A stretch of 39,485 bases of DNA from Pseudomonadota bacterium (GTDB lineage: Bacteria; Pseudomonadota; Gammaproteobacteria; Acidiferrobacterales; Acidiferrobacteraceae): the NCBI GenBank assembly GCA_021777335.1, contig JAJYDT010000017.1:1-39485 (forward strand), written 5' to 3'. Positions within the stretch are counted from its first letter, which is position 1; each line of letters begins with the position of its first letter. The notes below the pieces were generated by a model that made no database searches, had not been told where the DNA came from, and saw only the letters and a list, made by a program, of their open reading frames with translations. Shown here in pieces: positions 1 through 39,485 of the stretch. Position numbers and translations under genes: made by a program.

Positions 1-46
1 ACCAGAAAGAGGCAATTGGGTTTTCGGACATCCCGTGCTCTTACTG

Positions 47-829
47 TCAGCCTATATGATAGATCAGGTTGAGTGTGGTGAAGGTTGTAGTCTTGGCATA
101 ATGGACCAAGGCGGTCGAAGGGAGGCTCGTATAATGGATCAACTCCTCCGAGAACTTGAGCGCTAAATGATGGACCAGGGTGAAGCTGATACCCGTGTCG
201 GAAGTCATAGAAGTGCCTGTGCGGGCACCGACCACACTAAAAGTCTGGCTAAAACGACTCCCGTGGCGCAGGTGCCACACATATTTCATTACCATATCTG
301 CTACCGGCTCATCATTAGCAGGGTGGCCATTCGGATAGGCATTTTGCCGCGCGCCGCCACCTGCCTCCAGATCCAGGTGCATCGTTGGCGTCTGTACCAC
401 TCGTTGCCCAGCATTGAGCGTCTCCATGACATAGTAATCGTAACCATCAAAAAGGTTATGGTCATAACGGATACTGCCCACAAGAAAGCCGATGGGGGCA
501 TGCCGTAGCGTCCGCTTTGCCTGAAGTTTGGCAACCAGACGATTCACACCGGCCACATTATCGTAGGAAAAATAGTTGTAGCTGAGATTTCCCCCATAGT
601 CCCACAGCCCTATCCTGTCACGCACGCGATCATTTGAATTCATGCTGTTAGTGAGCGCAACACCTGATGTCGAGGACAGGCCAGCTCCAATCTGGGCACG
701 TAGCCCGGGCTTTGATACCGTCTTTGCTGCCTGCGCCACCTGACTTGTCATAACCAGGAATACGGGAAAAACGCAGGCGTTCACGACACGCCAAACAAGG
801 GTTTTCCTATACCGGGGATACTGGGCCAT
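47..829 (-). CDS. DUF481-type (YdiY-like) outer-membrane protein
   Basis: A 260-residue protein with an N-terminal signal peptide (about residues 1-34: charged start, hydrophobic core, AQA-type cleavage site). The mature part alternates aromatic and polar residues as in a small beta-barrel. A segment near residue 120 reads RYDHNLFDGYDYY, followed by a glycine-rich 'LEAGGGARQNAYPNG' stretch, and the last strand ends TTFTTLNLIYHIG. This layout resembles the DUF481/YdiY 'salt-induced outer membrane protein' family, which usually has 220-260 residues. The ATG has no strong Shine-Dalgarno. It is the last minus-strand gene before the left edge and stands apart from its neighbour by over 1 kb. Substrate and role are unknown. 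The family call is from remembered pattern, not a search. Confidence 0.65.
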   Translation of the reverse strand: MAQYPRYRKTLVWRVVNACVFPVFLVMTSQVAQAAKTVSKPGLRAQIGAGLSSTSGVALTNSMNSNDRVRDRIGLWDYGGNLSYNYFSYDNVAGVNRLVAKLQAKRTLRHAPIGFLVGSIRYDHNLFDGYDYYVMETLNAGQRVVQTPTMHLDLEAGGGARQNAYPNGHPANDEPVADMVMKYVWHLRHGSRFSQTFSVVGARTGTSMTSDTGISFTLVHHLALKFSEELIHYTSLPSTALVHYAKTTTFTTLNLIYHIG

Positions 830-1930
830 GTACGGATATCAGCCTTTTTTCTTCACTGCAACCGGTGTGGCCACATGATCTTGAAAAGAGCCTTCTGGTG
901 AATCCGTCGACCATAACGGCAGAAGACCCCCAATGCGCGCGTCTTTATCCGCGTCCTTAGCCACCTCATCTCGCTGTTCATCCTCACGGTTTTGGCCGTG
1001 GGGATAACGCTCCGTCCTGGGTACGCAGTACCACGCCACGCCGCGAGGCCACCAACTGCTGCGCGCAACCAGTCCCGCACATCAACACGGTCTTCTTGCC
1101 AGCATTGCGCCCTTTTTTTCCAGAAGCCGATACGGTAATGAGAGTGAAGCTAAGAAACTCAGACTACATAAGCGCCGAGAATCAGCGCTCCAGGATACAA
1201 CGGTCCCTGAGGACACAAGAGCTGACACAATTCAGGAGAAACGATGCAGTGTTCCAAAAGATAAGCAACGTAGCATCAGCCATATGCCAGTCATAACGAA
1301 GAATACATAGACAAATACATAATCATTGCGGGACCCTGGAGCAGGAAAGGCAAGAGTTTGTCACGTACCAGAGAGTCTCGATATCCGTATCGACTGGGGA
1401 TATTCCCATTAGTTCCCGGAGTCGGTTACGGCGTTTTATCACCCCCAAGGTACAGATCCATGTCCTCGCATGCTGATCCGATTCTGAGCGCCTGTCCTGA
1501 AGTGCTTCTGGCGGATGCTGATCGCATCGGGCTTCGGTCATGGAGACTGCTTGTTGCCCTAACCGATACAGTGTCGGCACCACCACGTAACGAAACGAAC
1601 AACGTGAGATGCGACTGATTGACACGCGGGGCGTGTGTCGAAATCTATCGGCAAACAGGCCCGGGTACTGTTACTCGGCGTCCCATGGACAGGAATGCCA
1701 GGAATTCCTGAAGCACTCAGGCGAGCGGGTCCCGCTCCGGGAGGTTCTGGACTTAAGCGCTTTGGACACAGGTCATGTCTCCGCATGCGTTACGCTCCGA
1801 CGGCCAGGCGGCAGTCCGTGATAAAGAGCATCCATCGTGCAACCGATTTACACCACAGGGGCACAGACGGGAATCACTGCCTGAGGATTCCCACCATATC
1901 CTTAAACGGCGAGGCTTGTCGCGCACCGGA
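830..1930. other. 1.1-kb stretch with no convincing gene
   Basis: Several open frames of 60-127 codons occur on both strands, but none has a recognizable domain, a good ribosome-binding site or a sensible composition. They overlap one another in conflicting frames. The minus-strand frame at 839-1039 is rich in charged residues and could be the tail of a decayed gene, but I cannot assign it. A perfect 12-bp palindrome (CAGGAATTCCTG, 1699-1710) is the only tidy small element seen. No tRNA, transposase or terminator was recognized. Confidence 0.5.
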
Positions 1931-3955
1931 TCAGCGCGGTACGTCAACCAGCATGGGCATGATCACAAGCTGTATCCCTTTGAGATGGAGGCGGCGCTGC
2001 AGCGAAATGGCGGTATGATTATGCAACAGCTTGGTCCAGAGGTTCTCCTCCCGGAAGATCAGCGTACCCGCGAAAAACACCACACCCGGGTACTCCTTCA
2101 GTGTCTCGTCGGCAAGCTTCACGGCCGAGTCCACTGCATCCATTCCAAAGGAGGACCGCCCCGCGGACGGCAAACCGTGGGCTGTGCAGAATCCCACGTA
2201 AGTGGCAAGTTGGCGGTCGGTGTCCTCTATCAGGTTATCCATATTCCGCGCGCCTTTCATGCGGCTATTGTCAACCACGCCGACACTCAGAAATATAAAG
2301 TTCTTAAAATATCCTGGGAACAACCGCTGCACATTGAGCAGCGAGTGAATACCGACACCTTGGTAGTTCGACACGAAAAACGCTGCCGTCGGCTCATTCT
2401 TGTCCATCTTCGGGGCCGGCGGATGCGATGGTGGCTCAGGAATCTGGGTCAGCACCTCATCAAGGTTGGCAAGGCGCCGCTGTATACGACGGTAGTGGCG
2501 CTCTATCACGAAACCGACGATGATCAGGGACACCGTCACGAGCACGGTCACCCATCCGCCCTCGTAAAACTTTTCCTCCAAGGTCACGATCAGGATGCTC
2601 GCGGTCAGGATAAATCCAGGCACGGACACAAGAATGCGCCGGGGCCACTCCGGTTCTGTGCCACGATTGCGCCACCAGTACAACGAAAGCCCCAGCAGGG
2701 TTAGCGTGAACGTCAGAAACACATTGATACTGTACAGAACGACCAGAACGCCGACCTCTCCACGGGCCCCGAGCAACACAGTAAGCGCGCTCAACCCCAT
2801 GACCAGAATTCCATTTCTGGTAACGAGACGATCAGACAGTTGAGCAAAGCGGCGCGGTACCCAGTAATCATTCGCCATATTTGCCAGGACCGCAGGGCCA
2901 CCGAGAAATCCGGTATTGGCCGCAACAATCAGTAGCCCTGCTTCAAGCGCCAGGGTAGTCCAGAGCAGATACCGTCCGACGTTAATCGATCCCCAGTGCC
3001 AGCTTTTCAGGATATCTCCAAAAACCACAGCATTGAGCGTCTCACCAGGGACGATGTGCACGTTCCACAGAAGGTACAAAAGGATGATGCCCCCGGCGAC
3101 GAACGACAGGGACGCAGCCATATAAAACATGGTGAGCTTGCCTGTGCGGACACGAGGTTCCTTGAGCGAACTGATGTTGTTCGAAACGGCCTCAATCCCG
3201 GTATATGTGCCTCCTCCAAGCGAGTAGGCGCGTAGGAAAAGTGCGATCACGAATACAATTCCAGTGCGGTGCGCTAGTATCGTAATGTCGTGTAACTGCA
3301 CTGGAACCGTGGAATGGAAATGGGGAAGTCTCACGGCGATGCCGTAGATGATGAGAAACGCGTGCGTGACCACAAAACCAAGAAAGATCGGCAACAGGAA
3401 CTGGACGGATTCCTTGATACCCCTCAGGTTGAGCACGAGTAATACAAGCAACAGCAGGGCCTCGGCCGGGATCTTGAAAACCTGCCAATGGGGAGAGACC
3501 AGACTGAAAAGTGCATCGACACCGGCAGCGACGGATATGGCGATCGTCAGGATATAGTCGACTACGAGTGCGCTGCCAGACACGAGCCCTGCGCGTCGGC
3601 CAAGCAGCATTGTCGCCACCTTGTACCCACCACCTCCGGTAGGAAGCAGCTCGATAACCTGGTTATAGCCGATGGAAATGATGAAAACCGTCAGCGCCGT
3701 GGCGACCGCGAGCCAGAGCCCAAGCCCCATATAGGGACCGAGGGCCTTGAATGCCTCCTCCGGGCCGTAACATGATGAGGACAACCCGTCTGCGCCGAGG
3801 CCGACCCAGGCGAGAAAGGCGATCAGGGTGATATGCTTGGTAGTTTCCGGGGAAAACGGGTCGCGGGGCGGCCCCATGATCAGCGTTGCACACCGGTGCC
3901 ACCATCCCGACGATTCGCTCCCGCGATCAGAAGATGGGTCGGAAGGTTGCGTCAT
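1931..3955 (-). CDS. APC-superfamily permease, KimA-like
   Basis: A 674-residue inner-membrane transporter. After a hydrophilic N-terminus of about 40 residues, roughly twelve hydrophobic segments run to about residue 480, followed by a soluble C-terminal domain of about 190 residues. The first helix contains GLGADGLSSSCYGPEEAF, and a later stretch reads LPTGGGGYKVA followed by LVDYILTIAISVAAGVDA. These match the pattern of KimA/YdaO-type potassium importers (Ser/Ala-Tyr-Gly-Pro-Glu in helix 1, then a Gly-rich loop and an LVDYxLT motif). The C-terminal soluble domain is also typical of that group. Potassium uptake is therefore the best guess, although an amino-acid substrate cannot be excluded. 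No Shine-Dalgarno is obvious before the ATG. It appears monocistronic. Confidence 0.75.
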   Translation of the reverse strand: MTQPSDPSSDRGSESSGWWHRCATLIMGPPRDPFSPETTKHITLIAFLAWVGLGADGLSSSCYGPEEAFKALGPYMGLGLWLAVATALTVFIISIGYNQVIELLPTGGGGYKVATMLLGRRAGLVSGSALVVDYILTIAISVAAGVDALFSLVSPHWQVFKIPAEALLLLVLLVLNLRGIKESVQFLLPIFLGFVVTHAFLIIYGIAVRLPHFHSTVPVQLHDITILAHRTGIVFVIALFLRAYSLGGGTYTGIEAVSNNISSLKEPRVRTGKLTMFYMAASLSFVAGGIILLYLLWNVHIVPGETLNAVVFGDILKSWHWGSINVGRYLLWTTLALEAGLLIVAANTGFLGGPAVLANMANDYWVPRRFAQLSDRLVTRNGILVMGLSALTVLLGARGEVGVLVVLYSINVFLTFTLTLLGLSLYWWRNRGTEPEWPRRILVSVPGFILTASILIVTLEEKFYEGGWVTVLVTVSLIIVGFVIERHYRRIQRRLANLDEVLTQIPEPPSHPPAPKMDKNEPTAAFFVSNYQGVGIHSLLNVQRLFPGYFKNFIFLSVGVVDNSRMKGARNMDNLIEDTDRQLATYVGFCTAHGLPSAGRSSFGMDAVDSAVKLADETLKEYPGVVFFAGTLIFREENLWTKLLHNHTAISLQRRLHLKGIQLVIMPMLVDVPR

Positions 3956-4377
3956 TTCGCGGGGTGACTACACGGCATTCTGCGGTTCGCTCTTTGGCAA
4001 GCGCCGCATTGTGTCAGGAATTCCACCTATTTTGAACCACTGGGTCCCGAGAATAATGTGCCTCCAGGGAATCATGATGGGCCGCTTACCAGTTCCACTG
4101 CCAAGTTCACCGTCACCTTTGCAAAAACCTGACGTTATCCGTAGACCAGGCACCAGGCCGCAACGGGCTCGCCTTTCCCGAGCGGAACCGACCCGTCTGC
4201 GGTTGTTGTTATAATGGACCCATCTGCTTTTGCTCTTGCAAACACCACGGTGGGGGATACCGCGCATGACAAAACGCGCTGGACCGGGAAACAATCGATA
4301 CAATATGCTGACACATATCGTGCCCGCGATCATTGTGGTGAACATGCCGACGCACCAGATCTCCTGACAGACGACCT
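3956..4377. other. Divergent intergenic region between permease and lipoate ligase
   Basis: About 420 bp separate the divergently transcribed permease and ligase genes. A minus-strand open frame (3968-4345) and overlapping plus-strand frames are present but have no recognizable product and lack a ribosome-binding site, so I leave them out. The stretch should hold promoters for both neighbours. A perfect TATAAT on the plus strand at 4210-4215 is the only promoter element I can point to. Confidence 0.5.
4210..4215 (+). promoter_or_regulatory. Candidate -10 element upstream of lipoate ligase
   Basis: The hexamer TATAAT is a perfect match to the sigma-70 -10 consensus. The bases 17 positions upstream (ACCGAC) do not resemble TTGACA, so the -35 is missing or activator-dependent. 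It lies about 165 nt before the chosen ligase start, which would imply a long leader. Chance occurrence is possible. Confidence 0.25.
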
Positions 4378-5391
4378 GTGCACCTCTTCCTGCCCTCAGA
4401 CACCAGTGGCATGCGCGCGATCACGTATTTTCACGCAATGGCCGAGCTTGGGGTCGAGGGCCTCGTGCTTCTCGAACCGGCGACAGCGTTCGTCAGCCTC
4501 GGATACTTCGATGACCCAGAGGCTGTCGATCGTGATTTCTGCCGGCGCGCCGGGTTGCCCGTCATGCGCCGCTCGCTTGGCGGAGGCACAGTACTGCTTG
4601 GTCCGGGGCAGGTCTTCTATCAGCTCGTGGTCAAGCGGGGCAATGCGCATGTCCGTGGAATGATTAGCGACATATTTCGCCGCCTGTCCGAAGCGCCCAT
4701 TGCTGCTTATGGACGCCTCGGACTTGATGTTCACTACCGACCCATCAACGACCTCGTTACGTCAGACGGCAGAAAAATATCTGGCCAGGGGGCCGGGGAG
4801 ATCAACGGATACTTCTGCTACGCGGGCAACATTCTCTGCAACTTTGATGTCGATGTCATGCACCGTGTGCTGCGCGCGGAAAATGAGCGGCACCGGGTAC
4901 AGATTCTCAATGCGCTACGCGACAATATGAGTTGGCTTTCCCGCGAACTTGAGGAGTGCCCTGACACCAGAACCGTCATCGACGCGCTGCGGACGTCATT
5001 TTCGTCGCTCCTTGCACCTCTCCATGAGCAGACACTCCCTGATGCGGTGGCCGCACTCGCCCACCATCTCGAGAGCGAACTCGTCTCGGAAAACGCGCTC
5101 ACCATTGATCACCCCAGGCCACGGGGCGCCATAAAGATCCGGGAAGGGGTCTATGTGCGGCACGAACGAGGCTGTATTTCTGGCAGGGAGATCGAAGTCT
5201 ATATCGATGTCGCGGAGCACCGGATCGCGGCCATTGCGATCGAGGGTATCGACCTGTCGGACGGGACTGTGCGTGCACTGCAGGACGTGTCATTCACGTT
5301 CGCCGATGTCAGCCGTGCACTCGCGACTGCGCCACTGCCCGGAAATGTGTCTGCGGAAGATCTGGCGCGCCTGATCGTGGGGGGCACCTAG
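4378..5391 (+). CDS. Lipoate-protein ligase, LplA-LplB (AB) type, paralogue of sLpl
   Basis: A 337-residue member of the biotin/lipoate ligase superfamily, which activates lipoate or octanoate with ATP and attaches it to a lysine of an acceptor protein. The N-terminal domain shows RRSLGGGTV (substrate-binding loop) and [15 protein letters not shown], whose Lys is the expected catalytic/adenylate-contacting residue. The C-terminal part (about residues 245-320) resembles the LplB-like accessory domain. It aligns by eye with the sHdr-cluster ligase at 29720-30823 along both domains: 'YRP-ND-DGRKI-G' and the later 'LL-FDV--M--VLR' are shared. The GTG at 4378 has a poor ribosome-binding site, and ATG 4411 is an alternative. 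Its TAG stop overlaps the purL stop. It has no lipoyl-acceptor gene beside it, so the acceptor is unknown. Confidence 0.8.
5388..5391. other. Shared CTAG: overlapping stop codons of convergent genes
   Basis: The plus-strand lipoate ligase ends in TAG at 5389-5391. The minus-strand purL ends in TAG reading 5390-5388. Both stops sit inside one palindromic CTAG, so the two convergent genes overlap at their last bases. No room exists for a dedicated terminator between them. Confidence 0.9.
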
Positions 5392-8300
5392 CCGAGCGCA
5401 CGACGCGCGTTCTGGAACAGCCTCAGCCATGGCGTCGCCTCCCCCCAGTCGTTGGGGTGCCAGGAACACGAGACCGTCCGCAGCGCGCGCTCGGGATGCG
5501 GCATGAGCGCGGTAAAACGGCCATCCGCAGTCGTTACTCCAGCAATACCGAGCGGCGACCCATTGGGGTTGAACGGATAACGGGTCGTCGGCGTGCCATC
5601 ATGGTCCACAAAACGCAGCGCCACTAAGTGCTCCTTCAGGGCGCGTTCCGCGCCCGACTCGTCGTCAAACTGCGCGCGGCCCTCTCCATGGGATACGGGA
5701 ATCGGAAGCCGAGACCCCGACATGCCAGCAAAGAAGAGTGACGGGCTCGGCGGAATCTCCACAAGGGACAGGCGTGCCTCGTACTGCTCAGATTCGTTGC
5801 GCACAAATTGCGGCCATGACGACGCTCCCGGGATCAGGTCACGCAACCCCGACATCATCTGGCAGCCATTACATACCCCGAGCGCAAGCGTATCCGGACG
5901 CCCTAAAAATCTGCTGAACTGCTCATGTGCCACAGCGTTGAACAGGATCGATTTTGCCCATCCCTGCCCCGCTCCCAGCACATCACCAAACGAAAATCCG
6001 CCGCAGGCTGCGAATACATGGTAATCCTCAAGCGATACACGGCCTTCTATAATGTCCGTCATGGTCACGTCATCGGCCTCGAATCCAGCGGCATCAAACG
6101 CGACCGCCATTTCGACCTGCCCATTGACACCCTGCTCCCTCAGGATTGCGACTCGGGGACGGACACCAGTGGCTACGTGCGGGGCGGGCAGTTCTTTGTC
6201 CGGGGCAAACGAAAGCACGGCTGTTAGTCCCAAGTCAGACTCATCCAGCAGGCCATCGTATTCGGCCTGGGCACAGCGTGGGTTATCGCGTAGCGCTCGT
6301 ATGCGCCAGCTGGTTTCTTCCCACACCCGCTGAAGCGACGACCGGCGTTCCTGAAACAAAATCTTCCCCCGGTGCACCACGGTCACCATACCTGCGTCGT
6401 TCAGTGTGCCGACACGCTTTACATAGGGCATGAGGCCACTTTTGCGGAACGCTCCGAAGATACCATCCCGCCGCGCCTTCGGAATCTGCAGAACGGCTCC
6501 AAGCTCCTCGGAAAAAAGTGCGGCCAGAGGATCACCTCCAAGCTCAGACGTGTCAATCGACACGCCCACGTGAGACGCGAATGACATCTCGCACACGGTC
6601 GCAAGCACGCCCCCATCGGAACGATCATGGTACGCAAGCAGCAGGTCGAGTTCATTCAACACCTGGATTAGGGCAAAAAACAGCTTGAGTGTGCGCGGGT
6701 CGTCGAGATCCGGTGGCTCTCCTCCGGTCTCTCCGTATACCTGAGCGAGAGCGGATCCTCCGAGCCGTTGCCGTCCCCGGCCAAGATCAATGAGAACCAG
6801 CTCTGTCCCTTGAACATCCGGATGCAGTTGCGGTGTTATGGTACGACGGATGTCGACAACCGGAGCAACTGCAGATACCACGAGCGAAAGGGGCGAGACC
6901 ACTTCGTATACACCCCGCTCATCGCTCCACCGGGCCTTCATGGAAAGCGAATCCTTACCCACGGGGATAGAGATCCCGAGCTGCGGACAGAGATCGAGCC
7001 CGATCGCGTGAACCGCCGCATACAGGGCCGCATCCTCTCCTTCGTGACCCGCAGCCACCATCCAGTTCGCGGATAATTTGATGTCCGGCAACTTGCGGAT
7101 CCGTGCCGCCGCAATATTGGTGATTGCTTCTCCGACCGCCATCCGTGCGCTCGCAGGGGCGTCGATAAGCGCGATCGGGGCGCGCTCTCCGAGTGCCGCC
7201 GCTTCTCCTGTTGTTTCGCGGTAGCCGCTTGCCGTGACGGCAACATCCGCTACGGGTACTTGCCATGGCCCTACCATCTGATCCCGCGCAACCAGACCGC
7301 CGACAGTACGGTCTCCAATCGTAATCAGAAACGATTTGCTTGCGACCGCCGGAAGCTCCAGTACACGCGTCGCTGCCTCGTCGATACGTGCACTGCTTAA
7401 AGCGCATTTTTTCAGCCTGCGCTTGGCCGTGGTCACCTCCCTAGGCCTCTTCGACGGTTTGTCAAAGAGCAGGGACAATGGGATATCCACAGGCGTCGAG
7501 CGGTCACGGCCGAGGATCGTGCCCTCGAAGGCGTGATCATGCATCACAAGATGTCCTGAATCGCTGGTGTGACCGATAACGGCCATTGGACAGCGTTCCC
7601 GGGTACACAGAGCCTTAAAAACATCAATCCGTGCATGGTCGACCCCCAGGACATACCGCTCCTGCGCCTCATTGCACCACAGCTCGAGCGGCGTCATTCC
7701 CGGCTGGTCAGCTGGCACGGCACGCAGATCGATCTCGCCTCCGACACCGGCGTCGTGGATCAGTTCGGGGATGGCATTCGAAAGACCTCCGGCTCCCACG
7801 TCGTGGATCGCGCGGATAGGATTGCTGTCGCCAAGCGCGGCGCATCGGTCAATCACCTCCTGGCAGCGCCGCTCCATTTCGGCGTTGTCGCGCTGCACGG
7901 AGGCGTAGTCGAGGGCACGGTCCCCGGCTCCCGATGCGACACTCGATGTTGCGCCCCCGCCCAAACCGATAAGGAGTGCGGGACCTCCGAGCACGACGAG
8001 CGGCGTACCCGGCGGCAAGGGCTGCTTGCCGATCTGCAGTAGATCGATGTTGCCGAAGCCGCCCGCCAACATGATAGGTTTGTGGTAGCCACGGATCTTT
8101 CCGTCTACCTCCTGCTCAAAAGTACGGAAATAACCGGCGAGAACCGGGCGCCCGAACTCATTGTTATAACCCGCCGCGCCAAGTGGTCCCTCAATCATGA
8201 TCTCGAGCGCACTCGCAAGGTGCGCGGGACGGGGTCTCTCGACTTCCCATGAACGAGACGCCCCCGGTAGACACAGGTTGGAAACGGAGAACCCGGTGAT

Positions 8301-9332
8301 GCCGGCCTTCGGCTTAGCCCCTCGTCCGGTTGCACCTTCGTCACGAATCTCGCCGCCCGCACCTGTAGCAGCACCGGGATAAGGCGAGATCGCGGTAGGA
8401 TGGTTGTGAGTTTCCACCTTCATGACAATCGCGGTCTGACGCATGGTGTAACCATACCGCCCGGTTTTCAGGTCTGATGCAAAATGAGCGACTTCGCCAG
8501 CACCTTCGATCACAGCGGCATTGTCGCGGTAGGCAACGAGGGTACCGCGGGGGTGAGCGTCGTGGGTATGCTGGATCATACCAAAGAGCGTATGCCCGGA
8601 CAGCCTTCCGTCGATCACCCATGGCGCATTGAAGATCTTGTGCCGACAGTGCTCTGAATTCGCCTGAGCGAACATCATGAGCTCGACGTCCGTAGGGTTG
8701 TGTCCGGCACACGTGAACGAATCGACAAGGTAGTCGATCTCCTCGTCATCAAGTGCAAGACCTAGGCGTACGTTGACCGCTTCGAGTGCAGCGCGACCAC
8801 CACTGAGATCAATAACGGAAAGACCTGCGGGGCGAGGTGATGCAAACAGGCCCTCGGCAGTCCTGAAATCCGCAAGCACGGTCTCGGTCATGCGATCATG
8901 GATGAGTGGCCAGATCGTCTCCAGATCCAGCGCCGACAGGGGAGCATCGTCCGCAGACGCCCCATACCACACCATGAGCCGTTCAATCCGTGCGGTCTGC
9001 GATAAGCCACAACGCCTGATGATGTCGCTCGCCTTGCTGGACCAAGGCGATACCGTGCCGATTCGAGGCGACACGATGGCAATGCGCTGGGAGAGACCAA
9101 GTGACGCGATCCGGGGCCCGTAATTGAGCAGCTGGTCGAGAATATGCCACGCGGCTTCATCAAGCGGCCGCTCGACCTTAACCACATACCAGTATTCCGC
9201 ATCCAGAGTCGAAAGCGCGGGGACGACGCGTTGCAGACGCAACCTTACGCGCTCGCGCCGGAATGGAGAAAGCGCCGGAAGACCGCGTATCGTGAGAATG
9301 GACGGGTTCGTCCCTGAACCCTGCAATATCAT
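5388..9332 (-). CDS. purL: Phosphoribosylformylglycinamidine synthase
   Basis: The large single-chain FGAM synthase of purine biosynthesis (step 4), converting FGAR, glutamine and ATP to FGAM. At 1314 residues it matches the usual proteobacterial size (about 1290). The N-terminal PurS-like part is followed by two AIRS-type ATP-binding halves (for example '[24 protein letters not shown]') and a C-terminal class-I glutaminase with GVCNGCQ (nucleophile about Cys1154), SHGEGR, and MPHPER (His about 1279, Glu about 1281). The frame is open 198 nt further upstream, but that part overlaps purC in low-complexity Arg/Thr-rich sequence. The ATG at 9332, four bases after the purC stop and starting [14 protein letters not shown] as in known PurL, is the likely start. 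It is the last gene of the dapA-bamC-MBL-purC-purL run. Confidence 0.95.
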
Positions 9333-9336
9333 GGTC

Positions 9337-10062
9337 CTAGGCAGAAGAAATCTCCATATCGACCCCGAGGCGCGCCGCCACCTCCTCGTAGGCCTCGACA
9401 ACTCCGCCAAGGCCACGACGAAACCGGTCCTTGTCGAGCTTGCGCCGCGTCTCGCGGTCCCAGAGACGACAACCGTCGGGCGTGAACTCGTCCCCAAGCC
9501 GCAGGTTCCCGTCATAGCGCCCAAATTCAAGCTTGAAATCCACGAGAAGCAGTCCCGCGTCGAGGAAAAGTTTCCCCAGATAAATGTTGACCTTGCGACT
9601 CATATCCTCCATCTGGCGCGCGTCGTCGGCACTGGCCCATCCGAAGGACAGCATGTGATGCAGGTTCACCATGGGGTCATGCAACGCATCATTCTTGAAG
9701 AAGAATTCGAAAATCGGAGGATTCAACTCGCGCCCCTCCTCCACACCCAGACGCTTGCACAGACTCCCAGCAGAGAAATTACGCACGACGCATTCGATCG
9801 GAATCATGTCGAGACGTTTAACGAGCGATTCGTCATTGGAAAGCAACCGCTCGAAATGGGTCGGTATCCCTGCCTTTTCGAGATGCTGCATGATGAAGGC
9901 GTTGAACCGGTTGTTGACTGCCCCCTTGCGAGCAAGACGCTCGATGTGCTCCCCGTCGAAAGCGGACGTATCATCCCTAAAATGCAGGATCAGCTTCTTT
10001 GGGTCATCGGTAATATAGACCGATTTAGCCTTCCCGGAGTACAGCAGTTCTTTGCGCTGCAT
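9337..10062 (-). CDS. purC: SAICAR synthetase
   Basis: Phosphoribosylaminoimidazole-succinocarboxamide synthase joins CAIR and aspartate using ATP. About 241 residues from the chosen ATG fits the family (235-245). The start [16 protein letters not shown], then [28 protein letters not shown], and DFKLEFGR are characteristic. The frame allows an ATG four codons earlier (10074), but an AGGGG sits just before the second ATG, so 10062 is preferred. The gene sits immediately upstream of purL (4-nt gap) and downstream of the MBL hydrolase, so two consecutive purine genes close this operon. Confidence 0.95.
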
Positions 10063-10070
10063 AATGCCCC

Positions 10071-10856
10071 TCATCTTAGCTCACGCCACCCAAGGCCGGT
10101 CTCCTGGTCGGCCACATCGATCCAGCCGGGCGCACACCCGAGCGCGGCACATAACGCCGAGCGTGCCAACTCTGGCCGGTTGTTCTTTTCACTCAGATGC
10201 GCCGCCACCACATGCTGCAGCCTCGCGCCGAGCAACCGTGACAGAAGACCCGCCGACTGCTCATTACTGAGGTGCCCAAGCGGACCACCGATCCTCTGTT
10301 TGAGTGACGCCGGGTAGCGACTTTCCTGCAACAGCAGTGCATCATGGTTGCATTCCAGGATCAGCGCGTCGCAGCCATCCAGACACTGCTTGATATGCAC
10401 GGTTACGGACCCTGCGTCCGTCAGCAACCCAAGCCGCCGAGAGCCGTCGGAAAATACAAATTGAACTGGCTCACATGAATCATGCGGCACAGCATAGGGC
10501 ATCATCTCGATATCACCTATCCCGACAGAGCGACCAGCATCGAGAAAACGCACTTCGACGTGTGCACCACCCCCGTTTCTGACGACCCTCCATGTCCCAC
10601 GCGTGGTCCACAATGGGCATCGGTAGCGGCGCGCGAACGCCGACGCTCCAGAAGCGTGATCCCCATGCTCATGCGTCACCGCCACCGCCGCGATCATTGC
10701 CGGATCCAGTCCAAGCCGTGCGAGTCTGCGCTCGGTCTCCCGCACCGTAAAACCACAATCCACCAGGATGCGAGTAGCCCCGGCTGCGACGATCAGTCCA
10801 TTGCCCTGGCTACCACTGCCCAGCAGTGCAAAACGCAGTGGGGCGCGAGCGGTCAC
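10071..10856 (-). CDS. MBL-fold metallohydrolase, YycJ/VicX-like
   Basis: A 261-residue metallo-beta-lactamase-fold protein. The metal-binding motif THEHGDHA is at residues 61-68, preceded by [13 protein letters not shown] and the strand [16 protein letters not shown], which are typical of the YycJ/VicX/WalJ group of predicted 5'-3' DNA exonucleases. Further metal ligands probably lie in AVPHD and in [10 protein letters not shown]. The start is GTG with AGGA a few bases before it, 5 nt after the bamC stop. Its TGA stop lies 8 bases before the purC ATG (10062). The precise substrate is unknown, and beta-lactamase activity is not implied. Confidence 0.85.
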
Positions 10857-10861
10857 CGGTC

Positions 10862-11962
10862 CTATTGCAGCTTTTGCTGCAACGCGTCGCGCAACGCAAC
10901 CGCGCCCCTCCCGGCCGCGCCAGAGACATTTGCTACCGTGACAGTCACGCCCTGGTTCCCGACCCCAGCCACTACAGTCACTTCGTAACGCCGCGCCGTT
11001 TTAAGACGTTTGGCCTCCAGAGCCTGGACCCCGTACGACCTGATGGCGCTATGCGGGGCAAAGCGCACAAGATATCGGTCCTTCTTCCGATCTGCTTCAA
11101 GCACGACCGCGCCCGCCTGTCCGAGGGCGACACCGACACGGGACCATATGTGCCGCGTCCGGGTCAGTCTCAACATCGGGCGCCCCGAAGAGTCCTGCCC
11201 AGGCGACACTGTGTTTGCGGCTGGCATGCTTGCCAACGCCCGTCCATGCGCTCCCAGATAGACGGCAAGACGGCTCAGCATCGCGGCATCCTGTGCAGGT
11301 TCCGGGGGCTCCAATTCCCAATAGCGACCAGCATTCTGGGTCTTCCTGCTCGACCCACAGACTACCTCGCGCACTGCCTCAGACTGCAGGTAGACCTCGG
11401 TCGTATCCGTGCGCCCGCGCTCAAGGCGAACCCGGTAGCGCTGCTGATAGCCGACGGCGTACCGGTGGGACAATACCTGGTCGAGGCCATTTTTCGCGTG
11501 ACTTTCCTGCTCTTGTGCCAGACCCGGCCGCCAGTTCGTTTCAAACATGCCGGCCATGGGCTGTGGCTTCTTGATCGTGAATCCTTGTGTGACGAAAAAT
11601 GCTTGTACCGCCTTCCAGACGGCACTGGGGGCTGCCGACACCCGCAACCACCGCTGGCCACCCGCGCGCACGAGCGAGACATCCGGAAACCGGGTAAGCA
11701 CGGCGGCAGACGACATCAGGGTAACCGGCAGGTGCGGCGCTTGTGCCACAGCAGCGGACCGTGACATCGCTGGTGTCCTTCCGGGTCCAGGCGGCACTGG
11801 CAGGTTTTCAAGATTTGGCGGCGCCGTCAGATCCGGGGGTATCTCCAAGGGTGGACGGCTGACCGCGGAGAGATACCGTGGCGAGTGGTGCCCAAAATAG
11901 GCACAGCCCGGCAGGACCAGGATGCCTGTGAGCAGAACAAGAACTACCGAGCGTCTGATCAT
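10862..11962 (-). CDS. bamC: Outer-membrane assembly lipoprotein BamC
   Basis: A 366-residue lipoprotein of the BAM beta-barrel insertion complex, also called NlpB or DapX. A signal peptide ends in LPGC (lipobox Cys about residue 20), followed by the family hallmark PRYLSAVSRPPLEIPPDLTAPP. Two helix-grip domains follow. The second carries ALEAKRLKTARRYEVTV near the C-terminus. The start ATG overlaps the dapA stop as TGATG (1 nt), the classic gammaproteobacterial dapA-bamC arrangement. A TTG one codon earlier is open but unlikely. The Gln/Ala-rich end is normal for the family. Confidence 0.9.
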   Translation of the reverse strand: MIRRSVVLVLLTGILVLPGCAYFGHHSPRYLSAVSRPPLEIPPDLTAPPNLENLPVPPGPGRTPAMSRSAAVAQAPHLPVTLMSSAAVLTRFPDVSLVRAGGQRWLRVSAAPSAVWKAVQAFFVTQGFTIKKPQPMAGMFETNWRPGLAQEQESHAKNGLDQVLSHRYAVGYQQRYRVRLERGRTDTTEVYLQSEAVREVVCGSSRKTQNAGRYWELEPPEPAQDAAMLSRLAVYLGAHGRALASMPAANTVSPGQDSSGRPMLRLTRTRHIWSRVGVALGQAGAVVLEADRKKDRYLVRFAPHSAIRSYGVQALEAKRLKTARRYEVTVVAGVGNQGVTVTVANVSGAAGRGAVALRDALQQKLQ

Positions 11963-12840
11963 CAAAGGAGCACCCCGGCGGACCTGAGCGCCTGCCGCAC
12001 CGGCTCATGGCAGTGTGCAGACAGCGGCGTCAGTGGCAAGCGGATTCCCGTCCCGATCAGCCGCATCTCCTGAAGCGCCCATTTGACTGGAATCGGGTTC
12101 GATTCAATGAACAGATCCTTATGGAGCGGCCGCAGGCGGTCATTTACCGCGCGCGCCTCAGAGGTGCGGCGGGTCAAAGCGAGGTTGCACATGTTCTGCA
12201 TTTCTGCAGGCACTACGTTGGCTGTCACCGAGATCACACCCCGCCCTCCTGCCAATATGAGATCCAATGCAATCGCATCGTCGCCTGAGTATACCTCGAA
12301 CGTGTCACGACACAGGCGCATGATCTCGCGTGCACGCTCGACCGATCCGGTGGCTTCCTTGATTCCAACGATATTGGGCAGGGACGACAACCGCTCAACC
12401 GTCTGTGGCAGGAGATCGCATCCGGTGCGCCCAGGTACGTTGTACAGGATCTGCGGGAGGTCCACCGCCTCTGCGATTGCGCGGAAGTGACGGTAGAGCC
12501 CTTCCTGCGTCGGTTTGTTGTAGTACGGGGTAACCAGCAGACAGGCATCGGCACCCACCGCGCGCGCCTCTTTTGTAAGATCGATCGCTTCGGCAGTGGA
12601 ATTCGACCCGCTGCCCGCGATTACCGGTATGCGGTGGGCAGCCCATTGCACAATGCGCCGCACAACCTCGCGGTGTTCATCCATGCTAAGCGTCGAGGCC
12701 TCTCCGGTCGTGCCAGCAGCAATGATCGCCCGCGTGCCATTTTCCACATGGAAATCAACAAGCTTATGGAGCGCGACCCAGTCGAGCGAACCATCCTCAT
12801 GCATAGGCGTGACGATTGCAACCAAACTGCCGTCAAACAT
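11962..12840 (-). CDS. dapA: 4-hydroxy-tetrahydrodipicolinate synthase
   Basis: The first committed enzyme of lysine/diaminopimelate synthesis condenses pyruvate and aspartate semialdehyde. The 292-residue TIM barrel starts MFDGSLVAIVTPM and shows AAGTTGEAS (residues 41-50), YNVPGRTG with catalytic Tyr133, and VGIKEATGS with Schiff-base Lys161. These numbers coincide with the E. coli enzyme. The open frame extends 27 codons upstream, but the ATG at 12840 has a GGAGG 10 nt upstream and gives the normal length. It is the first gene of the operon. The upstream 230 bp contain no gene. Confidence 0.95.
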   Translation of the reverse strand: MFDGSLVAIVTPMHEDGSLDWVALHKLVDFHVENGTRAIIAAGTTGEASTLSMDEHREVVRRIVQWAAHRIPVIAGSGSNSTAEAIDLTKEARAVGADACLLVTPYYNKPTQEGLYRHFRAIAEAVDLPQILYNVPGRTGCDLLPQTVERLSSLPNIVGIKEATGSVERAREIMRLCRDTFEVYSGDDAIALDLILAGGRGVISVTANVVPAEMQNMCNLALTRRTSEARAVNDRLRPLHKDLFIESNPIPVKWALQEMRLIGTGIRLPLTPLSAHCHEPVRQALRSAGVLL

Positions 12841-13071
12841 GGGCACCGGGCCTCCACCGAAGCGCGATAGTACTTTCCAGACACGCTCCTGACAAGTTGA
12901 CTGAGTGGGACCCCCCTCCATGGGAATGCCTGACGGAAGGGAGAAATCACGGGCCCCCGAAGACCCTCCCGAGGCCTGTTGCCACCATCAGACATCGGCC
13001 GCTCTCACTTCACAAAGACTGCCAGCATCGGTGTCCACTACCGGAATGATGGGCATGAGACACGCAAAGAA

Positions 13072-15458
13072 TTACCCGGTTTTGGTCCTCACCACACCGG
13101 AGCAGACCGGTCGCGGCGCAGAGAGCCGCTTTATCGCCCGCGCAATCACCTGTCGCAGCTCATCGTTCTTGTACGGTTTTGCCACAGCATCGCAAAAACC
13201 GTACTGGTGGAAGTGCGCCATGACCGGATCGTTCGAATAGCCGCTTGACACCACGACCTTCGCCTCGGGGTTGAGTTCAAGCAAACGTTTGACTGCTTCC
13301 TGTCCACCCATGCCTCCAGGCACAACCAGGTCCATGATGACGAGATCGAATGGCCGTCCGTATTCCTTCGCTGCCCTATAAAGCTCGATCGCCTCGCGCC
13401 CATCCTGTGCAAATTCGCCTTCATAGCCGAAATACGTCAGCAGCCGTTCAGCAGGTCGCGGATAAATACCTCATCGTCCATGACAAGAATGCGACCCATC
13501 CCGCCACGCTCCACCTCCTCGACAACCGGCTCGGGCGTCACGATCTCCTTCGATGTGGGAAGGAGCACAGAAAAGCAGGCCCCCTGACCAAGGGTGGAGT
13601 CGACCCGGATGAAACCGTCGTGGCGCTTAACAATCGAGTAGCTGGTAGCCAGACCGAGACCGGTGCCCTTTGGCTTAGCTGTAAAATATGGATCAAATAT
13701 CTTCGAAAGGTTTTCTGGCTATCTTCGAAAGGTTTTCTGGCGCGATACCGGTACCGCAATCACGGCAGCTGATCTCGATATAGGATCCCGCGGGGAGCAG
13801 CAACTCGCGGCGCTTGATATGCACCTTCCGGACCGTGACCCGGATCGGTTCCCCGTTGGTTGTCGCTTGCTGCGCGTTCAGCACGAGATTGTGTATGACT
13901 TGGCGTATCTGGCTTTCATCAACATTCGCCGACCCAGGCTCCATCACCCCGAACGCACAATGCGCTGACGAGCCACGGCACGCGAACTCCGCCGCGCTGC
14001 GCACGACCGAGGCGACCTCGATCGTCTTTCGTATCGGCGAACCGCCCTTGCCAAATGTGAGCAACTGCTGGGTCAGATCGCGCGCCCAAGCGAAATATTG
14101 CCCATAATCGCTGTAAGGATATTATTAAAGTCATGGGCAATGGATCTGGCGAGCATACCAATGGACTCGATCTGGCTGGCCTTTTGCTGCTCTTCGACAA
14201 CGCGCTGCTTCTCGGTCACATCTTGGAAAACAACCACCGCCCCCTTCGGCTTTTTGTCCAGCCCAAAGACCGGGGCAATTTTGTTCGACACGAGACGAGT
14301 GCCGCCGTCGCGCTGGCTCAGACAGAAATAGTCATCTCCTTCCGGTACGCCCGGGCCTCGCTCCCGCAGCACCGTTCCGACGAGGTCCACGATCGGTGCT
14401 TTCGTGACCTGATGCTCGATCCGGAATACCTCATCGAGCGGGTATCCGGCAGCATCAGCCTGCACCCATCCTGTCAGCTGTTCCGCGGCCTTGTTCATCA
14501 GCAGCACATGACCTGTCGTATCCATGATGATCACCCCGTCACCGATGCAGCGCAAGGTGATGGCTAGCTGCTCCTTGCTCTCCGCGAGCTGCTGTTCTAC
14601 CTGCTTTCTCTTGTGCATATCGGTCGCGGTACCGAGCCAGCCCACGATCGCGGCTGAAGCGTTCCTCTCCGGAAGCAGTTGCACGAGGTGCCAGTAGTAC
14701 TTGTGATCCTCTCCTTTTTTCAGTCGCGCCTCGATGACCACACCTTCGCGGGTTCCTGTCGTCCCGTGTACCTGTCGCTGCAGCACCGAGAGATCTTCAG
14801 GATGCATGATATTGGCCAGAACATCTCCCTTGAACAATTCTGGGCTGGTCCCGATATATTCAGACCACCGGCGGTTGCAATAGGTGATAGCCCCGCATAT
14901 GTCCGTCATCCAGACGATCTGCGGTATTGCGTCTACAAGATTGCGGAACCACTGCCCGCTCAGTTCGTGGGACCCTGGCAACGGGCGTTCCTGCTCGCGT
15001 TGCTCGCTACGGCGGATCTGGTCGGCCTGGTGCTGACTCTGGCGGTTCCTGCGATAAAGTTCAGCGAACGCCGCAACCTTCGCGCGCAGGGCGTCGGGAT
15101 TGAGCGGCTTTAGGATGTAATCAACCATGCCCCGCACATCTCCCCGGACGATGCCGCTGTCTACCTTGCCGGTTGTCGTGATGAAGATAATCGGTACATG
15201 GCGCGATCCCTGCTTGCAATGAATGAGTGCTGCCATCTCAAGTCCGTCCAGATCCGACATCTGGAGATCAAGAAGGACAGCGGCGAAATCCTTTTTGAGT
15301 ACCCACTTCAGCGCCTCAGCAACAGATGACGCCGTAACACAATGGTAGTCCGGACGGCTTAGAATCGCTGCGAGCGCCACCAGATTGTCCAGATGGTCGT
15401 CAACCAGAAGCAGGCTGATCTTGTCGTCGGTGCCGCTCACTGGGGCGTCCTCGACCAT
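13072..15458 (-). pseudogene. Broken receiver-PAS-PAS-histidine kinase-receiver gene
   Basis: Reading 15458 to 13072, the first 461 codons are intact. They encode an N-terminal receiver (LLLVDDHLDN, LLDLQMSD), two PAS/PAC domains (about residues 165-290 and 295-425) and the H-box SIAHDFNNILTAIMGNIS. Three lesions follow. (1) Near 14078-14090 the segment that normally links the two dimerization helices (about 25-30 residues) is missing and the frame stops; the kinase resumes at ARDLTQQLLTFGKGG. (2) An exact 22-bp tandem duplication (13698-13741) splits the ATP-binding domain; removing one copy restores GIAPENLSKIFDPYFTAKPKGTGLG. (3) Near 13435-13445 one base is lost at the start of the C-terminal receiver, which then continues FGYEGEFAQDG...MDLVVPGGMGG to a normal end. 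With three independent lesions it is most likely non-functional, though a truncated receiver-PAS product could still be made. Confidence 0.85.
13698..13741. repeat. Exact 22-bp tandem duplication
   Basis: Two identical adjacent copies of a 22-base unit beginning TATCTTCGAAAGG lie at 13698-13719 and 13720-13741. The length is not a multiple of three, so the duplication shifts the kinase reading frame within the ATPase domain. Deleting one copy restores the expected continuous protein. Confidence 0.95.
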
Positions 15459-15474
15459 TTGATTTCGCGTGACA

Positions 15475-15960
15475 TCATGCGCGCATGTTCCACTGTTCCA
15501 AATACCCGCGGATGATCCGGGTTATGCGTGTGATGTCCGCCAGATTCGTGAGGTACTCTAGGGCGCCCGCCCCGAGACTTTTCTCGCGGTTGTCCTTTAT
15601 CACCTTCTCCCTAACGGCCACTACTGGAACATCCGCATATTTGAAATGCCGCCTGACGGCCCGCGTAGCTTCGTAGCGACCCATCTCCGGTATTATCAGG
15701 TCCATGATCACAAGACTGACCGTCACCCTCGTTGCACATCACGACGGCATTGCGGTCGTTCTCGGCACACAGCACCCTCAGCTTCTTATTCTCGAGGACG
15801 CTCGTGACAGAGAAGACAGTCGTCCGGACCATGTCACCGATGAGCCCACCGTAGTCCTTAGTATCCGACCCTTGACCTCGCCCGATACCGCCCGCATTTT
15901 ACCTGCCACAGTCCCCGACCGACGCGTTGCGCCGACGGTTATCCGTCGCATCCCGACCAG
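15475..15960 (-). pseudogene. Receiver-domain remnant of a hybrid histidine kinase
   Basis: The minus strand encodes pieces of one receiver domain in different frames. A piece at about 15832-15730 reads VRTTVFSVTSVLENKKLRVLCAEND, resembling the 'VRNIFALTSVLE..MQVLYAENG' of C-terminal hybrid-kinase receivers. A second frame (15726-15475) continues SLVIMDLIIPEM..YEATRAVRR to the domain end. The DMMPEMDG loop is altered and the conserved Lys of the 'LAKP' motif is replaced (YLTNLAD), so even the repaired domain would be impaired. No kinase core precedes it, which makes this the 3' remnant of a longer gene. It ends 16 nt before the neighbouring broken kinase gene, so both probably belonged to one signalling operon. 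Confidence 0.65.
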
Positions 15961-16398
15961 GGACACTGATATAGACATGTCCGTCTCCTGAATCCTGATA
16001 ATCCGGAGCTTGCATCACCGATGTGATTCCCTAGGCGCACGTTGATCAACCTGTGTTTTGAGCCATACGAAGAATGAAATGGCGTAAGCGCCCATCGCGC
16101 AGCAGACCAGGAGTTTTTTGCACGCAGAATAGGACAACCCGGACAAGACAGGGCCCCCAAGGAGGTGTTGGGGCAACCACACGCGACCTCATTGAGTCAG
16201 ATCCTGACAGTGGCGACGGTCGGACAGGTATTTTTGATAAAGCGGGTTATGATTTCCTGGACCGGGCGCCAACTCCACCCCGCGGACAGTGTACTTCAAC
16301 ATTTTTATGAAAGCAAAACGGGTCTGGTCAGCCGGGACCCGGCTGTTACAATGATGTGGTTACGGGGCCAAGACTATACTCTTCATACAGGGGCACGC
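15961..16398. other. Intergenic region before bcp
   Basis: About 440 bp with no confident gene. A minus-strand 40-codon frame (16137-16015, TTG start) would encode a small peptide with one hydrophobic segment (LLVCCAMGAYAISFFVWL), but its start is poor and I do not call it. The bcp reading frame is open upstream to 16165, yet the added 78 codons lack family similarity. The bcp promoter should lie near the right end. Confidence 0.45.
16375..16380 (+). promoter_or_regulatory. Candidate -10 element of bcp
   Basis: TATACT (5 of 6 consensus bases) lies 18 nt before the bcp start codon. No good -35 is found at the normal distance (the hexamer there is TGATGT), so the assignment is tentative. Confidence 0.3.
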
Positions 16399-16869
16399 AT
16401 GAATAAGACACAGATCGGAAAGGAGGTTCCGGACCTTGAATTGCGGGCGACGGATGATCAGGTGTTCCGGCTCTCAGACCTGCGTGGCAAAAACATCGTT
16501 CTCTATTTCTATCCCAAGGACAATACGCCCGGATGTACCACAGAGGGGCAGGATTTCCGGGATAATTATGAAGAATTCGAGGCGCTGAACACGATCGTGC
16601 TTGGGGTCTCCCGGGATAGCCTCAAGTCTCACGAAAGCTTCAAGAGCAAGCAGTGCTTTCCATTCGATCTTGTATCGGATACCGATGGGCAGTTGTGTGA
16701 CGCATTCGGGGTTATTAAGGAAAAACACCTCTACGGAAAGAAGATTATGGGTATAGAGCGCAGCACATTCATTATCGATCGCAAGGGCGTGCTGCGCTCA
16801 GAGTTCCGGAAGATCAAGGTGCCCGGGCACGTACTCAGCGTGCTGGACGAACTGAAGAATATGCGCTGA
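16399..16869 (+). CDS. bcp: Thioredoxin-dependent peroxiredoxin, Bcp/PrxQ type
   Basis: A 156-residue cytoplasmic thiol peroxidase that reduces H2O2 and organic peroxides. The active-site stretch YPKDNTPGCTTEG holds the peroxidatic Cys46, with the conserved Arg in GVSRDS further on. The E. coli enzyme has a resolving Cys five residues after the peroxidatic one. Here that position is Gln, so resolution must use another Cys (candidates are in KSKQCFPF and GQLCDAFG) or a partner thiol. The start ATG has AGGGG 6-7 nt upstream, and the longer open frame before it is rejected. It is followed 13 nt later by phoH on the same strand, probably in one transcript. Confidence 0.92.
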   Translation: MNKTQIGKEVPDLELRATDDQVFRLSDLRGKNIVLYFYPKDNTPGCTTEGQDFRDNYEEFEALNTIVLGVSRDSLKSHESFKSKQCFPFDLVSDTDGQLCDAFGVIKEKHLYGKKIMGIERSTFIIDRKGVLRSEFRKIKVPGHVLSVLDELKNMR

Positions 16870-16882
16870 CGGGCACCGGTCC

Positions 16883-18265
16883 GTGAAGAAAATTTTCGTT
16901 CTGGACACCAATGTGCTGATGCACGATCCTTCCGCACTCTATCGCTTTCAGGAACATGACATCTACCTTTCGATTGTCGTTCTTGAAGAGCTTGACGCCG
17001 CCAAGAAGGGTCTTTCCGACGTCGCGCGTAACGTTCGCCAAGTCAGCCGCTTCCTCAATGATCTGGTAGAAAAATCCACCGGCGATCTCGCGAATGGAGT
17101 CGCACTACCACACCTACAGGGGCGTCCAGGTGGCTTGCTGTTTTTTTATCTCGACCGCGTGCAGAGTTCGCTGCCCGAGTCACTTGACCCTTCAACTCCA
17201 GATAACATCCTGCTTGCCACGACGCATGACCTGATGCTGAAGTATCCCGAACGCCCTGTGGTGCTCGTTACGAAGGATATCAATCTGCGCATCAAGGCGC
17301 GGGCTATCGGCATCGTTGCCGAGGATTATGCCAATGATCAGGTCCTTGACGACGCCAACCTGCTTTACACCGGAACTGACCGTATGGAGGAGGATTTCTG
17401 GGAACAGCACAGCAAACACATGGAATCCTGGAAGGAGGAGGGACGCACGTTCTACCGCCTGACGGGGCCCAAGGTAAGATCTTGGCATCCCAATGAGTTC
17501 TTGTACAAGGAAGGCGACCCTGGTTTCGAAGCGACCGTGCGCCGCTGTGAAGGCGACAGTGCCGTCATTGAGGTCGTCAAAGACTACAGGATGGAGCGTA
17601 ACGCGGTCTGGGGCATAATCGCACGCAACCGCGAACAGAGTTTTGCGCTCAACCTGCTGATGAGTCCGGACATCGATTTCGTGACCCTGCTTGGCCATGC
17701 CGGCACCGGAAAAACACTGCTTACCCTCGCCGCTGCACTGGCCCAGACGCTTGAGCTGCGACTGTACACCGAAATCATCATGACCCGGATCACCGTACCT
17801 GTTGGAGATGACATCGGATTCCTCCCGGGGACGGAAGAGGAGAAAATGGAACCGTGGATGGGCGCGCTCGAAGATAATCTGGACGTACTGAATAATACCG
17901 AATCCGGAGGACGTAGCAGCTCATGGACTCGGGCCACCACCCACGATCTTGTACGCTCCCGCATCCGCATCAAGTCCCTGAATTTCATGCGCGGACGCAC
18001 GTTCCAGAAAAAATTCATCATTATTGACGAAGCCCAGAACCTGAGCGCACACCAGATGAAGACGCTGGTGACACGGGCTGGACCGGGCAGCAAAATCATA
18101 TGTCTCGGAAACATCGCCCAGATAGATACACCGTACCTTACGGAGACTACGTCGGGACTGACCTATGTGGTCGACCGCTTCAAAGAATGGGACCACAGTG
18201 GCCATGTGACGCTGCAGCGCGGCGAACGTTCGCGCCTCGCGGACTACGCGACTGAAATCCTCTAG
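16883..18265 (+). CDS. PIN-PhoH ATPase (PhoH2/YlaK type)
   Basis: A 460-residue two-domain protein. The N-terminal PIN ribonuclease domain starts KKIFVLDTNVLMHDP (metal-ligand Asp8) and continues IVVLEELDAAKKG. The C-terminal PhoH domain has Walker A GHAGTGKT (271-278) and Walker B IIIDEAQN (Asp about 382). This fusion is the PhoH2 class, for which RNA unwinding and cleavage have been reported. The start is GTG, 13 nt after bcp, with only a weak Shine-Dalgarno. Its TAG stop overlaps the stop of the opposing small gene inside a CTAG. No antitoxin gene precedes it, unlike some actinobacterial phoAT-phoH2 loci. Confidence 0.9.
   Translation: MKKIFVLDTNVLMHDPSALYRFQEHDIYLSIVVLEELDAAKKGLSDVARNVRQVSRFLNDLVEKSTGDLANGVALPHLQGRPGGLLFFYLDRVQSSLPESLDPSTPDNILLATTHDLMLKYPERPVVLVTKDINLRIKARAIGIVAEDYANDQVLDDANLLYTGTDRMEEDFWEQHSKHMESWKEEGRTFYRLTGPKVRSWHPNEFLYKEGDPGFEATVRRCEGDSAVIEVVKDYRMERNAVWGIIARNREQSFALNLLMSPDIDFVTLLGHAGTGKTLLTLAAALAQTLELRLYTEIIMTRITVPVGDDIGFLPGTEEEKMEPWMGALEDNLDVLNNTESGGRSSSWTRATTHDLVRSRIRIKSLNFMRGRTFQKKFIIIDEAQNLSAHQMKTLVTRAGPGSKIICLGNIAQIDTPYLTETTSGLTYVVDRFKEWDHSGHVTLQRGERSRLADYATEIL
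18262..18265. other. Shared CTAG: second overlapping convergent stop
   Basis: phoH ends TAG at 18263-18265, and the opposing small gene ends TAG reading 18264-18262. As at 5388-5391, two convergent genes terminate within the same palindromic CTAG, leaving no space for a terminator. Confidence 0.9.
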
Positions 18266-18612
18266 CCGCGATTCTCCTGCACGAAATCATCATACAGCCG
18301 CCGAAAGAGCGCCTCGAGTTCCGCGATCACCTCCACCGCTGGACGACCCTGGGCGACGTGCTGCATCATGAGCGATGACGTATCGTTGAACACCAGCGAG
18401 CGGTCGAGCATCGGATACGTAGCGGATAACCGCTTGATCGCCTTGACCACAGTCTCGTTCTCCGGTGCCGGGATAAGCACTGGCTCTGAGGAGACTGGCC
18501 TCTCTACTCGGGAACGCGTCTGCAGAAACTCCGCAAACGCGAGGAGAAAGGATTGCTGCTCATCCGGGATCTCACGAAAAATCGACAAGAGCCGGCGCTC
18601 GTTGCGGTTCAC
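18262..18612 (-). CDS. Small conserved-looking orphan, mostly helical
   Basis: A 116-residue soluble acidic protein I do not recognize. The first 35 residues (ERRLLSIFREIPDEQQSFLLAFAEFLQ) and the last 40 look strongly helical, joined by a Pro/Glu-rich linker. It contains no Cys. The GTG start has GGAG 6 nt upstream and lies 3 nt after the stop of the amidotransferase-like gene, so the two are almost certainly co-expressed. The stop is shared with phoH inside a CTAG (18262-18265). No function can be given. Confidence 0.7.
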   Translation of the reverse strand: MNRNERRLLSIFREIPDEQQSFLLAFAEFLQTRSRVERPVSSEPVLIPAPENETVVKAIKRLSATYPMLDRSLVFNDTSSLMMQHVAQGRPAVEVIAELEALFRRLYDDFVQENRG

Positions 18613-18615
18613 CGG

Positions 18616-19356
18616 CTACTCCGACACATTGATCGAGAACACCGGCATCTTGTGCCGCTCGGTCATCAGATTGAGTTCTCTGACGAGCGCGACGACCACG
18701 CGATCCGTCGTCACCTGCATGTCGGCCCACTGGGTCCGCGCCTCGGACAAAAGCACCCCGATGTTCGGTGGAGCAATGCGCTTGGCTTCCATAACGATGT
18801 CCTCAAGCATTCCCGGCTTGACCTCGGGGCGAAACAGGAGCACGTAGGTGAGCGCATCGAGGCGCGCCGCCAGCCACCGCCCCTCGTCATCCACGAGGAG
18901 GGGCTCCGTACCCGCGGGTAGATCCGCCGATCCGTTGTACAGCACCAGAACGCGGCGACCATCCACCGCCTGCGCCAATGCATCATCCGCTCCCGCCATG
19001 GTGTTGTGGGCGACGGTCCAATAGGCCTGATGAAATGGCTCGGCGTACGCCTTGCCGCCCGCCTGTTCAACCGCGACCAGCGCGCCGAAACCAATCCCGA
19101 CAACTGGCCGCTGAGCCTTCCGAAAGGCCGAGACAAGTGCAATCTCGTCGTCGACCCAAGGCGCCGCGCGGCGATCCGTCGTCGGGGACTTGCCACCCAG
19201 AAGGAACAACGCATCAAATTGGCCCACACTGCCGGGCAATTGCTGGTCGACAAAAGGTCTAAGGTAGTGAAATCCGATATCGCGCTTCTCGAGCTGATTC
19301 TCAATTAACCCAAGAAATTCTGAGTAGGTATGCTGTACCACCGCAAAACGCTTCAC
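18616..19356 (-). CDS. Class-I glutamine-amidotransferase-like protein lacking the catalytic Cys
   Basis: A 246-residue protein with the fold signature of class-I glutaminases: FAVVQHTYSEFLGLIENQLEKR at the start, FDALFLLGGKSPTTD (oxyanion-type glycines), and PVVGIGFGALVAVEQAGG at the nucleophile elbow. In active enzymes that elbow reads GxCxG, but here it is GIGFG, so the nucleophilic Cys is absent and glutaminase activity is unlikely. The GTG start at 19356 has a strong AGGAG 7 nt upstream and overlaps the LysR stop by 4 nt (GTGA). The longer frame upstream lies inside the LysR gene and is rejected. Role unknown; regulatory or binding functions are possible. Confidence 0.75.
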   Translation of the reverse strand: MKRFAVVQHTYSEFLGLIENQLEKRDIGFHYLRPFVDQQLPGSVGQFDALFLLGGKSPTTDRRAAPWVDDEIALVSAFRKAQRPVVGIGFGALVAVEQAGGKAYAEPFHQAYWTVAHNTMAGADDALAQAVDGRRVLVLYNGSADLPAGTEPLLVDDEGRWLAARLDALTYVLLFRPEVKPGMLEDIVMEAKRIAPPNIGVLLSEARTQWADMQVTTDRVVVALVRELNLMTERHKMPVFSINVSE

Positions 19357-20303
19357 TCGATATCTCCTGTCGCCGTCCGCAGCGGCCCCCCGGCCGCGTC
19401 TGCTGAGGTGGCCTTCTGGCATTGGCCGCGCGCGAAGCGCATGAACTCCTCAACCGCACGCAGCCGGAACTTCTGCCGCTGGTAGACAAAGGAGAACGGC
19501 CGTTCAAGGATCGGTTCGAGCGGCAATGCAACCAGCGTGCCGAGCTTGACTTCTTTCGCGATTGTGGCCTGCGACACAAGCGAAACCCCGAGTCCAGCCT
19601 CGACAGCGCTTTTCACGGATTCCGGGCTGCCGAATTCCATGCTGAGATTCAAATCGTGCCACTGAAGGTCATTATGCGCCAGATACTCGCTGATAACCTC
19701 GCGGGTCCCGGACCCCTCCTCGCGGGCAAGAAATGGCAGGGTCAGCAGCTCCCGGACATGGATGCGCTGTTTTTTAGCCAGAGGGTGTGCTGGCGGGCAT
19801 ATGAAAACGAGTTTGTCGTGCCAGCAGATTTCGACCGCCAGGCTCTTGTTGGCGACTGGCGACTCGACGATACCGACGTCGACAAGGTTGCTTTCGACCA
19901 TATGCACGATGCCAAGCGAGTTGGATACGCTCAAGCGTATGTGCACATCCTTGTGGCGCGCCTGGAACTCGGCGAGCAGCGCCGGAAGTACATACTCGGC
20001 AATAGTGGTACTTGCTCCGATCAGCAGAATCCCGCTCACGTCACCCGTGAGATCCCGCACGCGGCTGTTCATCTCGCCGTAAAGCGCCAGGATCTTATCC
20101 GCATACTCATAGACGCGGTCGCCCGCCGCCGTGAGGCTGATGCGATTGTGCGTCCGGTCGAACAGGCGCGTGTTAAAATGCTCTTCCAGCTGCCGGATCT
20201 GGAAGGTGACCGCAGGCTGCGTCATGTGCAGGGTCTCTGCCGCCTTTGTAAAACTCAAAAGGCGGGCGACGGTGTGAAAGACCTGCAGTCGACGATCGGC
20301 CAT
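19353..20303 (-). CDS. LysR-family transcriptional regulator
   Basis: A 316-residue LTTR. The N-terminal winged helix-turn-helix runs through residues 1-60 (LQVFHTVARLLSFTKAAETLHMTQPAVTFQIRQLEEH), followed by the linker helix and a periplasmic-binding-like effector domain (GILLIGASTTIAEYVLPALLAEF). The overall pattern is closest to the CysL/CbbR-like branch, but the effector cannot be inferred. The frame opens at a TTG (20327). The ATG at 20303, giving MADRRLQVF, is the conventional start. It is transcribed divergently from the small membrane-protein gene and is coupled by a 4-nt overlap to the amidotransferase-like gene, so it may regulate either side. Confidence 0.9.
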   Translation of the reverse strand: MADRRLQVFHTVARLLSFTKAAETLHMTQPAVTFQIRQLEEHFNTRLFDRTHNRISLTAAGDRVYEYADKILALYGEMNSRVRDLTGDVSGILLIGASTTIAEYVLPALLAEFQARHKDVHIRLSVSNSLGIVHMVESNLVDVGIVESPVANKSLAVEICWHDKLVFICPPAHPLAKKQRIHVRELLTLPFLAREEGSGTREVISEYLAHNDLQWHDLNLSMEFGSPESVKSAVEAGLGVSLVSQATIAKEVKLGTLVALPLEPILERPFSFVYQRQKFRLRAVEEFMRFARGQCQKATSADAAGGPLRTATGDIE

Positions 20304-20366
20304 GTCGGAGTCGAATGAACCATGCAACCGGCGACAAAGCCGGATTGAAGATTATACATAAACCTT

Positions 20367-20909
20367 ATGGCGAAGGCATGGAAAAAATGGAACCTGGAGG
20401 GTGGCGGCCTTCAGAGCACCAATCTCGCGCTCGCGCGGGGCCGCAAACATAGATTCCTTGCGTATCTGCTCTGGCCACTGTTCCCCGCTGGTGCGCATGC
20501 GTTCTATCTCGCCGCCTATCCGCGGGCAGCGGGGTTCGTTAGCGCGGGCGTCGCCATGCTGGCACTGTTCGCAACCGGTCATCGCGCAGCCGCCGCTGCG
20601 GTATTTGGCATAACACTCCTGTTCGCATGCTACGATCTCTTCTGGATCGATCGCCGTGTCGTGAACCTCAACAAGCAGTTGCGACTTGCGTTATCTTTGC
20701 GTCCGGGACACGGGGCTCCGGCCACGTTTTCGGGTCACTATCGTGACGACAACCTCGATACCTACCTCGAGGAAAAGGAACGCGAACGCGCTGGACATTC
20801 CCCGTTAAAGATCCACGAGGAGGCAGGCACGCGACAAGGCCGTGCCCCATCCTTTTCCGAGCAGGAAGCTCATCTGCAGAAACAGGCTGTCGACAGGAAA
20901 CCGGAGTAG
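20367..20909 (+). CDS. Small membrane protein of unknown function
   Basis: A 180-residue protein with three or four hydrophobic segments between about residues 29 and 93 (YLLWPLFPAGAHAFYLAAY, GFVSAGVAMLALFA, AAAAVFGITLLFACYDLFW). A charged, Glu/Arg/His-rich cytoplasmic-looking tail of 80 residues follows (EEKERERAGHS, SEQEAHLQKQ). The N-terminus is basic and lacks a cleavable signal. No Shine-Dalgarno is evident before the ATG. The short divergent spacer to LysR suggests LysR control. I do not recognize the family. Confidence 0.65.
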   Translation: MAKAWKKWNLEGGGLQSTNLALARGRKHRFLAYLLWPLFPAGAHAFYLAAYPRAAGFVSAGVAMLALFATGHRAAAAAVFGITLLFACYDLFWIDRRVVNLNKQLRLALSLRPGHGAPATFSGHYRDDNLDTYLEEKERERAGHSPLKIHEEAGTRQGRAPSFSEQEAHLQKQAVDRKPE

Positions 20910-20940
20910 GACGACGACCACTATCTGGCTCGGCGACGCG

Positions 20941-22083
20941 CTATTCTGCCTTCTGGAACATCGACAGATAGGTGTCTCGTGGCATCAGTGGTTGGCGTAG
21001 TACGCTGAGGGCGTCATCGAGATGCACAGGCGTGCTGATACCGGCGAGGGTTGCGCCAAGACCCGGGGTAGACCGGTTGAACTGCAGGGCCCTCTGGGCA
21101 AGCGAGAGACGTGGCATAGACTGTTCCAGCGTGTCAATCGCTGTCCGCGCGAGATGACCCTTGAAAAGGGTATGGCTCGCAATCGTGAAGATGCCGCATT
21201 GGAGGGCTGCCTGTAACGTCGACGCCTCGTTGCCCTGTCCTGTCACCTGATTGAAGCGCGTGAACCCTTCCGGCATAACGGCGTTAAACGGCAATTCGAT
21301 GATCGCAAAATGATGGCGCGCCCGGTCGCCGAAAACCTGCTTCGCGGCCTGCCTAGCAAGAGCCTCCAGCGAGGCAAGCGACAGAAATAACCGATGGTCC
21401 TGCGGAACACGGAAGCTCTCGAAACTCGACACGCCGTACCAGCGTATAAGACCATCTCGCACCGCCTGTTCCAGCGCAACAAAAGCGGTGTTTAGACGGC
21501 GGATGAGTTCCTGCTTGCCAGCCACGGGGATCTGCACCTCCGGCTGATCGATCAGGAATGCATCGAGGGTGGCGATACCGATGGCGGCGCGGCTGATATC
21601 GATCTGATGGCGCAGATGGGCCGGTGTGATCAGATGGATCCCGGCAAGTTCTTCCCGGGTCCCGAGTCCCTGGTCTGTGATTTCTCGCTGAAACCAGTGC
21701 TCGAAATCATCCGGCCGCCCACTTGAGAACAGCAGGAACCCTCCCTTCGAGATCAGGAACATGGCGTTACGTGGCACCCCTTGTGCGAGCGCGAGGCGCA
21801 CGCCTTCACCGACTGCACGCGCTGACCGGCCATATCGGTAATGTGTGGCGGTATCGATCAGGTTCAAACCGTGTCGGAGCCCACGCGCCACGGTTGCGGC
21901 AATGTGACGGTCCACCGCATCAGCCGCGATCCCGGGAAAGGTGCCTATGCCGATCGAGCTAAGCTTAAGACCCGTGTCCAGAAAATCGCTGTAGTGTCCC
22001 TCAGCCACGGCGGCGCCCATTTCCCGCACGTAGGTCGCCGTTCCCGCGGCCTCTGCACCACCTTCAATCAATGCCGCGTTCAT
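20941..22083 (-). CDS. Aldo/keto reductase family protein
   Basis: A 380-residue (beta/alpha)8 NAD(P)H-dependent oxidoreductase. GLKLSSIGIGTFPG marks strand 1. NLIDTATHYRYGRSARAVGEGV carries the catalytic Asp and Tyr, FLISKGGF the catalytic Lys, and IRWYGVSSFE the later strand of the barrel. It is somewhat longer than typical AKRs (about 320), with inserts around residues 125-150 and 225-265. The ATG overlaps the HDAC-like gene stop (ATGA), so it is translationally coupled as the third gene of a three-gene operon. Substrate unknown. Confidence 0.85.
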   Translation of the reverse strand: MNAALIEGGAEAAGTATYVREMGAAVAEGHYSDFLDTGLKLSSIGIGTFPGIAADAVDRHIAATVARGLRHGLNLIDTATHYRYGRSARAVGEGVRLALAQGVPRNAMFLISKGGFLLFSSGRPDDFEHWFQREITDQGLGTREELAGIHLITPAHLRHQIDISRAAIGIATLDAFLIDQPEVQIPVAGKQELIRRLNTAFVALEQAVRDGLIRWYGVSSFESFRVPQDHRLFLSLASLEALARQAAKQVFGDRARHHFAIIELPFNAVMPEGFTRFNQVTGQGNEASTLQAALQCGIFTIASHTLFKGHLARTAIDTLEQSMPRLSLAQRALQFNRSTPGLGATLAGISTPVHLDDALSVLRQPLMPRDTYLSMFQKAE

Positions 22084-23258
22084 AGGTCGTGTAGCACCGG
22101 ATGAACCGCACGCAGCCGCTCCAGGAGCTCAAGCAGCGCCGACCGCACCATTCGTTCCCGCGGCTCGTCCAGCCGATGGGTAAAGTAGCGATGATAATAC
22201 GGTTCGTCCTCGTCCCGGTCCCAGTCCGCAGCGCGAAGTGCTGCCACACCCTCCACAGGGATCTCGTCAGGAAGCGAGCGTCCGGACAGGAGACCCCAGA
22301 CACCGGTCCAGCACCGCGCGAGCAACAATGGATGATAACCGCCGCCACCGACCACGAGCAGCCTCTTAGCGTCCCTGACCACAGCACCGATGACGCGTAG
22401 AAACTCATTGGTGGTCAAATCGAGGCGCCCGAGTGGGTCTGCGAAAAGCGCGTCCGTGCCAGCCTGCAGGACCACCACATCCGGCCTGAACTGGGCCAGG
22501 ACGCGTGGCCACACCACATCGAACACGAGGCGATACTCCATGTCATGAGTGCCTGTCGGCAGTGGCACGTTAAGGCACGCGGCCTCACCTGTGGGTCCGC
22601 CCTGGTCGGTGATCGTGCCCCCCCTGAATGGATACGCATACGCCGTATCCATATGCAACGACAGAGTAAACACGTTTGGATCGTTGGCAAACGCCTGCTC
22701 GACCCCGTCGCCGTGATGTGCGTCGAGATCGAGATAGAGCACACGCAGCCCAGACTCCTTGAGTCTCAGGATCGCGAGCACAACATCATTGAAATAGCAG
22801 AAGCCGCGCGCACGGTCCGGCAGGGCATGATGCATGCCACCCGCCGGACTGAACGCACGGCGCCCGCCGAGCACCACCTCTGCCCCGAGGATGCTTGAGC
22901 CGGTAGCGAGCGCCGGGGTATAGAACACACCGGGGAACCATGGGTTTTCGGCATTCCCGAAATGATGCCGATAGCGATCCTCATCGGTCGCGTGCCCAAA
23001 TGCCTCCGCGCGCGAGAGCGCATGGACATAATCCGGGGCATGAAACCTGCACAGCTCCGCCACTGTGGCCGGCCGACCCTCCATAAACTCGTGTTCGGTG
23101 AGTGCGTTGTAGGCGTGGATCAGGTCAAGGGTGAGTGACACCCGCGGGATCGCAAGCGGATGATTTGGCCCGTAGTGACGGTGCCGATAATGACTGGACG
23201 CCACGAGCACGGCAGCGTCATTGCCAACACCCATGATTAATGACGCCGGGCCCGTCAT
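22080..23258 (-). CDS. Histone-deacetylase/AcuC-family deacetylase
   Basis: A 392-residue Zn-dependent class-I HDAC-like deacetylase. The active site is preserved: GGMHHALPDRARGFCYFND (His143-His144 charge-relay pair), YLDLDAHHGDG (zinc ligands Asp179 and His181), LQAGTDAL (Asp268) and GGGGYHP (the transition-state Tyr). It is closest to bacterial AcuC/acetoin-utilization deacetylases, which act on acetyl-lysine proteins or small acetylated amines. The start ATG overlaps the upstream gene stop (GCATGA) and the downstream AKR start overlaps its stop, so all three genes are coupled. No acs or acu genes are nearby, so the acetylated substrate is open. Confidence 0.9.
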   Translation of the reverse strand: MTGPASLIMGVGNDAAVLVASSHYRHRHYGPNHPLAIPRVSLTLDLIHAYNALTEHEFMEGRPATVAELCRFHAPDYVHALSRAEAFGHATDEDRYRHHFGNAENPWFPGVFYTPALATGSSILGAEVVLGGRRAFSPAGGMHHALPDRARGFCYFNDVVLAILRLKESGLRVLYLDLDAHHGDGVEQAFANDPNVFTLSLHMDTAYAYPFRGGTITDQGGPTGEAACLNVPLPTGTHDMEYRLVFDVVWPRVLAQFRPDVVVLQAGTDALFADPLGRLDLTTNEFLRVIGAVVRDAKRLLVVGGGGYHPLLLARCWTGVWGLLSGRSLPDEIPVEGVAALRAADWDRDEDEPYYHRYFTHRLDEPRERMVRSALLELLERLRAVHPVLHDL

Positions 23259-23665
23259 GCCTCCGGTAACCGCTTCTCCTGAAGAGACCGCGTACGCAGG
23301 TACAGATAGATGTGGCGTGCAGTACGCACGGCCATTACGGCCGGCTTCTTGGGCAGCGCATCCTCACGATGCGCCGCAACGCAGTTACGGTAGTATACGA
23401 GCTCGCGGATGTTGTCCCGGATCGCGTTGAAACTGGGGTCGCCTTTGACGAAACGCTTGAATATTTCGAGCACATCGACGCCATCTTCTGCGATCCGCTG
23501 GCCCGATCGCTCTTCGACATACCCGTCCATAAGCCGGGTGACCCAAGCGATGGCCTGTTCGGTGGTTGCTCCGACGGATAGATCCTCGCCGTCCCGGATG
23601 CGGCGCTCGTAGGCCGCGATACCGACATCGGTCTCGTCAAATGCGTCCTGCAGAGGTGAAGTCAC
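23255..23665 (-). CDS. Orphan helical protein preceding the deacetylase
   Basis: A 136-residue, charged, largely helical protein (DETDVGIAAYERRIRDGED, then DNIRELVYYRNCVAAHRED). I do not recognize the family. The frame is open to 23992, but that part overlaps the opposite gene's promoter and coding region. The GTG at 23665 has AGGG about 7 nt upstream and gives a sensible start (MTSPLQDAFDE). A well-placed Shine-Dalgarno before an ATG at 23729 leads only to a 9-codon peptide in another frame. It is the first gene of the operon with the HDAC-like and AKR genes (4-nt overlap). Confidence 0.65.
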   Translation of the reverse strand: MTSPLQDAFDETDVGIAAYERRIRDGEDLSVGATTEQAIAWVTRLMDGYVEERSGQRIAEDGVDVLEIFKRFVKGDPSFNAIRDNIRELVYYRNCVAAHREDALPKKPAVMAVRTARHIYLYLRTRSLQEKRLPEA

Positions 23666-23791
23666 GTTTGGACCCTGGAGAACCTTCCCCAGATCAGCAT
23701 TTAAAAACCACGCCCGTGCCGGAACTGCATGGGCCCCTCCTGCGTTTTTTCTGATAAAATGAGCCTTGTATAGAGTAACATACGCGGCTGC

Positions 23792-23806
23792 GATACGAAG
23801 CGTATC
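23792..23806. promoter_or_regulatory. Palindrome GATACG-AAG-CGTATC in divergent spacer
   Basis: A perfect 6-3-6 inverted repeat sits 19 nt upstream of the ATG at 23825 in the roughly 160-bp spacer between two divergent genes. The position fits an operator or a small RNA hairpin in the leader. The next bases hold an AAGGGG ribosome-binding site. No regulator is assigned. Confidence 0.35.
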
Positions 23807-23824
23807 TGCATTCAAGGGGCATAC

Positions 23825-24148
23825 ATGAGCAAGCTCGTTAAACTTGTCAAACTGAACAACCTGGAGTACAACCCGAACCGGGATCCGGCCGTCTATCGTC
23901 GGCTTCCAAAGCAGCCATTCCGAATTCAGGCACTCCTCGGCGGCACCGGAGAGGCGGAGGCGCGCGTCGAGCTGGATGGTGCGCGGAAACATGTTCAGAA
24001 AATCACGCTCCCGGATACCTACACCTGTGAAATCAGTTTCGACTCACCGGGCCTACGCGTGGCGACTCTCGTGATTGAAGATGCTTCGGGTCAGAGTTTC
24101 CGGCGTGATCTGCCACTCGACGTGATGAAACACGCCTGGATCGGCTGA
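23825..24148 (+). CDS. Small beta-rich orphan protein
   Basis: A 107-residue protein, with no signal peptide, that I do not recognize. From about residue 30 it alternates short hydrophobic strands (FRIQALLGG, ARVELDGARKHVQKITL, YTCEISFDS, LRVATLVIED), suggesting an immunoglobulin-like beta-sandwich of the size of SoxZ. I see no direct sequence similarity to SoxZ. An AAGGGG lies 6 nt before the ATG. It converges on the pseudo-receiver gene, with 4 nt between stops, and diverges from the HDAC operon. It contains a single Cys (in TYTCEIS). Confidence 0.65.
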   Translation: MSKLVKLVKLNNLEYNPNRDPAVYRRLPKQPFRIQALLGGTGEAEARVELDGARKHVQKITLPDTYTCEISFDSPGLRVATLVIEDASGQSFRRDLPLDVMKHAWIG

Positions 24149-24152
24149 AAGG

Positions 24153-24533
24153 TTACCAAGCGTACTGAGCGAAGAACTGGGGCAACACCTGCCCAACTTG
24201 GCTGCGTTCGTAAAAGCGGTCGGCGCGGGCAAGACGGAGCTCGTCACGCTGTGCCACAGATCCGCCGAATGAGAACACCGCGACCTGGAGCATGAGATCG
24301 GTTCGCAGCCGGACCACGGTGTCCACGGCGTCGATCCCGGGGTCGTCGGAATCCAAGATGATGAACCGGTGCAGCAGAATATCACTCCACTCTCCGGCCT
24401 CAGCGAGATCAGTAACGACCTGCATCGACCAGTCCTTGGGGATTGTCTCTTCGACAGACGCCCGGAACGCGGGATCCGATGTCACAAGAATGAAACGTCG
24501 CTGCCGCCGACTTTCGATCGTGGGCTCAACCAC
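24153..24533 (-). CDS. Pseudo-receiver (degenerate response-regulator) domain protein
   Basis: A 126-residue stand-alone domain with receiver topology: strand 1 FILVTSDPAFRASVEETI, strand 3 FIILDSDDPGIDAVDTVVRLR, then MLQVAVFSFGG and RADRFYERSQ. The usual acidic pair after strand 1 is reduced to TSD, and the conserved Lys near the end is replaced by Arg. An Asp remains at the phospho-acceptor position (ILDSDDP). Classical phosphorelay function is therefore doubtful. The GTG start has AGGGG 8 nt upstream, and the gene follows the 24559 orphan by 25 nt on the same strand. Confidence 0.65.
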   Translation of the reverse strand: MVEPTIESRRQRRFILVTSDPAFRASVEETIPKDWSMQVVTDLAEAGEWSDILLHRFIILDSDDPGIDAVDTVVRLRTDLMLQVAVFSFGGSVAQRDELRLARADRFYERSQVGQVLPQFFAQYAW

Positions 24534-24558
24534 AAATCATTCCCCTGTAACGGTCCTG

Positions 24559-24981
24559 TCAGGAAGCGCCTTCGGCACCGCCGCCATCGCCGTCCTGATC
24601 CTCTGGGCGATAAAACTTCTTGAAGTAGAAATCGCGGCGATTCAGGTCCTCGTACAGCGCCGCCCGGTCCCGCACCCCCTGCTCAATGATCTCCGCAAGA
24701 TAATGTCCTTGTTCCGAGTCGAGGATGAAAAGGTGGCCGCCGAGATCATCATCGAGATCCAGGAAATGCGCCACGAACGGATCCGGGTATTCGACATACA
24801 CATGATAGGACTTTGTCTCTGGGTCCTCGAGATCGAGAGGCATCAGTACAAGCTTGCCAAGCCATGCGAGCCGCGCCGCCTGGTTAAACTGCCGTATGTC
24901 GAGCTTTTTGCCCTTTTTATACTTGTTGAGCTCGTTTTTGATCTGACCAACGTCGGTGAGTTTGATGGATTTCATGGACAT
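24559..24981 (-). CDS. Orphan acidic protein
   Basis: A 140-residue soluble protein starting MSMKSIKLTDVGQIKNELNKYKKGKK. It continues with a basic/amphipathic N-terminal part (DIRQFNQAARLAWLGKLVLMPLDLEDP), aromatic strands (SYHVYVEYPDPFVAHFLDLDDD, cut by many acidic residues) and a disordered Asp/Gly-rich tail. I do not recognize it. The frame continues to a TTG at 24999 inside a long hairpin, which is not a credible start. ATG 24981 or 24975 is preferred, although no good Shine-Dalgarno is seen. It lies between the periplasmic protein gene and the pseudo-receiver gene. Confidence 0.65.
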   Translation of the reverse strand: MSMKSIKLTDVGQIKNELNKYKKGKKLDIRQFNQAARLAWLGKLVLMPLDLEDPETKSYHVYVEYPDPFVAHFLDLDDDLGGHLFILDSEQGHYLAEIIEQGVRDRAALYEDLNRRDFYFKKFYRPEDQDGDGGGAEGAS

Positions 24982-24994
24982 TGGATGCACAGGA

Positions 24995-25027
24995 CACAAC
25001 GCCTCGGGGACAATCCGAGGCGTTGTG
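24995..25027. terminator. 13-bp perfect inverted repeat (hairpin)
   Basis: CACAACGCCTCGG (24995-25007) pairs perfectly with 25015-25027 across a 7-nt loop. It lies between the end of the periplasmic protein gene (25124) and the ATG at 24981, 13 nt before that start. The stem is GC-rich enough for a terminator, but no U-run follows on the minus strand. A leader structure limiting downstream expression or a processing site is equally possible. Confidence 0.5.
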
Positions 25028-25123
25028 GAATGCGACGATCTCTACTGGAAGCGCAGCCTTGCGCCATGGACAACACCTCGACCAGGTCGATCAAGGCCCT
25101 ATTCTATCCCTTTTTCAGCGACG

Positions 25124-26020
25124 CTAAAACGCGTGCCGCTCTCCAGCCACAGCCGCAAGCGCCTTCTTGATACCGTACGGCGCGGTCATGATGCGCGTGA
25201 ACCCATGCGATCCGAACATTGTAAGATCCGGGAAATCGACAGCAATGCGGTAACGCGCGCGCAACGCAATCACCTTACGTCCATCGACCATCATCTCATA
25301 GGGCAGATGGGCTGTGGATCTCAGCTTCTTGTAATCGATGATCTTCATCACATGGGCATCAGCGCCGGACCCCTTCGTAATGGCAACACCGAATACGGTG
25401 ACCTTGGTACCGGGGATGTTGATCTGATAGACCTTATGCACACCGGCCACACCCAATGCGAGATTATGGTTGATCGCAGCCACCGCCGCAGCATGGCTAT
25501 GATAACGCTTCAGTAGATTGACATCGTTAAAATAGGGCATACCAAAGGCGTAGTGATATTCTCCCGGCTTGAGATCGTTCGGTTTCATGCCTTTGGCGCC
25601 AAAACCCCGTTGATCGCCAAGCGCCGCCTTCAGGGCTGCGCTGGTCTGGGACAACATCCCAAGGCCGTAGGCAGTCCCTACATAGGCCGGATTGTCATAA
25701 GAAACCTGCAGCGTGCCACCCACATTCGTCACCGCGACGCGCTCGGCCACGCCAAAGCCGCCATGGCGTACCTTTGCCGCCTGCGTCTCAAGCTCATGGT
25801 CGGTGGCGCAAATCACGGTTGCAGTCGGGTACGGAGAATACGAGCCGACGACCTGAAAGCCATGGGTGCTGAGCGCCTGCTCGGTCGCGGACACGACCTG
25901 CGCCATGTTGCCAGGTGGCGTGGTCCCGAGTATGAATGGCTTTAAAAGTGTGGTATCCGCCCAACCGGCTGAGCTGAAAAGCAGGCCGAGGGCCGTGAAG
26001 GCAAGTGCCGAACGGTTCAT
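25124..26020 (-). CDS. Exported protein with DUF302-like N-terminal region
   Basis: A 298-residue protein with a clear signal peptide (residues 1-21, ending GWA). The mature N-terminus (MAQVVSATEQALSTHGFQVVGSYSPYPTATVICATDHE) resembles the DUF302 pattern of an amphipathic helix followed by a strand, but this is a weak impression. The C-terminal half contains MPYFNDVNLLKRYHSHAAAVAAINHN and YRIAVDFPDLTMFGS. The start ATG has a strong AGGAG 7 nt upstream. It is divergent from the FadL-type gene, with about 260 bp between. It is probably periplasmic; the function is unknown. Confidence 0.7.
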   Translation of the reverse strand: MNRSALAFTALGLLFSSAGWADTTLLKPFILGTTPPGNMAQVVSATEQALSTHGFQVVGSYSPYPTATVICATDHELETQAAKVRHGGFGVAERVAVTNVGGTLQVSYDNPAYVGTAYGLGMLSQTSAALKAALGDQRGFGAKGMKPNDLKPGEYHYAFGMPYFNDVNLLKRYHSHAAAVAAINHNLALGVAGVHKVYQINIPGTKVTVFGVAITKGSGADAHVMKIIDYKKLRSTAHLPYEMMVDGRKVIALRARYRIAVDFPDLTMFGSHGFTRIMTAPYGIKKALAAVAGERHAF

Positions 26021-26223
26021 CGAAAAACTCCTAGTAGTGGTTTATTAGGTATTCAAGAGTCAACCGCAGGTTACGGCCATCTCCCCGTGCCCCATCCAGC
26101 ATCCCAGCCAGTTTCAATACTGGGCCGTACTCTGAACTGCACCTTGGTGGCTCATTTTTGTCATTGTTCCCCCAGCGGCCTGATCCTGTCAATGCCAGGG
26201 CACATCGATGGGCAGGCTGATGA

Positions 26224-26254
26224 TTGCCAACGCGCTGCACACGGGTGTTATAGT
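26224..26254 (+). promoter_or_regulatory. Candidate sigma-70 promoter of the FadL-type gene
   Basis: TTGCCA (26224-26229, 5 of 6) and TATAGT (26249-26254, 4-5 of 6) are separated by 19 nt, slightly long. They lie 29 nt before the GTG start. The fit is acceptable but could be chance. Confidence 0.35.
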
Positions 26255-26283
26255 GCGGGCGTCAAAGGGATACGGAGACCACG

Positions 26284-27477
26284 GTGCCGTCAAAAGGCGT
26301 GATCATGGCAATGACTGCGGGAGCGGTGTTCCTCGCCCTGTCGGCTGGCGCACAGGCCGCCGGGTTCGGATTTTCGGAGCTCTCGGCCGTCGGACTCGCA
26401 AGCGGCGGTGCCGTGGTAAGCAACCCGTTCGAGGTTGGGGCAATCCCCTATAACCCGGCACTCATGGGTTACCACCCGGGGACCCATCTCATCGCTGGTG
26501 TCGTGGCCATCGACAGCTATTCCGAGGTGCTGCCCGCAAGCGGGGGCGCGATGACGAGTGTCAATATGCGCCCTCGCTATCTGCCGCAGGGCGATTATTT
26601 CACGACGCGCGGTCACTGGTCTGCGGGACTGGGGATCGACACACCCTATGCGTTTGAGACTAGCTGGCCACCCAACACGTTTCCTGGCGCCGGGGTATCG
26701 CAACCGCTGACCTCGAAGATCATCGTCTATGATCTGCATCCGATGCTCGGCTATCACATCGGCGGGTTTGCGATCGCGGCACAGCTTGACTATGAGTATG
26801 TTCGTGAACTCCTGCTGACAAGTCCGGGGGTCCAGACCAACGGAGGCGGCGAGCAGCCGGGATGGAGCCTCGGTATCGCCGAACAGCTCAAATCTTGGAC
26901 AATCGGCGCGCATTACCGCTCAGCAACCCAGGTCTCTGTCAATGGCAGCATGAATGGACTGCCCGCCTCGATACCGCTGGCGCTGCCGTGGAGTTTCCAG
27001 GCGGGTATCAATCACGCTTTCTCACGCCGATGGTCGCTTGAAACCGACTTCGAGCGCACCGGTTGGGATCGTCTGCAAGCCCTTAATGTCACCGGACCGG
27101 GCGGCGCAATGCTTGTCCCTGACACACTGGACTGGACAGCGACGGACACCTACCGTATCGCTGGACGCTACCGTCTTCCGGGTGGCGTAACCATGCACTT
27201 TGGCTTTGCCGTAGAACAGAATCCGGAGCCGCTCGCCCGCTTTTCCGGACGTCTGCCCGCTGCGGAGGCCCATCTCTTCAGCGTCGGCGCCTCCCAGCAC
27301 CTTGGCCCTTGGGCACTTGACGCCGGGCTTGCCTATCTGCAACTTGCACAACAGACTGTAGTTTCCGCCTTGGCGCCTGGAACCTACGGCGCGGATCTGA
27401 ACGGAACCTCGGCGTTCAACGGACGCTACCGCAATCACGCCATCTTGCTCGGGATCGACGTCACCCGACGGTTCTGA
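26284..27477 (+). CDS. FadL/OmpP1/TodX-family outer-membrane channel
   Basis: A 397-residue beta-barrel protein. A signal peptide ends near residue 25 (LSAGAQAAG), followed by the family's N-terminal hatch-like start GFGFSELSAVGLASGGAV and NPF...IPYNPALMG. Successive amphipathic strands end with the C-terminal aromatic TRRF. FadL proteins let hydrophobic molecules cross the outer membrane by lateral diffusion. The GTG at 26284 has GGAG about 7 nt upstream, and ATG 26305 is an alternative. It converges on lipS2 of the sHdr cluster with 4 nt between the stops. A role in uptake of elemental or hydrophobic sulfur compounds is a guess from this position only. Confidence 0.85.
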   Translation: MPSKGVIMAMTAGAVFLALSAGAQAAGFGFSELSAVGLASGGAVVSNPFEVGAIPYNPALMGYHPGTHLIAGVVAIDSYSEVLPASGGAMTSVNMRPRYLPQGDYFTTRGHWSAGLGIDTPYAFETSWPPNTFPGAGVSQPLTSKIIVYDLHPMLGYHIGGFAIAAQLDYEYVRELLLTSPGVQTNGGGEQPGWSLGIAEQLKSWTIGAHYRSATQVSVNGSMNGLPASIPLALPWSFQAGINHAFSRRWSLETDFERTGWDRLQALNVTGPGGAMLVPDTLDWTATDTYRIAGRYRLPGGVTMHFGFAVEQNPEPLARFSGRLPAAEAHLFSVGASQHLGPWALDAGLAYLQLAQQTVVSALAPGTYGADLNGTSAFNGRYRNHAILLGIDVTRRF

Positions 27478-27481
27478 ACCG

Positions 27482-28609
27482 CTATAGCGTGCCCACATCC
27501 TCGCCGGCCATCTGCCGACGGACGATCGCTACATCGCGGGCATTCAGGGCAAACGGGAACGAGCGGATGTCGGATGGCGTCGAGTCGCCGTAAGGGCGGT
27601 TGCACGCCGACACCTCCTCGTCATTCCGTCCTGGGCACCCAGACGTCTGAAACGGCTTCCCGGAGCGGATCAGCGCATCGAGCTCGTCCATCCCGAGCCC
27701 GAAATCCACGACTGCCCCCTGTTCATCGAAACACATATTGTCAATGCGGCCGCCACCGTAGTCGATGATGAAGCGGGCGAGTTGTACGCGCCGCCATTGA
27801 TCGCGCGGCACCGGATCCCAATCTTCCATGAGCGAACCGCGCTCGGGGAAAAAGGCAAACATGTGATTGTGTCCGCCGAGATCGGTAATGCGCTGCGCGG
27901 CTTCAAGGATCTCCTTTTCAGTCTCACCCATCCCGCAGATGAGATGCGCACCGAATTTCTCCGGCCCGAAAACCTCTGCAGCCCACTCGATGGCCTGCCA
28001 GTATTTATCCCACTTATGCGGGCTGTCGACGCCCTTGCCACGGGTTCGGTCGAAGATTTCCGGTGTCACCGCATCAAGCGCCACGGTAAAAATGTCGGCA
28101 CCCGCATCTCTCAGGGCGACAAGATCCGCACGTTCCATCGTGGTTGGATTGGACAGGATCGAGACCGGCACATGAGGGACCTCGGCGACCCAGCGTTTCA
28201 GCAGCACCATCGTGTCGGCGTCTGAGTCCGGGTGCGTGATCATCGAAATGCACATACGCTGGAACGCGTTATGGTCCACACCGGTGGACATACGCTCTAT
28301 GACCTCGTCGTAGCGGACGGCTGGCCAGTCAACACGGATAAAATTGCGGTCGGCGTAGTCGCGCGACTCCTCACGATGACGAGCGAGACCGCAGTACGCA
28401 CAGTTCGCGCGGCACCCTTCCTTGTACGTCACCAGCAGATTGAGGCAATGCGTGCAGCCGGTGCGGTGCATGTGACCCGGTATCAGACCAAGCGTAATTG
28501 CTGCCGCTGTCGACATCTGCACATATTCCGGTGACCGCATGAACGGAGTCTTCACATGGTAATTCGGTCGGTAAAACGTGATGGGCGCAACCTCTGGATT
28601 TGTGCTCAT
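27482..28609 (-). CDS. lipS2: Radical-SAM lipoyl synthase component, LipS2-like
   Basis: A 375-residue radical SAM protein with the cluster-binding CX3CX2C motif (Cys66, Cys70, Cys73 in GCRANCAYCG). Additional cysteines sit just before it (GCTHC, 52 and 55), suitable for an auxiliary cluster. Known family biology: LipS1 and LipS2 together replace LipA and insert two sulfurs into octanoyl-lysine on the acceptor. The gene follows lipT by 10 nt, with GAGGAA before its ATG, and is the last gene of the sHdr/lipoate-assembly block. Which of the two radical-SAM genes is LipS1 and which LipS2 is inferred from gene order, so the symbol is tentative. The family assignment is firmer than the number. Confidence 0.8.
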   Translation of the reverse strand: MSTNPEVAPITFYRPNYHVKTPFMRSPEYVQMSTAAAITLGLIPGHMHRTGCTHCLNLLVTYKEGCRANCAYCGLARHREESRDYADRNFIRVDWPAVRYDEVIERMSTGVDHNAFQRMCISMITHPDSDADTMVLLKRWVAEVPHVPVSILSNPTTMERADLVALRDAGADIFTVALDAVTPEIFDRTRGKGVDSPHKWDKYWQAIEWAAEVFGPEKFGAHLICGMGETEKEILEAAQRITDLGGHNHMFAFFPERGSLMEDWDPVPRDQWRRVQLARFIIDYGGGRIDNMCFDEQGAVVDFGLGMDELDALIRSGKPFQTSGCPGRNDEEVSACNRPYGDSTPSDIRSFPFALNARDVAIVRRQMAGEDVGTL

Positions 28610-28619
28610 TGCCTGTTCC

Positions 28620-29723
28620 TCAGAAAACAGCGGTCAATTCAGCTTTCGGCAAGTGCTCCGAAAAATACTCGGGGAACGCGATCCATCCCCGCTTCATGAC
28701 GGCGTCCTCTGACGCCTTCGATGTCCGCCACTGACCATCCAGCCACCGCCGGCGCTCCACCGCGCGGGCCAGCGTCTCTTCGAACTGGTCGCGCACATCC
28801 TCTTCGAATGAATCAAACGCCCTTGGATCCTTGCGGCATAACCGTTCGACGGCGGCCAATCCCGCGCGTTCTCCCGAAATGACCCCGGCGGCAATTCCTG
28901 CACCTGTGATGGGGTGCGCGAGCCCTGCTGCATCTCCCGAAAAGAGGATGTTCCCCGAGACCAGCAGGGTGCGCACACCACCTACCGGAATATCCCCGCC
29001 GGTGCGGCCATGGATCTTCACACCAAGCAGGCCTTCGGCCACCAGGCGGTGGTGCAGCCGCTCCAGGGGTACTTTGAGGTCCGTTTCAAAACGCCGGTCG
29101 GCGCCGACTCCAAGATTGGCCTTTGCACCTTTCGGGAACAGCCAGGCGTACCCCCCAGGGAACTCGTCCGAGAGCCAGATATCCGTATCACCGTAGCCTC
29201 TTAGCAGCGATACGGTGTACTGCCGCGTCTGGACACATGGAAGCGGTGCAAGCCCCAGCAGACGTGCCACCGTAGATCGCGGGCCGTCCGCGGCGATCAG
29301 CACGCGGTAACGCACCTCCCGTGGCAACGGATCCGAATTTGCAAGGAAAGTCGCACGCGAGCCCCCCGGATCGAGCGCGCTCAAGCGCGCACCGAGACAG
29401 AGACGGGCACCTGCCGCGGCAGCGGCCGCCGCAATGGACTGGTCGAACCGGGCACGATCAATCATAAGCCCAGGGAAATCCGAAGTAACGCGCGCGCTGG
29501 ATGGCAGGAAAGTCTTCATCGCCTCGATCCGCTGCCTGAGCACTCCATCGCCCTGGCAGTAGCGCAGCATAGGCATAGGCACGAATTCGGCGCACTGCAC
29601 CGGTTGGCCGACGACCCGCTTTCTGTCGATCGCGAGCACGTTAAGCCCGGCGATGGCCGCCGCGAACGCTGCTGATCCGCCCGCAGGTCCGAGACCGACG
29701 ACGAGGACATCGACCTCGATCAT
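28620..29723 (-). CDS. lipT: LipT-like FAD-dependent oxidoreductase
   Basis: A 367-residue flavoprotein of the geranylgeranyl-reductase-like family. An N-terminal Rossmann motif, VVGLGPAGGSAAFAAA (residues about 7-22), is followed by AADGPRS and the FAD-contacting SGDAAGLAHPITGAGIAAG near residue 280. The open frame reaches 30017, but the first 98 codons lie inside the ligase gene. The ATG at 29723 overlaps the ligase stop as ATGA. Between the ligase and the second radical-SAM gene it matches LipT of sHdr-linked lipoate-assembly loci, whose proposed job involves redox handling of lipoate or the LipS reaction. The exact reaction is not settled. Confidence 0.8.
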   Translation of the reverse strand: MIEVDVLVVGLGPAGGSAAFAAAIAGLNVLAIDRKRVVGQPVQCAEFVPMPMLRYCQGDGVLRQRIEAMKTFLPSSARVTSDFPGLMIDRARFDQSIAAAAAAAGARLCLGARLSALDPGGSRATFLANSDPLPREVRYRVLIAADGPRSTVARLLGLAPLPCVQTRQYTVSLLRGYGDTDIWLSDEFPGGYAWLFPKGAKANLGVGADRRFETDLKVPLERLHHRLVAEGLLGVKIHGRTGGDIPVGGVRTLLVSGNILFSGDAAGLAHPITGAGIAAGVISGERAGLAAVERLCRKDPRAFDSFEEDVRDQFEETLARAVERRRWLDGQWRTSKASEDAVMKRGWIAFPEYFSEHLPKAELTAVF

Positions 29724-30823
29724 GCACCCACCCCAGGGACCGCCACGCGCGTGCCGCCGATGATGGGTGCCAGTGTATCCTCGACTGCTCGGCAAAAATC
29801 TTCGCGGGACAACAGCAACATTTCCACCGGATACTGGCCAAAGAAGCGCTCGATGGCCAAGCGGACATCGGCCACCGCTACATCTCGCAGGGCAGCTTCC
29901 AGGTCCGCCACGAGGCGTTTCGGGTGCACGAAGAAATCCCCGGTGAACCATATCTGCCGGATGCGGCCCGTGCGCGCATCGACCGAAAGTGCTGTACGCA
30001 AAAGGCCACCCGCGCACCGGTATAACCCCTCAAGGACGGGGGTCTCCGTCTCCGGGCGGTCGTGCTGGTAGATCCAGTCATCGCTGGCAATCTCCAGACG
30101 TGTTCGCTCCCGCCATGCCTGCTCTGCCTGACTCAGCACCCCGGGTGCGAAGTCCGTATGAAGCCCTCTTGAGAACGCGCGGGCAAGGGCATCGCTCACG
30201 GCCTTTGCCGTCGGTCGCGTCCCGAGCAGTGAGCGCAGGCTGGTCACGCGTTCTCGTGCCGCCACGATTGCCTTGTCGCGCCACTTCTGGGCGGGTATTC
30301 GCAGGACATCGAGCATCCGTTCGACGTCAAAATCAAGCAGAAGAGAGCCGTGGTAGAGCAGCGCATCCCCATCATATACGCCGCCTGTGCCGCAGATCTT
30401 GCGGCCGTCCACCTCGATATCGTTGCGCGGGCGGTAGCAGGCCGGGACCCCGAGTTCACGGAGCCCCTCCGCAGCAAGCGTACACAACAGTTTTGCCACG
30501 TCGCCAAGGTCTGCACGCCCAAGCGCGGCCCGGTCGAGATAGAGTTCCCACCCAAACACCCCATCATCGACGTAAAGCGCGCCACCGCCGGTCACGCGCC
30601 GTTGCACCGGAATACCATGCCCGCGGCAATACGCCACCTGGATCTCCTGCGAGATGCTCTGGTGAAAACCAACGAGTGCACCAGGTCGCGCGAACTCGAG
30701 GAACAGAAGGGTATCAGGCGCGAGGCCCTGTTCGCGGCACTCAAGCAACGCCCGATCCGTTGCAACGTAGGTTTCTGGCGATAAAACACCGAGATCAAGA
30801 CGCCGGCCGGCGCATCGGTTCAC
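29720..30823 (-). CDS. Lipoate/octanoate-protein ligase sLpl(AB)
   Basis: A 367-residue ligase with fused A and B domains that attaches octanoate or lipoate to the LbpA proteins. Motifs are PVQRRVTGGGALYVDDG (substrate loop), YRPRNDIEVDGRKICGTGG (catalytic Lys), and a C-terminal LplB-like part (GLYRCAGGLLRTALSVDARTGRIRQ, split by loops). The frame opens at a TTG (30829). The GTG at 30823 with GGAGG 6 nt upstream overlaps the lipS1 stop as GTGA and is the better start. Position between two radical-SAM genes and next to lbpA genes is the defining context of the sulfur-oxidation-specific ligase. It is a paralogue of the ligase at 4378-5391. Confidence 0.9.
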   Translation of the reverse strand: MNRCAGRRLDLGVLSPETYVATDRALLECREQGLAPDTLLFLEFARPGALVGFHQSISQEIQVAYCRGHGIPVQRRVTGGGALYVDDGVFGWELYLDRAALGRADLGDVAKLLCTLAAEGLRELGVPACYRPRNDIEVDGRKICGTGGVYDGDALLYHGSLLLDFDVERMLDVLRIPAQKWRDKAIVAARERVTSLRSLLGTRPTAKAVSDALARAFSRGLHTDFAPGVLSQAEQAWRERTRLEIASDDWIYQHDRPETETPVLEGLYRCAGGLLRTALSVDARTGRIRQIWFTGDFFVHPKRLVADLEAALRDVAVADVRLAIERFFGQYPVEMLLLSREDFCRAVEDTLAPIIGGTRVAVPGVGA

Positions 30824-31965
30824 CGGCAACCTCCGGACGCACAGCCACCCGCGGCCACCGGGATACCCAGGCCGTGGGCAAGACGTGCGCGCCGCTCGTG
30901 CTCCATGATCTCCTCGAGATCGAGCTCAACACTTCCATTCTCGGCCACAGCCATTACCTCATCACCCACGGCGATGGAACAGCATGACGGAGTCACACGA
31001 ACCCGACGGCCGAGACGTGCGGCAAGCTCCACCATACCTTCCGAAGGATGAGCCATGCCGTCGATGCCGGCGAGTACGGCGTACGCGTCTATGAGCGGCT
31101 TGATTGCACCGGGTGGACGGGCACAGCCGAGCAGGATGGGAACCTCCGGCAATGCCTGTCGGGCATCCAGGAAGAACTGGCCAACCTCATGGGCATTCGG
31201 CACCGCAAAGGGCCGATGGGCTGGCGCATACATGGGCATCACAACGACGAGCACCAATGCATCTGGTTGCTGGCGGCGCACGATTTCCAGGGCGTTCCAT
31301 TCGCCGAGAAGATGGCCGTAATGCAGCCCGATGACGATATGGGGCACTACCTTCATGCCGGTCTCGTTCAGATACTCAAGCGAGCGCTCGAAATCGTCCA
31401 CACCCCGCTTCAGGTGGTAGACCTGCGTAATCGTGTCCTGGGCACCGATCACGTCCATCATTGCGGCGTCAATTCCTGCGTCTGCCATCTGCCGCGCCGT
31501 GGCATAATCCACAAGCGCCGTATGCATGGCAATGCGAAATGCGGGGAATTGATTTTTGATACGACGGATGGTGGGATAAAAAGGCCCGTATTCCACTTCG
31601 TCGCGGTGATTCGAGCCACCGGTCAACAACATACCGCCGGCACCCGAAGCGACGAGGCCGACGACCGTATCCCAGAGAACCTCAGGCGTGGTCGCAGGGA
31701 TCATCGGTTCGAGGATCTTAGCCTTGCAGTGGTCACACTGCAGTTTGCAGTTGCCGCCCGTGATGGATACGGCGGGCCAAGCCGAGCGCCCGCAGTCCGT
31801 GAGTTCCAGGCTGCGATAGGTCTTGAACGTAGGCGTATAGAAATGGATTGGGAGCGGTTTGGCGACCGTCCCCCGCCGCTGCATCTCACCGACAAGCCGC
31901 GACTCGACCGCAAGCTCGGCAATCGCATCGACCCGCTGGATCACGTCGAGCCATTCGCTAGTCAT
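30820..31965 (-). CDS. lipS1: Radical-SAM lipoyl synthase component, LipS1-like
   Basis: A 381-residue radical SAM protein with CX3CX2C at Cys73, Cys77 and Cys80 (GGNCKLQCDHC). A SAM-binding GG motif occurs in GGMLLTGGSNHRDE. Additional cysteines are at TPSCCSI and in the C-terminal GGCASGGCR, which may ligate an auxiliary cluster or act in sulfur transfer. It is the first lipoate-assembly gene after lbpA2, separated by about 70 nt. The ATG at 31965 is preferred over the TTG one codon earlier. Its stop overlaps the ligase start. The LipS1 designation rests on order relative to the ligase and lipT. Confidence 0.8.
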   Translation of the reverse strand: MTSEWLDVIQRVDAIAELAVESRLVGEMQRRGTVAKPLPIHFYTPTFKTYRSLELTDCGRSAWPAVSITGGNCKLQCDHCKAKILEPMIPATTPEVLWDTVVGLVASGAGGMLLTGGSNHRDEVEYGPFYPTIRRIKNQFPAFRIAMHTALVDYATARQMADAGIDAAMMDVIGAQDTITQVYHLKRGVDDFERSLEYLNETGMKVVPHIVIGLHYGHLLGEWNALEIVRRQQPDALVLVVVMPMYAPAHRPFAVPNAHEVGQFFLDARQALPEVPILLGCARPPGAIKPLIDAYAVLAGIDGMAHPSEGMVELAARLGRRVRVTPSCCSIAVGDEVMAVAENGSVELDLEEIMEHERRARLAHGLGIPVAAGGCASGGCR

Positions 31966-32033
31966 CAAACCCGCCTTTCGATCGAGGCTCTAAGACAAAA
32001 TACCCGGCATCCCGTCGCCGCCCGCAGACTCCG

Positions 32034-32474
32034 TCAGTGGCAGCCTTTGAACCCTTCAGACTGCATCTTGGCCTCGAACGCCTGAAGCGCGTCCTGACCG
32101 GTCTTAAGGCTCACAGAATCGCCATTCCAGTCGTTTGGCTTGATACGGACAATCCAGCCCTCGCCATAGGGATCTTTGTTGATCAGACCGGGTTTTGCGC
32201 TCACCGCCTCGTTCGTCTGAGTTACCTCGCCCGTCACCGGAATCTTGACCGGGCCCACCCATTTTCCCGACTCGACCGTCGCACAGGACTTGTCCTTGGC
32301 CACTTCCTTGCTGATCTTCTTCGGGGTATAAGCGACGATCTCGCCAGCGAGCGAGCATGCGTAGGCAGTAAGGCCAACCGTCACTGTGCCATCTGCCTCG
32401 CGTCGCGCCCATACGTTGTTTTCGACGTTGTACGACAGGTCTTCAGGGATATTGCATCCACGCACGACTGCCAT
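32034..32474 (-). CDS. lbpA2: Lipoate-binding protein of sulfur oxidation (LbpA2)
   Basis: A 146-residue GcvH-like lipoyl-carrier protein. The acceptor Lys71 sits in TVESGKWVGPVKIPVTGEV, the sulfur-oxidation-specific variant of the GcvH lipoylation hairpin. The N-terminus MAVVRGCNIPEDLSYNVENNVWARRE and the following VGLTAYACSLAGEIV mirror LbpA1. Known role: lipoylated LbpA carries sulfur intermediates or electrons for the sHdr complex in place of the glycine cleavage reaction. The ATG has GGAGG 10 nt upstream. A spacer of about 100 nt separates it from dsrE. The number 2 follows the usual lbpA1-dsrE-lbpA2 order. Confidence 0.88.
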   Translation of the reverse strand: MAVVRGCNIPEDLSYNVENNVWARREADGTVTVGLTAYACSLAGEIVAYTPKKISKEVAKDKSCATVESGKWVGPVKIPVTGEVTQTNEAVSAKPGLINKDPYGEGWIVRIKPNDWNGDSVSLKTGQDALQAFEAKMQSEGFKGCH

Positions 32475-32572
32475 CTTGTCAAAACCTCCCGATTTGCAGA
32501 AAATTCTAGCCCGAAACCCCTATTTATCTATCAAGCGGCCGAGAGAATCAATCCCGAAAGCAACGTAGCGTG

Positions 32573-32974
32573 TTAGAAAAATAGGACCTTGTCCGCCGAC
32601 AGGATGAGATCGGCCAGCACACCGCCCCCGGAGAACTCGTCGACCTCCGCGATCACATCCGTCTTCTCGTCAATATGATAACCCGGAAGTGCTGGCGTAC
32701 ACAGGTGCAGCTTCACACCAGCCGATTTTGCGTCGCGCATGAATTCGATGACCTTCTTCCCGCCATCCATAGCCACAAGGTTCTCTGCTACGCCCTTTCT
32801 AAGCAGGTTAACCCCTTCCATCGTGAAAAATATGCGCACGTCAGCGTCCATAGACGCGAGTATTGCACCAATATAGAAGGGGGTGGCACAGCGATGAGGG
32901 GTACTTGGACCGCTTGTCATGACGATGAGCACGGACTTCTCATCGTGGTCGATATAGTGGTCGGCGTCCGTCAT
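32573..32974 (-). CDS. DsrE-family sulfur carrier protein
   Basis: A 133-residue small cytoplasmic DsrE/F-like protein (KSVLIVMTSGPSTPHRCATPFYIGA, then VRIFFTMEGVNLLRKG). Two cysteines, Cys29 and Cys92 (KLHLCTPAL), are placed to carry or transfer sulfane sulfur. Cys92 occupies the position of the reactive Cys in many DsrE proteins. The ATG overlaps the lbpA1 stop (ATGA), which ties it to that carrier. Placement between two lbpA genes matches the DsrE3C-type gene of gammaproteobacterial sHdr clusters, but I cannot separate the DsrE3 subtypes without a tree. Confidence 0.85.
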   Translation of the reverse strand: MTDADHYIDHDEKSVLIVMTSGPSTPHRCATPFYIGAILASMDADVRIFFTMEGVNLLRKGVAENLVAMDGGKKVIEFMRDAKSAGVKLHLCTPALPGYHIDEKTDVIAEVDEFSGGGVLADLILSADKVLFF

Positions 32975-33417
32975 CGCGCGCCCCGGCTGCAGTGGATGTC
33001 GTCTCTTCGGCAGCGCTCGGCATAGCCTTGCGCCGCTGCTTCGCCGGTCACGAGAACCGACAGTGCGCGCTCGGGTCCGTCAACAGCCCGCACCCGCGCC
33101 ACCCATGCCTCGTACGGCTCGATATTGAGTAGGTTCGGGTCTTCGAGGACCGCGATGTTGCCCTCCTCAATGACACAATCAAAGAAGTTCGGGATCGGCC
33201 CCGCCCACTTGCCCGACTCGATCGTCGCCACTGGTTTCCCGCTCGGACGGCGGGTGCCGGGCCGACGGACCCGCGCGTGCAGGATCTTGCCAGCGATCGT
33301 CTGTGAAATATCGGTCATTCCGATCGTGAGTGCGCCATTCTCCTCGCGTCGCACCCAGATCTGGTATTCCTTGTCGTAGTAGAGCTCTGGGCGAAACTCG
33401 CAGCCATTGCACTCCAT
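32971..33417 (-). CDS. lbpA1: Lipoate-binding protein of sulfur oxidation (LbpA1)
   Basis: A 148-residue GcvH-like protein. The acceptor Lys70 sits in TIESGKWAGPIPNFF. It begins MECNGCEFRPELYYDKEYQIWVRREENG, where the first Cys pair (CNGC) is unusual for GcvH proteins. The C-terminal helix is Cys-containing (ERCRRDDIHC). A GGGGGC lies upstream of the ATG. It follows hdrB2 by about 80 nt and overlaps the dsrE start, so carrier and DsrE are made together. The lipoyl domain is more basic around residues 48-61 (ARVRRPGTRRPSGK) than its partner LbpA2. Confidence 0.88.
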   Translation of the reverse strand: MECNGCEFRPELYYDKEYQIWVRREENGALTIGMTDISQTIAGKILHARVRRPGTRRPSGKPVATIESGKWAGPIPNFFDCVIEEGNIAVLEDPNLLNIEPYEAWVARVRAVDGPERALSVLVTGEAAAQGYAERCRRDDIHCSRGAR

Positions 33418-33494
33418 TTAGAGCCCCCGAGACGGCTTTGGTGGTTGCACTTTCCCGCCACCCCGCCGCCCTTCTCGTTCTGACTTGGTACTCT

Positions 33495-34412
33495 CTAGGC
33501 CAATCCCTTTTCCTTAAGGAGCCCGATCGAGTCGCTGATGTTCTCGTGGATCCCGACCTTACGCGGCGACAGCCCCATTGCAAGTCCAAGCAGCTGCGTG
33601 AAGTAAAGAATCTTCACATTGGTCTTGATGCCAAATTCCTTCTCCGCCCGCACCTGGTGCATTTCGAGACCTGAGTGACACAAGGGGCACTCGGTCGCAA
33701 TCACCTCGGCTCCGGACTCATCAGCGGCTTGCAGCAGGTTCAGCACAAGCTGAGTCGAAGTATCGGCGTCGGACAGGGTATGGGCGCCACCGCAGCAGGC
33801 CGTCTTCAGTGGAAATTCGACATTTATCCCCCCCGCAGCAGCCAGAAGGTCGTCCATGAAATGCGGCTTGTAGCTCGATTCGGAGCCGGGGCCCTGATCC
33901 TTTTCCGGAAAGATCTGCCGCGGCCGCGTATACATGCAGCCGTAATAGTTCGCAATTCGGATACCGTTCAGGTTGCGCGTCATTCTCTGCTTGATGCCTT
34001 CAGCCCCGAGCTCCTCCATCAGCCACTCGAGCAGGTGGACCGTACGCACATCCCCCTTGTATACCGGGTCATCGGCCTTCTTCGCAAGATCCTGTACGGT
34101 CTTGAGCGCCTCCTCCGAGCTCGCAAGTTCGTACTCGGCCTTCTTCAGATTGTGGTAGCAACCGTTGCATGGAGCCATCACGGTGTCGTAACCCATATGC
34201 TCGCTCGCAATCGCGAGATTGCGAGCTGACATGTAAGTCTGCAGCATGGGGTGGATGTTCTTCACCTCCATCGCGCCACAGCAGTTCCAGTCCGTAAGGT
34301 TCTCCATCTCAAGACCCAGCTTGTCGACAAGCACGCGGGTTGACTTGTCGTACGGACCACCAGAGCCCTCGAGGGCACAGCCCGGATAATACGCGACCTT
34401 TGGTTTAGGCAT
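33495..34412 (-). CDS. hdrB2: sHdr complex subunit HdrB2
   Basis: A 305-residue HdrB/CCG-domain protein that holds the non-cubane iron-sulfur clusters at the disulfide-handling site. Both CCG motifs are complete: Cys12, Cys44-Cys45, Cys82/Cys85 (PCNGC) and Cys159, Cys206-Cys207, Cys242/Cys245 (ECPLC). The open frame extends 20 codons upstream, but the ATG at 34412 has GGGAG 6 nt upstream and starts MPKPKVAYYPGCA as in the family. It overlaps the end of hdrC2 by 8 nt. Function in sulfur oxidation is known for the sHdr complex as a whole. Confidence 0.92.
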   Translation of the reverse strand: MPKPKVAYYPGCALEGSGGPYDKSTRVLVDKLGLEMENLTDWNCCGAMEVKNIHPMLQTYMSARNLAIASEHMGYDTVMAPCNGCYHNLKKAEYELASSEEALKTVQDLAKKADDPVYKGDVRTVHLLEWLMEELGAEGIKQRMTRNLNGIRIANYYGCMYTRPRQIFPEKDQGPGSESSYKPHFMDDLLAAAGGINVEFPLKTACCGGAHTLSDADTSTQLVLNLLQAADESGAEVIATECPLCHSGLEMHQVRAEKEFGIKTNVKILYFTQLLGLAMGLSPRKVGIHENISDSIGLLKEKGLA

Positions 34413-35148
34413 GAACCACTCCCTTCGGCTGTGGCGTGTGTGCGGCGGCTTTCTGCTCACGCACATATTCACGAAGCACCTGCTGTGTGCGTTCCCACTT
34501 CTTCGTCCGCGGCTTGAACACCAGATGTAATCCCATATGCATGAGGAAACTCACTGGCATGTACTTGATCATGCGTTTCATGACTTCGACCAGCCAGTCC
34601 TGAGTCAGTGACTGGCCTGTCTTTTTGAAAAAGTTGTAGACGATACGTCCGTCTTCCATGCGGCCGGTCTCGTAGACCTGATCGAGGAACTCCTCATCGA
34701 AAATCGACGAACTGGCCTTCGGCGTGATGCCCTGCTCCTCCATCCAGTGCGACAGCGCCTTCATGACGCCTTCGGGCCGGACATCCTTCGGACAGATGTT
34801 CGTGCATTTATTGCAGGACACACAGGTCCAGATGATGTCCTTATCTTTGATGATCTCGTCCTTCAGGCCGAGATTCGTCAGATAGATCCAGTACCGTGGA
34901 TTGAAATCCGTATTCTGCGCGTACATCGTGCATGAATTTGTGCAGGATCCGCACTGCCAGCATCGGTGCACGTTCTCACCGCCCGGCATGGCCGCGATGA
35001 TCTTGTAGAAATCATCATCATAATCCGTGAGGTACCGCGGCAGGATCATTGTGTTCCAGTGCCCGGACACATCCACACCATCAACGACCAGGGAATCCGT
35101 GGTCATCAGGCGGGCAGGGTCGATCAACGTCTTTTCATGAATTGCCAT
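34405..35148 (-). CDS. hdrC2: sHdr complex subunit HdrC2
   Basis: A 247-residue iron-sulfur protein with two ferredoxin-type CX2CX2CX3C motifs: Cys63/66/69/73 (CWQCGSCTNSC) and Cys109/112/115/119 (CVSCNKCTNIC). A hydrophobic/aromatic stretch near residue 190 (MIKYMPVSFLMHMGLHLVF) may be a docking surface rather than a membrane helix. It relays electrons within the cytoplasmic sHdr complex. The ATG has a GGTGGA ribosome-binding site. It pairs with hdrB2, whose start overlaps its end. Confidence 0.92.
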   Translation of the reverse strand: MAIHEKTLIDPARLMTTDSLVVDGVDVSGHWNTMILPRYLTDYDDDFYKIIAAMPGGENVHRCWQCGSCTNSCTMYAQNTDFNPRYWIYLTNLGLKDEIIKDKDIIWTCVSCNKCTNICPKDVRPEGVMKALSHWMEEQGITPKASSSIFDEEFLDQVYETGRMEDGRIVYNFFKKTGQSLTQDWLVEVMKRMIKYMPVSFLMHMGLHLVFKPRTKKWERTQQVLREYVREQKAAAHTPQPKGVVHA

Positions 35149-35194
35149 CTTCCACCTTTATGCTTCTGGTATTCGTCTGGACCCCGAGCACCGT

Positions 35195-36061
35195 CTAACG
35201 CTCGACCGTCTTGCGCACGCGCGAGTCTTTCTTCCGCGCCTCATCGATCCCTAGCAGCTTCTTGACCACTTCCAGAGGATCGGATTTCCCGCCGAAATCC
35301 GCATTTAGGAGTCCCATTCCATTCGACATCGCACGCATGTAATCGGCGTAGGCGTGTGCGAGCAAGAGATCCACCACGTAATGTGGCTCCCGGTATACCC
35401 CCTGAGCAGCCATCTGTTCCATGAACCACACACGGCCCGCCTCGTAGACGCCGGGACTCGACCCGAGCGGTACGGAATCTAGCGTATCCCCACCTTTCAC
35501 GAACTCGCGCATCGCACCGCTATGGGTCGCCTGGTCCCAGACCCATCGGGTCATCAGCGGATAACGCTTCGGGTCCATGAAGTGCAGGATCTCGGCCGCA
35601 AAATCCTGAGCCGCGCGCCGACGCTTCTTGCCGACCCTCGCATCGCCACCCGCCTCTTCCGGCATGCTGTCGACAAATGCCATCATCCGCGTCTCGAGCT
35701 CGCCATCACCATAGAGCAGAACACGAAACGACTCCGTCACCGCACCGGATGGCATGGTCGCCAGCACCGGCCACAACCGTTTTCTCGCGGGCATGACCGT
35801 CTCAAGCAGGGTTTCCACCCCCTCCAAGGTCAGCCGTGATACCTCGGCTGGGTTCAGTAACGCCTGGAACACGGCACTCTTACGCGCGAGCGCCTCAAGG
35901 AACGGGTCCACCCCGCCCGCCTCCCCGATCAACTCGAGCAAGGCCGCAAATTTCTGGATAAAAACCCTAAGATCGAATCCGACCGCCAGCTGCGCAGGCG
36001 CGATGACATCACGCGCAGCGGCGACTGGACCCTCTTCAGGCGATTTTCTGAACCAGAGCAT
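35195..36061 (-). CDS. sHdr-associated protein (HdrH / 'hyp')
   Basis: A 288-residue protein without cysteines that sits, as in other sHdr loci, between hdrA and hdrC2, where it has been called 'hyp' or sHdrH. It is mainly helical (RVFIQKFAALLELIGEAGG, FLEALARKSAVFQALL) with a conserved-looking centre ILHFMDPKRYPLMTRWVWDQ and a basic C-terminus ending RKKDSRVRKTVER. Its ATG overlaps the hdrA end by 26 nt. No enzymatic motif is visible. A structural or assembly role is inferred from strict co-occurrence in the family. Confidence 0.85.
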   Translation of the reverse strand: MLWFRKSPEEGPVAAARDVIAPAQLAVGFDLRVFIQKFAALLELIGEAGGVDPFLEALARKSAVFQALLNPAEVSRLTLEGVETLLETVMPARKRLWPVLATMPSGAVTESFRVLLYGDGELETRMMAFVDSMPEEAGGDARVGKKRRRAAQDFAAEILHFMDPKRYPLMTRWVWDQATHSGAMREFVKGGDTLDSVPLGSSPGVYEAGRVWFMEQMAAQGVYREPHYVVDLLLAHAYADYMRAMSNGMGLLNADFGGKSDPLEVVKKLLGIDEARKKDSRVRKTVER

Positions 36062-37085
36062 GCAGGTCGTTCACCGCACGCATCGCGGCGGCCTGCCCCT
36101 GAGAAATCGAGTCATCGATGGTTTCCGGGCCGAGCGCCGCACCCACAGCGTATATGCCGCGGCGCGTCGTGCCACAGGTATTCGTATAATGCTCCGCGCG
36201 CTCGATGAATCCATGCTTCTCGAGCGCAATACCAAAGACCTTGGCAATCTCCGGATTGTCTTCGTTCGGGTCCATGCCAATCGCGTGGACCACCAGATCC
36301 ATCGGGATCACGATCGGGCGCTTCACCAACGTATCCTCGCCCTTTACCAGCAAGCGGCCATCAGGCGACTTGGTTACCTCGGCGATACGCGCCTTCACGA
36401 ACTTGGTCTTAAACTCTTCCTGAGATTTCCAGTAGAACCGGTCTTCGTACAGACCGAAGGTACGGATGTCCATATAGTAGATAAACACATCGGTCTGAGG
36501 CGAGAGCTCCTTGATCTCCATCGCAAGGTTCGTCGACACCGTGCAGCATATCTTCGAGCACCATTCGCGACCAATCTGGCGGTCCCTGGAACCCACGCAA
36601 AGCAGGATTGCGACCCTATCAGGGACACGGCCGTCCGACGGACAGGCAATCTTGCCGGCAACCACCATCTGCTCCACCTGGGTGGTAGTCACTACGTCTT
36701 CGAACGTGCCGAAACCCCATTCCGGCTTGTTGATTGAATCAAAATGGGTGAAACCGGTGGCCAAGATGACGGCGCCACATTCGACCGTCTTGCCGTTTGA
36801 GATCGTGGCGATGAAACGCCCCGCCTCTCCATCCAGCTTGGTGACCTTCGCGCCCTTGTGAATCGTGGCACCGCGCACGTCCTCGACACGCTTGATCATG
36901 CGGCCCATGGCATCCTTCGCCCACTCGCCTGACGGTACCAGTTTGGCGTATCCGGACAGAATTGGCGTTCCACCCAGCCGGTCTTCCTTCTCAACAAGCA
37001 CCACATTCATGCCCGCGCCTGCGACACCTGCCGCTGCGGCGAGGCCCGCTGGGCCCGCGCCTACCACCAGTACCGTGTTTTGCAT
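36036..37085 (-). CDS. hdrA: sHdr complex flavoprotein subunit HdrA
   Basis: A 349-residue FAD protein. An N-terminal dinucleotide-binding motif, VVGAGPAGLAAAAG (7-20), is followed by VEKEDRLGG. A cysteine cluster-binding region is formed by Cys163 (LLCVGSRD) and Cys176/180/181 (REWCSKICC). The C-terminal FAD contact is GIYAVGAALGPETIDDSI. At this length it is the short sHdrA form without the extra ferredoxin domains of methanogen HdrA. The start follows the hdrB1 stop by 3 nt with a good GGAGG-containing upstream region. It is the presumed electron entry/exit flavin of the complex. Confidence 0.93.
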   Translation of the reverse strand: MQNTVLVVGAGPAGLAAAAGVAGAGMNVVLVEKEDRLGGTPILSGYAKLVPSGEWAKDAMGRMIKRVEDVRGATIHKGAKVTKLDGEAGRFIATISNGKTVECGAVILATGFTHFDSINKPEWGFGTFEDVVTTTQVEQMVVAGKIACPSDGRVPDRVAILLCVGSRDRQIGREWCSKICCTVSTNLAMEIKELSPQTDVFIYYMDIRTFGLYEDRFYWKSQEEFKTKFVKARIAEVTKSPDGRLLVKGEDTLVKRPIVIPMDLVVHAIGMDPNEDNPEIAKVFGIALEKHGFIERAEHYTNTCGTTRRGIYAVGAALGPETIDDSISQGQAAAMRAVNDLHALVQKIA

Positions 37086-37088
37086 TGT

Positions 37089-38501
37089 TTACGCCTTGCC
37101 TCCCAATGCCAGTTCGGGATTATAGAGATATTCGATGTTGCCCTGCTCGACCTGCTTCAGGTACTTCTCGAAGTCACTCTTCGACTTGTTCCAGTCGATG
37201 CCCATCTTCTCGACGAGCTCTTCGCACGGAGACGCGTGCCACTGCAACTGCACGATCTTGAACGGATCGGCACCGCAAGCCAGCGCCGCGAACTGCACGT
37301 CCGCCATGATCGGTACCTGGAAATTCTGGCCATGCGCCTTGCCGATCCACTGGTTCTTGTCCATTGTGGTGATACACCCGGTATCATTGCCGAGCATCAC
37401 GTCCGCGTTTGCCTCCTGGCGCGCGACCTTGATCTTCCGGTCCATCGTAAAGGACCGGACGAATTCACGCTCCGAGATGATGTGTCGGAATCCAAAACCG
37501 CAGCAATCGTACCAAGTGGAATAGTCAATAACCTGAGCACCCATGGCCTGCGCGATGGCGGTGCCGATCGCAGTCCGGTTGCCGCCAAGAGTGTCGACAT
37601 CGTAAATCGCGTCCTCGTGCACCATCTTGTAGTAATGGCAAGCAACATGCATGGTCGCGCGGATGTTAGAAATGTCGATTGTCTGCAGTTCTGAGGCGAT
37701 ACGCTGCCTCATCACATGTACCCATTCCGAGTAATGCACGATCTCCTCTGGAATCACGATCTTGCCGTCTACAAGGCGTCCGAGCTTGCCGAGAATCTTT
37801 GTCACCTTCTCCCGCAGCTCGGCGGACTCGATGAGGTATTTCCGGATCTCCTTGTAGTTTCCAAAGGAAGTGCCACAGTGAACCAGAGGATAGAAATGGC
37901 CGAGTTCGTGTCCATGCTGCTTGCCAGAGACGTAGGCCTGGTGGAAATTCCTCAGGAACACCGCCGCGAGCGACTCCACATTGCCAATACCGGAGCCGTG
38001 GTAGTTCCAGGCCGTGCAGGAGGTCTGATCGGTCTCATCGAGATAGTCCCTGCCCGGCACATAGCCGAACTTGTTCATGAACCACAGCAGCGAGGTGGGG
38101 TATCCGGGGATATTGCCGCATTGACCGCAGGACTTGTGATGCCACAGACCGACTGTCGGAATCTTCTTCTCCCAGCCGAATAGTGTCTTCACGGTCTTCG
38201 GCTGCATCGCATCGGTAACACGGTGGACGATGATCTGGCCATCCTTCTCGAGCTCCCACATGTGCTCGCGCACGTCATCCATCCGGTCACCAAGATCGAC
38301 CGTGCGCCGGTCGACATGCTTGCGTACCCACTCGGTCGCCTGGGCCGCATCGGCCGCGGACAGATTGGTCTGCTGGAAGAACGATCCGTGACCGGCGATG
38401 CCCTGGCCGTCGGTGTTATGGAACCCCGGCTTCATGGTTCCTGGTCCGGCACCCTCGGGCGAAGTATTGTGGTTACCTGGTCTAAAGTCGGTCGGTTTCA
38501 T
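37089..38501 (-). CDS. hdrB1: sHdr complex subunit HdrB1
   Basis: A 470-residue HdrB-like subunit, much longer than HdrB2 because of an N-terminal extension of about 115 residues. The extension is rich in Gly, Asn and His in its first 40 residues (RPGNHNTSPEGAGPGTMKPG). Both CCG motifs are incomplete. Around the first, the cysteines seen are Cys125, Cys128, Cys162 (preceded by Ser instead of Cys) and Cys209. In the second, Cys288, Cys333-Cys334 and Cys376 are present, but the first Cys of the final CxxC is Asp373. It may therefore bind different or fewer clusters than HdrB2. AGGAG lies 7 nt before the ATG. It is 44 nt downstream of hdrC1. Confidence 0.92.
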   Translation of the reverse strand: MKPTDFRPGNHNTSPEGAGPGTMKPGFHNTDGQGIAGHGSFFQQTNLSAADAAQATEWVRKHVDRRTVDLGDRMDDVREHMWELEKDGQIIVHRVTDAMQPKTVKTLFGWEKKIPTVGLWHHKSCGQCGNIPGYPTSLLWFMNKFGYVPGRDYLDETDQTSCTAWNYHGSGIGNVESLAAVFLRNFHQAYVSGKQHGHELGHFYPLVHCGTSFGNYKEIRKYLIESAELREKVTKILGKLGRLVDGKIVIPEEIVHYSEWVHVMRQRIASELQTIDISNIRATMHVACHYYKMVHEDAIYDVDTLGGNRTAIGTAIAQAMGAQVIDYSTWYDCCGFGFRHIISEREFVRSFTMDRKIKVARQEANADVMLGNDTGCITTMDKNQWIGKAHGQNFQVPIMADVQFAALACGADPFKIVQLQWHASPCEELVEKMGIDWNKSKSDFEKYLKQVEQGNIEYLYNPELALGGKA

Positions 38502-38545
38502 AGAGGTTCTCCTGGCAAATCTCGTGAATCTTTGCGATCAGACGT

Positions 38546-39238
38546 CTACTTCGCGCTGTCGCCGTCGTGTTCTTTCACCCAATCGTCATAGTCCTCGCGT
38601 TTCTCTTCAATAAAGTCCTCAATCACGTCGAACAGGTTCTCATCGACGATCTGAAGCTGCTTCATGACCCCGGTCATCTCCCAGATCGTGTACATCTCAA
38701 CCGACGTCTTGAGGGACACCTCCCATGCAGTATCCGTGGTCTGCAACGTCCGCACGGGTATGGCCTTGCGCAACGTCTTGAGGTCGCCCTCGACCTTCTG
38801 GATATTCGGACCCCAATCGGGGAAGTGGTCCGGCTGGATCATATCTGGCGACAACTGATTACCGGTCGTGATGAGCTTGAGCATCACGCGGCCGAACGGA
38901 CGCAACACGTCCTTCGCCGATTGCATTCCATGTTTGATTGATATCTCGCGCATGATGGCGATCAGGCCGCCCGGGGAATTCTTGAACGGGCAACGCGCGG
39001 CGCACGTCATGCATTGCGCACACGCCCAGATCTTTTCCTGCATGGCATCGTAGATCTGCTCGACGTTCTCAGTCCAGAGCAGTTGGACGATCTCACGCGG
39101 GCTGAAATCATAGAAATGGGCTGCCGGACACGTCGCTGTGCAGATGCCGCAGTTAAGGCAGCCATTTAACTCGTGGTCGTACCTGAAATCGCGACGGATG
39201 TCGTCGTAGATTTCCTGCATCTCAGCGTAGGTTGCCAT
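38546..39238 (-). CDS. hdrC1: sHdr complex subunit HdrC1
   Basis: A 230-residue iron-sulfur protein with two ferredoxin-type motifs: Cys27/30/33/37 (CLNCGICTATC) and Cys73/76/79/83 (CAQCMTCAARC). It passes electrons between HdrB1 and HdrA. The open frame goes 20 codons further up, through the promoter palindrome. The ATG at 39238 has AGGAG 7 nt upstream and begins MATYAEMQEIYDDIRRDF, so it is the real start. It is the first gene after the predicted operon promoter. The acidic C-terminus (IEEKREDYDDWVKEHDG) is as expected for the family. Confidence 0.93.
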   Translation of the reverse strand: MATYAEMQEIYDDIRRDFRYDHELNGCLNCGICTATCPAAHFYDFSPREIVQLLWTENVEQIYDAMQEKIWACAQCMTCAARCPFKNSPGGLIAIMREISIKHGMQSAKDVLRPFGRVMLKLITTGNQLSPDMIQPDHFPDWGPNIQKVEGDLKTLRKAIPVRTLQTTDTAWEVSLKTSVEMYTIWEMTGVMKQLQIVDENLFDVIEDFIEEKREDYDDWVKEHDGDSAK

Positions 39239-39268
39239 ATCATTGCTCCTGGCCCGGAAACACCCATC

Positions 39269-39298
39269 AGTATATCGCACATTACTAATGAATGTCAT
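39269..39298 (-). promoter_or_regulatory. Predicted sigma-70 promoter of the sHdr operon
   Basis: On the minus strand, ATGACA (39298-39293, 5 of 6 with TTGACA) and TATACT (39274-39269, 5 of 6 with TATAAT) are spaced by 18 nt. They lie 30-60 nt before the hdrC1 start codon. The -35 is overlapped by a palindrome, so repression or activation at this site is plausible. Confidence 0.6.
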
Positions 39299-39300
39299 TA
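39286..39300. promoter_or_regulatory. Palindromic candidate operator TAATGA-ATG-TCATTA
   Basis: A perfect 6-3-6 inverted repeat covers the -35 of the predicted hdrC1 promoter. Such AT-rich dyads suit small winged-helix repressors. ArsR-type regulators (sHdrR, SoxR) control sHdr/sox genes in other sulfur oxidizers, but none is encoded in this window, so the link is only inference. Confidence 0.45.
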
Positions 39301-39302
39301 AC

Positions 39303-39342
39303 TAAAGCCACTGGGTGCTGTCTTCTGTCCCCAGTGGCTTTA
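39303..39342. terminator. 13-bp hairpin between dsrE-like gene and hdrC1
   Basis: TAAAGCCACTGGG (39303-39315) pairs perfectly with 39330-39342 across a 14-nt loop. It lies 44 nt after the stop of the partial dsrE-like gene and just before the hdrC1 promoter. The minus-strand stem ends GGCTTTAGTT, a short U-poor tail. It may be a partial terminator or a 3'-end stabilizing structure that separates expression of the carrier genes from hdr. Confidence 0.6.
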
Positions 39343-39386
39343 CAAACCGAAGCGCGCTCGGCCTTCGCCCTCTTCGCAAGTTCTTG

Positions 39387-39485
39387 TCAGATAAACAGGC
39401 AGATATCAGACTCTCCGGCAAACTCAAAGAAGGTTGCGGCGCCACCGTATTCGATGCCGCCGATGAAGTCGTTGTGGCTGAAACC
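39387..39485 (-). CDS. DsrE-family sulfur carrier, C-terminal fragment (runs off window)
   Basis: Only the last 32 residues are in the window, too short for a stand-alone call, but the reading frame is open to the edge. It ends GFSHNDFIGGIEYGGAATFF followed by EFAGESDICLFI and a TGA. The EYGG-AT-FEFA...LFI ending is that of DsrE-type proteins encoded upstream of hdrC1 in sHdr loci (often tusA/rhd-dsrE3A). Such proteins hand sulfane sulfur toward the sHdr complex. The family call rests on this short tail plus position. Confidence 0.6.
   Translation of the reverse strand, partial: GFSHNDFIGGIEYGGAATFFEFAGESDICLFI

Follow-up and report, generated by a model that had tools for sequence, protein, structure and literature searches.

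The window, by which we mean the whole stretch of 39,485 nucleotides analysed here, is the entire contig C31 of a MAG (2.57 Mb, 164 contigs) that stands as the lone genus g1 of the Acidiferrobacteraceae and whose relatives include records of Acidiferrobacteraceae bacterium and Acidiferrobacter sp. The minus strand carries the genes in the order hdrC1-B1-A-hyp-C2-B2-lbpA (with lbpA-like GcvH proteins), i.e. as a standard sHdr cluster. Upstream of hdrC1 the contig stops within dsrE, and the gap from the dsrE stop codon to hdrC1 is 148 bp long. A sequence-only reading of this gap had described a hairpin, a 6-3-6 palindrome and a near-consensus promoter, and all three elements were recovered where it had placed them, on the strand of hdrC1 (Table 1).

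Table 1 Features of the dsrE-hdrC1 gap and its flanking genes
Feature	Position	Strand	Basis or description
dsrE 3' end	39387..39485	-	stop codon 39387-39389; last 32 codons; contig stops within gene
Hairpin	39303..39342	-	arms 39303-39315 and 39330-39342; 13-bp perfect GC-rich stem, 14-nt loop
TAATGA-N3-TCATTA dyad (proposed operator)	39286..39300	.	exact 6-3-6
-35 hexamer ATGACA	39293..39298	-	consensus scan and position-weight scan
-10 hexamer TATACT	39269..39274	-	consensus and position-weight scans; inside family-conserved block
Family-conserved block ATTAGTAATGTGCGATATACTGATG (relatives: TNAGTAANNNCTAATATTCYGAAG)	39265..39289	-	identity to family
Ribosome-binding site AGGAG of hdrC1	39246..39250	-	sequence
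hdrC1 (sHdrC1, 4Fe-4S protein, 230 aa)	38546..39238	-	first gene of hdr set; ATG at 39238

The 99 bp of dsrE in the window match the end of a full-length dsrE (169 aa) on contig C5 without a difference, and the match breaks off precisely at the dsrE stop codon. Within the same genome, dsrE and the 3' part of tusA are found in two contexts (39387-39485; C5:47442-48022, C87:1-127 and C112:1-127), which represent either a recent duplication or an assembly mixture. Contig C112, with an intact tusA upstream of dsrE, looks like the true neighbour of the window; on C87, tusA is just a fragment. Relatives (e.g. at locus L047) have a rhodanese gene upstream of tusA, and no intact one was seen in the host genome.

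The predicted promoter before hdrC1, ATGACA-18-TATACT, agrees with the consensus at 10 of 12 positions, and its near-consensus hexamers and 18-nt spacing fall within the range of sigma70-type promoters (16-18 nt). A simple consensus scan gave one match, against 0.7 such sites per kb expected. In a position-weighted scan, for which we used approximate E. coli sigma70 weights, the promoter of the hdrC1 gap was the best of 526 tiles (150 nt, both strands, whole window). As had been noted before, its -35 hexamer is located inside the palindrome.

We compared this gap in 21 related genomes, 16 of them other Acidiferrobacteraceae (13 of genus g2 and three of genus g3) and five from the sister family. 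In g2, the promoter has the form TAGAC[TCG] (or a variant)-17-TAnnnT, and its -10 ends 39-42 nt upstream of the hdrC1 start codon; it was the top site in 10 of the 13 genomes and within 0.1 of the top in an eleventh. The three g3 genomes possess the same TAGAC-type promoter 56-57 nt ahead of the start codon, together with a second site (TGGATC, TCGACC or TCGATC-17-TAATAT) 28-29 nt before it, and the sister family has TTGACY-17-TATAAG 37-38 nt before hdrC1. Alignment with g3 showed that the window promoter corresponds to the second, downstream site of that genus: the window no longer has the older upstream promoter of the relatives and carries a near-consensus pair at the downstream position. 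Most relatives have their dominant promoter about 18 nt further upstream than the window, with hexamers that are not exactly the same. The relatives thus have a promoter at the same place as far as the gap and the conserved block are concerned, but because the window promoter neighbours that of most relatives and is not equal to it, it is uncertain whether the starts are strictly homologous. Since almost every family member and the sister family have a promoter in this gap, the proposal that the hdr genes have their own start finds support in silico, and we conclude that the internal sigma70-type hdr promoter is probably real but ordinary. Good candidate promoters also exist in Sulfuriferula-like and some other lineages, in longer gaps. 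The sister-family gap before hdrC1 measures 244-305 bp (G026, G034 and G040, loci L021-L023) and contains long GC-rich hairpins after dsrE; at the -35 of these loci there is a small TGACY-N5-RGTCA dyad, both sides of which differ from genome to genome.

Apart from the ribosome-binding site, the only part of the gap that matches the family well is the block that holds the -10 of the window, with a mean identity to the family of up to 0.74 versus mostly 0.1-0.4 upstream. It could be argued that this block, ATTAGTAAT...(C)TAATAT, and not the dyad, is the regulatory site, i.e. a candidate regulator site across the Acidiferrobacteraceae that overlaps the hdr start region. Its standing as the sole strongly conserved part of the gap favours this, as do a perfect palindrome, TTAGTAATTACTAA, at the block in two relatives (G013 and G014) and, in the host genome, a perfect 11-3-11 palindrome upstream of tusA that contains a related half-site. 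However, the block includes -10 elements, so its conservation is explicable by promoter function alone. Furthermore, the window has lost its second half-site, matches to the block elsewhere in the family genomes are few, its palindromic form is no commoner than the reversed control (the genome-wide motif statistics being pattern searches with reversed-pattern controls), and the palindrome upstream of tusA is confined to the host genome. The block may therefore be an operator or simply promoter, and we regard a regulatory site there as unlikely. Still less credence is due to the wider proposal that ATTAGTAAT...TAATAT is a candidate operator for a sulfur-responsive regulator of an hdr-specific promoter across the Acidiferrobacterales, which would uncouple sHdr from TusA/DsrE, the proportion between the two halves being controlled by the covarying hairpin. 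The palindrome upstream of tusA (C112:743-763, locus L135) is a perfect AT palindrome, ATCAGTAATTT-AAT-AAATTACTGAT, about 480 bp from the gene. It had no match in 17 family genomes and was rejected as a shared operator, as it is unique to the host and its motif does not exceed the reversed control in 18 genomes.

The TAATGA-N3-TCATTA dyad itself had been proposed as an operator. A 6-bp dyad with a spacer of 0-10 occurs in 21% of resampled gaps and in 13% when the AT-rich 60 nt are considered, so that the dyad is at chance level (P about 0.13-0.21). The genome contains a single exact copy of it, which led us to reject it as a regulon operator, and it is missing from the gap of the 21 related genomes. 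The sequence-only reading had named lack of conservation in related genomes as evidence against its own claim, and since the dyad is missing at the same place in relatives, regulation through the palindrome fails on that count. We conclude that the palindrome at the -35, with its 6-3-6 layout, is probably a chance occurrence.

A model for such regulation does exist. In Hyphomicrobium denitrificans, the ArsR-type repressors sHdrR and SoxR bind repeat-bearing promoter regions of the shdr-sox locus, the bound fragments being those upstream of dsrE3C and of lipS1 and the soxT1A-shdrR and soxA-soxY gaps (PMC12423496, PMC10451225). The window resembles this locus in having sHdr genes and repeats in a promoter region, and the sulfur-responsive ArsR repressors of Hyphomicrobium are the pattern for a sulfane-sulfur-responsive repressor of the SoxR/sHdrR/SqrR type that would sit on the dyad and block the -35. 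The overlap of dyad and -35, the binding of ArsR-type repressors to inverted-repeat regions at the Hyphomicrobium sHdr genes (PMC12423496, PMC10451225) and the presence in the host of five ArsR proteins that exceed the Pfam cut-off, among them one with two cysteines 67 residues apart, are in line with this. Unlike the Hyphomicrobium locus, however, the cluster in the window has no repressor gene and its dyad is not conserved. Of the features looked for in an ArsR operator, neither a repeat beyond chance nor conservation in orthologous promoters or a regulon was found; the dyad is a chance-level, single-copy sequence that none of the 21 relatives has at this place. The BigR cut-off was reached by no host ArsR (best 65.9 of 155 bits), none is encoded in the cluster, and a motif match before one ArsR gene was not conserved in its orthologues. 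Such repression is therefore very improbable; no regulator can be named for the hdr promoter, and the dyad is unsupported as a binding site.

The hairpin is a different matter. It is unsurpassed in length among the perfect inverted repeats of the 39-kb window, with one other equal to it; the expected number of such hairpins under Markov resampling was 0.0, which puts it far beyond chance, and the 76-nt stretch that contains it folds at z = -5.2. The hairpin of g3 (UAAAGC..UCCC/GGGG..CUUUAG) has the same base as that of the window (UAAAG...CUUUAG) and a different apex. In the 13 g2 genomes, the stem in the gap varies in sequence but stays paired (in 73.7% of cells), although the hairpin is weak in three of them. 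The stem showed 22 double-sided changes versus 12.9 in shuffles and a covariation score of 0.451 versus 0.330 ± 0.037, a value that none of 500 shuffles reached and that was highest at slide 0; these figures are for g2, and the shuffles ignore relatedness. When arms from the same genome were considered, the observed pairing was reached by 1 of 20,000 arm permutations. The position of the stem differs as well: in g2 the TAGAC hexamer is in the loop, so that the stem surrounds the -35, whereas the window hairpin is upstream of the -35. Rfam covariance models gave no match in the window or in ten loci and there is no second copy in the genome, so we rejected the hairpin as an Rfam RNA or a repeated element.

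Whether the hairpin separates the hdr genes from the upstream carrier genes depends on how well it terminates. A functional intrinsic terminator, which would fully separate two transcription units, is suggested by the 13-bp GC-rich stem with CUUUAGUUAAU next to it and by the hairpins that relatives have at this place. But the stem is followed by no U-run, its tail is weak and its loop has 14 nt; the terminator score was about -7, below zero and just under a terminator threshold. A terminator scan, which allows loops of 3-8 nt only, found none, and the hairpins of relatives have no clear U-tract either. The weak tail led us to reject a strong terminator, and full separation of the two units is rather doubtful. 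In the absence of a proper U-tract, an intercistronic 3'-end or processing hairpin, possibly with partial termination, is likelier. The earlier claim that the hdr genes are separate from the carrier genes is borne out only in part: with such a hairpin, transcripts are likely to read through from tusA-dsrE, which probably leaves the hdr genes with two inputs.

Taken together, these data make it fairly probable that the gap is an ordinary intercistronic control segment of the tusA-dsrE-hdr cluster, consisting of an internal housekeeping promoter and a hairpin, with an accidental dyad. ATGACA-18-TATACT would start transcripts at about 39262, a position predicted from the hexamers, and would drive hdrC1-B1-A-hyp-C2-B2-lbpA behind a leader of about 24 nt; the hairpin just upstream would end or protect the tusA-dsrE part of transcripts coming from a promoter further upstream. 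Hairpin and internal start together would allow different expression levels for the carrier and enzyme genes. Here we infer promoter use, the role of the hairpin as a 3'-end or processing element, and read-through.

At the opposite extreme, the gap could be a spacer with nothing functional in it, the hdr genes being carried, as in Acidithiobacillus, on a joint transcript from a promoter further upstream. In A. ferrooxidans, the start of the hdr operon (rhd-tusA-dsrE-hdrC1B1A-hyp-C2B2) was mapped by 5'RACE upstream of rhd, at a RegA-bound promoter (PMC5506826). Gene order is the same in both organisms, with dsrE directly before hdrC1, but in A. ferrooxidans the start is before rhd, whereas in the window the predicted promoter is between dsrE and hdrC1. 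The Acidithiobacillus dsrE-hdrC1 gaps are only 58-75 bp long and no strong promoter was found in them; the gaps of the Acidiferrobacterales, in contrast, are longer (96-305 bp) and contain promoter-like sites and a conserved block. We therefore consider a mere spacer quite unlikely here. Because the A. ferrooxidans start lies upstream at rhd, an internal start would be a lineage feature, and the internal hdr promoter indeed appears to be a feature of the Acidiferrobacterales. We found no mapped promoter before hdrC1 in the literature.

If the internal start is real, the Acidiferrobacteraceae make the sHdr complex from its own promoter, unlike Acidithiobacillus, which would bear on models of acid-mine sulfur oxidation that regard the cluster as a single operon. 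As a mechanism, an internal promoter with a hairpin is textbook. In the puf operon of Rhodobacter, for example, a hairpin between cistrons and a secondary promoter lead to unequal expression within the operon. The predicted segment before hdrC1 is alike in layout, but the genes concerned are those of the sulfur carriers and of sHdr.

Elsewhere in the host genome, the ArsR protein with the two cysteines is encoded divergently from gpmI (L138:1774-2220, contig C49), and the distance between its cysteines compares with 66 residues in SoxR (Cys50/Cys116). It has clear orthologues in 15 of 17 other family genomes and is a candidate sulfane-sulfur sensor, although it scores under the BigR cut-off and no conserved site was seen in the promoter of its gene. 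The motif GTAATNANTAATAT is exact before two host ArsR genes; we rejected it as an autoregulation motif, since the orthologues of the gpmI-adjacent ArsR do not have it and its place is an extended -10 region in them. In addition, a sulfur gene island (L051 on contig C1, L050 on C23) encodes a DsrE-like protein, an ArsR-rhodanese fusion, a cysteine desulfurase, an ArsR and a sulfide:quinone reductase-like protein. A part of C1 recurs at the start of C23, though not identically.
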